Assembly (NCBI GenBank): GCA_039545315.1
Contig: BCIM01000006.1
Coordinates: forward strand, 911,126 to 975,125
DNA: 64,000 nt
Direction: 5' to 3'
Origin: Kondoa malvinella
Taxonomy: Eukaryota > Basidiomycota > Agaricostilbomycetes > Agaricostilbales > Kondoaceae
The notes under the pieces were generated by a model. That model was not told the DNA's origin and made no database searches. It was given only the letters and a program-made list of their open reading frames with translations. This document shows positions 1 to 64,000 of the stretch, piece by piece. Position 1 is the stretch's first letter. Each line of letters opens with the position of its first letter. The position numbers and the translations under genes were made by a program.

Positions 1-161
1 GGAGCATCGTTGGACTCTGGTACAGCAGCGACAGGATTTGGCTCTGACAACGAAGACGTAGACGCTACGGGCAGCTCTGGTACCGCTTGACTAGGCTTTG
101 GTATCGTTTTTCCAGCAGGCTTGCGCACTTTGCGAGGTGCTAATGACAGCACAGAGTCCAT
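1..161 (-). CDS. N-terminus of an unknown protein, cut by the window edge
   Basis: Reading leftwards from an ATG at 161, the minus strand is open with no stop to the window edge, giving 53 codons. The peptide begins MDSVLSLAPRKVRKP and continues as a Pro/Ser/Ala/Val-rich, probably disordered stretch. I do not recognise it. Its start lies 55 bp from the IMP1 start at 217 on the opposite strand, so the two would share a very short divergent promoter. The open frame could be chance, since nothing conserved is visible. Confidence 0.45.
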   Translation of the reverse strand, partial: MDSVLSLAPRKVRKPAGKTIPKPSQAVPELPVASTSSLSEPNPVAAVPESNDA

Positions 162-216
162 ATTTTTGACCAAGTGTGATCGACGTTGCCGAGCAACAAC
201 GTCAAGAGACCAGCAA

Positions 217-800
217 ATGAATAGGGCATCCCCTTTCGGGACAAGCGCAAACTCTAGCAGATTCCGCAAAATCTCTATAAGAACAATTCAAATCCTCTGC
301 GCCGTGCATCTTTTTCATCGTCATGTCGCAGAAATTCGACCTACAGGCGGATCCTCTATGATGCCCACGTTCAGCGCTACAGGCGACTTTGTACTCGTTG
401 AAGCTTTATCTCTGCGCTTTCCTTTCCTCAGACCTTTGGCAAGAGGTGATATAGTCACCTTTGTCAGCCCACTCGATGCCAAAGTATCCGTTTGCAAGCG
501 AATCGTAGGGTTACAAGGCGATAAAGTCTACTTGGATCCGCATGTCACAGAAGGCGAAGATTGGATCAAAGTGCCTAAAGGTCATGTTTGGGTCTTGGGC
601 GATAACTTGGATAGCAGCAGAGATTCGAGGATGTATGGTCCCGTCTCGCTTGCGCTGCTCAGAGGTAGAGTAGCTGCTCGTGTGCGTTCCATCCATGATC
701 ACGAAGCTTGTCTTTGTCTGAGCTCTCTGTCTAGCTATTCCCAGAGTTCAAGATATTTGGTCCTATGCCAAATCATAACAAGAACGTCTTGCTGCAGTAG
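217..800 (+). CDS. IMP1: Mitochondrial inner membrane protease subunit 1 (IMP1), signal peptidase I family
   Basis: IMP1 is a Ser/Lys protease facing the intermembrane space that removes sorting signals from inner-membrane proteins. The ATG at 217 is followed by a hydrophobic segment (about residues 24-33), then GGSSMMPT with the catalytic serine near residue 47. The second catalytic region, VCKRIVG, has the lysine near residue 94, and the family box HVWVLGDN..SSRDSR follows. Reading straight through gives an unlikely tail. Removing an intron at 682-752 (GTGCGT donor, TTCAAG acceptor) joins ..GRVAAR to IFGPMPNHNK.., which matches the short aromatic-x-P tail of the family and stops at 800. The predicted length is 170 aa, normal for IMP1. 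Family assignment is firm; the 3' splice site is inferred. Confidence 0.88.
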
Positions 801-1661
801 TCAGAGCATTCCGCTGCTTTTTATCTCTTTGGGATTCCGGCATTTGCGAATTCAGCACAATACAGCCGACATGCCAATCCGGTCCATCATCCAGCTCAAC
901 GCGCTTTACGTCTGACGGCAACTGAGCGACAACCACAGATAAAGAGAATCGGAGACGACATTTTCCTCGCCGTACCTAGGTCTGCCACCTACGGACACAA
1001 TGTATTCCAATCGCCTAACAAGCTCTCCTGCCCTTGGACCATCAATCGTTCTCACTCCTCCATGCTCGGCTCTCTTCTCTTCCCACGAAGTCATGGAACA
1101 CCATACCAAGTCACTCAGATCTGAAGATGCGTCAATTCTGCAACCGAAACAATGCATCATGACTATGCCACCTACTCTTTGTGTACTGCCATCGGTCATT
1201 ACACCATAGAAAACACTCATGTTGGAGATGGTGGCATTGTCATTGTATCGTGGGTGTATCGCGCCGGTCTGGGAGGTTGCGCTGGAGAAAAGTCACCTGA
1301 GGGAGTGTAGTGATTGGCAAAGTCGGATGGATGTGTGAATAGATGGCGGGAGTAGGATTACTAATCAAGAAGCATTGTCGGTGTATGTCCTTCACCATTC
1401 AAGACCCATGTGTCTAATGGCATTGATAGCCCGCGCTGACGGTAGGCGGAAGCATTTGTGCCTATAATAGTCATCTAACGGTATCTGTGCTTGTCCCAAT
1501 GTCCGGCGTGATCGCTTCCACAGGCGGCACTTGGTCTAGGCACATATCGCGGGCAGGCTCTGTGTATGGGTCGCAAATAATATCCCGTTGCCTTTGAACA
1601 ATGCCCAAGTAAATCAAACAACCGTCCACTTACTCCCAGCCGTGATAGAAATACAAAGGAC
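801..1661. other. Intergenic stretch with one doubtful small ORF
   Basis: The 860 bp between the IMP1 stop and the stop of the Rho GEF gene contain a minus-strand 104-codon ORF (906-1220) and a shorter plus-strand ORF in the same place. The minus ORF starts MSVFYGVMTDGSTQR and is not low-complexity, but I recognise no domain and no supporting exons. It may be a small gene or 3' UTR sequence. No tRNA or repeat was seen. Confidence 0.4.
906..1220 (-). CDS. Possible small protein, 104 codons, unrecognised
   Basis: This uninterrupted minus-strand ORF would start at 1220 and stop at 906. The product has a mixed, globular-looking composition with two cysteines close together (..HCFGCRID..) and a basic C-terminal half. 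No known family is evident. It sits downstream of the Rho GEF gene on the same strand and converges with IMP1. With no homology and only about 100 codons, chance is a real alternative. Confidence 0.25.
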   Translation of the reverse strand: MSVFYGVMTDGSTQRVGGIVMMHCFGCRIDASSDLSDLVWCSMTSWEEKRAEHGGVRTIDGPRAGELVRRLEYIVSVGGRPRYGEENVVSDSLYLWLSLSCRQT

Positions 1662-4600
1662 TCATATGAAGTTCGAAATCGCTGGAGAAGGTGGAGGCGC
1701 GAGATGTCTAGCGGGTACGACTTCCACCTGAAAAGTAAGCCTGTCAGGGCATGATGTATCGAGAAAAAGACAAACACTAACGACTGAGTAAAAGTCGCCT
1801 TTGCCGGCCACATGTTCGCGCATAGCAATATGCACTATGCGATCAGCTTCTTCGTGTGTCGTTTGCCTCTTGCCGTCTGCACCGAGACCTTGTCCGTCGT
1901 TAAGACACAAGATCTCTTTCCCTTGAATGATTTGCACAAGCTTCCCCGTCATGGCATGGCGGATTTCGACGAAACCTAGTGACATGATCAGCATGACTTC
2001 TCTATCTCTCCACAGTTATAGACATACTGCTATCGAAGGCTAGGAGGTAGCCTTTGCAATAGGCAACGCTACGAGCCGTTCCCTGGAACTGAAGAACGGG
2101 TAAGTTTCGCTTTCACCAGCTTGCAAGAGAAAGATATCTACTTCAATAATGTCCTTATACCGGCCTGGCAGAGGATCACCATGTTTATCGGTGTAAAAAG
2201 CAAGATCTGTGTATGCTGATCGGTATCCGGACAGCTGAGGCATGGCCGCACCTACCTTCAAAGACAAAGAGGAACTCTGTCTGTGTGATACGGAACATCG
2301 CCACAGCCTTCGACTCGTGGCACCGCTTCTGCAAGTCCATAGCCTTGGCATCCGATCGGAGTTTTGACCAATCTGGGAAACTTTCTGCTCGTAACGGTTC
2401 GCGATCGATCGGTAGCAATTCGAAACCACTGTGTAGCCCTTCAGCTATTGCACTATAAATGGAGAGCGTATACTTACCGAGCACAAACGATGGAAAGCTG
2501 AGACTTGAGGAAGTATAGACCAAAGACTTCCGATGGAATGAAGAACTCTTTGTACTCGCGGAACCAGTCTTGTCTCTTGCGCATGAACCCTCTTGTACCT
2601 CTGTCTGCTATTGCAATGGGCTCCAAAGCTTTGAAGACAGTTTGGGTTACTCCGTCTTTCTTGACGTAAATGACCAACAAGCGCGTTTTCATCACTCCGA
2701 CTTGAAAGAACAGGACATCTTTGCTGCCACTTAGCCGCTGGGGTTCTTTGTTCTCTCGCGAGGCAGCACTTGTGGCCGAGGGGACCAGTGCTTCCAGAGG
2801 GTACGCGATCAGCACCTTGTTCGCCAAGACTAAGAGTAGGCCAAAGTCTTGAAGGACAGCACATTGCGTGATGTATTTGAGATGTAGCACCAGCCGATAG
2901 GACGAAGGGTCGTGTCGTAATCCGATCCAAAGCCCGTCATCGTGACCAATCGCGACCAGAGGATGACCTTCTGGTGTAGCTATAGAAACGCCGCGTCAGA
3001 GCAGAAAGACTGCATGCCGTAAAGCTTACTGAAGAAGGCGGAGCAAGTAGGCCTGCCGATCGGTATGAGCGAACCGTCTCTGCGACTTTGATCCGATATC
3101 CGGCTTGTTCGCGCAGCAAAGGTTTCTGCGCTCATCGTGACGGTCTCAAAAATTCTCGACTCTTCCAAGTCGATTCTCCTCAAGTTCTGTGTCTCTTCTA
3201 GCCTGGCTCGCCATTCTTGTCGCGCTTTGTCAGAGTCGACGAACAGCACGAAAATGCCTCCTTGTCGGCCGAGGTAATTGAAGGTGATTGGATAGAGCAT
3301 TCTGTCGCTGCCATCTCGGACGCTGGACGATATAGACTGGCTTTCCGCTGTAGTATTTGCTCGAAGCAAATGGAGACGACTTTGACGCGGTTGAGGTGGT
3401 TCATCCCAACCGATGGCGGTAAGCAACTCGAGAGGTATCGGCTGCGAGAAGACAAAAGATCAGGTTGGTGCGCATGTCTCATTTTGGAGCCACCCACTCG
3501 GCGACTGATATGATACCGTTTGTCGTTACCTTTGCCGGACGCGATCTTTGTCAGAACAACTGCGTCCTAGAGTTAGTATCCTGATCAACTAATATGGTAA
3601 AGAGACACACGGTAGTGATCGAAGAGGATGACATGTAGGGTAGTTGTACCGCTGAAGCCGCTAGACTCGGATCTTCGATACATTCGGTCTGCCATGACGA
3701 CCTGCCGCTTTTCATTGTACAGGTCAAGATCCTATTACACTGTTAGCTGGCTCAACGTGTGCGACTTGACGGAACGAACGGATATTATGCCTCCGTGACC
3801 AACAAGACTTTGCTGGTAGTTTCGACATGTGATGACTGCTTCAGAAGCGATGACCGCGAAATTCATCTCTTGGGCTTGACCATCTAGTATTTCAATGGCC
3901 TGCTCGAGCGCTTCATAGTCTTGATGGTCTGGCGAGGTCTTCTTCAGTATACTTCTGAGCATCAGCAGATACCGAGGCAAGCGCTTGGTAGGATTTTGCA
4001 GATAGTCATCGAGATCCCGCTTGCTTGCTGCCGGTCTCCGTGAAAATGTCTACATGTACTATTAGTACGCAAACCGAGAGATACCAGAGAGGGACTGACG
4101 TTGACAAAGAGCTCGAAAGATGGATTCCGCTGCTTCTCTTGCTGTATGCTAGCTTTCGCAAACGGGTAATGACTTGCATAGCTCTTGTACTGCGAGCCCC
4201 AATCCAAAGCTATATTGAGAACAACATCGCCAATGTTCTGTATCAGGTCGGTATGTTCTCTTTGTCTGTTGAGCAGCGCATCTGAGAAGCTCTGCGCCAT
4301 TTCGCGAACATCGAACAGATTGCCAAGGACTTCAGAGAAAAATGTAGATTGGTTGTCGGGCGATATGATGGGTGGATCTGCCTCGACGAGCGGATCAAGG
4401 AATTCCTGTCCGACAGACAACCTCGTCAGCCAAAGCTGAGCAGAGACATTCTCTGACGAACCGTTCGAAGTAGATCCAGCTCATACACATATTTGACTTC
4501 GGTCGTTATCAGTTCGTGTATGCTGTTCTGCCGATCAATCTCTCGTTTGCCTTCTTCCGGCTTTGCCATGAGCATGGCAAGGAGATCTGGATTTGCGAGT

Positions 4601-6153
4601 TCTGCCCATGACCGCATATCCTGGTAAGCTATCAGCGATGACAGGAGTACATGCGATCAGAAGGCCTACTATCGTCGGCGTTGTCGGAGCTTCGCTGACT
4701 GTACTTGCTTGCCGTTTGAGAAGCGCCTGACGAAGAATCAGACTCGTTCAGATTCGAGAGCACCCGGACATACCGCCTGCAAGTTGTTCGGACAACTAGG
4801 ACTAAAGCATCCACCTCCACCAGAACCATACGCGCTCAATCTAGCACACATGGGCGAGTAACAATTCGTGACTTCCGTAAAGACGCCCGCGGGCAATTCC
4901 TCCCAATCGTTCCCTCGGGCGCTCGAGTCACCCGTATCATCCTCTATGAAAGTATAAACCTGATCTAGACCATCTTCCACTTGGCTGGGGTTGTTTTGGA
5001 CTTCGAAAAAGAAGAGCTGGTTATGGAGCGATCGGGCAATGGCTAGTGCGGACCGTCGATTCTTGTGCACATCCGGTAAAGCGCGCATGACGGTAGTGAC
5101 TATATCTGAGCCGGTGAATGAAGTAGGGAAGGGTATTGAGCCACGAGTATGTTCGGCTCGAGGGACGTGATCGCGAAGATAGACGGCCAAGTTGGTGAGG
5201 AGAGCCTGGTTGACGTGTATGACTTCGTCTTCGTAGAGGATGCTTGAAGGCGCAAGAGAGTTGAGTGTAGTGCCCGAAGGGTTTCGATGCATGTTGTGAG
5301 GGAAAGATGACGAGGCTGATATTGGAGATAGCGTATTAGATCGAGAAGGATAAGGGAAGCGAGCTACAGGTGAATTCTGTTCTTCAGCTGCACTCATAGG
5401 TGGTGGAGTAGCTACGATGCTTGGACTTCGACGTGTCTCAATGCCATTGGGTCTTGAAGGGTAGCTATGCGGATCAGGCAAAGGTTTGGATTGCATAACG
5501 ATTCGATCTGATGGTGATCCTGGAGCGCTTGTCGGCGTGTTGCCCCATGGATAGCTCTCTTCACGCATAGGTAATTTAGATGCTTGTCGTTCTGTCAAGC
5601 GGGAAGGGCGATCTTCATTGCGGGAGTAGTACAGCGAAGAGGCGTTCGACGAGCTTGATACTGATTTGGAAGGCAGAGGAGAGGCGGAACTGCTTGTTCC
5701 CCCTAAAGGTCTAGGTCCAGCTGCCCGTGGTAAAGGTCGACTTGGCAGTCCATTGCTTGTGCTCCTTGAATTGGATGAGCCTGACATGTATGGCATACTA
5801 GAACTTGACATTGTAGACAGCTGAGTAGTAGATCTTTCTAGGCGCGGGTTGGGATCAACATTGTTTGGCATAGGCTGGGCGATATTTGAGGCTTCATCAG
5901 CATACATGGCTATGATTCCGCTTGTGGATGAGTTCCTGTTGGACTTAGCGTTGATACTAGGCGCTTCAGACAGTCTGGAAGGATCTTGATATTGGCTGGG
6001 CGGTGGTGAGTTGGCTTCGTCTCGCTCGAGCTTCTCGTAGAGCTGCTGCCAATTCTCGAGGCCGCCAGAGGTCCGTTGCTCTGAATGATAGCCTGTCCGT
6101 CCATTGACTGGCCTCGAGCTTCCATTGCTTGTAAAGTAATGATTCTGCTGCAT
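1662..6153 (-). CDS. ROM2: Rho1 guanine nucleotide exchange factor, DEP-DH-PH-CNH (ROM1/ROM2 type)
   Basis: Fungal ROM1/ROM2 proteins load GTP on Rho1 at the plasma membrane and drive the cell-wall integrity pathway. Running leftwards, the gene encodes a long Ser/Pro/Arg-rich disordered N-terminus. A DEP domain follows (about 5210-4950, with FTGSDIVTTVMRALPD). The RhoGEF (DH) domain starts near 4600 (RQNSIHELITTEVKYVYELD) and runs to about 4000. A PH domain lies near 3450-3000 and a CNH domain from about 2930 to the stop at 1662. The DH, PH and CNH parts are split by several short introns. I place the start at ATG 6153, which opens a Gln/Asn-rich peptide; the same frame stays open to an ATG at 6315, so the start is uncertain. 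A 54-nt intron at 1728-1781 is in frame and stop-free, so the end is the same spliced or unspliced. Confidence 0.85.
1728..1781 (-). other. In-frame 54-nt intron or exitron in the Rho GEF CNH domain
   Basis: In the minus orientation it begins GTTAGT, has CTGAC near the 3' end and ends TTTTCAG. It is 54 nt long and contains no stop. Splicing or retention therefore changes the CNH tail by 18 residues without altering the end of the protein. Confidence 0.5.
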
Positions 6154-6384
6154 GACCGCGTTCGCTAGCCAAGGGGGAAATAGTCCACACGCGAGGGTAT
6201 CACAGGTGTCCTGGCATTCTTGTATGCTTTGGTATCGAGAGCTGTCAGGTATTCGCTCGCTACGAGGGAGGCGAGGTCGTCGTGCCGCACACAGTTCGCG
6301 ATGTGTAATCAACACGAGAAGTACGCAAGCTACAGAGCAGTAAACGATGTGACAATGAGTGGTACGTAATACAATCTATCTCTT

Positions 6385-7674
6385 CTATCTTACAACCGTG
6401 CTGGCATCTACAGGAACTTCCTTTGAAAAGAGCGACAACATGCTCTCGTATACACTGAGGTAACCATGAGCCAAATTGCTACCACTAGAAAGAGCATAAG
6501 ACTCACATGTAGAGCGTGATCGCGTTGGGCACCACTCTTAGCAGATGCGGACTCAGACCAGAGTAAAGTGTCGCGAAACCTTCTTCTTTAATGACGAGCT
6601 GGAACGTCTGCAGTAGACCAGTATATCGAGCTGGTTGATTAAGTGGTGGTGCTTGTCTTAATCTTGTCCTTACGACCTGTTCGGTAGAGACTACGTAAGC
6701 TCTTTAACAAGCAAAAGGCATCGCCCGACAAACCTCGTGTGGATATGTGATGACCGTCGCTATGAGTTTAGCCAATCCTGCAGCAGCTCCTTTCCCTGTA
6801 TATCCCTCACCATCTCCAGGCTGTTTCCTTCTCGCTGCCATCACCTTGAACTGCTCGTACAGCGTCCATTGTATCACACCCTCAGTAACACCCAAATACG
6901 ACGCTGATAATCCACGATAGAAGCCCTTGATCCCTTCTGTACGGAAGATGAGACGAATACATTCTACTGAATTCATAGGTCGTATTCGAGCTGCAGCAGT
7001 TGAATAAGCTCTTGTCCCCGTTGCGGCTTTCGCAGGCGCCTTCTTTCCTTCTGCATTCTCTTCTAATTGTAATCGAGTCTTGACTACCCATATTGGGTTA
7101 GTGGCTGTTCCAGTGAGGATACCAGCAGTTGCTGCAGATGCCAGATGCACATAGGCGTTTTCTTTCCCGTCATTCGTAAGCAGTCGAGTAAAGATGGGTT
7201 TTCCATTGCCATAGCTAAAGAAATTGATCGACCTGGCTGGGATGACGCCTACTAATGTTGGGCCTAGTCCTTTGAAAAGCGCTGTTGGACCTTCTTGTCG
7301 ATACGTATCTCTGCCGAAGAGAACATCAGCACAACAAGATCGTACTAGCAGCGTCGACGCACACCTAAGGATAGCGCCAGTCTCTACGAAATGATACAAC
7401 AGCTTGAGGATGCCTTTGCGCTGGTTGGCCGCTTGAGCAGCATAGAGCTGACTTTTCGAGCTAAAGACGTCCGATTGCAAGCGAGTCTTGACTAGATCAA
7501 AGGGCGCAGTCACACAGGCGCCAGCGAGACCACCGACACTTTTGATGCAGAAATTGCTTTCATCAGGCATGGACTTGAACAGCCAAAGCAATACTCTCAC
7601 CCTCCTGCTACCATGTGCAACCATGCTGGTGTCTGCCGTTCTACTGCAGCGCTGTTCGTGACAGCTTGAGGCAT
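6385..7674 (-). CDS. RIM2: Mitochondrial pyrimidine nucleotide carrier (RIM2 / SLC25A33-36 type)
   Basis: This carrier exchanges pyrimidine nucleotides across the inner mitochondrial membrane to supply matrix DNA and RNA synthesis. Three carrier signatures are visible: PFDLVKTRLQSD, PIWVVKTRLQ and, across an intron, PHE-VVRTRLRQ. The order and the VTAPFDLVKTRLQSD text are typical of RIM2. I start it at ATG 7674, giving MPQAVTNSAAVERQTPAWLH; removing the intron at 7539-7600 restores HMVAGGVGGLAG, the family's first-helix motif. Other introns lie near 7315-7365 and 6665-6735. A last intron near 6450-6500 joins NAITLY to a final exon that ends at 6385. The promoter side faces the plus-strand gene starting at 8102. 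Confidence 0.87.
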
Positions 7675-8101
7675 TCAAGGAGGTGATTGTATCGAAGCAA
7701 GAGAATTGATCAGTGCGCTTTTTGGCAGGCGCAGAGATCATAGCGCAGGTCCGCTTCTCAAAACCGCCTGTCGCAGCTATAGAACGTTGATGTGTCCGGT
7801 CTTCGTCATCAAGCTAAAGTACGCTTTCTCAAGCATCATCAGGTGCTCTCAGACAGTCTCAGAAGTTTGTATTGGGCAGAGCGCTGCATTGATGCCTTCG
7901 TGAACTATTTCTTGTTCTCTGTTCATCCTGTCAGCGCATCAACATCAGCGTGGTCTCGTGCTACATCCCTCTTCGTTGCGTTTTACGGAAGTACACCCAT
8001 CCCCTTGTTCTCTGGTGTCCGATGCAGTCTTCTAGACCGTCAGCTTCTTGTCGTATCTCTCGCTCTGCGCTTGCTCAGCGACCATTCTCTTCTCGTCGAG
8101 C
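7675..8101. promoter_or_regulatory. Divergent intergenic region between the RIM2 gene and an unknown membrane-protein gene
   Basis: About 430 bp separate the two start codons. Plus-strand open frames occur here (for example from 7792), but I could not connect them to a conserved product. They may be 5' UTR or an upstream exon of the following gene. No clear TATA box or repeat was identified. Confidence 0.35.
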
Positions 8102-9768
8102 ATGACTCTCTCTCGTCCGATCCAACAAGGTCTTGTTCCCATGTCCGCAACCGTAGGCGACAAGAAGAAAGAGGATAGAGAACGCCTATTCGAGCTAGTC
8201 TCAGATAAGCTGTACTCTATCTCTTGCCTCGATGGATCCTTGTTGATTCGATTCTCGTATACAGTATTTCCTCTGGCATTGCCGTCCTCGTATATCAATT
8301 TTACGAGCAATGGAGCCAATACAATGGCCTAAACCATCTTATTGAAGCATTGAAGCATGAAAGATTCAGCCGGTTCTTCCTGATCTCCCAAGCCTTTCCA
8401 TGACGTACTCAAGGATCTGATGTCGGAGCGAATCAAGTCTCTGAGCAATATAAAGGAATTAGCAGCCTATAGTCATGTGGACAATCTGTCAGCCAGCAAG
8501 CTCCAATTACTAATATCTACTGATGCGTGTTTATAGACCAGATCTTCGCCCTCTGCTTCTATACTTATACAATTCTCGTCAATGGGATATTCTCTTTCAA
8601 GGCAAGATCAGATTCGGTACTTGCAGTGAATTCTCAAACCTCTACAATGATCTCATCAAGGCATTGAATTCGTCGGTCCTCGACCACATGCATGGGTTCA
8701 TTCTGAATTTTTGCTTGCTAGGGCACCTGATCAATTTCTTCTGGGCCGCGAAGCTATGCCATCTAACCCAGCTATCACTGCATGGGAATTTTTGCTGCCC
8801 GGAATCAAAGTCCATATGCCGCCAACCTGTGACACCGAGAGGTTTTTGCAGCATGGGCGAATCTATAAGCACGACGTCGGTCTTGGTGGGCTCCATCTAC
8901 AGAAATGGCACGATGTCAAAACAAACTTAATGCGTACGCGCGACTTTCAATCCATGCAACAGGTACTCATCACTTGTCCGTAGAGCCAAAACACGACGAG
9001 AAAGCCCGCATCGCGGCACAAACCGGCAGGCTCCATAAATTGCTGGTCGACGAGCAGTACGAATTTGCCCTACTTGACGCTAGTCGCTGACTAATGATCT
9101 CTTCCTTCTTAGTATAGGCACCGATACATTCGCGCTGATTTCGCATCACAAGTCGTCCTGGATCACTGCTGCCAATGAAATTCGTTTCGATGCCGATGAG
9201 AAACGGTCGAACCTCGAGCACCACCTGAATCCTCATGGGCAATGGGACCAGGCATTTCCAAGGATCTTACATTAGAGGCTGCAAGATCTCTTGGCGCAAC
9301 GTAAGGCAATCTTGCACTGGCTAGCTGAGTTGCGGGGCTTGCGAAGGTAAGCGAACGTCTGTCGATTTGTTGGCCACGGTGCTGAAATATGGTGCACAGC
9401 TATCCGATTCAGCTGTACTTTCCCCGCCAAGTGTTCGATGCCTTTGCTAACAACTCTGGCAGACCTTACCTTCGAGCTCTCGTCGTCCATCAATACTATC
9501 CGAACGACTGGGATTCGATGTGGTACACGCAGTCAACGTTGCATAAGATCTCGGAGCATCGAAGGTCGCGACAAGAAGGCTTTGCGGCCTACGAAGATGC
9601 CATTTCCCGTGTATTCGAGGCAGTGTGCGCCTCCATCGATCGGTGAGCAAATACCACGATGCTGTAATCGCATTACCCGCTGATGTTGATGTTTTCTGCA
9701 GTGAATGGGACAAGAAATACTCGAAATATCAGCAGGTCGCCGTCAATACCAACCGGATCCACTTTTGA
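8102..9768 (+). CDS. Multi-exon membrane protein, unidentified (gene model tentative)
   Basis: I do not recognise this product. A plausible chain begins MTLSRPIQQ at 8102 and, across an intron ending near 8206, continues VLYLLPRWILVDSILVYSIS, a membrane segment. It then reads ..QFYEQWSQYNGLNHL.. and LKDLMSERIKSLSNI, followed by a second hydrophobic run near 8540. Later exons carry KVHMPPTCDTERF.. (about 8800) and YPIQLYFPRQVFDAF with VVHQYYPNDWDSMWYTQ (about 9410-9520). The last exon ends EWDKKYSKYQQ..NRIHF at 9768 after a clean GTGAGC..TGCAG intron. The middle, 9110-9350, does not stay in one frame: one frame stops at 9272 and another reads ISKDLTLEAARSLGAT into a GTAAGG donor. It could therefore be one gene or two. 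Confidence 0.38.
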
Positions 9769-9993
9769 TGACGGACAGAGCAAAGCAGAGCGGAACTCGC
9801 GAGCATGCATAGACTATTAGACCGACCTTCTTCCTATTTTGTACATGAGAGTTCCTTGCAAGGATCTTGTAACACTTTGACGCTTCTCCTGCTTGGCTTG
9901 TGAATCTCTTCGCGCAGGGCTAAATGGTCATTAGACCGCCGGCAAGACGACAATCTGAGCAAAGGCGATTTCGCCCGTAAACGCAAGACAACG

Positions 9994-11149
9994 ATGAAGG
10001 CAAGTAATCGGACACAGACAGAGGTATACAGCTAATCTCGTTTGTGCAGCTCGTATCACAGGAAGAACAGGATGCGTGAGCGGTCGGAACCAAACTTGCA
10101 AAAACAATGACGCTGATCTCTCGCGACGTTCAGACAGCAGAACGCTACGATACAAGGTGGTCTGAAATATGGCTCGATGGGACTAGCGACGTCTGTTGGC
10201 GCTTCTGTGGCTGCTCAGCGTCTTGTGCGTTCCCCCTCATGGACGAATTGTGTTTGACTGATTATGCGAATCTAGTTCCCGGCATATAGAAGTCTTACAC
10301 TACCACTCAAAGCTTTTGGATGTACTGCTGTGACTGTCTTCTCGTATGGGCTGCCGATCCTTCGTGATTTTGCTGACCTGTCGCTTGCAGACTTATCGTT
10401 GGAGCAGATCGGGCAGGTAGAGCATACGAGGCGCAGCGATATGACCCAGGTGCGCTATCTTTCATGCATTCGTGAACCAAATTCACAAGCTCATCTGTTA
10501 TTCCAGGTAAAATCAATCGAGGTCAGTACTTCTATCAGCAGTTCGAGCTCTGACTGAAGAGGCATATCAGAGTCAACACTGGAGAAGAATCTCGGTCTAG
10601 AGCAGCAAGATCCACGAGGAGCCAGAGGGCCTTCAGATTATGGCAAATTGAGCACAATGGACGCGAGCATCGAATACCTCAAATCACATCGATACCAGAC
10701 TGTCTTTGGTGCTTGGGCAGCATCTATGGTCGGATGTGCGCTCCTGTGTACATTGTGTCTCATTACAAGCTAATTGGTATGCTATAGCTTTCGCCGTCAT
10801 CTCGCGAACTCCTCTCTCTACGGCCCAGAAGCTTGTACAGTAAGTCTCCTATCTCTCATCCCTATGCCCGCTTATCCAAGTCTATTCTAGGGCGCGTATG
10901 ATCGCACAGGGCTTGACAGTTGCTGTCTTGCTAGCTTCGGCAGGGTTGAGCTCGGTAGGAACAGCAGTATCTGGAAATGAAGAAGAAAGCAAAAGGTAAG
11001 CTGTAAGGGCCATAGCTCATGACAACAGCTGACTTTTCCATAACAGAGCTTCACAAGAAGACTCGATGTACAAATGGAACAAGAACTCTCCGCATGAAGC
11101 AGCGAAGCGAGAAGCAGCCAAAGAGCAGGCAGCGCAGCGGCAGGAATAG
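9994..11149 (+). CDS. RCF2: Respiratory supercomplex factor 2 (RCF2), HIG1 domain
   Basis: RCF2 is an inner-membrane protein that associates with cytochrome c oxidase and respiratory supercomplexes. It is rebuilt from nine or ten short exons. MK (only 6 coding nt, 9994-9999) joins LVSQEEQDA (10050-10075) through an intron with a GC donor. GGLKYGSMGLATSVGASVAA and PAYRSLTLPLKAFG follow, then LIVGADRAGRAYEAQRYDPG. A 15-nt exon at 10507-10521 encodes KINR. The HIG1 part reads EYLKSHRYQTVFGAWAAS..MVGSFAVISR, then KLVQARMIAQGLTVAVLLAS. A charged tail YKWNKNSPHEAAKR ends at TAG 11149. The two hydrophobic pairs and the VIGADR-like motif fit RCF2. Family assignment is good; individual junctions are inferred from protein continuity. 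Confidence 0.8.
10000..10049 (+). other. Predicted GC-AG intron after a 6-nt first coding exon of RCF2
   Basis: The intron starts GCAAGT directly after ATGAAG, carries GCTAAT as a branch-like motif and ends GTGCAG. Splicing gives MKLVSQEEQDA, the expected RCF2 start. The only GT donor in the interval (10023) would leave an intron of about 26 nt, which is too short. The sequence facts are direct; use of the GC donor is inferred. Confidence 0.6.
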
Positions 11150-11183
11150 ATCTTGTGTTGGGCAGCCTAGACTCTTGCATATA

Positions 11184-11539
11184 CTACCGCTTCCTTGTCG
11201 TCATTGCTGGCTCGTCCTCGTAGCCATACACCCTATGCAGCTCCATTTCCTCATAACTTGACCCGACTCGATTATAATCCCGCAGCGAACGCTTGTAAGC
11301 GCTGCTGGAGCTTTCTGCATGTTGAAGCATCCTATTCCACATTTCACTCGCCCAAGCTGATATTGGTTCGCCCATGCATGTTGACAGTACTAAGTTCTCG
11401 ATCAATTCAAGGCTCGAGCGATGCAAGTCTTTAGCTTACGTAGAAAGATGAGGAAGGCTACAAAGACAAAGGCTACGATGTATATGAATGTTTTGAGTTG
11501 CATTTTATGGCTGTCCCTATCCAGCCAGCGCGACTTCAT
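11184..11539 (-). CDS. Small single-pass membrane protein, unidentified
   Basis: An ATG at 11539 opens MKSRWLDRDSHK, followed by a very hydrophobic helix (TFIYIVAFVFVAFLIFL). Removing an intron at 11357-11439 (GTAAGC..TATCAG) joins PWASEMWNRMLQHAES and a charged tail ending RVYGYEDEPAMTTRKR at 11184, about 90 aa in all. The same frame stays open upstream to about 11636, and candidate exons lie at 11700-11930, so the start may be further upstream. I recognise no family. It converges with RCF2, the two stops being about 35 bp apart. A short tail-anchored or inner-membrane protein is possible. Confidence 0.4.
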
Positions 11540-12672
11540 GAATTCATAAACAAGCCAAATGATTTCCCTATGCTGTACTCTTTTCGCTTGGCTAGTACTA
11601 GTTGACGCATAGTAGGCGCCGTATGCGATCGCGGTCTATTCAAGAGGCCGAGCAATCGGGCCATAAGCGCAATCCGAGAGCTGCTACTGATCAGAGATTT
11701 GCTTAGCCAGACGATGTGCGTCCGCGGATGACATGTCCTTGAGTGTGTCGTTCGGAATCCTGAATCAGACCAGATTGATCATGATATACCGCATAAGATC
11801 GCCTAGCACCATCGAACAAGATCTTAGCAGGGAGGTTTACCTGTCTAGTCCTGCATTGGCAGAGTTCAGCAATGCTGTGTGATGAAATAGTCCGAAGAGT
11901 GTAAGAAGAGACCCGGAGCGATGTCACGATGGCTGCCTTGACCAGATGAAGAGCATGTTATAGACTGCGATGCGAAGACATAGTAGAGATGTAGAGATTA
12001 CGCTAGAGCAGGCAACATGTCATCATGTCTATTGAAGTACAGCGATAGCGTTAGGAAGGCGTAAGACACCAAGGGTAGTCAACGAATTGCCAAAGAGCAG
12101 GTTTGTGATTACGACGGGAGGGCTGTACGAGTCGAGCATAAGGAAGAGATGAAAAGCAGATAGCCGCGCACTGATTGCGACTCTTGCACAGCGAGATGGA
12201 GCAGATTGACCAATCAGCGGTTTTGCCGTAAAGCAGAACCGGTTCTGAGTTTAGGAGACCAAAGTGGATTTCAAATCGAGCCTCTCAATATGCGTCGAGA
12301 GGCCATACGAAGTAGGCAGTTGATACAGCATAGGTCACTGCGTGGAACCTTGCTGTTTAGACATCGCCAGAGGGTGACATGATGCTGAGACATTGCTTTG
12401 ATCTTGTCAAGACTCAAGCCATGCCGTGTGCTTTCGTCCTCTCTTCCCCTGCTGTGCTTTCCACCGTGATAGCCAACTAGCTTCACGTCGCCATACAATC
12501 AGAGCACCCTTCGTTTCATTGGTGACTCGAGCTGGGCTTGAGACTTGACCTTTTTGTCCTTATACTGCCTTGACTTGATTTCGATACCATCCTGGCGTTG
12601 CGGTTATTCCCTGTGCGACAGACCCGTGCTGTTCCATTCGCAAAAAGAGCCTTGCAGAGACAATTCATCAAC
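11540..12672. other. Long intergenic region upstream of histidyl-tRNA synthetase
   Basis: This 1.1 kb holds possible upstream exons of the small minus-strand membrane protein (11700-11930) and the promoter of the synthetase gene. An open minus ORF at 12271-12498 has no recognisable content. I see no RNA gene, repeat or mobile element. Confidence 0.35.
12598..12672 (+). other. In-frame, ATG-less, arginine-rich leader of HTS1 (possible mitochondrial presequence)
   Basis: Upstream of ATG 12673 the frame is open back to a stop at about 12567 but contains no ATG. From TTG 12598 it reads [20 protein letters not shown] and a few more residues: six Arg/Lys, no Asp/Glu. That composition is typical of a mitochondrial presequence. 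Many fungi make cytosolic and mitochondrial HisRS from one gene using two start codons. Here the upstream start would have to be near-cognate (TTG or CTG), or supplied by an alternative 5' exon spliced to the AG at about 12622. Confidence 0.55.
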
Positions 12673-14722
12673 ATGAGCGCAACAAGTTCTGTAGATATTG
12701 ATGCCCAAATTCAAAAGCAAGGCGATGTGGTCCGCCAAATGAAGGCCAACAAGGCAGAGAAGAGCGAAATAGATGCACAAATTGCTCTCTTGACAACTTT
12801 GAAAGCAGACAAGGCAGCCCTTACAGGACAAGATGCGTCGTCTGGCTCGAAAAGTAAAAAGGGCAAACAGCAGATCCAACTCAAAGTGCCTAAAGGGACA
12901 AAAGATCATCTACCTCATGAGATGTTGCTCAGGAATAAGATATTCAAGACAATCTCAGACATTTTCGAACGACATGGAGGTGTGACTATCGACACGCCAG
13001 TCTTTGAACTCAAGGAGATCCTCTCTGGCAAATATGGCGAAGACAGTAAGCTCATATATGACCTGCAAGATCAAGGAGGAGAGCTGTGCAGTTTACGCTA
13101 TGATTTGACGGTCAGTCTGCGGTCTGAACTGAAGCAGTTGTGCTTTGTATTCAGTTTCGTCACTGACAGGTCCCTTTCGCCCGCTTTCTGGCGATGAACG
13201 GAAGCACATATCAAAGCATCAAGCGCTACCACATTGCCAAAGTCTATAGAAGAGACAACCCGGCGATGACGAAAGGTCGAATGCGAGAATTCTACCAATG
13301 CGTAAGCCTCCTCCTCTCAGCCCTTGTCTAAACACTGATCAGCAGTGTAGGACTTTGATATAGCTGGCAATTACGATGCAATGGTGCCAGACGCTGAATG
13401 CCTAAAGATTGCCTGTGAGGTGCTTGATGGTCTACAGATAGGCGACTTTACCATCAAAGTACGCTCTGTTATAGTTTATAGACGAGTGGTTGATCAGTCT
13501 GGCAGGTCAACCATCGCAAAATTCTAGATGGAATCTTTACGGTCTGCGGTGTACCAGAAGACAAAGTTCGGACGATTTCGTCTGCTGTCGACAAACTAGA
13601 CAAGGTAGGATAGTTGCTACTAAGACTGACAAATGTGCTGATTGTCTCACACAGTCACCGTGGTCGGAAGTACGGAAAGAAATGACGGAAGAAAAAGGTC
13701 TCTCTGGCGATATCGCAGACCAAATTGGCGAATATGTTAAATTGAAAGGCCAGTAACAGTACAACTGCCTCACTTTGGCTTCATATTCATTCTTGTCTAT
13801 AGGCCAACAAGACCTGCTTGATCGCCTGATGAAGGACGAAAAGCTGACGGCAAACAAGACTGCCAAAGAGGGTCTAGACGATATGGCGACTTTCCTCAGA
13901 TACTTAACCATCTTTGGCGTACTTCCTCGAGTGAGTCGAGGCTCGGTATGCAAAGAAAAAAGCTAATCATCAGCAGATCTCTTTCGACCTATCCCTCGCT
14001 CGTGGACTAGACTACTACACAGGCGTGATCTACGAATGCATAACTGAAGCCTCTGCCCCTCCTGGTTTCTCGTCCTCATCAGCAACTCCAGCCGCTGCAC
14101 CTGTTCCTGCCCTTACACCGAAAAGCAAGTCGAAAAAGGATGACGAAGTAGACGAAAGCCAAGTCGGCGTTGGGTCTATCGCAGCGGGTGGCCGATACGA
14201 TAACCTCGTTGGCATGTTTGCTGCCGCTGCTTCGACGTCAAAGAACAAGGATGCGGGAAAGATACCTTGCGTTGGAATCTCGTTTGGTGTTGAGCGGATT
14301 TTCTCAATTTTGCAACAAAAGGCAATGAAAGAGACGGAACAGAAGATGAAGACGAAGGAAGTCGATGTTTTTGTCATGGCTATCGGTGGTGGTCTGTTGG
14401 AGGAGAGGATGCAAATTGCCAGCCAATTGTGGGACGCTGGCATTCGGGTGGGTCTTGGTCGTTACCATGTCGAAGATACGCTGACGTTGTCTGCTAGACC
14501 GAATACTCGTACAAGGCGAAACCGAAAGCCGCTGTTCAATGGGATGCTATTGATAAGGACGCAATACCATTCGTGGTCATCGTCGGACCGGAAGAGATGA
14601 AGGAAGGCAAAGTGCGAGTGAAAGAGCAAGTGGGTAAAGACGCCGCGGAAGGACGTGGAGAGGCTGTTGAGGTGCAGCAGTTGGTGGCTTACTTGAAGGA
14701 GAGGTTGCCGACTAGAGTATAA
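12673..14722 (+). CDS. HTS1: Histidyl-tRNA synthetase with N-terminal WHEP-like helix
   Basis: Class II HisRS charges tRNA-His with histidine. From ATG 12673 the protein starts with a lysine-rich helical hairpin ([15 protein letters not shown].., WHEP-like). Next come [15 protein letters not shown] and motif 1. Motif 2 is [19 protein letters not shown]. The HisRS signature 1 is [13 protein letters not shown], and signature 2 with motif 3 reads [11 protein letters not shown] and [10 protein letters not shown]. The C-terminal anticodon-binding domain ends LKERLPTRV at 14722. At least seven introns fall near 13110-13170, 13300-13350, 13460-13505, 13600-13655, 13750-13800, 13930-13978 and 14447-14500. 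An Ala/Pro/Ser/Lys-rich insertion lies after ..TGVIYE. Upstream, the frame stays open without an ATG (see the separate entry). Confidence 0.93.
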
Positions 14723-14733
14723 GAATGGAGTTG

Positions 14734-15858
14734 CTAGATTCGCGCAAATCGTTTCCAATTCTCTTCCAGCCGCGTTACACTGCGATGGTTCAGACATGAG
14801 CCGTTCAGATAAACAAGACTGACGTTTGCTCTACTGTCCAATCCTTTGCTTCGGCGATCATCTCTACAATCTCTGCCATTTTACCATCACTCCCGACAGG
14901 TGATGCCCAATCAGATTCTGCCAACAATTTATCTTCTGCAGCACTTTGTAACAAACCCTTCAATTTTGGACTTCTGGCATTGATGGTCGTAGAGAACGAG
15001 ACATAGATGTTTGAGAGTTTGGGTTTCTGCAATTGCCTCAGCGTTTCTGCGCTCCCGCCGAAAGAATGCAAATCGACATTGATTGCAGTCCATCCTTTCC
15101 CGTGCTTCTTTTGCATCTTTTGTAAAACAGCAACGAGCTGAGCTTGAGCTTGAACGCAATGCACACTAGCATTTCGGTTCAATTTCACCGCTAGATCGAG
15201 TTGAGCTTCTAAAACGGCGCATTGATGTTCGATGGGCGTTTTCAGTTCTGTATATTCTATTGGCGTGTCTTCTCGATTCGATATAGAATGCGGTGCGATG
15301 AGACCGCCGTATTTGGGTATGCGGAACGAGCGATCTAGTCCGATTTCACCTAGGAAGGAGGTTGGGTAGCGGGAGAGAAGACTTTCAATCCGAGCCCAGA
15401 ATACTGATGCGAGGATTGGATCGGGAAGACGAGCGAGTACTTCTGGTGTAAGATGAGGTGAGCTTAAATAGAGGGAAGTGTAGTGCGCTTCTTTGCTTGG
15501 TAAGGAGGTTTCAGAGGACAAAGCATGACAGAACCAAGGATGGATCCCTGCACAGCGTCTCTCAAAGAGTTGAAAGGCACACATGTACAAAGCACGGACC
15601 GAAGCAAGGGATGACCTTTTCACGAAACGAGTTGAACATGTCCTCGGTGATTTCTTGATTCACCAGGTTGGAAGACATGACACAGATCTTCAAGCAAAGA
15701 CAGCAGACTGAGAAACGAAAAGGATGAATAGCGCAAAGAAGCCTTGCCTGTTTGCATTCGACGTTGCCGACCTGGTCTTTGAGAGACTCGTAATTTGGCG
15801 TGTCATGTGGATGACAATGCACATCATGCAAGGAAGAGAGGAAGCGTGAGGCAGCCAT
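14734..15858 (-). CDS. TatD-family metal-dependent hydrolase (scn1-like)
   Basis: TatD-type proteins are metal-dependent hydrolases with a TIM-barrel fold, several with DNase activity; the S. pombe relative scn1 interacts with Cut9. The start at 15858 gives MAASRFLSSLHDVHCHPHDT, whose H-x-H pair is the first metal site. Then come ICVMSSNL, CFG-IHPWFCHAL, FLGEIGLDRSF (metal-binding Glu), NASVHCVQAQ, VDLHSFGG and LLAESDW. Splicing near 14771-14815 replaces an early stop and gives EQTVTRLEENWKRFARI, the usual family ending, with the stop at 14734. The intron after ..VECKQ begins GCAAGG, a GC-AG intron, with the acceptor before ICVMS. The stop lies 11 bp from the HisRS stop on the other strand, so the 3' UTRs must overlap. 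Confidence 0.82.
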
Positions 15859-15962
15859 CCAACAGAAGTACCTTTCAACCTAGCTGGCCGTTCGTGGTCA
15901 AGAGACGCTTGTTCCGATACCACGGCGTCTTCTGTAATTTCTACGTATAAGCTTTAACAAAG
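15859..15962. promoter_or_regulatory. Compact divergent promoter between TatD-like and epimerase genes
   Basis: Only 104 bp separate the two predicted start codons, which point away from each other. Both 5' UTRs and both core promoters must fit in, or extend into, the neighbouring genes. No clear TATA element or repeated site is visible. Confidence 0.5.
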
Positions 15963-17808
15963 ATGCCTGAACGCAAAAATGTCCTAGGTGAGCGAGATAA
16001 CCCTGGATGTGTCCCACTCTCGAGCTCACACGTTTGGTTGAATCTTTCCAGTTGTGAGCATCGCGTCGCACCCTGACTGAGGCGCACAGCTGAGTACTGC
16101 AACGATAATCAGACTGGTGGTGCAGGTGAGTTCTGACTACCAAACACCTTGCTTTGGCTGAACAGTGTCGTGTAAAGGCTATATCGGTCAGCTCCGCTCA
16201 ATAAGGCATTGTTGCAGATCTGACAGTCGTACAGGCTCGCACGTCGTCCTCTGCTGCTTGCTGGCCAACAAATACCGCGTCTGCACGATCGACAAGTAAG
16301 CCAGTGCACGCTCGAGCCGACTTTTCTTCCTGCTCATGCGTTTCGGTTCTATAGCTACCACAACTCGTTCCCAGAAGCTGTCAAGCGTGTCTCTCAAATC
16401 GCTCGCTCTGAACTAGGCGACAGCGCTTCTGAAGAGGACAAGGCTGCTACCGAAGTTGAAGTCTTCAAGGGAGACATTACCAACCCAAAGGACATTGACA
16501 ACATCTTTGAGTCATACAAGGACAAGGGAGGCATTTGGGGCATCATCCACATTGCTGCTCACAAGGCTGTTGGTGAGAGTGGTGAGAAGCCAATTCAGTA
16601 CTATCGAAACAACATCAACGCAACTGTCAACCTGCTTGATGTCAGTCAGCGTTCTGCTTAGCTTATACCTGAGCTTAGCGTTGCACGATGCTTCCTGACA
16701 GGCCTGCGACCGATATGGCACCCGACACATTGTCTATTCTTCCTCAGCAACAGTCTACGGCGCACCCACAACGATCCCTATCCCCGAATCAACTCCATTG
16801 AAAGCTGAATCTTGCTACGGCCGAACCAAAGTCATGTCTGAAATGATCATCAAGGACGTTTGCGATTCCGACCCGAAATCATGGCGCGCTATCGCTCTTC
16901 GTTACTTTAACCCAGCTGGTGCTCATCCATCGGGTCTAATTGGTGAAGACCCTAGAGGTAGACCTGGTAACTTGCTGCCTTTGCTCGCGCAGATGGCTGT
17001 AGGCAAGGTCAAGCCTGATTTGGAAGTGTTTGGTAACGACTACCCCACTCCAGATGGAACTTGTGTTGTAGGTTTAAATAAAGTAACAATCGGCTGCAGC
17101 TGACTAGGCATACAGAGAGATTACATTCACGTTGGTTTCACGTTGATTTGGACTATAGACATCTTACTCACATTTTGGTCAGGTCATGGATCTCGCTCAA
17201 GGTCACATTGACGCCATCAATGCTCTAGACAACGACGCCATCTTTGTACAAGAAAAGACTGACTCGAGTTTCGGTGGCTCGGGCGGAAAATTCAAGGCTT
17301 ACAACTTGGGCAAGGGCAAGGGCATGTCTGTGCTCAAGTAAGTTCGGAAGGATTCCAATTTGACGGGTGGCTGCTGATGTACTTTACAGCATGATTGAGG
17401 CTATGCGAGTTGCCAGTGGATTCGACTACAAGTGGAAGTGAGTTCCCTGCGGTCCTGCTGTTCAGGAGCAGAAGCTAACTCGATGCAAAGACTCGTTGGA
17501 CGCAGGTGCGCTCGCTGGACTATTTTGCTGTATTGCAGCTGAATAATCCGCTGTCCTGCACAGAATCGGAGATGTGCCAGATCTTACTGCTGACCCTGCT
17601 TTGGCCGAGAAGGAGTTAGGCTTCCTCGCCAAGTACAACCTTCAGGAGATGTGCCGGTACGCCGACAGTCTATGTGTGTGGTGAAACCAGGCTGACATGT
17701 CTTTCTAGTGATCAATGGAACTGGCAATCCAAGAACCCCAAGGTCAGTCCGAACGACTCACACCCACAGAATACACTGATACACAGAGCACAGGGCTACG
17801 AGACCTAG
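15963..17808 (+). CDS. UGE1: UDP-glucose 4-epimerase, encoded by a gene full of microexons
   Basis: The enzyme interconverts UDP-glucose and UDP-galactose with bound NAD. Exon 1 (15963-15987) gives MPERKNVL. To reach the invariant NAD-binding loop VTGGAGYIGSH, exons of 2 nt (16052-16053), 13 nt (16113-16125) and 9 nt (16178-16186) are needed before the 61-nt exon starting at 16235. Later exons carry [11 protein letters not shown] and [12 protein letters not shown], with the catalytic Ser/Tyr/Lys region completed by [37 protein letters not shown] and the C-terminal substrate domain follow. Two more 15-nt exons (17116-17130, RDYIH; 17491-17505, LVGRR) and a 33-nt exon ([10 protein letters not shown]) precede the last piece GYET, stop 17806-17808. 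There is no mutarotase domain, so this is a stand-alone epimerase rather than the yeast GAL10 fusion. Confidence 0.9.
16052..16053 (+). other. Predicted 2-nt exon of the epimerase gene
   Basis: Exon 1 ends CTA-G at 15987 (phase 1, GTGAGC donor). The exon encoding TGGAG begins ACT in phase 0 at 16113. Two nucleotides are missing for the invariant valine of VTGGAG. Between the two, TTTCCAG-TT-GTGAGC occurs at 16045-16059, so TT flanked by a perfect acceptor and donor supplies GTT. The motif is seen directly; use as an exon is inferred. Confidence 0.6.
16178..16186 (+). other. Predicted 9-nt exon of the epimerase gene
   Basis: GCTATATCG is flanked by GTAAAG and GTCAGC. Joined to the exon before it (..GCAG) and after it (GCTCGC..), it restores GAG-YIG-SHVV, the conserved NAD-binding loop; without it YIG is lost. 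Confidence 0.75.
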
Positions 17809-17992
17809 ATCTGTACTTAGATGGCTATCGGTAGGGGTTTTACGGAAAGTATTAGAGAGAAATCAGAGGGTCGGTTAGCTTGTGCAAATGCATTGGTAAC
17901 TTATGCAGTTAGCTGAGACTCTGTCGTGAATCACCGCGCGCGCTCAGCTTCCGAGATTCCATTCGAGTCGTTCCTTTACCAAAACATCCAAT

Positions 17993-19663
17993 ATGCAAGA
18001 AGCTATCGGTCAGGCTCTCCTAGCGGTGAGCTCGACTGCTGGAGCATTGAACAGGGAGCTGATTGGTTGTATACAGCGCCTAGGAGAAGAGGGACAAGCC
18101 AAAGGGATGACACTTCAAGAGTATGCCAAAGAAATACAAGCAGGTAAGCAATTGGCCGGCACCCTTACGCTAGCTCTGGCTTATGTACATATAGTGGAGG
18201 ATGAGGCCGTAGCTGCTATGCCCTTTGCTCTTACGGAATGTACCTTCGGGTTTGTCCTATGTCTTGCATGGGTGTGAGATGCTGACTTTCCGAAAAAGGA
18301 AAGGCTTTGTCTCGCAAGCTATATGGTCCTGCTTGGTCTGTCTAGCTTCATAGGGTCGTCTCGTCGTTGCTCATGAAGCCGGTTAGACATGCGCAGCTGA
18401 CGGCCGACGGAATGGTGTTTGCGCGACATGCTCTGTACGCTGTCATGCGGATCACGAGCAAGTCGAGCTGTTTACCAAACGCTCGTTCCGATGTGATTGC
18501 GGTACTACTCAAATAGGCGAAAAGGCTTGCTGCGAGTGCGTTTGACCTGGATCACACAGGTGCAGGCTAACTTATTGAACAGCGTCGGCAAGCGTGTTGG
18601 CCAACCTATCGATAAGAGCAATACATACGATGCTACTTTCGATAATCTATTCTGTGTCTGTCGCACCAAGTATGACCCAGAAACAGAGTGCGTTGTCGTT
18701 CAATCCAGGCTTCTTCGACACTAACGAATCTACAGAGAAGACGTCATGATGCAATGCCTATGCTGCGAGAATTGGTATCACTCGCGCTGCATTCCCGGTC
18801 TACGCTCTTCCGCTTTCAACCCAGAACCAAACGGGGAAGAGGAAGAAGAGCAGGCAGAACCGGATTTCATTTGCTCAGCATGCGCTACTGGACCTTTATT
18901 GGCCATCTCGCAACGATATGCTGCCAAAACGGGCACTAGTTTCAATATGCTCGACAAAGAAGGGAATGTCTACCCCAAGGCTGAATCTGCAAGCCTCAAA
19001 AGAAAAGCGGAGGACGAACCAGAAGAAGTCAACAAGCGAGCTCGAATTGAAGGAGACGCAGGTACCTCTGAAGCTCAAGATATCTCCGTGCCGGCGACCA
19101 AGTCCTGCTCAGCACCTTCAGCGGAACCTTCGGAATACTTTGCTCAATCAAGCTCTTCCAATGAATTCACTTCAAGCTTGTTCCTACTACCTGAACCAGA
19201 TTGGCGCGCGCAGCTTTGTCGTTGTTCTGATGTACGTCTCAATGACTAATCTGGAGAATTATTTGATACTTTGAGTAGTGCATGCCGCTATATAAAGATT
19301 TTCCTTACCTACTTGAGAAACCCGAGTCGCTCGAAATGGAAGAAGAGAATGAAAAGGATGTCAGGGATAGTCAGTCCAAGCAACTGAAAGAGCAGTTGGA
19401 GGCCTTACCTAGGGATAAATTGGCTGAAGGAGCAAGTTCTGTGTAATCTTTAACTGAGTAATCCTGATTTGTGTGGTAGATCCAGCACGTAAGGCAAATG
19501 GGCCAGCGATTCGTTCAGTGGTCGGAGAGTTTGCCGTAAGTCGGTAGCTCTGTTGGATATTACGTCTACTTACATGCCTACTTGTGACTGCTATAGGAAG
19601 AACCAGGTGGTTACAAAGGAAATGATTGATGGGTTCTTGAACGAGCAGGCGAGGGGAGCTTGA
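17993..19663 (+). CDS. UBR-box and PHD-finger protein (UBR7 / mlo2 type)
   Basis: UBR7-type proteins carry a UBR zinc domain and a PHD finger and are described as chromatin-linked ubiquitin ligases or readers. The start at 17993 gives MQEAIGQAL... A short helical region with MTLQEYAKEIQA is followed by spliced UBR-box pieces: ECTFG, AIWSCLVC, then NGVCATCSVRCHADHEQVEL and FTKRSFRCDCGT. The PHD finger follows with NLFCVCRTKYDPET, MMQCLCCENWYHSRCIPGL and FICSACA. After an acidic, Ser-rich linker come WRAQLCRCSDC and KDFPYLLEKPESLEMEEE. The last exon reads KNQVVTKEMIDGFLNEQARG, with stop at 19661-19663. The Cys/His pattern is complete apart from uncertain exon edges near 18290-18410. Confidence 0.82.
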
Positions 19664-19934
19664 TGGATCACTTGTGGCACACGGTTTCGGGCGGGACTGG
19701 AAAGGCCTAGTCGTGCATCTATAAAGGTTTCTATCACGCTCCTTGGACTCTGTGACTGCTCTGCCAGAAAGCCCGGAACAGGTGCTGTCAACGATTGTTT
19801 ATCTTGGTTTATCATGTTGACAGGCGATCTACTTTTTCACAAAGTCTCGCTGCTCTGCTCCTCTTCTTCTCTCAAAGCGTTCACTTCTCTCTCTCACTCT
19901 ACTGCTTTCTCCCGGTCAAGCACAGCATCAAAGC

Positions 19935-21282
19935 ATGTCCCTGCACTTCTCCGCTAGAGCGGCTGAATTCACCAACCCGGATTTCAGCTTGGAAGAACGT
20001 CTGGCTTTCCGTCAACGCAAGCGAGAGCCTCTTCAGAACATAGCAAACAACATTGATATAGGCAAATTCTTTCCACCTGATGAAGAAAAGAAGCCTCTAG
20101 TCCGTTTTATCGAACCAATCAAATGCGCCAAAATCATGCCGACGACGCCATCTGTGCAACAGCAGGCAGAGCAAGCGATTGACTGGACTAGAGTGGTTGA
20201 TGAAGCTATGGATCAGTCCTCGCCATCTGTCAGAGTCGATCTGAGGTGAGTCCTATTCATTTTAGACGAAGCAAACAATGTTCATTATCTACATTTTCAG
20301 CGGAAACGGTCTCACAGTCATCTCGTCGCAATTAGCAGATCTGAGACTGACTACCTTTCTGGCTGGCATGTCGCTCGTCGAACAAAACATGGCTCAGCCC
20401 AAACGCACCCTCGGGACAAGAAGAGCATTTGGGAAAGCTCAATCCTCTCCTGCAAACCTCTTTGGACCATCCTCCACAGCCCATTCAGACAAGTCCATCT
20501 CTTCCCTCTACCTTTCCCTTGAAGACAACTTGTTATCCGCCGCTTCCTTTCCATTACGCTTCTTTGAATTGGAGAATCTTGCATTACTGGATTTGCGCAA
20601 CAACAATCTAAAGACCCTACCAGCTTCTATTGCTCGTTTGACTGGATTGCAGGAACTCTGCGTGTCCGGGAATCAGCTTGTCAGTCTTTCCCCTATACCT
20701 GTATTGGGACAACGCTGACCTTGGGTCCAGACCTGTCTTCCAGCTGAAATCAAATCGATGAAGCTCACGCGCCTACTCTATGCCGGAAACTGTTATGCCC
20801 AACCTTCCGAATCATCCGCTTCCATCCATCCCATCTCGAAACGCCTTCTCGCGCCATTAAAGACAATCAACCGCATACCCTCATTACTCGAATTCTGCCA
20901 ACGAAGAGCCTTACAACATCTTCCCACATCGCTCAGCAGATCAGTATCAAGCAGAGAAACAAAAGCAACAAGCATCAAACGCAACATCCACACGCTCAGT
21001 ACTTGGCAAGCAGACGAAATCAAATCCCTCCCTTTGCATTTAAGCTACCCTTTCTTACCTCTTCTCGGCCTCTCTCCTTCCTCGATGTTCAGAAGGGAAG
21101 AAGCGGAATTTGATCCTTTGGGAAACACATGTGCCCGATGCCCTGGATCAGTGTTTGTGCAACACAGTGTGGAGAGGTTGGAGTGGGTGAATGAGTTGCC
21201 TGGGTGTAAGGAGAGTGCTGGGTTGCCTATTCTCTTTCGAGGGTGTGCTGTTCGTTGTCTGGATTTCCTGGAGAAGGAGTGA
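19935..21282 (+). CDS. Leucine-rich repeat protein, conserved fungal type
   Basis: Starting at 19935 (MSLHFSARAAEFTNPD), the protein has an N-terminal charged region and then LRR units, for example VDLSGNGLTVISSQLADLR, LALLDLRNNNLKTLPAS and LQELCVSGNQL-TCLPAEI. Its C-terminus has two small cysteine groups (NTCARCPG, GCAVRCLDFLEKE), ending at 21282. Two introns, about 20246-20299 and 20681-20730, join the LRR exons in frame. The function is unknown. LRR proteins with a Cys-rich C-terminal segment of this type occur widely in fungi, but I cannot name a characterised orthologue. Confidence 0.7.
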
Positions 21283-21512
21283 GATGTCAAATCCTAGGTG
21301 GAGATCCAGGGAATAGAGGAGTCCAGAACAGCAGATTCTCAATGTGCAATGTATACGTTGAGCACACATGCACGAAGAACGAGCGGTAGAAGATTAACAG
21401 TCAACGGGCAACAAAGAAACCACAGTAACAAAGCCTGGCTAATGTGATAGTCTGGGTAACATTCTTATGCATCTTCTATTCTACATGGAGGGTATCTAGA
21501 GATGCAATCCTT

Positions 21513-22703
21513 TTAATCGCTCACTCCCTGTAGTTTACGGGAGGCTGTCGCTGGTCCTCCTGCGCTTCCTGGATTGGTCCTATTAACATATTAACATGCG
21601 CATGTGATCAGCTCAAGCGGACTGACACCTTTATCATTCTCCGCAATAAGACCCTGATAATTATGCTTCTCAGCAACTTTGTACAAGAAGCAAAGATATG
21701 ATGACCCACCGGACCAGGTAATGCGGTCAAAGGCTGAGTGGGACTCCCTTCCAATCCGCTGTCGCCGGACTGTTGAGGAAGCACGACTTAGTATGCGCTC
21801 TCCCGCCTACCAGAGGCTATGACCTACAGTCATCTCGACATCCTCAACGGAATCGCCATCTGCAATTGCTCTCAGTACAAAGCTGTGAGGGTTTGAAAGA
21901 AGTAGGAGAGACTGACTTTGATCAAGTGCCTCGCCAGGAGACAGCGGGAGCGAAAGGAACAAATTATCCCAATCAAATCGTTTACGAAAGTCGATCTTTT
22001 CCTGCAGTTACGCATATCGGTCAGCTGTACTCTTCTTATGGGAAACGACATGTTCACCTCAAAGGCGGATTCATAGAACTTCGCTTGTTCCAGAATCGTT
22101 GCAAGGGAAGGACTTCGGTCGCCAGACTCGACAATTGGTACCTTGTTCCAGGTGAAGGAGACTGTTAGATAGATGTGTAAGAGTCTGGACACAAAAGTGC
22201 AAAGGTCACGCACAGGTACGTTGAGAAAGCTCGCTTCGAGCCTTCAATTCGTCCTTCTCACTGAAGCCGATAAAGGATAGCTGATTATTGGCCCTTGCAT
22301 TGTTGAATGATGATCGTAGGAAGGGCTGCGAGAAATAATGCAGCAAAAGAAAAGAGGAAAACGCGGGCACTTGGTCAGCATCCGTAATCTAAAACCCAAG
22401 GACGACTTACAATATCGAATAAACAGCGTTCCTATCGACTAGTGAGAACTTTAGCTGTATCATAAGCTATTGTACTCACACAGATCGAAGTTCTCTCTCC
22501 ATCTTGACAGACTAAACGCACACCAGTACTGTCCGGTCCTGTTTATTGCTTCAGCATCTAGCTACCTATACGGTAGAAGATGTACCTCCAGCAAGCTGAA
22601 TCTCTCTCATAAGACTGTGAAGATGCAGAGCATTGAGGACTTACATTCGTGAGGGTTGGACAGTTTGGTCCCAAAGCCAGACAAATGAGTATCTGTTGAT
22701 CCT
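21513..22703 (-). CDS. Unidentified multi-exon gene (5' part uncertain)
   Basis: Leftwards from 22703 the exons read THLSGFGTKLSNPHE, CWRYIFYRI, then FNNARANNQLSFIGF, SFTWNKVPIVESGDRSPSLA and ILEQAKFYESAFE. IDFRKRFDWDNLFLSLPLSP, HSFVLRAIADGDSVEDVEMT and SGDSGLEGSPTQPLTALPGP follow. The last exon is TNPGSAGGPATASRKLQGVS with stop at 21513-21515. Each later junction has a good donor and a CTGAC/CTGAT branch, which makes a real gene likely. The frame between 22380 and 22500 could not be settled, and no convincing ATG was found; further 5' exons may lie up to about 22860. I do not recognise the family. Confidence 0.45.
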
Positions 22704-23125
22704 CTGCAGAGTATGTACGTTGTTGGTACTCAAGCTCAGAGCTGAATCATATGCGTACTAATCTGAATAACTACCCATTCCTCGACCTAGCTCAACATGA
22801 GTGTGTGAATTGGAGATGACGAGAAAACGCTTACGGACTTGTGGGGTCGGGTGTTTGGATTTCCTTGAGCGTGATTGTTAAGCGGAAGTCGGGAGTTGGA
22901 AGAGCGAGGAGTCAAATGGAGATGCAGGGAAGCAGAGGCTGGCTGTGTGAGGGTTTTCGCGTTTCATGTTTCATTTGGGCTCTGCATTGCATGGTATTTT
23001 CGCATCGCGTTCGACTGCTTCCCAGCCATAATCAGGTTTGCTTGCACTCTTGCCTAGCGTGTCCATGTTGTCCTTACTGCTATAGCTTCATCGGGAGTCT
23101 GGTGTTTCGCGGTTTCGCTCAAACG
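22704..23125. promoter_or_regulatory. Divergent region upstream of ERG28
   Basis: This 420 bp separates an unidentified minus-strand gene from ERG28. It may hold the missing first exon of the former (a GTAAGC donor lies on the minus strand near 22831). No repeat or RNA gene was seen. Confidence 0.35.
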
Positions 23126-23812
23126 ATGGACTCGCTCAAAGAATATCTGCCTGCGAGCGCTGGAGGCTGTAGGTGGACTGAAAGATAGATGCAACATGTG
23201 TCTTGATCTCTTGTTCATGTACAGATCTGCCCTATTGGATGCTATTCGTGCAAGTCGCCATGCAAGTTTAGTCGTCTGTCGACTCAATTGCTTGGATCCT
23301 TGCAGATCCTTCCTAGCCCTCTTCAACACTGTCCAAAACTTTACAACAACGAAACTAACGAAACGAGTTTATGGAGGTCGACCTGCTGAAGGTCCGTCCA
23401 TCTTGTCATGCATGAGAATTTATGCTGATATCAAAGCAGTAACTCCGCTGCAATCAAGAACGTTCGGTCTATGGACTTTAACAAGCGCGTTGATAAGGTC
23501 GTTTGCGGCTTACAACATCACAGACAAGTCGTGCGTTTGCTCATCGTTTGCTCTTTCTGAGCTAATTGATGAGAGTTGCGGACAGATGGTACAGCATCGC
23601 ACTAGCGACCTATGTGATCGTCTGCATGCACTACCTGAGCGAACTGTTCATCTTTCGGACGGCGAAGTTGAATGCTGGGTTGTTGAGTCCGCTGATAGTG
23701 GGAAGTAAGTGATCGTCTGCTTATGCTCTTTCATGAGCTAATGACGCATGGTCGTTTTACAGCGTTGTCGTTGGGATGGATGTCGCAGCAGTATGAGTAC
23801 TATGTCTCGTGA
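23126..23812 (+). CDS. ERG28: ERG28, endoplasmic-reticulum scaffold of sterol C-4 demethylation
   Basis: ERG28 is a small ER membrane protein that tethers the ERG25/26/27 C-4 demethylation enzymes in ergosterol synthesis. Spliced exons give MDSLKEYLPASAGG, YLPYWMLFV and ALFNTVQNFTTTKLTKRVYG, then VTPLQSRTFGLWTLTSALIR, SFAAYNITDKS and WYSIALATYVIVCMHYLSEL. FIFRTAKLNAG, SPLIVG and LSLGWMSQQYEYYVS follow, with stop at 23810-23812. The VTPLQxRTFGxWTLTSA..R..AAY and FRTA.L..G..SPLIV motifs and the hydrophobic helices match the family. Five introns are required, all with GT-AG ends and a CTGAC/CTGAT-type branch. Confidence 0.9.
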
Positions 23813-24126
23813 AATCCGCACTACCTATCCATCATCACGCGTCTTTTCTGTTTCTTCTGCTCTTCATGGTCCTAGTGAAGCTATTCTTTGAGTCGTTCAT
23901 CAGAAGGGCCGGGGTATACACAGACTGCTCGGTCCATATGCATTCGTAAGGGTAGAGATGCGTTATGGACCTCTAAGATTCCATTATCACAGAGTGTATG
24001 TATCTTGGAGCACGCAGGCGATGGACTGGATTGCTCTAGTACATGCATACTGTCTATCTCGTTGACGGAAAACATTTCCACTTTTTTTTTGGACATAACA
24101 GCCAAGTGACCAGATACCCTCCGCGA

Positions 24127-25841
24127 ATGGACTACTACCCAATCAAGGATCCTGTATACCCTTCAACAGGCGCAGGCTCAAGCAAAGCAGCGAAACAGGA
24201 AGGGCGATACTGGAAAGAGTTCAGGACTTCGACTTTTATCAAAAACTATGCAGCCGTCACAGATTTATACTTCTCGCCTGCTGCACCTCATAGATTCGCT
24301 GTAACGAGCGGGACCAGAGTGCAGATATACACTCCGAAGACGGCTCGGGTAGTGAAAACGATTTCCAGGTTCAAAGAGACTGCTAGGTCGGGTCATATCA
24401 GGGACGATGGCAAGCTTATTGTGGCCGGAGATGATGGAGGTCAAGTTCAAGTCTTTGATTTGGCTTCAAGAGCTATTCTCAGGACAATAAAAGATCATCA
24501 GCAGTCAGTTTCGGTCGGTTCAATGCTGGTTGCAGCTGATCATTCGCTCAATCTGACAGGCCTGTACACACAACTCTTTTCTCCTCTACCTCTTCAGCCC
24601 ACAACACACCGCAAATCCTCACTTCATCAGACGACGGAACAGTCCGAACGTTTGATCTCTCAACAGCCGCACCCATATCTACCTTTTCCAACCACGCAGA
24701 CTACGTCCGAACAGCTTCCTTCCTACCCTCTAATCCAAACATGTACCTTTCCGGTTCATACGACGGAACAGTAAAGCTATGGGATGCTCGGTCAGAACCA
24801 GATTCAGCAGAAAGCATGTCCTTTAACCATGGCTACCCAGTTGAAAAAGTCCTCATACATCCTTCCGGTACAATGGCGATATCAGCTGGTGGTCCTTTGA
24901 TTCGAATATGGGACTTGCTATCAGGTTCAAATCGACCTTTGAAAGCTTTATCGAATCATCAAAAGACCATTACCAGTCTATGTTGGGGTGATCATACCGA
25001 GTACAAGAAGCTGCTTAGCGGTGGTTTGGATGGCTTGGTCAAAGTGTATAATATTGAGGATGGGCAATGGAAAGTTGGTCATACGATGCGTTACGGCGGT
25101 CAAATCTTGTCCATGGCTCTATCTGTATGTCTACTCCTTCCGTGGGCTTTCTGATCTGATATGGGCGTAGCCATCGGATTCCACCCTCGTTGTCGGCTCA
25201 GCAGACGGCACTCTTTCAATCCGCTCGAAACCGACTGGTCCAGTAGTGCTGGGCGGAAAGACCCGAACCACAAAGCGTCTCGAAGCGCTTGAAGAAGCAA
25301 AACGCAACCCGAAACCCAAACCACTCGAAACGACCTATCGTACATCAAGCAAGAAGCGTCCTCCGAAGTTACAAGAATGGGATCGGTTAATGCGACATTT
25401 TCGATATAGCGATGCGCTTGATGCGGTATTGGAAAGACCTGGGATTGATCCAAAGAAGGTCATTGCGCTGTTGGATGAGCTCAAGAGGCAGAATGCGTTG
25501 CCGCAAGCGATGGGCGGGAGAGACGATCAGGAGTTGTTGAGGATATTGAAGTTTTGCTCGAAGCAGGTCTCGGATCCGAGATGGGGAAGCAAGATTAGCG
25601 AATACATTTCTGTTCTCATAGGTCAGTTCTTGCTGCTTCAAGGTGGATTTCAGGCTGATCTGTCGTAGATCTATATGAGCGTGTTCTTGGGCAGTCGTCA
25701 GCTATAGATCAGACGTTCCAGTTGCTGCAAAGGAAGGTGCAAGAAGAGATGGAGTTCCACAATGAGCTGAACAAGATACTTGGAGGATTAGAGATGCTTT
25801 TTTCGGCCAGTGATAGACCGGGAACAGTGAGTCAGGTCTAG
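24127..25841 (+). CDS. UTP15: UTP15, WD40 subunit of the small-subunit processome (t-UTP)
   Basis: UTP15 belongs to the t-UTP/UtpA complex acting in rDNA transcription and early 18S rRNA processing in the nucleolus. ATG 24127 begins MDYYPIKDPVYPSTG. WD40 repeats follow: YFSPAAPHRFAVTSGTRVQI, GHIRDDGKLIVAGDDGGQVQ, ILTSSDDGTVRTFDLST, YLSGSYDGTVKLWDAR, AISAGGPLIRIWDLLSG and LLSGGLDGLVKVYNIEDG. The UTP15 C-terminal domain starts at about KLQEWDRLMRHFRYSDALDA and includes ELKRQNALPQAMGGRDDQEL. Introns at about 24504-24560, 25123-25170 and 25620-25670 join frames; the stop is at 25839-25841. The frame is open upstream of 24127, but that part lacks family resemblance. Confidence 0.9.
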
Positions 25842-25962
25842 CATGGAGTGCGTGTATTAGCTTTGTGTGCACTGTATTACTATTGACGGCACGAATTGAA
25901 GCAACACGAGTGAACGCGCTTGGACCGCGACGAATATTCTCCGCTTGCCCTGACGATTGCAC

Positions 25963-28900
25963 ATGGAGCCCTCAATACCTAAATTAAGCGATCATGCTAG
26001 CATCAAGACTAAAGCGGAGCCAGCAATTAGCCGCTCACTGCCCCCTCCTCGCTGTTCGCATTATACGAAGTTCCTTCTCTTTCTGGCATTGTTCTTCCTC
26101 TGCACCCCTTCTCTGGCTGTTATGATATCAAAGACAGGACTCTACCTAGCACTCTTGATCGGCGGTGCTGTGTCAACGCCTGCTCCAATCACTTTCGAGG
26201 ACCGAGTCAATGTCATTGCAAGACAATACAACAATGGCTCTGAACCAATCAATGCGAATCAGAACATCTCCGCACGTTAGTCTAGAGCGCTTGCTGTCCG
26301 ATCATCTGGCTGACTCTTGTGATCAGCTTTGACGAATGGAGGTGAATTGTGGTCAGAAGCATACGAGCGGACAAGAGACATCGTCTCTCAAATGACACTA
26401 GAGGAGAAAGTTCGCGTCATCACTGGTCAAATTGGTCGCTGTGCAGGAAATACCGGGGCTGTCGAGCGTCTAGGAGTGCCTGCTCTGTGCTTGCAAGATG
26501 GTAAGACTCTCTCCTGCGAATTGCGATTCAGAAAGCTGATGATACTCCAGGACCGGCGGGTGTCAGACCTGCGTTCGGGCAGACCCAATTCGCCCCCGAG
26601 ACTACTCTGGCAGCTACTTGGGATAGGGAATTGATCTACCAGTCTGCGAAAGCGATGGGTCAAGAGTTCAGAGATTTGGGTGTCAACATCGCTTTGGCAC
26701 CTGTTTCAGGTAAGGTCAATCGTACAATGCGACGACAGTTTACTTACAAAGGCTTTAGGAGGACCATACGGTCGATCACCTTTGGCAGGAAGAAATTACG
26801 AAGGGTTCCACGCAGATCCATACGGTAAGTCCATTCTCCAAGGTAATCTTTCCTGATTGCTTACAGAGAATCAGCTTGCGGCATGAGTGGATATGAATCC
26901 ATCCGTGGCATGCTAGATGCTGGTGTTTTGCGTCAGTCATTTGCCCGGAAATCATGCTGTAGCTGATCTTCCTTCATAGCAACTGTGAAGCACGTATGTA
27001 TCTAGTCTGCCACGAGAAAAAAGCTGATCTCCTAGAGATAGTACTTGGCCTACGGTATGTATGGAGTTTGCTATGAGAAATTAGCTGATTTTGTTGTTCA
27101 GAACAAGAAACTTATAGGAATTTGTATGGTGTCACCGCTAGTTATTCCGTGTTCCCTGCCAGCGAGCAGCTCCCTATCTCATCGAATGTCGGGGATAAAG
27201 CTACGCACGAACTTTACCTTTGGACCTTTGCGGATGCTGTCCGTGCGTAAGTCTGCAGCCTCTACAGTAGTGATTGCGGGTCGCTCATGTTTGTGCTTGT
27301 GCTTAATTTAGAGGCAGTCCATATGTGATGGTAAGGCAGAACTTCATCCTCTTTGAATCAACTAATCTTGCATGGAAAGTGTGCCTACAACGAAGGCTTG
27401 TCCTCCTCTGAAGCTGTCTGACGTAGCTGAAGATCTTCCAGTCAATCAAACCCACGCCTGTCATAATCGTGAGGTTTTTCAGGATGCAAGACCATCTTTG
27501 GACTGATGACGGCCTCTTTCAGAATACACTCAGAATGGCCTGCTCAAGACTGAATTGAACTTTGCTGGTGGGATCCTGTCCGAGTAAGTCTGAGATGCTA
27601 GGTCCGACTCGGAGCACTGACTTACTGTCTCGAAAGTTGGGGAGGAGTTTGGGCATCAGAAGAAGCTTCCATTGGTGGCCTCGATCTGCTCATGGTAATT
27701 CTCAGCTCACATACATTGTTATGCTGTCTCACGACCTCAAAGCCAGGTTTCGGTTACGGCGGAGCGCTTGGAACCTTTTGGGGACCCGTGAGCAGTCCTT
27801 GCAGTATGAGCGGCCAATTTCTCACGCGCGGACCATTCTAGGAATTGGTCGACCTGGTCAACAACGGCTCTGTTCCTCAATCACGAGTGGATGACTCGGT
27901 CATCCGCACCCTTACGCCTTACTATGCTTCTGGCCAAGTCGATGACCCTCTGCCTTCTGTTCCTTTTGATGCTGGTATGGCTCACCATGCACCTTTGCTA
28001 ATTATTCTAATTGCTGTGATAGTTGGAGCTGCTGGCAACATCACCTACCGCAACGTTCAGAAGAAGTCTACTTTAGAGCTGCTCAAAAAGATTGGTGAAG
28101 ATAGCGCCGTGTTGCTGAGCAACAAAGGTGGTCTGCCTCTCAAATCGCCTCAACGTATTGCTATCTTGGGATCTGATGCTGGACCTGGCGAACACGATCA
28201 AGCAGCAGGTGTGAGTTTTCGTCTGCCATGTCGACATCAAGTCGCTTACCTTGACTGTCTTAGGGTGCTTTCGGGTAGGTCACGATGTGTTTATCTCCAC
28301 TTCAACCGCTGACAACTGCATTTGTGTTTAATCAGTGATGGGTGTGACTATTTGAGCAACAATGGAACACTTTCCCTGGCATTCGGTTCTGGCTTTTCTT
28401 TCCCTCACAACCTGGTCACACGTAAGTCTCGTATCATTATTCAAGGGCACTACGCTGAGCTCTGTACTCAGCTCTGGCGGCCATCTCTCGTCGTGCTGCT
28501 GAAGATGGTTCGCTCGTCCGCTATTCGATCAACAACACCGACATAGAGTATGCTCAAGAGATTGCTGCAGATGTGAGCATGTCTTTCCATGCAGCGGATC
28601 TGTTTGATCATTGCCGCAGTCTGATGTCGTTCTTGTCTTTGCCAACTTCTGGACGGCTGAAGGCCAAGACCGAGTTGACTTGAAGCTCGGCGACAATGCA
28701 GAAGAGCTCATCGTGGCAGCAACGCAAGTCAGCGACAATGTCATTGTCATCCTGCACATCCCCGGTACAGCTGATCTTGAAGCCTTCGCCGACAACAAAA
28801 ACGTTACTGCGATTCTCGCACCTCTTCTTCCCGGCGAACAGACAGGCAACTCGCTCGTCTCGGTCCTGTATGGAGACGTATCCCCCTCTGGCAAGCTACC

Positions 28901-29534
28901 TTTCACTATCGGCAAATCGCTAGATGACTACATCCCCAACTCGATCGTTCAAGATCCGGTTTACGCACCTCAATCCAATTTCGACGAGGGCGTCAACATT
29001 GATTACAGATGGTTCGACTCACAAGGCATTGAGCCTCGCTTTGCCTTTGGTCATGGTCTTTCGTACTCCAGCTTTGGCTACTCGAACCTTCAGCTTAAAG
29101 AGACGTACAAGCCGGACGAGGCAGCCTACCAGAAGACAGCCGAGCCCTTTGAAGATTACGCAGAAGGTCTTTCGCTCTACGACATCATCGCTATCGCTTC
29201 CGTTGACATTACCAACACTGGCAAAATGGTCGCATGCGAAGTAGCTCAGCTCTACGTCCAATACCCAGAAGGTCTCGAACAACCGCCAAAGCAATTGAGA
29301 GGTTTCGAGAAAGTCAAGCAGTTGCAGCCTGGAAAGACCGAGACTGTCTACTTCCCTCTTAGACGCAAGGATCTGTCCGTCTGGGATGTCGTGAGGCAAT
29401 TGTGGAGAGTGCCATCTGGAGAATACGTGATGCACGTCGGTGCTTCGAGCAGAGACCTACCTTTGGTAAGTTTCTTCGTGGCATCAGGCATTGCTTAGCT
29501 GACGATGCGGCAGACTGCAACTTGGTCAAAGTAA
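25963..29534 (+). CDS. Secreted beta-glucosidase, glycoside hydrolase family 3
   Basis: GH3 beta-glucosidases release glucose from cello-oligosaccharides and wall glucans outside the cell. Two in-frame ATGs precede hydrophobic segments: 25963 (a long N-region before HYTKFLLFLALFFLC) and 26122 (MISKTGLYLALLIGGAVSTP, a classic signal peptide, perhaps the true start). The catalytic domain shows MTLEEKVRVITG, LCLQDGPAGVRP, NIALAPVSGGPYGRSPLAGR and YEGFHADPY. TVKHYLAYEQE, SPYVMCAYNEVNQTHAC and GGILSDWGGVWASEE (Asp nucleophile) follow, then LDLLMPG. The GH3 C domain and a Fn3-like tail close at ..SGEYVMHVGASSRD and TATWSK, stop 29532-29534. Many introns with exons of 13, 14 and 19 nt split the 5' half, and one intron (near 27400-27445) needs a GC donor. 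N-glycosylation sequons are frequent. Confidence 0.87.
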
Positions 29535-29690
29535 GGCGTATCAAAGTGAAGACTTTGGCAAAGGGCAGAACAACATATTTATACATGACTGTATATAGCT
29601 ATCAATCGTATGCTGTTGCTTGCAACGTATTCGCAGTAACATGCCACCTCTTGAAGATTGAAGTGACGCGCTTATTTCTCAAGAACTGCC

Positions 29691-31584
29691 ATGTCTGCCT
29701 CTACTTCAGGCGCTGAGGCCTCAACATCTGGATCTGTACCAGAGTGTAAGCTTGCTGGTAGGTGGCAGATGAGCGAGAGCTGAAGGCCAAAGCAGACGAA
29801 GGGCAATATGCTGCCGTGGACAAGAGTGACTAGACACGATTTCAAGCTCTGATTCAAGGCTGATCTGGCTTTCTATCAGTCCTCGAGAAGGCAGGCCCAA
29901 CAACAGAGGAGAACTTTTCACCTGGAGAAGCCGTACGTCCTATCGCAGCCGCTTTGCATCACGCTCATGCAGGTATACGTCAACAGGTCAAGGACTTTCT
30001 ACGCAAGACGTGCAAGATTCTCGTCATTGGCGCTGGTGGATTGGGCTGCGAGATCTTGCAAAACCTCGCTCTGCTTGGGTTCAAGGACATTCATGTTATC
30101 GACATGGACACGATCGACGTCTCGAACCTCAACAGGCAGTTCTTGTTTAGGTAAGAGCTCTCATTCTTGTGCTATGTGCCATTTAGCTCAGGGGACTGCG
30201 AATGTTGTAGGCAAAAGGATGTTGGCAAGAGTAAAGCTGTCGCTGCGGCTGATTTCATCATGAAGCGCGTACCAGGCGTTAAAGTCAGCCCGTATGTCGA
30301 GCGATATGCTGTGCCGTGCTTCTGCTCAGTGTGGATCTGGCTTGCAGCTATTATGGCAAGATCCAAGACAAGGACGAAGATTACTACATGCAATTCAATC
30401 TCGTCATCTGCGGGCTAGATTCTATCGAAGCTCGTCGCTGGATCAACTCCACCCTCATCAACATGGCTGATCCTGAAAACCCAGAGTCTTACAAACCTTT
30501 GATCGACGGTGGTACTGAAGGTTTGCTGACCTACGGACGCGCTAAGGCCAAAACTGATGTTCGCTAAGGCTTCAAGGGCCAATCAAGAGTCATCCTACCT
30601 ACCATGTCATCTTGCTATGAATGCTCACTCGACCTCATTACTCCTCCAACCGCGTTCCCAATCTGCACGATCGCCAACACACCTCGCTTACCAGAGCATT
30701 GTATTGAATGGGCTTCTGTACTCGAGTGGCCAAGAGTCTTCAAAGGTATGATGCTTTCTGCTCATGTCTTGTATCAATCAGCTGATGCTTGAATAGACAA
30801 GAAGATGGACACTGACGATCCGGATCACATTCAGTGGTTGTTTGATGTTGCTAGCAACAGAGCAAAAGAGTTTGGGATTGAGGGTGTGACTTGGAGCTCT
30901 ACACAGGGTGTCGTCAAGAACATCATTCCTGGTAGGCGCTGAAGCACTTAATCGGTCTGCCCCTGATTGTCTGCTCTGACGGCTTACAGCTATCGCAAGT
31001 ACGAACGCCATTATCGCTGGTAAGTGTCTTCATTCCTCATTGGGCATTTACTGAGATCGCTATAGCTTCCTGCTGTAATGAAGCATTCAAAATCGCTACC
31101 TCCTCAGCGCCTTATCTAGACAACTACATGTAGGTGTCTGCATCTTCTGCTGTGTACACAGCTACAAGAATGGCCGGGTGCTTACAGGCTCTACGTTGGC
31201 ACCAACTCAGTCTACACCCACACCTTTACCTACGAGAAAAAGGAGGAATGTCCAGCTTGTGGCGGAGAGTCGACAGAGACCACTCGACCTGCTACATCTA
31301 CTTTACAAGAGCTCATGGACTGGCTACTTGAGAATCCGGGCTTGTACGTCTTCCCCCCTCATCACTCAGATTTGAGACTTATTCTATCACACAGCCAAAT
31401 CAAAAGACCTTCTCTGTCAACGGGAAGCAAGCAGCTCTACATGCAAGGTCCACCTCAGCTCGAACAGGCGACTAGACCCAACTTGGAAAAGCCATTATCG
31501 GAATTAATCAAGTCTGGGGAAACGCTCACTGTCACAGACAGCGCTTTGCCTTTCTCGATGAGCTTGTCTGTTACATTGGGCTGA
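29691..31584 (+). CDS. UBA3: NEDD8-activating enzyme E1 catalytic subunit (UBA3)
   Basis: UBA3 with ULA1/APPBP1 activates NEDD8/Rub1 for cullin modification. The start at 29691 gives [15 protein letters not shown]... The nucleotide-binding loop [20 protein letters not shown] is followed by [51 protein letters not shown] and [18 protein letters not shown] carries zinc-ligand cysteines. [19 protein letters not shown] holds the catalytic cysteine. [19 protein letters not shown] and a [18 protein letters not shown] zinc site come next. The C-terminal ubiquitin-fold domain ends SMSLSVTLG at 31584. IIPAIASTN together with the HCIEW adenylation loop separates UBA3 from the SUMO E1 UBA2. About seven short introns interrupt it. 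Confidence 0.9.
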
Positions 31585-31792
31585 AGTGCAGGAAGGGTAC
31601 AGGGTTGAGCGAAAGGAAAGAAACAGCTCAGAAAGGAAAGGACTACCAATTGCATGTATACCAAGTTGACAGACCGATTACATGGCTTGTTTGCCAGTCG
31701 CAGGGATGAAGGATCGTGATTGCCCCTTTTGATGTGGCTCATTGAAATCCCATTGAATGATTACAAGCATTTGTTACATTCGCGTTCACCTT

Positions 31793-34164
31793 TCAAATCA
31801 ATGTCTTCATCAAACCATCCAACAATCTCACAACACCAGTAGCGCCTCTAAGATAGTCACAAGCACAGATGTGAGCGACTATATCGTTTCTCAAGCAGCT
31901 GCAGACTTACGCGTCCGGGATATTGGCCTCGCTAACTTTGCTCTTCTCAATGTAGGCACTTCGACCGGCTTTAGCTTCAAGGGTAGCCGTTGCTTCTTGA
32001 GCTTCTTTGGCAGCGGTGTAGGCTTTCATAAGGTTTGACGAGTCCATGGCGAAAGTACCAATGAATGATGAGAGAGGGTCTACGAGTGTTCTGGATGGAG
32101 GCCTGGCACGAGTGTAGCCCATGAACTTGTTCAAAGCGCCCTAGCACAGTATTAGGCGCTAGAGAAGTAAGGGAGATTCATATAGGCGGACCTCGAGAGC
32201 TTTAGACCAGGTGGCAGAGTCTACCTTGGAGTCTTCCTTCAGCTTGGCGAATTCTGCTGCTAGAGCGTTGAAAAAGATGGAGAACAGAGCTCCTGAAGTT
32301 CCACCCATTGCTTCTTCTGCGACTTCACTGATGACTACAAAGGCTGAAGCCAGATTACCGGACGCGAGCTTGTCGGAATCGATCTTTGATAGAACGCCTT
32401 CACATCCAGCTTTGAGTGTCAGACCCTGTAGCCTAGTCAGTATCATGTGTCAATGAGCTTAGGAATGACCAAGCTCACACAGTCACCATCTCCGAGAATG
32501 CTGTCGTATTTGGTCAATTCTGGCTCGGCGGAGATAGCAGACTTGCAAGCGTTGGTGACAGCAACAATGAATTGCTTTTGATCAGGAATTGCTGGTCCGC
32601 CTTGCGCTACTGCAGCCTTGGGCTTTGTCTTGGAAGATTCGTCTTGGCCTGCAAGGGCGTTCTGAGATGGTTCACCTTTGGGTGTATTTTTCCACGCTGG
32701 GGCGAGGCCTGGAGCGTCCAGTAATTCGATCAGGTCTGACGCTGAGAAGGAGTAGCCTTGTACTTTGGCGGTTTCTGAAGGCAGACGAACGAGAGAGATG
32801 CTGAAGCCAGGCATGTTGAGGGATGTCATGCTGCACAGACGATCAGTCATGACCTTGAGGCGTTCGTATATGCTCACAAAGTACCGCTGATGGCTCTCTT
32901 GACGTTGACCTTGTTCTGTTGGCACCAAGAGCCAGCTTCTTTGAGGGCAACACCCAATTCCAAGTCACTCAAACCGCCAAGGTTGTTGACGAGAAGAACG
33001 ACATTGTCTGAGCCATCAAGCTTGAAGTCGACGAAAGCGCGGTCTTGATCTTTAGGGTTGGTGAGGACATTCATAAGGTCAGCGACCAGGTTGGTAGTCG
33101 ATGTGAATTTGGCAGTGCGGTTTCCGGGCTCGTTGTGGATGCCCATACCGATCTCGACCTCGTCTTTGCCTAAATGACTTGGCTCTCCTTCGTTTCCGGG
33201 GATGCTAGAGGGTAGTGAGTACTGCTCCAGTCGGACGCTGATGCACGTACTGGCAGTGCTCTAGACCTACTCCAATAGTAACAGCATTGTCGGCAACGTA
33301 CTGGGCTACAGCGTGCACATCGTTGAGGGAAGCGCTGTGAGTTAGTAGGAATTGACATGAGTTAACACTCAAGCCAACGGTTCCAAACTCACCCTTGCGC
33401 AGCCAAAGCACCAGCAATCTTGTACACGAGCACGGTCGCGGCTAGACCTCTTCTGCCCACGATTCCACCTTGCTCTCTGCCTACCGCAACATCCTCGCCA
33501 ACCACAACCATTCTAATGCTGTCACTTCCGCCTTGAAGAGCCGAGAATCGCTCTTTCGATAGGCCGAATTGCAAGACATCTCCAGTATAGTTCTTGACTA
33601 CTACTAGGGTTCTGTATAGACTTTAAGCAACGATATGGTACGATAGCGAGTTGACTGACCCTTTGCCGACCGACAATCGCTCTAGAGCAGCTGATACTTG
33701 TCTTGAATTGGGAGAAGCAAAGGTCTGACCACATACTGCTGCGCTGAGGATGCCTTCGCCAACGAAAGCTGCGTGAGCCTGAAAGATGTCATTAGAGCGT
33801 CAACCTGAGGTGTCTGAGATATGTCTTACTGGCTCATGCCCACTTCCACCTCCGGATACCAAGAGAACCTTATCTTTCCCGAGATCTGCGCGGTAGACGA
33901 CCTGGGCAGAAGCTGATCAGCTAGATTCATGCTGCTCCGCTTCGACTTCTCACCTTGTTCTCGACATCCAGGCGTAGCGAGCTGCTATAGCTTCAGCGTC
34001 TCAGTCTACTATTAGCATTTGAGACGCACGGATTCGCGTAGACTAGTCCAGCCTGCAGCATGTCAATGTCAGCATCTGCACCGCGGTCAACAGCTTGGCA
34101 TGAGACGTACAATAGAGTTGGTAACGAGGTTGTCGGTTGAGGATACAATGTGTTTGGTACTCAT
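31793..34164 (-). CDS. DAK1: Dihydroxyacetone kinase (DhaK-DhaL fusion, DAK type)
   Basis: The enzyme phosphorylates dihydroxyacetone with ATP in the cytosol, serving glycerol use and detoxification. ATG 34164 opens MSTKHIVSSTDNLVTNS. The DhaK domain shows VLLVSGGGSGHEPAHAAFVG, EGILSAAVCGQTFASP, VVVKNYTGDVLQFGL and MVVVGEDVAVGREQGGIVGR; later come GMGIHNEPGNRTA and LLVNNLGGLSDLELGV. After an Ala/Lys-rich linker the DhaL domain has DSILGDGDCGLTLKAGC (Mg/ADP binding) and EEAMGGTSGALFSIFF. The frame would stop at 31907, but a GTAAGT donor there and the ATCTTAG acceptor near 31850 join PDA to GATGVVRLLDGLMKTLI. This is the expected family C-terminus, with stop at 31793. About nine introns. Confidence 0.9.
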
Positions 34165-34451
34165 TGTTACTTCTGCGAGTGCAAGTGTATAGACAACAGA
34201 TTAAAGCAAGTGTCCACTCAGGGACAACACATTTGCCGTTATGACCGTCCCGCTTCATGCAACCGGTTGACAGTCGGGAGTGCAGTCTTCTGCTTACTGA
34301 GGACATGAGATGATGGAAGCTTACAGACTATTGCATGCTGGGATAGTGTTGGACTGGAATCACCGAAGAAAGTACTGGACAAAGACAATCCCATTCATAA
34401 TACAATATCCATCCGTGCTGTCGTATATAAGCATCAAGCCCATCCTGACCC

Positions 34452-36029
34452 TCACAACTTCGACTGAGGGTTGATGAACTTGGACGCAATCTGGAGGTAT
34501 TCGACAGCCTCAGAGACCATCTCATCAATGATCGCCTTGGCCGGCTTGATTTCGTGTACTACTGCAGCAGTCTTGCCCATTAAGTATGGTCTAGGCCAAA
34601 AGAGTAAGTGAATGATACAACACCGGAGGACAAGTGGGCAAACCGGTCGTTTGGGTCATCAGGTTCCATGCCTGTAGTACAGCCGACAAAGGTTACTTCA
34701 CTCTTCTTGTATTGGAATGATCACATACCAACTGGTATCGTTCCGCCAGCGGTCAATTCCTTGATCTCTGCTTGACGGTTCTCCTCCCAGTCCATCTATG
34801 CTGCGGGTCAATCTCTGCTTTGATGTAACGCAAAAGATCACTTACGATGAAAGGAGTCTTGCGAACACGCAGGGGACGACCAGTGTCTGAAGAAGCATCA
34901 GAATTAACATCGTATGGACCAGAGGGGCAGGTAAAACGAACAGATGATAGTCCTGACAGTGTCACTGAAACCAGCAGAGATGACAGCGTCTTGGTGCCCC
35001 TTGCTTGCGCCAGCTTCTTCAGCGCAAATGAAGCGCGTGCCGACCCAAACACCGGTAGCACCATAACTGAGTGCAGCAGCAAGAGAAGATCCTCGATAGA
35101 TACCACCCGCAGCGATAACCTGTCCGGTTAACACTCAGTATGTCACGACCAGGGATAGTCGACTCGTACTTGGACAGGTTCACCAGTAAGGGGTGATTTG
35201 TACTTCTTGCACACCGCGACCAATTCAGGGATGAGGAGCGTGGTTGGGATCTCGCCAGTGTGACCTCCTCCTTCACCTCCTTGACCACAAATCAAGTCGA
35301 CACCTAGCTCGCAAGCTTTCACAGCGTGCTTAGGGGCGCCGACCATGTTCATGACTGGAATGTTGGCCTTGTGCAATCTGTCGATGATGTGCTTTGGAGG
35401 AACGCCAACAGCGCAGACGAAGAGTGCGGCTTTTTCTTCGATAATTACATCAACTAGTTGATCCAGCTTGCCTCCGGTATAATCTTTGTTGGTCTTTCTG
35501 CACTCCTCAATCGACAGTTAGCTAGATTCCGACGTATCAGAGGTCATGCATACCTTGCAGAACCTCCAACTTGAGGCAGCAATAGATCTACACCAAAAGG
35601 TGCGTTCTTATCCTTGAGTTCGGCTTTGAGTTCTGCGATTTGACTCTTCAAAAAACTTGGAGTATAGCCTACGCCACCGATGACACCTAGACCACCGGCA
35701 TTTGTGACCTGCGCATGAACATGTATTAGCTTTATAGCTTGAGCGACTTTCCAGAGACTTGCAGCAGCAGCGAGCTCAGGACCTGGTGCCCCGCGATTAG
35801 CAAACCGACCGCGACTAGAGCGCAGGAACTTTACCAGCAGCGACACTGGAAGAGAGTGTAATGATTAGTGATTGACCTGTATGGCTGTGGAACAGAGCGC
35901 TTGCTTCATTCCGGCGAGCATGACAGGATGCTCCAAAAGGTATCAGCTCACACAGCCAAAGCGGGGGACTTTTGGCAAAAGACTCACTTTGATATTGAAT
36001 AGCTTGGTGCATGGTGTTTGTAAAGACAT
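34452..36029 (-). CDS. Nitronate monooxygenase (2-nitropropane dioxygenase family), FMN-dependent
   Basis: These flavoenzymes oxidise alkyl nitronates such as propionate-3-nitronate. ATG 36029 begins MSLQTPCTKLFNIK, joining HPVMLAGM across an intron. Then come GPELAAA, VTNAGGLGVIGGVGYTPSFL, FGVDLLLPQVGG, EEKAALFVCAVGVPP, IPVMNMVGAPKHAVKACELG and VDLICGQGGEGGGHTGEIPT (FMN site with the family's catalytic His). VIAAGGIYRGSSLAAALSYG, GVWVGTRFICAEEAGAS and a tail EAVEYLQIASKFINPQSKL follow, with stop at 34452. About eight short introns. It lies tandem with, and downstream of, the dihydroxyacetone kinase gene on the same strand (287 bp gap). Confidence 0.87.
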
Positions 36030-36166
36030 GATTGCAAGTCGGTCGTGCGAGATCAAGGGGCTTCCAATTTCACCTGCGCCGGCGCCAAAATAGCCGAACC
36101 AGACTGGGTAGTGACTGGGTTACGTGATAGAGACTCGTTGATGCGGCCAACCAGGTTGTAAGCTGA

Positions 36167-36196
36167 TCTCTTTCGCTCTCTTTCGCTCTCTTTCGC
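36167..36196. repeat. Three tandem copies of a 10-bp motif
   Basis: TCTCTTTCGC is repeated three times without interruption upstream of the nitronate monooxygenase start. It is a pyrimidine-rich micro-repeat; no function is implied. Confidence 0.85.
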
Positions 36197-36291
36197 GGCA
36201 TAGCAAGCATCACATTTGCTACATCGCAAGTCAGCACTTCACCCTCACATATTCAGTCCTTATCCAGTCACCGTCTTTCAGCAGCCATAGC

Positions 36292-36738
36292 ATGTTCTCG
36301 ATCTCCCAGAGTTCCTCTTCACCTTTCTCTCCCGCCCATAGACTCTGGAGTGGCTCATCCGAAGTAGGTCAGAATGAAAAGCCTTCCAGCAATCGGAACA
36401 TGCTGATCCAGGCTGAGACTCTGGTAAAGCTATCCAGCCTGCAATTTCATGGCTTGCAATGGTACAGGGATGGAGCTAAGAGTTATTGAGGATGGTCCCG
36501 GGAGCCAGCCGATAACGCACGTCGAGGGGACTTGTGCTAAAGCCAGCCAATGCAAAAGTTGGTCAGGCAGGGAATAGCACCGTCTATGAATGAGCAGGCT
36601 GCACAAAGTGTGCAGAGAGGCTTTCAGCAGGTAGACAGTCTGATACGAATGAGGGAGACTCGCGCTCGGAGCTTTCGACTGAAAACAGACCATTCGACAA
36701 AACAAAGAGAAGCAACGATAGCAGGATACAGCATGTAA
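36292..36738 (+). CDS. Possible small gene, unrecognised
   Basis: ATG 36292 gives MFSISQSSSSPFSPAHRLWS and meets a GTAGGT donor with an acceptor after CTGATCCAG, continuing ETLVKLSSLQFHGLQWYRDG. A later open segment reads MNEQAAQSVQRGFQQVDSLI then RMRETRARSFRLKTDHST, an amphipathic, basic helix-like stretch ending at 36738. The segments look protein-like but I could not join them in one frame with confidence, and no family is evident. Confidence 0.28.
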
Positions 36739-36971
36739 TCGTATGCAGCATAAGCATCTTGAAAGCCTCTGAGAGGGTCGAGGTGAAATCTTGCAAGGAG
36801 TTGGCATCACAGTCTCGGACGGACGGGACACAGCAGAAGCGCAAGGAGCGCCGCACAGACAGCAGGAGACATCTCGAGTACAGCACAACAGGCTCAGACA
36901 CAGCCAGATCACGGTTTGAGGCAGACTTGCACGACGAGCGACTTCTCCCGCCTCGACCACTCACAGCAATC

Positions 36972-37888
36972 ATGGCAGCCAGAACATTTGCACCAGCTCT
37001 ACGCAGACGTATGCAGCTCTTAGACTATCTCTCTCGAGCAGGAACTGAGCTATTTCTTGCAGAAATGGCACTTGCCAGACCGTCGCAACAAATCAGGTCG
37101 ATCCTATTGGCTTGTGCGAGTGTACATCGCTGATTGGCAACTATGTTCGACAGAGCTGTGGCCACTCAGTCGATGACTCCAGAACAATCGCTTGAATGGT
37201 TAGCTGGCCAGAGAAAGCAGAGGCCATCTTCGCCTCACCTGACTATTTGTTAGTGTCGTAATCCCTCTGCAGAGCACAAGGCTGACACAAGCACAGATGA
37301 GCCTCAGCTTACATGGGTCGGATCAATTGCGAACCGTATCACTGGTACCGGCTTGAGCGTCGGTATGTCTAAAGACACTTGTTCTGCGGCCGTGACCAAC
37401 CGCTACACAGGCTTCTACGGTCTGGCTCTTGCATATCTCGGAGCACCTGCGCTCGGTATGGGCTTCGACAGCGCGGATTTGATCAGTTTCTACTCTACCA
37501 TGCCATCCTGGTACGGCATTTCGGCATATTGTGCTGGCAAAAGCTGATATCTGCGATAGGTTCAAGCTTAGTATGAAAGGCATCATCGCCGCTCCCTTCT
37601 GGTACCACACTTTCAATGGCATTAGACATGTAAGTCGTCTTAGCTTAGAAAACATATTAACGCTGACGCCCATCGCAGTTGGGTTGGGACACTGGCTACT
37701 GTAGGCTACTTTGCTTCAGGTACTTGCCTCTTGCTGATCGTGCTTGCAGTTTTGGATCTCAAAACCGCTTACACCACCGGTTTGCTCTCTCTCTATAATA
37801 TGCATGTCTGTGACTCATGCTGCCGTTTACAGGCTACGCTGTGATTGGTATGACTGGTGTTGCTACTGTCGCCAGCTTCTTCATCTGA
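36972..37888 (+). CDS. SDH3: Succinate dehydrogenase cytochrome b subunit (SDH3/SDHC)
   Basis: SDH3 anchors complex II in the inner membrane and helps bind heme and ubiquinone. ATG 36972 gives MAARTFAPALRR, an Arg-rich presequence, then QMALARPSQQIR, AVATQSMTPEQSLEWL and RPSSPHLTIYEPQLTWVGS. IANRITGTGLSVG follows (the SxxxRxTG quinone/heme region), then FYGLALAYLGAPALGMGFDS. The hallmark FWYHTFNGIRHLGWDTGY is next, with LDLKTAYTTGYAVIGMTGVA and a last transmembrane helix ending FFI at 37888. About six introns, including one that splits IYEPQ. The total length and three transmembrane helices fit the family. Confidence 0.9.
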
Positions 37889-38424
37889 GAAAAAGCCGAG
37901 GGTTGTATCTGTATCTGTGCTCTAGTCTGCAATTGCGACCAACGGTTGCTGTTTCTTTCAGAATAGCTCACATCACTCGGCATGAGAATTGACTGTGTGT
38001 TGTACCAGAAGTCCGTGGTCTGCCATTTCATTATTCTTTACATGTGCCTCTATCTGTACATTTCCAGGATCGCTCTCCGTTATCTTTCTGCCTGTTATTT
38101 CCATTTGATCTGCTCAATCTTTATCGGTTCTGCCTTCAGGGAGCTGCAACAATTGTGCGGCGAGAGAGAAATGTAAAGGTGAGCCATGTTCGTAAGCTGG
38201 AAGCAGTTGCTGATGCGAGACCGATAGATCCGGCAGAAGGGCTGAGGTTGTGGCGGAGAGAAGCAGACGAAGAAAGAAAAGCGACGAAAGACAGAATGAG
38301 CTCAAAATCGCGATGAAGGGCTTTTTGCAATGTATTGTATTGCTCACTATATACAAGTCTGTCTATCTGCACAGCTGTCCTATTGATTCGCACGTTTGTC
38401 TCTTCCGTATACTTCCTATTGGCC
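37889..38424. other. Convergent 3' region between SDH3 and alkaline phosphatase
   Basis: Several short plus-strand frames are open here. One (about 38142-38316, GAATIVRRERNVKVSHVRKL.. to a stop) is charged and follows an acceptor-like TTCAG, so it could be the last exon of a small gene, but I found no partner exons. Otherwise the stretch looks like 3' UTR sequence of the two convergent genes. Confidence 0.3.
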
Positions 38425-41396
38425 CTACTCGGTGTCAGTTCTGCCGAGCATGAGAGCATCCGCGATTTTGTAAAAGATGTCGACTGTAAAAACCGCATCA
38501 GAACAGAGCCAGGAAAGAACCAGGTTGCGCGCACTGGAGTTGTAAACACCCCTGAACATTTCACTTCCAGGACCAGAAGCGTAAACTGGAACGTCGGTCA
38601 AAGAGTGGACGCCCGAGTTTGAAGTAGGTGGTAGGTTGCCAGTTTGGGTGAATCCGCCAGGCTGGTCGTCGACGTTGGCAATGAGGTCACCGTCTGGTCC
38701 GCGCTCGCTGCCGAAGAGCTCTCTAGCAGCAGTGGTGTTGGTCAAGAATGCTAATGAGGATATGTCAGTCTAATGTAAGCAGTCAAGGGTTTGATATTGA
38801 GTCATACCTTCTCTGTGGTCGACAGTAGCGGCAAGGCCAGCTGCGATAGCATAGCGTGGCTCCCAGTTTACAGGGCTGCGACATAATAGGTCTCAGCTAA
38901 TCTTTCGCATGTCGATCCGGCGACTTACAAGTTCTTGCCGAAGGGACCTTCTACAACAGTCTGGTTGGTAGGTAGACTGCCATTAGTAACAGTGTAGCCA
39001 GAGAGACCTGATTGCTCATAGATGCCGACAGCTAAACGCAAATTAGTCATGGCTATACTTCCATTAGTGTCAACATACCGCTGCGCTTCTCAGCATCAGT
39101 CTCCTTGGCTTGCAGGTAGTGCGTGTCTGCTCCGCCGTAGACATCGAAGCCGTGTCCGTGATCTGCGGTAACGCTAAGGGGAAAGAAGGAAGTCAGATGA
39201 ATATCCGATGCATCTCTAGGGACATCCAATACTTACATAACAAGGGTGTCTTCAAGTTCGCCAATGTCCTTCAAGTGCTTCAAAGTGTGTCGGACGGTGT
39301 CGTCGAGCTCGAGCACATCGCCAAGAGCGCGCTGATAGTCTAGGGCGTGCATCTCTGAAATAGCCGCCAGCCAGAATGAGCGAAAGATCAGCTGAACCGA
39401 AGAGGCTTACGTTTGTCAATGGAAGCAGCTTCAGACATGAGGAAGAAGCCCTTGTCTCCGTCTTTCTTTGATCTGGAGGAGAGAATATCGATTGCCTTGA
39501 CGGTCATCTCCTTGAGACCAGGTCTATGCGAGCGGTAAGCATTGGCGGAGAACAGGAATTCGGAACGACTCACTGATCGGTGGTGTCCTGTCCATTGCCA
39601 GTCGGGTCGTTCTCATTGCCTCGGAGAGTGTTGGTGTATACATTGCGGTCAAGCCTATGATAGGTCAGCCTCTGTCCAGCAAGGTTCGCGGAGAGAGCAT
39701 ACCAGACGTTCAAGTTTCCGATCGAAAAAATCCCAAGAGTTTTAGTGTGGTCATCGGTCTGCTGAAGTTGCGAATTGTTGTAGACTACATTGTAACCAGC
39801 GTTTTGGAATGCTTTGTAGTAGTCTTCTTCGTTTGGAGAATCTTCACCGGCAATGAACTGTTCGGCTCCACCACTGGAAAAAGATGAGCGTTGTCAGCAT
39901 GAAGGAGATGAGCCCGTACCCAAAGATGACATCAGGTTGAAGGCAGCCAGGACCGAAGGGCTGAATTGTAGCATTTCCGGGGCCTTCAAGGTACTAAACA
40001 GCTGTTCAACTTGTTTTCTGCCGATTTTGAGAAGGCAGGACACACCTGTTCGACGATTCTACTGTATTCACTTCTTAAGGGCGTATGGGCACAGACTGTA
40101 AGCAGACGATCAGCAAGCGAGTCAGACAGGGAACGAGGAGCCTACCAGCTGCTGGTGTTGCATCGGCGATATCTGAAAAAATAGAGTTTTAGGCAATGAA
40201 AGGGCAACAGCAGGACCAGGGCGCACAAGCAGTAGAGACCATCCCAATTGGCCCACCAATGCGACGTCTGAAGAGCTCTCCCAAACTTTCAAATTTAGGG
40301 TCTGCGCAAAATAATCAGTCTTGGACCGTCTTGTCTGAGCTTCTTGTCACGCACCACTCCATGGGTCAGGGTTGGAGTCTACAAAGACATTGAGTGCGTT
40401 GACGGTCGATTTCTTGCCTGCGTTAAGAGCCGTAGCAGAATTGGCGCTGTCGGTAATGAAGGAGTCGATGGAGTGGGTCATTTGCGATCCGTAGGCTTCC
40501 ATCTGTCGAGTGAATTAGCGTTCAATTCCCTTGAGATCCTTTGCGACAGGATAGAAACCAACCTGATCCATTTGCATCAAGGATTGGTATTCTCCGTTGA
40601 TAGACTTGTGCGCCAACAATCTCGCTGCGGTGATCATCGCAGTGGTCATGCCGTCGCCGATCTGTAAACGTGCCCATCAGCGACAGGATCAAAGACTGAA
40701 GAAGCAGACTGAAGAAAACAGCAGACTGAAGAAAGAAGCAGACTGAAGAAAGAAGCAGACTGAAGAAGCAAACTCACAAAGAGGATGACGTTCTTGGCCT
40801 TGCGCTCCTTTGCTGGTTCACGGACATACCAGCACGCTTTCGTTTGGTAGCCATTATAGTATTTGAGAACAGCTTCGTATTTGCCAGGCTTGTAAAGAGC
40901 CAATTTACGATAAGCTTTCGAGGCGACGTTGACGACAGATGGTCTTTCGGCTTCTTCAGCGAACAGATCTTCGTACCAATCGAACGTCCAGGTTTCGAGA
41001 GGAGAATCTTCCACGCCAAAGAAATCAGTGACTTTGGTTAGCTCCTTGTCGTCTTCGTGCTTGAGCCAGAATTCAAAGTTCTTGTCTGGGACACCGTTGC
41101 GGAAAGCTTCAGAACCATTGACGGGAGCATGAATTTCGTTTCTAATGTCGACTACCACGAACGTAAGCTAGATGATCCTGAGGTAAGAAGAACTTGCTTA
41201 CAGTATGCACCGGCCAGGAAAGAAGTCTGATCAGGCGGGAAGATACAGCCTAGTGTGGGGCATGTTCCTATCAAGCAAAAGACCTGAATCAATGCAAGCG
41301 TGATAAGAGATCTGGATCAATTATACCAAGACGTTGGAAAGTCTGCGCTGAAGCAAGCTGCACAGCCGCTAAGGACAAGAGGACCACAGAGAGCAT
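38425..41396 (-). CDS. Alkaline phosphatase, secreted or vacuolar
   Basis: This two-metal-ion phosphomonoesterase starts at ATG 41396 with MLSVVLLSLAAVQLASAQTF, a signal peptide. Then come CPTLGCIFPPDQTSFLAGAY, VVDIRNEIHAPVNGSEAF and a long N-terminal domain. KNVILFV-IGDGMTTAMITA follows across an intron, then SFITDSANSATALNAGKKST (phosphorylated Ser in DSA). DKGFFLMSEAASIDK, VIVTADHGHGFDVYGGADTH and WEPRYAIAAGLAATVDHREG complete the core. An intron near 38483-38533 (donor inside ..YNSSA) joins VYNS to IDIFYKIADALMLG, the family's usual C-terminus, stop 38425. Other introns are numerous; the one after KNVILFV contains a 17-bp tandem repeat. No GPI-like tail is seen. Confidence 0.86.
40691..40769. 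repeat. 17-bp minisatellite inside an alkaline phosphatase intron
   Basis: About five imperfect copies of GCAGACTGAAGAAAGAA lie between the GTGAGT donor and the real acceptor of one intron. In the transcribed (minus) orientation each copy reads TTCTTTCTTCAGTCTGC, a pyrimidine tract followed by CAG, which resembles a 3' splice site. Confidence 0.85.
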
Positions 41397-41894
41397 GACT
41401 AGTAGTGAGCACCTTGATGGGTATGACTAGAGAGAAAGGATATCGGAAAGGCAATTTCACGAGGAGCCAGGCTAAACGTGCGTAAAGGCTTGGCTTTTTC
41501 ACCCTGATCAGGCATGTTCTTGTACGCGCGTCAATGAACGTTCGATATGTCTCTCCACCAGGGCAGATAATTTAGCGCAATAAACAATCATTTGCATTAT
41601 CTCTTGAACGTGCAGGGAGAGGCAGAAGGCAGAACGGATTCACGTGGGCCCGAATGAACAGAATAGCCGCTCTTCCAGCTTGTACATTGCTTCAGAACAG
41701 CGAAAAGAAAGTGTCTATCGAGAAGGCAAAAACTGATAGCCAGACGGGCCTATACTGAGTGCAAGTCGCCGTGACAGGGAACGAAGCAACGATAGACACG
41801 AGTGGTCTGCAGCTATAAGGCGAGTCACAATTGAGAAATCATAGGTTGGCTGCATGAAAGCGACCTGGCGAATAAAAATTCCAACTTGACCACG
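41397..41894. promoter_or_regulatory. Divergent promoter region between alkaline phosphatase and Bot1
   Basis: About 500 bp separate the two start codons. The minus-strand frame from 41502 is open into the phosphatase gene, but the signal peptide at 41396 is the better start. No repeat or recognisable operator was seen. Confidence 0.4.
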
Positions 41895-43065
41895 ATGAAC
41901 GCACTCCGACTACGCAGGATACCCAAGCCTAGTACTTCTAGATGCTTCACCTCGTATACCCGTTGCAGAGCAGAGGAGGATGCGACCTCTGAGCCAGCGC
42001 CGACTGCACCTTCAGCAGATGTACCAATCAATGAAACTGCAAGCGATGCTCAAGTGATAGATGACGCTCCTGCTGCCCCTGAAAGTGTTGAGAGGAGAGT
42101 GAAAGATCACCCGATGAACAGAGTCGCTTGGCTCAAAGGCGACGGAGCGAAATATCGTCGACCGCTCAATAATCGGCCAAATTGGCTAGGCAGCGTCGTG
42201 TGTCTGCATTCTCACGCATTTGCTGGTCTCTCGCTAATGTAATTGCTCGCTAGCCCTTTCCTATGAACCCAACCTTCGCACCTAAGGCTCCTTTAGCGGA
42301 GAGTACTCGAGATCGCATTTTCGAAACCTTCAAGGAAGAACTGGTGAATTCGAAAGGAGGAGGACAGAATGTAGCATTACGGCAGACGGCTCAGCTACAT
42401 AATGTGTCAATGGACAGGGCGAAAGCTGTCATCAGGCTGAAAGTGCATGAAGAGGATCTAAAGGGAAAGGTCAGTCTGAGTATTGACAAGACGCCGCAGC
42501 GTCTTAGTATACGTTGACCGACAGGGTGTACCGATGCAAACGGAATTCCAAAAGGGCATGGAGTCCACTCTAGGTTGCAATCGCTACGATACGAAACCAA
42601 GCAACAAGAAGAATCAGCCCGCCGAGGCAGAGAGTCAGTCAACATTCGCACGAGCTACAGAAACGCCCGATGGTACTCGCCCGATATACGCCGGGGATCG
42701 TCAAATCTTTGATCTCATTGACGAAGAAGCTGTATGTCTTCAATGTTTTGGTTGTTGCGCATTTTGATCTGTTCAAACAGGGCGAGACGTCGCTTCTTTC
42801 CGAATTATTCAACACACCAAAGTCATCCACTTCAGCTCCTACGAGTCGTCGCGTTCCTTCGAAAAAGATAACGACCAACCCAGCTAAACCCAACAGACCA
42901 GCTTTGGTGCTCAAAAATGTGCAGGGTACAGAACAAGCATTGGAATGGGAGCGGACCAACGCCAACAAGAGCGCTAGTAAGGCTGTGAGGGAGGAGAGGA
43001 TGGCAAAGAGGATCAAGGACTTGGAGGAGAATAAGCAGGCTTGGATCAACTACAAGCATACTTGA
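41895..43065 (+). CDS. Mitochondrial small-ribosomal-subunit protein Bot1/mS45
   Basis: Bot1-type proteins (Pfam 'eukaryotic mitochondrial regulator protein') are mitoribosomal small-subunit proteins. The start at 41895 gives MNALRLRRIPKPSTSRCFTS, an Arg/Ser-rich presequence, then an Ala/Pro/Glu linker. The family box NRVAWLKGDGAKYRRPLNNR with PNWLG comes next. After an intron, PFPMNPTFAPKAPLAESTRD continues with ALRQTAQLHNVSMDRAKAVI. GVPMQTEFQKGMESTLG follows a further intron, then RPIYAGDRQIFDLIDEEA and a basic coiled C-terminus KRIKDLEENKQAWINYKHT, stop 43065. Three or four introns restore the frame. The match is to the family pattern I know; the exact yeast name is not asserted. Confidence 0.8.
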
Positions 43066-43159
43066 AGAGGTTGTGCAAAGTTTGCAATAGAGCTTGTCGC
43101 ATATGCATCACGTCAATCACAGTCCGCTCTACATTCCCTGGCTAATTTACATGCGCACA

Positions 43160-44728
43160 TCACAACTGCCCCGCTACAAGCCCCAGCACAAACACTATTA
43201 TACATAAAGCCGCTCTCGTACGCGACTTGCTCCCTCCTGCGTGCAGTGCTATCCCTGAATCAACAGTCTGCGTTTGGATTGATCCGTCGACATCCGTCCT
43301 TGTAGACCCCTCGCCCTTTGGTGGTCTTCTATCAACAGGATCTGGTGCCGAGCTCGGACTTGTCCTTCGACCGCTCGATATATCAGACTCAGGTGATGGG
43401 CCATCTTCTTCCACTTCGTCGATATTCAATGAGGGTCGTGCATCAAGAGGAGAGTCGTTCATTCCGCTATCATCGTTGCCGCGCGCAGGCCTTGCGTTGC
43501 GAGAGTCGTCGATTTCGTTATCGCGATCCAAAGTAGGTCTGACTGCTTCGGCACTTATCAGCGTCTCGATTTGACCGGGAGCTATAAGACTCACTTCCTG
43601 AGGGAATTGTGCTCGTTGGCACTGTATCTGGCGAAGAGGAACCATCCGGATCACTTCTCGTAGCACTAATGTCTGGCAATGCTGATCGAGTTGGAACCGA
43701 GTCGTCTGATCCGCCGTTCGTCACTTCGGCTTGAGGTGTCTCTTCCGCGTCTGGCTCTTCCGTATGGCTAAATTGTCGATCAGTAAAGCATGAAAGTGCT
43801 TGAAAATATACGTACATGATGTTAGCTGTCAACTCGTCCCTAAACGCGCAGGTCTCGCCAAACAAGGTAGCATTGTTGAACAGGTCGAGCGATTCCATAT
43901 AGTCGAATTGATTGGACATGCACTCTCGCTCGATTCCTTGCGGTAGCTCCCCAAAGTAAAGGTAATACAGCATCAAGACTCCAGCTTCGGCAAAGTTCTG
44001 GAAGCGTTGTTAGCCATCACCTGATGTGGTTGGAGATGGACTCGCTTCGACAATGGAAGTCCCGCCATAGCTCGATATGATGCACGAGTCTGCTGCAATA
44101 GCATTGCTCCATTCCGGAGAGAAGGAATATCTGTCGTTACCGGCCAGCCGTTCATCTGCTGCATGGACCGCTTCGTGGAGATAAACGTGCCCAGTGGAAT
44201 CTTGGCTGTCAATCGGGTCTACTATAGCGATGTGGTCCATTGTATAGACACCGAGCGCCCGGTCAGGAACATAAGGTGTTCGAGGATAGAAGTGTATAAC
44301 CTCGATATGTCGCCGTAAGCCTGACAGAGAGCTATGAGATTGACACCGATTCGATATGAAGCAAATATACCAATGGGTATCGAACCGAAACCAGTCATCG
44401 CATCCTCTGCACTCCCTTCAGCACCTGGACAGTAGCACAGGGTCCAGGGAGTGCCGCAGTCTTCTAGTTGGATGCTGTATTGCTGAACAGGCTCTTGGCA
44501 ACCGAAATCCTGTAGACTTGAAGGAAAAGCACAAGTCCTGTCGGCTCTTGAAGGGCTACCAAGGCTTCCCTCTACAGTCGGCAGATACTTGGCGAGACCA
44601 AAGTCCGAGTCATGGCCGGCTTGAATACGCTTGCCGGTAATGGGAGGGAGCTGCTGTGCGACGATAGGTGGAGACCAATATGCCGTTGCGAGCACGAGTG
44701 ATAGCATCACGCCAGCAAGATGCATCAT
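43160..44728 (-). CDS. Secreted HExxH protein, con-13-like, GPI-type tail (copy A)
   Basis: The ATG at 44728 begins MMHLAGVMLSLVLATAYW, a signal peptide; the frame also extends to an ATG at 44848. Conserved blocks follow: ITGKRIQAGHDSDFGL, CAFPSSLQDFGCQEPVQQYS, LEDCGTPWTLCYCPGAEGS, STGHVYLHEAVHAADER (HExxH), FSPEWSNAIAADSCIISSYG and NFAEAGVLMLYYLYFGELPQ. ERECMSNQFDYMESLDLFNN then precedes ATLFGETCAF. A long Ser/Thr/Pro/Asp-rich tail closes with a hydrophobic stretch ALCIIVFVLGLVAGQL at 43160, resembling a GPI signal. The cysteine-rich pattern and HExxH resemble the fungal conidiation-specific protein 13 family, a putative metallopeptidase-like group; activity is not shown. It is a tandem paralogue of the gene at 45252-46760. 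Confidence 0.68.
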
Positions 44729-45251
44729 ATACCAAGTAGGTGAGACGGCGAACGGTGAATAGCCATGGTAGGACAAGCAAAGCCAAGCAAGAGAAAACAG
44801 AAGGCGACACGAATTGACAAAGGGAGATCTCAGGTGATGGACAGACACCGACGAGAGGTACTCAGAGACCTAGGATGACTACATCAAGAGCAGCGACGTG
44901 ATGTTTGCTAGGAGTCAGATCTGGCGTGCATCTACTGTAATGAGATGTTTTCGAAGAGCCAAGTAATTGCCAGCGGTAAAGAGGGCAGAAGACGACAGCG
45001 CAGGCCAGCGTCCGAAGTGCGGTACGACCGTGCTCTTTGTAGCCCGACTTCTTGCCCGACACTGGCAGCCAAGGTTCTCGGAATTCATCTTCTGGCGCGC
45101 ATGCTGGTCTGCCTTTGCTTGATGGTCAGCTTTGAGCATCTGTTCAGCAGATTCAAGCAGCACATGCTGTAATATTGAGCTCTTCTGTTGATCGTAGGGA
45201 ACAAGCGAGCCAAAAACGCTTCAGGCAGATATACGAGCCATAGTGCGCTGA
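44729..45251. other. Spacer between the tandem con-13-like paralogues
   Basis: About 520 bp between the end of copy B and the start of copy A. Short minus-strand ORFs here have no recognisable content; the stretch must hold the promoter of copy A and the terminator of copy B. Confidence 0.4.
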
Positions 45252-46760
45252 TTAAAGCGTCGATACAATGCACATGAGCACTACAAGCAATGCCATTGTC
45301 CTTTCCAGCCGTTCGCAATACGCTTGTCCGAGCATGACCATTCCCGACGCTCTACTATCCGGCAGGCTGCTTGATTCGGCTCTGTTCACGGAACTGCTAC
45401 TCTGTGCTCTCTGGCTCTTTGCGTCTGTGATCGTTTGTGCGGCTGCAAGTGCAGTGGAAGTTGAAGAGTGTTCTTCAATTGTGACGAGTTCATTTGTAGT
45501 TTTCTCGATCAGACCAATCGGTGAAGAATCAGACATGGGGAGCACAGCTAGTATACAGATGAGCAGCATTTCATAGAAAAAGCTGGAGGACTTACCAGCT
45601 TGCTCACTATTGCTCGTGATAGCCGGCTCTTGTCGATCTTCAGCCAAAGGCTGTACCAGAGCTTCATCCACTGTAGGCGCAGCATTCGCAGCCGCGATTA
45701 TCGCGTCAAGCTGAGGCGCTTTGACAACAGCTGGTGCAAGTGTATGTCTGTTGCGAAAAAAGTCAAAAATAGTTCTGAAGTCCGGGAAAGGCTTACACCA
45801 CATCTTCATCTCCTGGCGTAGCAGCAAACGCACACGTCCCTCCGAAAAGAGTCTCTTTGTTGAATAGAGGAAGGGATTCCATATAGGCTAGCTGATTCGC
45901 CATACAGGCTCGGTCGATCCCAGTAGGTAATTTACCATGAAAGAGATTGTATAGCATGAGCGTGCCGGCTTCCGCAAAATTCTGCATGCTCAATTCAGTA
46001 AATATCGGTCGAAGATCAACAGAGCTGCTGACCTCGATGTAGTTCTCGGCTGCATAGCCTGAAATGAGACATGAGTCTTGCTGGACAGCGTTCGCCCATT
46101 CCGGAGACGAAGAGAATTGACTCGATGCTGCGTGCATACATTCATGGAGCCAGACGTGCAGTCTATCTTGCCTTCCAATTTGGTCGACAACAAAGATAGC
46201 GTTCGATCTGACAAACCAACGACCTATAAGAGTCAATTTTCTGACATGCATTCTCGGCGTACATGTAAAAGCCTAGTCCGCTGTCTGGTATCTTGGCAGA
46301 GCTAGGATATAGATGGAAAACTTCGACGTCTAGGCAGTTGCGAGCGCGGACATGAGCGAACCGAAATTGCTATTGAAGAGGCTGCCAACTCACTTCGTCT
46401 TAGACCGATCGGGACCCGTCCAAAAGCAGCTAGAGCTTGCTCTGGAGTCGCTTCAGACAACGGGCAGTAGCAAAGCGTCCAAGGCGTCGCGCAGTCTTCA
46501 AGGGTGACCACGAACATCTGAACGCCGGAAGAACATCCAAAGTCTTCTAATCCTTCTGGGAATTGGCATGTCTGAGCAGCCAGGGGCGAAGGCTCAAGCC
46601 GTCCAGGAATGACAGGCAGATCATCCATTAGACCAAAGTCGGCATTGTATTCGAATTGAATGGTCTTGCCGGTAATCTTTGCCAGCGGATCTGGCTTCTG
46701 CGCGAGACCTGATGGCGAGAGCAGAAGCGCTATGAAGCATGCGAGGGACAAGCCTATCAT
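45252..46760 (-). CDS. Secreted HExxH protein, con-13-like (copy B)
   Basis: ATG 46760 gives MIGLSLACFIALLLSPSGLA, a signal peptide. Blocks matching copy A in order are ITGKTIQFEYNADFGLMDD, TCQFPEGLEDFGCSSGVQM, LEDCATPWTLCYCPLSEAT, AFGRVPIGLR, DRLHVWLHECMHAASSQ (HExxH), SSPEWANAVQQDSCLISGYA and NFAEAGTLMLYNLFHGKLPT. DRACMANQLAYMESLPLFNK and ETLFGGTCAF complete the shared region. The tail is Ala/Glu/Ser-rich rather than Ser/Pro-rich and ends in a hydrophobic stretch TMALLVVLMCIVSTL at 45252, possibly a GPI signal. Several GT-AG introns split the middle. The two copies share most cysteines but have diverged widely, so the duplication is old. The family call is by resemblance only. Confidence 0.66.
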
Positions 46761-47216
46761 CGTCCATGAGAAGAACAGGTGAATACGTCTTGCCGAATGG
46801 AAGGCCGCAACACAAAGGGAACAGCGATAGCCCGAGCAGACATGGTACGTTTTGTTCAGTGGATCAAGTAGTGTGACAGCGCAGTATGATATCGGAGCAG
46901 TCCTGAGGCGGCTACGCAGTCGCACGGACAACCGAAAGCGGTTGAACAGTCGCGCAACACAGTGCTGTAGTCTTCAAACTTGATTCAATGGCACAGAGGG
47001 CGTTGTCCAACAGACAGACATTCTTTGGAGTCCTCGTTGTGACAAGACGACATGGGTACTTGAACAGCTATCTGACTCTTTTGAGCTCTCCTACGACATG
47101 TGCTTGAACAGCTATCTGACTCTTTTGAACCCTCCTACGACATGTGCTTGAACAGCTATTTGACTCTTTTGAACTCTCCTACGTACACTTGTACACTATT
47201 TCTCCCTCTTACCGAG
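46761..47216. other. Region between con-13-like copy B and the LEU5 carrier, with a tandem repeat
   Basis: It contains the promoter of copy B and the 3' flank of the carrier gene, including the 44-bp repeats listed at 47059-47183. The 46302 minus frame stays open to 46931 upstream of the signal peptide, but that part is not protein-like. Confidence 0.45.
47059..47183. repeat. 44-bp tandem repeat, 2.8 copies
   Basis: Units start at 47059, 47103 and 47147, each with CTTGAACAGCTATYTGACTC then TTTTGAGCTCTCCTACG or a close variant. Copies differ at only a few positions. The array ends 34 bp from the stop of the LEU5-like gene, within its likely 3' UTR. Confidence 0.92.
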
Positions 47217-48369
47217 CTACTCCAAGCCAAAGAATCTCTTCATGGCTCTCCACGTAGTAAAGCTCAACGCCGTCCTTTCACGACCAATAAGCACACTACA
47301 ACCGAACACGGGAACAGTACTCACATGGGCACAATCTTGACATAACCCACACTCAGACCCACAAAGAAGCCTCTCCAACCATTCATCCTGTTTATCCCCT
47401 TGACAGTCTCTACGAAACCCATCCATTGCTCCGGATGGGTCAACCCGCCTACTTGCATCCTCCTTCTAATCACTTCGAATGGATACGAAGCAGTTTGTGA
47501 CATTGCTCCTGCCACTGCACCACTTGCTAGATCCAACAACGTTCTATATCTATCCCTGCTCGAAGGCGACAATAACGGCGTGTACCGGAAGAAAGCTTGT
47601 AGATTACCCCAGACGAGGAAAGAGGTACCAGCATAAGGTATCATGCCTAACATTGAAACGGAATAGCCTCGATAGAACTTTAAGATCGGGAATCGGTTGG
47701 TTAATGTTGGTCGAGCAGTTTGACCTTCAGTGTAGATTTTGCGAAAGGTTGTAGAGACTGAAACGCGCTCTGTCATGCTGTGTCGGATTTCAAATGCTAG
47801 TCGAACACGGATGAGTTCGAGTGGGTAGGTGAAGAAGACTGAAGTGATGCCTGCCATTGAACCGGCTGTGTAAAGTCGTAAGGAAGTTTGATCGGCTTGT
47901 GTCGGCATGAGCATCTGTCTTGACCGTCAGCGAAAAATCACAGTGGCAGCGAATGTCGTACCTGGTGAAAGAAGTCGTACGCCATGAACTTTATACCGGC
48001 GTAGGGAAAGATGCGAAGCAGAGTGACCGAATGGCCTTGCATAAGACCTCGCACGCCCGTTTCATTGTAGATCTGTCATCGCGACTTGCCTACATCAGCT
48101 ACAAGCCGAATGTAGTAGATCAAGCTGACCTGAGCTGTTGCCCGAAATGCACCAGCTAGAGAACCCGAATATTTTTGATACTCCTTCTGCTGGGTCTGGA
48201 GCAAGATCTTCACTCTGTCAAGCGGAGCGACCCCAGTTTTTGCTACGCTGCCTGCTATACCACCTGCTATACCGGAGAGCAGGACATCTTTGAGCGGTTT
48301 GACCTGCTTTTTGTGTGTCGTGAGTTGCTTGGACGCATCATCGTGCAGAACTATTGATGTGTCTGGCAT
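47217..48369 (-). CDS. LEU5: Mitochondrial coenzyme A carrier, LEU5 / SLC25A42 type
   Basis: This is a mitochondrial carrier family protein, probably importing CoA or a precursor into the matrix. The start at 48369 gives MPDTSIVLHDDASKQL. Three carrier repeats follow: SGIAGGIAGSVAKTGVAPLD with RVKILLQT, FTYPLELIRVRLAFE, and ASYPFEVIRRRMQVGG. VTLLRIFPYAGIKFMAYDFF and IPYAGTSFLVWGNLQAFFRY are typical even-helix signatures. The frame through PLDRVKILLQTQQKEY and GVRGLMQGHSVTLLRIFPYA supports LEU5. A final intron (about 47275-47330) joins VKIVPM to TALSFTTWRAMKRFFGLE, stop 47217-47219. An intron near 47914-48010 and one near 48085-48130 complete the model. Confidence 0.85.
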
Positions 48370-48796
48370 TCAAACACTTCATTGAGCAATCGCCTTGAGC
48401 CGAGCCACCTCTTGTAAATCAGATCTGAGTAGAGTCCAATGACAACGTCGCTATTTCCTGTCGAAAGGTCTCGATACAGCTCGCAGCGTGAGAAGTCAGC
48501 CTCGGTCCAGTATTCCAAGCTGATGAGCAGGTATCAGTGAGCGACAAGGTGTGGAGCAGGAGCAAGGCTGAATAGCCGATGTTTTTGAAACCGTCACAAG
48601 TCGTGGAAATCTACATTCTCTGGACCACGCTAGACATCCCGACCAGAACAGACAGCCTATGAAGGTGTTGCTTCTTCTCTCGAAACACTTCAAGTGTCGC
48701 AACAAGGCTAGGCCGTCTCAAGACTCAGCTCCAGAATCTTTACCAGAGCATCTCAGCTCATTTCGCGCCGAGTCATCCTAGTCGATCTATAGCATC
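48370..48796. promoter_or_regulatory. Divergent region between LEU5-like carrier and XRN1
   Basis: About 430 bp separate the two start codons. No conserved ORF, repeat or RNA gene is visible. Confidence 0.4.
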
Positions 48797-51700
48797 ATGG
48801 GGTCAGTCTGGCCTGTCCATACAGCTACACCCTCTCACTAATAGTGTATTTGATAGTATTCCAAAGTTGTCGGTCGACTCGCATTCAGTGATTGAACGAG
48901 ATCTGACAGCCTCGTCACTAGCTTCCGATGGATGTCAGAGAGGTACCCCCTGACTTCGCAGCTCATTCAAGAGGGCTCTATTCCAGAATTTGGCGAGTAC
49001 TCTCGTAGGCCCTGTAATTGCGATGCTGATCCGCTTGTATAGACAATCTCTATGTGAGCTTATTAATTACTCGATCTGGCCACAGCCTGACATGGTCTGC
49101 AGCTTGATATGAACGGTGTCATCCACAACTGCTCGCATGCCAACAATGAATCAGCGCACTATCGAATATCAGAAGAACAAATCTACCTCCAGGTCTTTGC
49201 CTACATTGAGCATCTGTTTGCTAAAATCAAGCCAAAGAAACTCTTCTTCATGGCTGTCGATGGTGTAGCTCCTCGAGCAAAAATGAACCAACAGCGATCC
49301 AGACGTTTCCGTACTGCTAGAGAAGCGAAAGAAGTCAAAGATCGCGCTCTAGCCAAAGGAGAAGAACTACCTGCCGAAGATGCTTTCGATTCCAATTGCA
49401 TCACGCCTGGAACACCTTTTATGGCTAGGCTATCGAAACAATTACAATACTTTATCGCAAAGAAAGTCAACGAAGACGCTGATTGGCGCGGCATACAAGT
49501 CGTTCTCTCCGGTCATGAGGTACCAGGAGAAGGAGAACACAAGATCATGGAATACATTCGACTAGCCAAAGCTCAATCAGATTACAACCCGAACGTCAGA
49601 CATTGTCTTTACGGTCTAGACGCAGATCTCATCATGCTCGGTCTCCTCTCGCACGACCCTCATTTCTGTTTGCTCAGAGAAGAAGTCGTCTTTGGTCCAG
49701 CAAGAAAGAAACAGCGCACATCACTCGAAACGCAAAACTTTTACCTCATGCATTTATCCCTCTTACGCGAATACCTCGATATGGAGTTCGCTTCATTAGC
49801 AGAGACTATCGAATTCGCATACGACCTGGAACGCATCATTGATGATTTCATTCTGTTGTGCATCTTTGTTGGCAACGATTTCTTGCCGCATTTACCTGGC
49901 TTGCACATCAACGAAGGCGCCTTGAACCTCTTATATGGGATATATAAAAAGGTCTTACCGAAAGCTGGTCAGTGCCAGACCGCTTCTGACTGATGCAGTT
50001 TTTAATCCTGTTGCATTCGACAGGCGGCTATATTAACGAACATGGTACATTGAATGTCAAGCGACTGCAAATGGTTCTAGATGAACTAGCTCAATTCGAA
50101 CAAGATACGTTCGAGCAAGAATTTGCAGACTCGAATTGGTTCAAGGGCAAGCAGCAAAGTACCATTAGCGCTTTAGAGAAGGCTCGGGCGAAATCAAAAC
50201 TAGGTCAGTCGGTTCATCATGTGCTGTTTCGGTAGCTCAAATCGTTCACCTGTCTGACAGTCCTAACCCAAGATCAGCGTTACCTCTTTAACGAGATTGC
50301 CAAATTTGTTCGAATGACCTTTTCTTCGCCCACGCCTGGAGCGCAAGTTCAATTCCCAGCTGTCTATCCAGCAAGAGATAGACGATTCCTACAAGACCTC
50401 GCGAATGCTTTACATCTCTCTATCGCCTTTGACGAGTTTGACGATAATGATGAACCCGTCATTGTGCTTCGATTTGATGAAGACGTCTTTGCGTCCATGA
50501 TGGAAGAGCTTAGTCTGAATGGAAAAGAAGAAGAAGGCGAATGGAGGGATGCGGTCGACAGAGTATTGAACAAGTATGAGAAGGCGCAGACGCTGGAAGA
50601 TCAGAGCGAGAGTGATTTCGAAGAGGCGTACGAGGTCAAGTTGAAGGAGAAGATGCATGTCTGGAAGAAGGAATACTATCAGGTTCGTGCTTTGCGACTG
50701 CTTTGGATTTGGGCTAATTCGGCAGAAACGTTGGACAGGAAAAGTTCAAATTCGATATGGATCAATCCCCGGAAGAGCTGCAACAGCTCTGCTACCGATA
50801 TGTAGAAGGCCTGCAGTGGGTGCTCCACTACTATTACAACGGTGTCGCCTCTTGGGGATGGTTCTATGACTATCACTACTCGCCAAAGATTTCGGGTCAG
50901 TAGCGTGCGAATAGCTTTGATACTTGCTAAGTATTGCGTAGATTTGTGCAATATCGCCGACTTCAAGTTCGACTTTAAGCTCGGCTTTCCTTTCAAGCCT
51001 TTCGAGCAACTCATGGGAGTCTTGCCGGATCTGAGTAATCAACACATACCTGCCGCGTACAAAGACCTTATGACTGATCCGGAGTCACCCATCATTGATT
51101 TCTACCCAAGAGACTTCGAAACAGACATGAACGGCAAGAAACAAGATTGGGAAGCTGTTGTCAAGATTCCCTTTATTGATCAAGACCGTCTTCTGGCTAC
51201 GATGGCTACTCGCGAGCACCATTTGACAGCTGAAGAGCGGTCACGCAATTCTTGGGGCAATAGCTGGAGTTGTACTTGGGAAGCTGGAAGAGATGCGGTT
51301 TTCGCCTCGCCTCAACCTGGTTTCTTGCCGGATCTATACCATTGCGGATCTGTGCTTGCGTCATTTGACCTTCCGACGCTTAGCGGTCTCAAACTGGTCA
51401 AGGGTCTTTGTGAAGGTGTTTTACTCGGCAAGGATGCAGTCGCTGGCTTCCCCTCGCTCTTCACTCTGCCTCACTCTGGCCAGCTCGGCTTCCACGGTGT
51501 TGCAGTATTCCAAGGAGACAGCAAGAACGAAACTATGGTCTTGACTATTGAGAACACGTTCGAAGGCGTTGTGGTGGAAGACATCGCCAAAGAGACGGTC
51601 GGTAAGACTGTCTATGCTGGCTGGCCATTTCTCAAAGAAGCGCTTGTTACTGGTATATCGGACGATCTTTTCCGCTATGAGATGGACCAGAACTCTGGCA

Positions 51701-53878
51701 CGGTCGGCAAGCTACCTCATCGACCCGAATCGCTTGTCGGTTGGCGAAAAGCTGCCGAACGAATAGAACATCAGTATTCAAAGCGATATGGAAGCATCAT
51801 TGGTGATGTGAACATCGTGCTGAATGTCCGATTACTCAAAGGTGAGCACTGTTGAATCTGCGTCGCGCTGTGCTGACTATCTGCTCAGGTCTGAAGCAAG
51901 TTGACGATGGAGCTCTAGTGAAAGAGTTCGAGCCGAAAGAGACCGAGCAGGCGCTTCAGCTTACAGTCCAGAATGTCTCCTCATTGGACAGCCGCTATAT
52001 CGTCAGCAATCTCTGAAGTATTGTGTTTTACAGCGCTAATACGTTTACAGGAACGCGATGCGATCCCTGTCGAAGAAGACATCCCTGTCGGATCTAAAGT
52101 CTTCTACCTTGGTCAACGAGCTGCCTTTGGCATTCCAGCTCAAGTCAACGACCACATCAATGGCACCTTGTCTATCATCACACTTGTGAGGATACATTCA
52201 TCCCTACGGATCGGCGCTGACTATACTGAACAGACCTACCCCGGCGAGACAGCCGAATACGCTCGTTACAAAGATATACTGTCTCAGAATCGACGCAACG
52301 ACATCTACCAGCCCTCTTTCAACGTCAACAAACGAACTCGCATGAGCGGTCTGACCTTGTCGAAGATCACCTCGAGCCTCATGATTCAAGGCACAACAGA
52401 CCAGAAAGTCAATGCCGGGCTTAATCTCAAGTTCGAAGCCAAAGGGCAGAAAGTGCTAGGCTATACTCGCAAATCGGAAGGTGGTTGGGAATACAGCGAG
52501 AAGGCTATCAGCCTGATCGCCGAATACAAAGTGAGTTCTCAAATTCACTAGCGATTTCGCTGTTGATGTCCTTTCCCTAGGCCGCTTTTCCTGAAATTAT
52601 CGATGCCTTCGACTCGAGAAGAGGATCGGGTCAGCTTGTCTGCTCTTTTTGGTCCTCCCTCTCACTAAATTCTCGCGCAGATCTTCGATCCATCACTGAA
52701 TTCTTTCCTCAGCTAGATGCAAAGGCTGCGGACGCCAAGATGCGGGAGATTAAGATGTGGTTGAAGGAGAAGGGTGTCGATGACTTTGAAAAGGTGCCGC
52801 TCGACTCGGAGCAACTGGACAAGGTGCGAACGATTCAAGGTCCCATGAGTTTATCACTGATGATGCCACCCAGTCCATCGTGCATCAGCTAGAGCAGCTT
52901 GCGGACAAGCTAACAGCAAGCAGGAGTCCAGACCAATTGAAGCGCCAACAAGCTCGTTCGATACCAAGACGAGCAGTCTTGAAGCCCGAACAAGCCAAGA
53001 CTCGCCTACAACATCAGACCTTCCGCTTAGGTGATCGTGTAGTTATGGCGGCCGAAACTGGCAACGTTCCGCTGTCGACCAAAGGCACTGTTGTGGGCAT
53101 TCGACCAGAATTTATGGATGTGATCTGGGATGTTGGCTTTATTGGTGGTACAACGCTAGGAGACAGGTAAGCCAGATTGCCCATCTTAACCTAATTTAGC
53201 TGACGAACTCGACGCAGATGCTCTCCTTATCGTGGTCTTCCAGTCGCGCCTTGGACGCTGCTCAACCTGTCTTCGCCTCAACTCCAGGTGCAAGCTAATG
53301 GTACTGCACCAGCACCAATAGCACCACGAGGCAGAGGGCGCGGTCGTGGCTTCTTTACGCCTGCGCCTGCCGCTTCGACACGGGGTCAAAGTAACGGATC
53401 TGTCAGAATATTGCAAAGCAACCGTGGGAGAGGAGCAGCTCAGGGAGCCTTCAACAACAACTATGGCGCAGCAGCAAGACAAGAAGATGGCGCCTATGTA
53501 CCTACAAGACCCGCTTCACATCAAGCCAAACTTCGACAAGCCTTCAATACCAATGCTGCAAACGCAGCAGCGAACGCTCAGACATACGAGAACAATGCCC
53601 CGCCTCGCCAAGCGCGGTCGAATTACTCTGCCGTTCCACCGCCTGTTGTTCTGAATGCACCTTCTAGACCATCGAGAAGAGGCGCGGCTCGAATCTTTCA
53701 GAATGCTGCCCAAGCGGGAGGATCGCATCTACGTAATGGAGCTGCTCCAAATGGACACGTGCCAACTGGACCAAAAGTTGACAGCTTACCTGCACCAGCA
53801 AGAGGTAGAGGGCGAGGCAGAGGACGCGGAAGAGGCACAGCGACGATCAATGGGTCCAGTACCCAGTCGTCAGAGTAA
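48797..53878 (+). CDS. XRN1: 5'-3' exoribonuclease XRN1
   Basis: XRN1 degrades decapped mRNA 5' to 3' in the cytoplasm. The invariant start MGIPKFFRWMSERYPLTSQL is spread over exons of 5 nt (48797-48801), 12 nt (48857-48868) and a longer one from 48922. An 11-nt exon (49043-49053) encodes DNLY, then LDMNGVIHNCSHAN begins the large exon. Catalytic-domain motifs are FMAVDGVAPRAKMNQQRSRR, CITPGTPFMARLSKQLQYF, SGHEVPGEGEHKIMEYIR, HCLYGLDADLIMLGLLSHDP and FVGNDFLPHLPGLHI. D1-D4 domains follow, including WSCTWEAGRD-like and VGYTRKSEGGWEYS-like segments. The C-terminus is Asn/Ala/Gln- and RG-rich (RGRGRGRGRG at the end), with stop at 53878. About ten introns; the one after ..PEF has a GC donor. The length fits XRN1 rather than RAT1, since it lacks the nuclear zinc-knuckle segment. 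Confidence 0.93.
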
Positions 53879-53947
53879 TGAATGCATCTGAGGCTCGTGT
53901 GCGATGCTTTGCGATGCCATTTGACCAATGAAATACAGAAATTGACC

Positions 53948-54637
53948 TCAACCCCTCATAGCTCCACCGCTGCGATCTCCACTGTTTGAGCCATCTGCTT
54001 TTCCAGATCTCGTCTTTTCTATATATGCGAAGCGCTCTCACAATCAGCCGGAGTTAAAAGTGACAAATACATGAAACTGACCGATAGACTCTTTGTGTTT
54101 TTGAGCAGCTGATGCGCTTCCCGATTCTTTTGAAGACGCTCCTCTATGATCCGCAGACCCATTCACGTATTCACTGCTGTAGCTGCTCTGCGACCCATTC
54201 GATCCTGAACCATCTAGGAAATCGCCTTTAGAGGAATTGGTTGCGTTTGAAGTAGCGCCTTTGTTGCTCTCCATGGGCTTATTTTTTGTTCCAGAAGCTG
54301 AGATTGGGGCTTCTTCAGGTCTAAAGACAATTATTACAACGCTCAGCTACAAGTTTGGCTGACACCTCTGAGGGAACTTGAGACTCACGAAAAGAAGAAG
54401 ACTTTGGCAGTGTACGCCGCTGCGAGACCTCCAGCACCGATCAAGACATATTCTGCCAATGACAAAGTTCAGCTTTGCCAGACGAACACGCAGCAGATCG
54501 GGAAGAAACCACTGACGCAGTAAATTCTGGTCTTGCTGCTTCTTGCCTTGGGCTTCTGGCGTTGCATAGCCGCGTACTTGTTGACGGGCTGCAGGGGACT
54601 TTGCGAGTCGAAGTGCTTGTCTGGTTGCGATCATCAT
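53948..54637 (-). CDS. Small mitochondrial membrane protein, unidentified
   Basis: ATG 54637 begins MMIATRQALRLAKSPAARQQ, an Arg/Ala-rich mitochondrial presequence with a plausible cleavage near RGYATPEAQ. After an intron comes YVLIGAGGLAAAYTAKVFFF, one membrane helix. Then a Ser/Asn/Gly/Lys-rich polar tail (SKGDFLDGSGSNGSQSSY..) ends SGDRSGGAMRG at 53948 after a last intron. I recognise no family; a presequence, one helix and a disordered tail suggest an inner-membrane protein. It converges with XRN1, the stops being about 70 bp apart. Confidence 0.6.
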
Positions 54638-54850
54638 GGGTTTGGAGAAAGAGAGAATTATAGATCGCCGTCATCGATGCAATGAACTTTCCATTCTGCA
54701 GCTATTCTAAGAATTCTAGACAGCTCTACGCCTCCTGCTTTAGCCCTTCTTGCAGCGATCGTCCATCTGCAACCGTTTGCCGGGGCAGGTCAACGCAACA
54801 CACACCGGGGAAATGTCTTCATGTCCGCTTGTCATTAGAGGCATCCATCA

Positions 54851-55969
54851 CTAGCCATCGTTGGATGCTAATGCCCGTGAGTTCAGTGAGTGTTGAGCAT
54901 TGTCGAGGCAATTCTTCAGGTACAGGCTGTATCTAGCCTCAAAGTCAGCACACGGGTCCATACAGCTGTACTCGGACCATCACTTGTTATGGCCGTCTGT
55001 ACTTCACACTGATCTAGCGCTGCGCATCAGATTTCATAGCCCGAAAAGCCAAAGAACATACTTGATGGGCCTAGCCGGATTTCCAGCTACGATTGTTCTT
55101 TCCGGCACATCCTTGGTCTGCTCATGCATCAGCCTTTGTGCAGAGATTAGCGGACGGAGCTCACTACCACTGCTCCAGCAGCAATGACAGAACCTTTTCC
55201 TACTGTAACCCCAGCCAGGATGATTGCAGAGCCGCCGACTAGATTCCTCCATGAGCAAAACCAGCGTAGAGGAGTGCACAGATGCTCACTCCATACATCA
55301 TCGCATATCACGATAGGTTTCGCTGCTTCCCTCCCATAAGACCCATTTCTCGCTTCCGGCGAAGTCGGATGGGTCGCTTTCACACAGATCAGCTGTACGA
55401 TGTAGGAGCTGGCAGAGTCTGATCAACTCACGGGTATACATTTGCACGCTCGCCCCGATCAAAACTCTGTCGCCTATTGTGACTGCGCAATCTCATTCAG
55501 CATAGACGAGAGGAGGGCATGTAATAAGCTTACTTGGGCAGACGTCGAGAAAGACACAGTGAGGACCAATACCGCCTGGATACACTCTTAGCTTGAGCTT
55601 TCAGTGCCACAGCGATCCTGACCTCCAGACCCCATTGTGATATGATAGCCCTGCCAAAACATCAGTTGCGATTGCCAACTTATGCAGAACACATACGAAT
55701 TCACAAGTAAACGGCGTGACGCAGTAGAAATCGCCTTCCTTGATGTTTAAAAAGCCCCGCACGAGGGCAGTGTATTTTTCAGGATCTGGTTCATGGTTGA
55801 TTTCCCAAAGCTTCTTGGCTTGCTCTATACGCAAGTTACTGACGTATGGATCTGAAGCTTGGTAGGGTTCGCCCTTGATCATCAGCTCCTGCGTGTCTTT
55901 CTGTCAGTTTGTAGGCCTCTGGAGAGGAAGTACGAGGGAAGGCACATATTCAGTCTTGTCGTCTGCCAT
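54851..55969 (-). CDS. Hexapeptide-repeat sugar O-acetyltransferase (maltose/galactoside acetyltransferase type)
   Basis: These trimeric left-handed beta-helix enzymes acetylate sugars with acetyl-CoA. ATG 55969 gives MADDKTEY then ELMIKGEPYQASDP, the N-terminal Mac domain, with RIEQAKKLWEINHEPDPEKY. Hexapeptide repeats read GYHITMGS, VTIGDRVLIGASVQMYT, IVICDDV-WIGGSAIILAGVT and VGKGSVIAAGAVV, then DVPERTIVAGNPARPI. Unspliced, the frame stops at 55034. A strong GTATGT donor there and a GCTGAC..ATACAG acceptor suggest a last exon ending ..NSRALASNDG at 54851. At least five introns. Fungal copies of this family are often thought to be of bacterial origin, but the introns show this one is well established. 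Confidence 0.8.
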
Positions 55970-57385
55970 ATTGTTCGTTCACTTGGTAATGCAGTGACCT
56001 TGCTTGAAAGCGGCTTGGCCGACTAGGAGTGACGTGTCCAAAGCGGAACATGTTCGAAGCGCGGCTATCTCGGGGCTCCAGCTTTTGAGCTTCCCTCTTC
56101 GAAAGTCCCATTCAGGGAGAGCTCGTCTGGTTGATTTAGCTGCTTAATACCAGAATGTCTGCTTGGCATCGTGGTGCATGAAACCTACGCGCGGCCTGAC
56201 CCCATTGAATGATATCCCAGTCTGCCTCTTTCTATCTCTGCACGGCTGGCTGGACAGCATGGCCATCCAAGAGGAGAGCTGGAGTATCATGTATGCTTGC
56301 GCCCTTGAGCTGTACGTATCTAGTTTATGCTCGAAGCGGAAGCCGACAGCACACCTGTGCCTTCCCGGATAATCTCTAGAGAGCAAGCAATCAAGTGGGT
56401 AGGAGAACGTGCGACGACTTACTCTGCAGGAAGATATGCTTCTCGGTGCGCAACTTTCGATGTTTTGACTCTTCGAACCCACTGGGACAGCGTCAATCTG
56501 CTAGTAGTGAGAAAACGGAGATGCTTGTGTAGTTGACGGCCTCTCTAGCACAGATTGGCTCACCCATATGGCGCCAGTATGAACAAAGGATCCATGCTAG
56601 ACGATTCGAGCTTCAGCAGGCGCCTTGATCCGAAAGCGGACTCACTCACAGTGGTAGATTCGAATCAGAAGAGTCAAACAGCTTGGTGAGAGCACAATAG
56701 GACTGTCTAGGGGCCTGCGCACGACAAGGCACCTTCTCTTGATCACCTAGGAAGCAGCAAAGCTACCAAATGACCTGATGGCAGCAGCTCAGTACGCACT
56801 CTTACGGATCAATTCCGCACTCTTAAAGTTCAATTCCGCATGTTAAGTATCACCTTGTCAGTCTGTTCCTTCGCGACTGGGCAAATATAGCACTCGCTAA
56901 GGCAAATCACGGACATCTTGCCCTTTGCAGATCGGGAAAGCAAGAGATGGCGCCTAGACTAGCTAGTGAACAGCCTTCTGCTGTTACATCATTGTTCGTA
57001 TAGCATCAGACGGCTGGCGAGCGAAAGAGGAGTAAGAAATTGTACCAGCACATGCAGTGCAAAGCAGGATCACTCGAGAACTACAACAGTCTGATTCTGA
57101 GAAGGCAGCCCTCAGTCATACGATAGGGATTCGAAGGCAGCTGAGACTCTCTCGTGTGTAGGCTCGTATAGACCTTCGTGCACTGCGAGTTGGGCGTAGA
57201 GAGTGCACAAGAGAAGCAGATGGAATCTTTTCCGTCAAAAGCATTGCTAGATGTGTAGCGCTGAGAACAGATTTTCCGCGAGCTCGCCGCTTGCAGCAAT
57301 AGCAAAGACAGTCAGACATGGGCTAGAGAGCTGTGATGCAAATAGCAGCGGGTTGACTTCGAACAAGCGACGACCGGGAAAATTC
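55970..57385. other. Longest gene-poor stretch of the window
   Basis: About 1.4 kb without a supportable gene. Overlapping ORFs on both strands at 56144-56536 and 57081-57319 show no conserved content. A 21-bp direct repeat (56796-56816, 56817-56837) is present. No tRNA folds convincingly, although a T-loop-like GATTCGAATC occurs near 56660. Confidence 0.4.
56796..56837. repeat. Two adjacent 21-bp direct repeats
   Basis: GCACTCTTACGGATCAATTCC is followed immediately by GCACTCTTAAAGTTCAATTCC, differing at four positions. It lies in gene-poor DNA upstream of MIC60. Confidence 0.8.
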
Positions 57386-59696
57386 ATGCGAGCCAACGCA
57401 TCTAGGGCGCTACTGCGTCAGACAAGAAGCGCGTACATTTACGCTCGTGCTGGTCACAGGGTGAGCAGGCCAGACTCATGCAGAGATGACCGGAAATTGA
57501 CAAGGGCGGATTAGAATGTAACAACTCCCAGCAGATCAGTGACAGAGCCTCTGGTAGAAGTTCCAGCTCAAGCAGTCCCTTTTACGCCTGTTCAGCCAGT
57601 TAGAAGAAAGCCGCGCCGCTTCAGACGTTTCTTGCTGTTGACGTCTTTCCTCCTCGCTACCGTTTATGCCGGAGGTGCATACGGCGCTACTCAGTCAGAC
57701 CGTGTTCGAGATGCCTACTCTCAGACTTTACCAGGAGGTCCAGCCATTATTGATGCATTGGACGAATATTTCCTGCAATCGTTGGGTGCTACAAAAGGCA
57801 AAAGTCGCAGCGTTTCCGACGAAGCTTTTACGAAATCTCGTGAAACCGCTCGCAAGACTGGTATTGAAGCTAGAGAGCGTAAAGAACACGCTAGACTTCA
57901 CGCCGAACGAAAAGCGCAGGAAGCAAAAGATGCTTTAGCAGCCGCTTCTGACAAAGCTGCCGACAAGGCCAGCTCTGCAAAGGATGCTGTCATTGGTGCT
58001 GCTCATACAGCATCGGCGGTCGTAGCCGAGAAAGCTCAAGACGTTAAAGATGCCGTCACACCATCAACAGACAGCCAAAAAGCAGCCAAAGCTGCCGAAG
58101 AAGCAGCTATTTCTCGCTCTCGTGACGCTAAGGCTGCTATTGTACACACTGCTGATGCCGCTGCGGAAAAAGCAAAAGAGGCGGGATCCAAGATTGAAGG
58201 TGCTCTCTCAAACATGCAAGACCGAGCTGTTTCTGCTGTCGACTCTGCTGCATCATCAATCAAATCTGCCATGCCTTCCGAGCCAGGCGTAGCACAGCCA
58301 ATACGCTCACACCACGGCGGATTAGACCCTACACCTCAACCTCCGAAAGAACCCGCTGGGCAACCTTACACTGGTCCACCTCTTCCCATCGGCTCAGAAC
58401 CTCCTCCAGGCTACTACCTAGCTAAACCGAAGAAGGCAAGCGCACCGGCCAAACCAGCTCCTCCGGCCCCTTTGCCTTTGGTCGCTCCTTCCGTTTCTTC
58501 TTTATCAGCACAAGAGCCTGTCCTAGGTCAAATTGCTAGCACCATCGACTCCTTAGCCGGCTTCTTGAACACTACACCTGCAGCTATAGCGAATGATGGC
58601 CCGATCAAAGCTGTTTTGCAAACTGCTGAAATGGATCTCAAGTCTTTGGGTGATCGATTAGAAAAAGTCAAGGCTGAGGAACATCAAGCGTTGGCCGAGC
58701 GATTGGAGAAGCAGAAGCAAGAGTATCAAGTGCAGCTGGAGGGTAAAGAAAGGGATCTGTGGGACAAGCTTGGGCAACAAGAAGAGGATTGGCGAAGTGC
58801 GTTCGATGCGGAAAGACAACAATTGGTTGGCGCGTATAGGAGCAAGCTGGAAGCCGAGTTGGAAACGCAAAAGGAGATTATCAACGAGCGTTTGAGGGAA
58901 GAGGTGATTGCGCAGGGTATCGAGATGCAGCGAAGGTGGTTGAGAGACATCAAGATGCGTGTTGAAAAGGAACGAGGTGGCCGATTGGCTCGCTTGGAAG
59001 AGCTCTCTGGCAGCGTCAAGACGCTCGAAAAGGTCACTATGGAGAATGATGAGTACCTCTCGGAATCCCTCCAGGTCAACACTCTTTGGTCTGCTATCCG
59101 GGCCACGCAATCTGCTGAAGGTCGACCATTCACTGAAGAACTCCGCGCCCTCAAAGAGCTCTCCAGTGCCGACTCTACAATCGCGACAGCCCTGTCTAGC
59201 ATTCCAGCAGAGACAGCTTCGACAGGCATAGCGCCCCTGCACGCGCTTTCGGCTTGGTTCACCACTAAATTGGCACCTCGCATCAAGATGGCTGCTCTCA
59301 TGCCAGACAACGGTGGATGCATTGCATACGCTGCCAGCTCTGTTCTCAGCCCACTACTCTTCTCTCGTTCGGGCTTTTCGCTTGGTGAAGATGTCATGAG
59401 CGTTCTCAACCGCGCCGACTTTTACCTCAACCAAAAAGATTTGGACCGGGCGACAAGAGAGATCAACCAGTTGACTGTAAGTCATCAGATCATTTGTCCT
59501 ATTTTCACGCTGACGTCCCTTGTGTCAGGGCTGGCCTAAGATTCTAGCACGCGATTGGCTAGAAGCAGCGCGGAAACATCTGGAAGTTAAGCAAGCGCTA
59601 GAGGTTTGTCACAGCTACATGCTCCTACGTTGTTGCTGACCAGTTGCGTAGGTGATCGAGACGGAAGCTAAGGTCAAGGGATTCGCTGTTTTGTAG
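57386..59696 (+). CDS. MIC60: MIC60 (mitofilin), MICOS complex core subunit
   Basis: MIC60 forms crista junctions and contacts the outer membrane. ATG 57386 begins MRANASRALLRQTRSAYIYA, a presequence. A short intron (donor GTCACA at 57453, or GTGCTG at 57447, acceptor before 57540) joins TEPLVEVPAQAVPFTPVQP. The inner-membrane helix FLLLTSFLLATVYAGGAYGA comes next. A long Ala/Lys/Asp-rich helical stretch and a Pro-rich linker precede the central coiled coil (QALAERLEKQKQEYQVQLEG..). The C-terminal mitofilin signature spans ..LGEDVMSVLNRADFYLNQKD, LDRATREINQLTGWPKILAR and DWLEAARKHLEVKQALEVIE, ending FAVL at 59696. Introns near 59475-59527 and 59605-59650 complete it. The low start homology is normal for this family. 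Confidence 0.88.
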
Positions 59697-59926
59697 ACTA
59701 GTCGTGAGACAAGCAGGTCAATGAAAAGTGTATAGACCTTCGTAAAGTCAAAGCCAGAGAGATCATAACGGCTATGCAGATCGTGTATATGTACAAGATG
59801 GGCCTACAGGTCTCGATAATGATGCATGACTAGCCTATAGCCCATGAGATTTTTGATGCGATTATATAACAGGATTGAATGAATGCAGATGTGAAGAGTC
59901 GTGTTTCAGTTGGACCGAATGGAATG

Positions 59927-62511
59927 TTACCGGATCAGGAATAATGGCGAGAGGATGACCAAGCCGAGGGAGATAGCGAGGCCGTAGAGCGAGATCACAG
60001 TCGAAGGCGCGCTTGACACGACTTGCAAGACACCACCACTAACACACAATAAGCGACACACTTGAGGATGCCTAAGAGGACTCACGGAGTAGCTGATTCG
60101 ACGACGATCACTTGTGTAACGAGTACACCCCCTTGAGTTTTTGTGACAGCTGTCATTTGGTGAGAAAACGAGTCACATAATCAGAAGACCACATACTGAT
60201 AGTCTGCCTGTTTACAATGACCGAGGTCTCCGTTACATACATAGTCGATGCGTCCGCATCTTCGGCAGCGGCTGTCACGGTGATGACTGTTGGCCGAGTG
60301 ATGGTGACAACTTGGCTGTAAATCCATAGACTCAGCCATAGGCCAAGAAGCGGGCTGAATTCTCGACATACCCAGCCGCATTTGTAGTAGTCTCGGTGGC
60401 CGTTTGTGTCAACGTGAGTACGTCTGAAGTGACGAAGCTGGGCAGAATAGCTGGAAGCACGAATTAGCTCAAAGGAAATTGTCAAAGCAAAAGAAACGGA
60501 CTGTAGATTCCAGCAGCATCTCCAGTGCTCGTACTAGTTGGCACAGGCGTCTCCGCAATCGCTTCTGTAGCCGGCGCTTGCGTGGGCTGGGGTTCTTGCG
60601 TAGCTATTTGGGTCTCGGGGTTCCCAGCTGGCACCAGTGCAGTGCCATCATCTGTGGTAATAGGTGATGTTTCTGGCTGCAATTGAGTTGTCGTGACAGG
60701 CGCTGGTTCGTTCGTTTGCGGATCCGGACTTTGTGTAGTCGGATCCGGGCTGGTGACTATAGAAGTCGAGCTGGTTGTAACAACTGCGACAGAAGAAGTT
60801 GTGGTTGCAGGCGGTCTGAACCGGGGTTTCAGCTCGAATCGCATAGCCCACAATCAGACGTACTCTGCGGATGTTTCAGATTGAATTGCAGTCTCTGACG
60901 CCTGTTCATCAGATGCTGTGGTTGGCGACCCTGATCCTTCCGAGGTGGTAGGAGGTGCTGGGCGGCTCGAAGCGACTTGAGTAGTGGGGTCGGGCCGGGC
61001 TGTGGATGAAGAAGAAGAAGACACCGAGTCAGGACTTGAAGCAGATGATGAGGTGCTTGTCACCGATCGAGTACTCGACGAGACAGAAGTTGTTCGTTGG
61101 CTCGTCGAGGACTCCGCAATTTGCGTTGAAGAAGAGGCCTCACTTTCAGTTTCCAAAGACTGTGTGGTAGGCGGATTCCGAGTGCTCGACGTGGTCGAGC
61201 TTGGAACGATAGATGTGCTGGATTGTACTCGCGTGGTAGTGATGGTTGACGAAGGCTGTTGAGTTGTCGGATCAGACTGCTCCTCGCTCGTTGTCTGTCG
61301 TGTCGTGGACAGCTGTGTAGTTGGCGAAGAAGAAGCTGTAAAGGCAGAAGAGATATAGGTATCAGTATTGGAAGACAAGGAAGGTGAAGTTGTGCTAGAT
61401 GGAACGAAAGTGGCAGGGAGTGAATCATAGATAGATGAAGTCGTGAGAGTGGAAATATTGCTGATGCTGACAGAAGATGACGTGCCGGTGGCTTCTCGAG
61501 TAAAAGATGAGCTCGTTGAAGAAGTCGCGACATTGCTGGCTTCTTGCGTGCTTTGCGAGCTGATCGGCCCATCATAGGAGCTAGAAGAGCTTTGACTAGT
61601 TCGTGTGAGATTGTCTGAAGTGTCTGTTTTTGACGAAATGCTAGGCCTTGACACCGGAGTCGTCTCGTTTGATGTTCCTCCCGGGTAGGTATTCGTGTTT
61701 GAATCTGATGTCGGTGAGGATTGACTGGAGGTTATGGAAGGAGAGGCATATGTTGGTTCGTTGTAGTTGGAAGTATTGGAAGGTGATTGAAGAGTTGACG
61801 ACTTACCAGATGAAATTTGTGTTTGCCTTGAAGATGTGGTAGGAGAAGAGGGTGAGCTTCTCGTAGACGACACTGGCGGTCTTGATGTGCTTGTAGGGCT
61901 TGGCGTAGGTTCATCTGTAGAAGTAGTCTCTTGCTGCTGCTGAGTCGAGCTTCTGGTAGTAGGCTCAAGCTCTTCTTCAGAGGTCCTTGTGGTCCTTGTG
62001 GGCTGTTGCTGAGTTGTGGTAGTCTGTTGCCGAGATGAGGTAGAAGTCTGTCGGTACGTAGTCGTTGGAGCGGGAAAAGTTTGGGCTGACATCACACCGA
62101 GTGCTCAGAAGCATAGTCCCGCGAAATTGCGCAAAACAACATCCAAGGTGCACAGACGACAGAGGAACAGATAGAGGAGGTTTGAACAGAAGGAAGGGCA
62201 AACTCACTCGTTGCATCAGCTTGGTCGTCTCCCGAATCACCTCCATTGTCAGTCGAGGACCCGTCTTCCTCTTGAGACGAGCCATCGGATTCTTCGGACG
62301 AGGCTTCACCTTCTTCAGAGGATCCATCGTTCCCGGTACCGTCGCCTTCATTTTGCCTCTTGTTGAGATTTTCATAGACATATCTGTCCAAGCTACCAAG
62401 CTCCCAGCTTCCAATCCGATCAAGGCTACGGTCTTGCAGCGGTCTAGCATCGACGGCCAGCGAGATGCAAAGCAGCACCAGACTGGATGATGCAACCTTC
62501 GTTATGCGCAT
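59927..62511 (-). CDS. Ser/Thr-rich surface protein with signal peptide and GPI-like tail
   Basis: ATG 62511 begins MRITKVASSSLVLLCISLAV, a signal peptide, followed by a KR site (NLNKRQNEGD) and an acidic Ser/Glu/Asp stretch. About 400 residues of Thr/Ser/Gln/Pro-rich sequence (TTTYRQTSTSSRQQTTTT.. and similar) suggest dense O-mannosylation. After introns, a less biased region reads SFVTSDVLTLTQTATETTTN, TITRPTVITVTAAAEDADAS and YVTETSVIVNRQTIS. The end, SSAPSTVISLYGLAISLGLV with ILSPLFLIR, is a hydrophobic tail after small residues, as in GPI signals, stop 59927. I recognise no named family; a cell-wall mucin or sensor is likely. It converges with MIC60. Confidence 0.68.
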
Positions 62512-62806
62512 GACGATCAAAGGGATTTGCAGGCGCTTGTCGAAGAGCACAGAGAGGTGACGATAAGATTGCTAGGTCATGCAATCATAGAGACCAGCTC
62601 TCTTCGTCGCTGCAGAATAATTGCCCGAGGCCAGATGCTTCCCGTCGAGGCAATGCGTTTATTTCGAGTGACCGGGCGGGACTGGCTGCCGAATCCTGTT
62701 CTGCTACTTCTCGATAGCTGGTAGTAACGCTTCAAAGGCTGAATCAAAGGCTCGTGCTCTTGGCATCGTATGTAGCTCGGTAAACATATGCCATCCGGCG
62801 TGCAAA

Positions 62807-63575
62807 TTACGTGTTCCAATCCTCTACGCGCAATCCAGTCTCTCCCTTGATCTTTCGCAGACGATATCTCCCGAGGCTAAAGTGCTCATACATGTCCTGC
62901 GCGCGAGAAATCAGAAATGGTTTAGAGACATTCTGACATAGGAACACCCACTCGAGCATGAAGCATGGCTACTTGATGCTTTGGTCCGGCGGTAGCTGCA
63001 CGAGCTTGTTCTCTCGATTCCCATACGCAGGTTGAGATGTTGCATCCGTTCTCGTCCGGTATGCCATACCTGCATTGTTGCATTTAGCTGGTTGGTCAAG
63101 TCATAGGCTCAGAAGCTCACCAATACATCAAGAGTCCACCATGCTGGACAGCCTCTTCATGAGCATCTTCATCCACGTGGTACAGAGAGGCTGAATCGCT
63201 CGTTTTTCTGCGCTTCGACCGAAAGGCAACCACGTACCTGTGGACATATCTCAGTGAGCATATGGTGCCGATTTTACAGACGTACCAGTCGCCTTCCAAA
63301 CTAAAAGGTAAAACCAGCTCTTGCCAATTAAAGGAAATACCACATGGACCGACAGCGTAATCTGATCTGATGCGACGGAATAGAGTGAGAGCCTTGTATA
63401 GTAGGACGGACGCTGGATCGATCGCGGGCAGACGGGTCGAGGTGAACTTTGCATCTGGCAAGCTACCAGCTAGTTCTTGTTCGATTGAAACCGGCAAGCG
63501 ACTGAAGATAGGAGGAAGGAACGGTACTTGATTGACCACAGCGATTGCGCGTTTGCTTAGACTGTCAACCAACAT
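62807..63575 (-). CDS. Conserved hypothetical protein
   Basis: ATG 63575 begins MLVDSLSKRAIAVVNQVPFL, with SRLPVSIEQELAGSLPDAKF and IDPASVLLYKALTLFRRIRS. Then come GPCGISFNWQELVLPFSLEG, YVVAFRSKRRKTSDSASLYH and EEAVQHGGLLMYWYGIPDEN. The C-terminus reads ISTCVWESREQARAATAGPK, HQVAMLHA and MYEHFSLGRYRLRKIKGETG, ending LRVEDWNT at 62807. Three short introns join the pieces. The ..RxxAxxAxxGPxHxxAMxxA..MYEHxxLxRYxLxKxxG pattern recurs in fungal proteins of unknown function, so this is probably a genuine conserved family without an assigned role. Confidence 0.62.
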
Positions 63576-64000
63576 TTGTATTCAAGTCGTTGAGAAATGA
63601 GCAGAGCAAAGTTGACTCCAAGAGCCGAGAGCAGCGCTACTGTGTTGGACAAAAGACGATACGATCGGCACTGCCGAAGAAGCAAAGACGCAAGGAAGGA
63701 TCACGAGATTGCGGAATTGGGCACTGGAAGGGCGATGTCGTGATATTGCGACCAGCTACGATAGCATACGCGGCAATCTTGTTGTCCTGTACATGAACAT
63801 GTAGATGCAGAGTATAGTATAGTATAGTTGCCGTCATGGCAAAGAGGGAGTACAAAGGCTGACAGCAGAGATAGCATGAAGGACTTCAGAGCGTCGCTTG
63901 TCGCGGACTACAGGTGCAGACGCGAGACCAGGGGAAAGAATAGAGGACAGGCGAGAGCAGAAAGGATAATCTAGAGGCTTGTGGGCTCCTTATAGTATCC
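63576..64000. other. Terminal 425 bp, no gene recognised
   Basis: Opposed short ORFs at 63545-63796 (+) and 63637-63855 (-) have no conserved content. A TATAG micro-repeat lies near 63815-63828. The stretch is probably the promoter of the minus-strand gene ending here. Confidence 0.35.

Follow-up and report, generated by a model that had tools for sequence, protein, structure and literature searches.

A predicted two-nucleotide exon in the UDP-glucose 4-epimerase gene of Kondoa malvinella

The best reading of the start of the UDP-glucose 4-epimerase gene of Kondoa malvinella is a five-exon structure in which the second exon consists of the two nucleotides TT. Judging from the sequence, we consider it highly probable that this exon, at positions 16052 to 16053 of the window (the whole 64,000-nucleotide stretch of contig BCIM01000006.1 analysed here), is constitutive, that it lies between two ordinary short introns of 64 and 59 nt taken out one after the other, and that it restores a valine at the front of the NAD-binding loop.

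Results

Identity and overall structure of the epimerase gene

The gene, of the GalE/GAL10 type, extends from 15963 to 17808 on the forward strand, as do all its features described below. Fourteen exons are predicted (25, 2, 13, 9, 61, 286, 366, 15, 155, 48, 15, 93, 34 and 15 nt), six of which are no longer than 15 nt. Joined across GT...AG introns, all 13 of which measure 48 to 64 nt, they give one frame of 378 codons plus a stop ending at 17808, and a predicted product of 378 amino acids. The three 15-nt exons in the remainder of the gene lie at 17116-17130, 17491-17505 and 17794-17808.

The predicted protein scores 363.4 bits against the TIGR01179 galE model, above the curated cut-off of 262.3, and by this score the enzyme is assigned as UDP-glucose 4-epimerase GalE with predicted activity. 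A solved UDP-glucose 4-epimerase (PDB-code: 3enk) matches residues 4-376 with an E-value of 2.1e-93, and the bifunctional GAL10 protein (PDB-code: 1z45) matches with 6e-86. Among the matches listed, Sporobolomyces proteins are the closest named homologs, at 73% identity, and every named protein within the top 33 of 120 listed comes from a genus that we take to belong to the Pucciniomycotina. A search of the genome (19.1 Mb in 20 contigs) with the full-length protein found a single epimerase locus; a paralog with fused exons was sought in the same way, and the search returned only the locus at 15963-17808. The other places in the genome with a PF01370 domain correspond to other members of the family. 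Because one epimerase locus was found, a working product would be expected from it.

The five-exon start

The loop VTGGAGYIGSH is encoded across the first five exons. Exon 1 (coding part 15963-15987, 25 nt) specifies MPERKNVL and the G of a valine codon and ends in phase 1; the usual pattern in homologs at this point is K-x-[IV]-L-[VI]-TG or R-x-L-V-TG. Intron 1 (15988-16051, 64 nt) has the form GTGAGC...CCAG and carries CTCAC with its A at +40 from the donor, and intron 2 (16054-16112, 59 nt) has the form GTGAGC...TCAG and carries CTGAG with its A at +39. Between them lies the exon TT, which completes the valine codon. It is followed in phase 0 by the 13-nt exon ACTGGTGGTGCAG (16113-16125; TGGA and a further G), intron 3 (16126-16177, 52 nt), the 9-nt exon GCTATATCG (16178-16186; completing G, then Y-I, and beginning the next G), intron 4 (16187-16234, 48 nt) and exon 5 (16235-16295, 61 nt). 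Over the tiny exons the codons run G plus TT for valine, ACT GGT GGT GCA G, GC TAT ATC G, and GC TCG CAC. The distribution of the loop over five exons with a 2-nt TT exon, as the original prediction had it, is thus borne out by the GT...AG introns and the GalE frame of 378 residues; the exon lengths of 25, 2, 13 and 9 nt agree with the joined translation, and the phases at the end of exon 1 and the start of the TGGAG exon had been read correctly.

The predicted TT exon has two hallmarks of a microexon: it is internal and far smaller than a normal exon while its acceptor (CCAG) and donor (GTGAGC) are intact, and it is required for the frame and for the conserved protein, as seen from the stop on skipping and from the enumerated routes described below. 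Skipping TT alone shifts the frame and leads to a stop after 54 residues.

Splice routes and the conserved valine

Routes leading from the start codon at 15963 into the TGGAG exon were enumerated, with no more than a single exon in between. With GT-AG introns 23 routes are in frame and free of stops, and VLVTGGA results from the TT route only. When GC-AG and AT-AC introns are also allowed there are 121 stop-free routes, and again only the TT route gives VLVTGGA. Valine or isoleucine stands directly before TGGA in the short products of 6 of the 121 routes, the TT route included; the other five, whose sites (GCAAAA, GCGTCG, GTCCTA, GCACCC or GCGAGA) bear little resemblance to the usual donor, were discarded. 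A route reading on into intron 1 as far as a donor at 16065 (GTCGCA) was rejected at a donor score of -4.8 bits.

The residue at issue is strongly conserved. The motif TG[GAC][AS]G[YF]IG is present in 128 of the 149 homologs fetched, and it is preceded by valine in 113, by isoleucine in 12, and by arginine, glycine and tryptophan in one each; these last three are gene models from Mixia, Melampsora larici-populina and Puccinia striiformis. Of the 21 homologs without the fixed motif, five lack the segment and 16 keep valine or isoleucine, followed there by a variant loop that reads PGGAGYIG in 13. The valine-bearing product scores 363.4 bits against TIGR01179; the score drops to 357.8 when the valine is removed, to 355.9 for the product of the single 102-nt intron discussed below and to 355.5 with read-through. 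These differences favour the TT route but are modest, 5.6 bits being lost with the valine.

Splice signals and chance expectation

Splice sites were scored with matrices built from 11 introns of the epimerase gene. The acceptor at 16051 scores 5.4 bits (rank 23 of 260 nearby AGs) and the donor at 16054 5.9 bits (rank 18 of 205 GTs). Both sites flanking TT had been called perfect; they are canonical and good, but not perfect. The acceptor of intron 2 at 16112 is weak (0.1 bits, rank 144 of 260), and a rival AG at 16089 reaches 7.3 bits (rank 9 of 260).

The introns of this gene share further signals. A G occupies donor position +5 in 13 of 13, and a CTNA with its A at +33 to +41 is found in all 11 other introns as well as in introns 1 (+40) and 2 (+39). 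The first AG after this CTNA is the acceptor in 10 of the 11 other introns and in both introns flanking TT; in intron 1 the CTCAC is followed first by the AG of the TT acceptor at 16051, ahead of the one at 16089. The branch-like motif of intron 2, CTGAG, departs from CTNAY. For comparison, 28 introns of other genes in the window were picked by hand from an ab initio model (introns of no more than 70 nt between exons of 35 nt or longer, those of the epimerase excluded): 17 show the CTNA spacing, 11 the spacing together with the first-AG rule and 21 a G at +5, counts that are rough because the model is imperfect and some of the introns are doubtful. The CTNA spacing occurs behind 13.5% of all GTs. 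The near-constant distance from donor to CTNA in all 13 epimerase introns (+35 to +40) could serve as a gene-finding rule for this genome.

Chance expectation was estimated with dinucleotide shuffles of the interval, the outer sites being kept fixed. In 20,000 shuffles, the pattern AG-TN-GT flanked by two introns of 40 nt or more arose in 4.1%, YAG-TN-GTNNG in 0.5% and YAG-TN-GTRAG in 0.1%, and in none of the 20,000 did a TN exon have an acceptor and a donor that both equalled or exceeded the scores of the real sites. With the CTNA spacing and first-AG rule imposed, any 2-nt exon arose in 3 of 50,000 shuffles and a TN exon completing valine in 1 of 50,000. These last two figures are illustrative, since the criteria were derived from the same epimerase gene.

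Alternative readings of the 5′ end

The chief rival is the removal of one 102-nt intron (15988-16089), as the main form or as a minor isoform, with AEYCNDNQ in place of the valine. According to the original prediction the phases force the TT exon, and a single intron across the gap would shift the frame or delete the valine; the phases by themselves do not force it and the second statement is wrong, because this intron keeps the frame without a stop, and it is the conserved protein that argues against the intron. Its donor is good (8.3 bits), its acceptor scores 7.3 bits, a CTGAC lies 13 nt upstream of its AG, and an ab initio dynamic-programming gene model, which had no knowledge of branch points and was allowed the TT exon, chose the 16089 route. 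The intron would, however, be nearly twice the usual length, the 11 other epimerase introns having 48 to 61 nt. Its CTNA at +40 lies 61 nt from the AG with the AG of 16051 in between, while its acceptor-proximal CTNA is at +88 rather than at +35 to +40 as in the other introns of the gene. In the protein, the valine or isoleucine found in 125 of the 128 motif-bearing homologs would be swapped for eight mostly polar residues ahead of the glycine-rich loop, and the TIGR01179 score falls by 7.5 bits. On account of the length, the motif at +88, the earlier AG and a polar insert in what appears to be the sole epimerase gene, we prefer the TT route and regard the 102-nt intron as quite unlikely. The case is a caution that automatic annotation may settle here on an intron that looks plausible but would be wrong.

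Three other readings deserve less credence still. In a [D1,2] stwintron, a type known in fungi (PMC9024468, PMC12403724), the intron 15988-16051 would split an outer donor, G/TTGTGA (slashes mark exon or intron boundaries), so that CTA is joined to ACT with no valine. Such an arrangement exists formally, from G15987 and TTGTGA, and stays in frame, but its donor CTA/GTTGTG scores -3.3 bits against 5.9 for GTT/GTGAGC three bases further on, and the product loses the conserved residue and 5.6 bits, which makes this reading very improbable. We attach similarly little weight to an error in the sequence or assembly, in which a wrong base count within 15980-16125 would mask a simpler structure. The genomic sequence is that of one assembly and was taken as given; against an error, the remainder of the gene needs no correction, with 14 exons in a single frame, and the error would need to fall at a place where two complete introns happen to meet at TT (3 of 50,000 shuffles for any 2 nt). 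Hardly credible, finally, is the use of another first exon to provide the protein start, with exon 1 as drawn unused. From an upstream ATG at 15407 and a donor at 15446, a single-intron route ends in ...ERVLL before TGGAGYIG, which is somewhat family-like, but MPERKNVL plus valine fits the family N-terminus better, and the upstream route depends on an intron of 667 nt whose donor is poor (-3.7 bits) and lies opposite the TatD-type open frame at 14808-15659 on the minus strand. No family-like end was obtained from the other in-frame GT or GC donors between 15300 and 16072 (ATG from 15200 on, one intron to 16113).

The same site in rusts, Mixia and other relatives

Among the listed homologs, 28 gene models from Pucciniomycotina were sorted by name by hand. 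The pattern of strand plus loop is intact in 19 of 19 models outside the rusts and Mixia and in three of nine within them (Fisher p 0.0002, a value that is too optimistic because several models come from one species and are dependent). The models of Mixia (MVLG...ALTR/TGG), of Melampsora larici-populina (KKTILG/TGG) and two of Puccinia striiformis (ELSW/TGG and RRTILG/YIGSH) are broken at this site, and the loop is absent from the Austropuccinia model. A P. coronata model was counted as broken but is doubtful, the valine being kept (CLCLV/TGG). The epimerase records P0019, P0022, P0029, P0030 and P0061 from rusts and Mixia look wrong at the protein start, all at the same spot; P0018 is doubtful.

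Two Cronartium-like sequences (82% and 85%), on contigs of 1423 and 1745 nt that by their length appear to be transcripts, keep isoleucine or valine. Of eight sequences without a species label that were checked, seven are intact; P0044 is without the segment. This rust-like sequence comes from a contig no longer than 1855 nt and its frame begins only after the loop, so that it may be a transcript with a frame break here or may simply be shortened.

If real, the TT exon may account for several of the faulty rust and Mixia gene models. The comparison suggests that exon 1 ends at the same place and phase in some rusts and in Mixia, a 2-nt exon and a single 15-nt exon fitting alike. A shared 2-nt exon is weakened as an interpretation because P. 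coronata is explained just as well by an AG/TNACN acceptor followed by a 15-nt exon, and a plain 15-nt exon in the rusts and Mixia would explain the same broken models. If relatives do have the 15-nt exon TNACNGGNGGNGCNG, this would suggest that an intron was gained between TT and ACT in the present lineage. One could go further and suppose that the ultra-small exon is old, common to rusts, Mixia and this fungus and long preserved in an enzyme gene, and that it imposes an obligatory two-step splicing checkpoint; as failure at TT leads to an early stop, the fidelity of splicing would then set the level of epimerase. We regard this extended proposal, for which the broken models (six of nine in rusts and Mixia, none of 19 elsewhere) are indirect support, as unlikely.

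XRN1 and neighbouring genes

Tiny exons are no exception in this genome: besides the epimerase, XRN1, the second of the two genes examined closely, has exons of 12 and 11 nt. The 5′ part of XRN1 (48797-49967, forward strand) has exons of 5 (coding), 12, 71, 11 and 865 nt and includes one GC-AG intron (48993-49042, GCGAGT). Joined, the exons give MGIPKFFRWMSERYP...EFDNLYLDMNG, and the product matches a solved Xrn1 (PDB-code: 9e70) from residue 1 with 4e-106. The start of XRN1 is likely to be overlooked by automatic models, and the ab initio model used here missed it; the ends that this model assigns to XRN1, the GH3 glycosidase and the mitochondrial carriers appear unreliable.

Pfam scans place a histidyl-tRNA synthetase (12574-14600), a TatD-type DNase (14808-15659), Erg28 (23058-23705), a GH3 glycosidase (28608-29495) and two mitochondrial carriers (6707-7813 and 47324-47926) in the neighbourhood. 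No GAL pathway partner was found among the 20 of 57 listed open frames in the window that were scanned by Pfam.

Discussion

A proposed order of splicing

In fungi of this kind, short introns are probably recognised by intron definition. Introns 1 and 2 would each be defined in this way and, being two bases apart, would be excised one at a time: with so little room between the 16051 acceptor and the 16054 donor, the two sites could hardly be occupied simultaneously, and the sequential removal of the two introns is therefore a reasonable assumption. The mature mRNA would read ...CTA/G-TT-ACT..., its valine closing the first strand of the NAD-binding fold.

If intron 1 left first, the donor of intron 2 would stand in the context GTT/GTGAGC (5.9 bits), with a competitor three bases upstream, CTA/GTTGTG (-3.3 bits), whose use would lose the valine. 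By analogy with other very small exons, the downstream intron may instead leave first. In human cells given SRRM4, the downstream intron was out first in 58% of SRRM4-dependent microexons of up to 51 nt (PMC10250204), and PMC4674806 recounts a potato exon of 9 nt at which the second intron goes before the first. A transcript that skips TT would be a likely target of nonsense-mediated decay.

Should the structure be as predicted, it would offer a clean natural test of how the spliceosome handles an exon too small for exon recognition. Its advantages as a test case are that the neighbouring introns, each near 60 nt, carry ordinary signals, that the genome search found a single locus, and that mis-splicing is easily read out.

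Comparison with known systems

A stwintron is defined by an inner intron that interrupts a splicing motif of an outer one (PMC9024468, PMC12403724). The TT arrangement resembles [D1,2] stwintrons in that two introns would have to be removed in succession. There, however, the inner intron splits the outer donor, whereas here all sites are intact and the 2-nt exon would stay in the mRNA. The donor GTGAGC of intron 2 is contiguous, and the split-donor alternative combines a score of -3.3 bits with loss of the valine. Every splice site being contiguous, the arrangement falls outside the strict definition of a stwintron, and the stwintron-like label that had been suggested for it does not apply. 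The ratchet points of recursive splicing in Drosophila (PMC8605326) likewise place an acceptor beside a donor and imply stepwise removal, but their sites abut and lie in long introns, while here the introns are of about 60 nt and TT stands between acceptor and donor and is needed in the mRNA. As these two bases remain, the locus is not a ratchet point.

Exons this small had been described as very rare in fungi. Rare they are, but cases of 1 nt have been published, and XRN1 supplies exons of 12 and 11 nt within the same window. A literature search by phrase for a 2-nt exon yielded nothing that looked relevant from titles and abstracts, and one on very small exons in Cryptococcus gave no result. 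The fungal lipS gene is reported with two 3-nt exons (PMC5639578). For the bglA genes of basidiomycetous yeasts, comparison with cDNA gave minimum exons of 5 and 6 nt (PMC9142197); these are also small exons in intron-dense genes, with a GC-AG intron too, although the gene is a different one and the smallest exon has 5 nt. Arabidopsis APC11 contains a single-nucleotide exon (PMC4674806) that, like the exon predicted here, is ultra-small and constitutive, and for which sequential intron removal was proposed; it differs in being a plant gene with a 422-nt interval, studied there with reporter constructs.

The closest parallels are fungal. In Cryptococcus neoformans var. grubii exons go down to 1 nt (PMC3990503). 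It too is a basidiomycete rich in introns, which are short (median 56 nt), and its gene structures are based on RNA-seq; the statement there is genome-wide, and the section that makes it describes no individual tiny exon. In the CYP621A P450 genes of Fusarium, a 1-nt exon is backed by RNA reads and 20 orthologs (PMC12940212). As in the epimerase, a phase mismatch across a conserved motif is met by an ultra-small exon, which most automatic models miss there; the differences are the length of 1 nt against 2 here, the ascomycete host, and the RNA reads and 20 orthologs available for that gene. The Fusarium paper claims the first fungal case (PMC12940212), yet the Cryptococcus paper of 2014 already gives 1-nt exons (PMC3990503). 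Since ultra-small exons are already known, the gain from the Kondoa gene would be a good model case and no new principle; with 1-nt exons published, the predicted TT exon extends a known phenomenon, of which we consider it, with fair confidence, an extreme new case.
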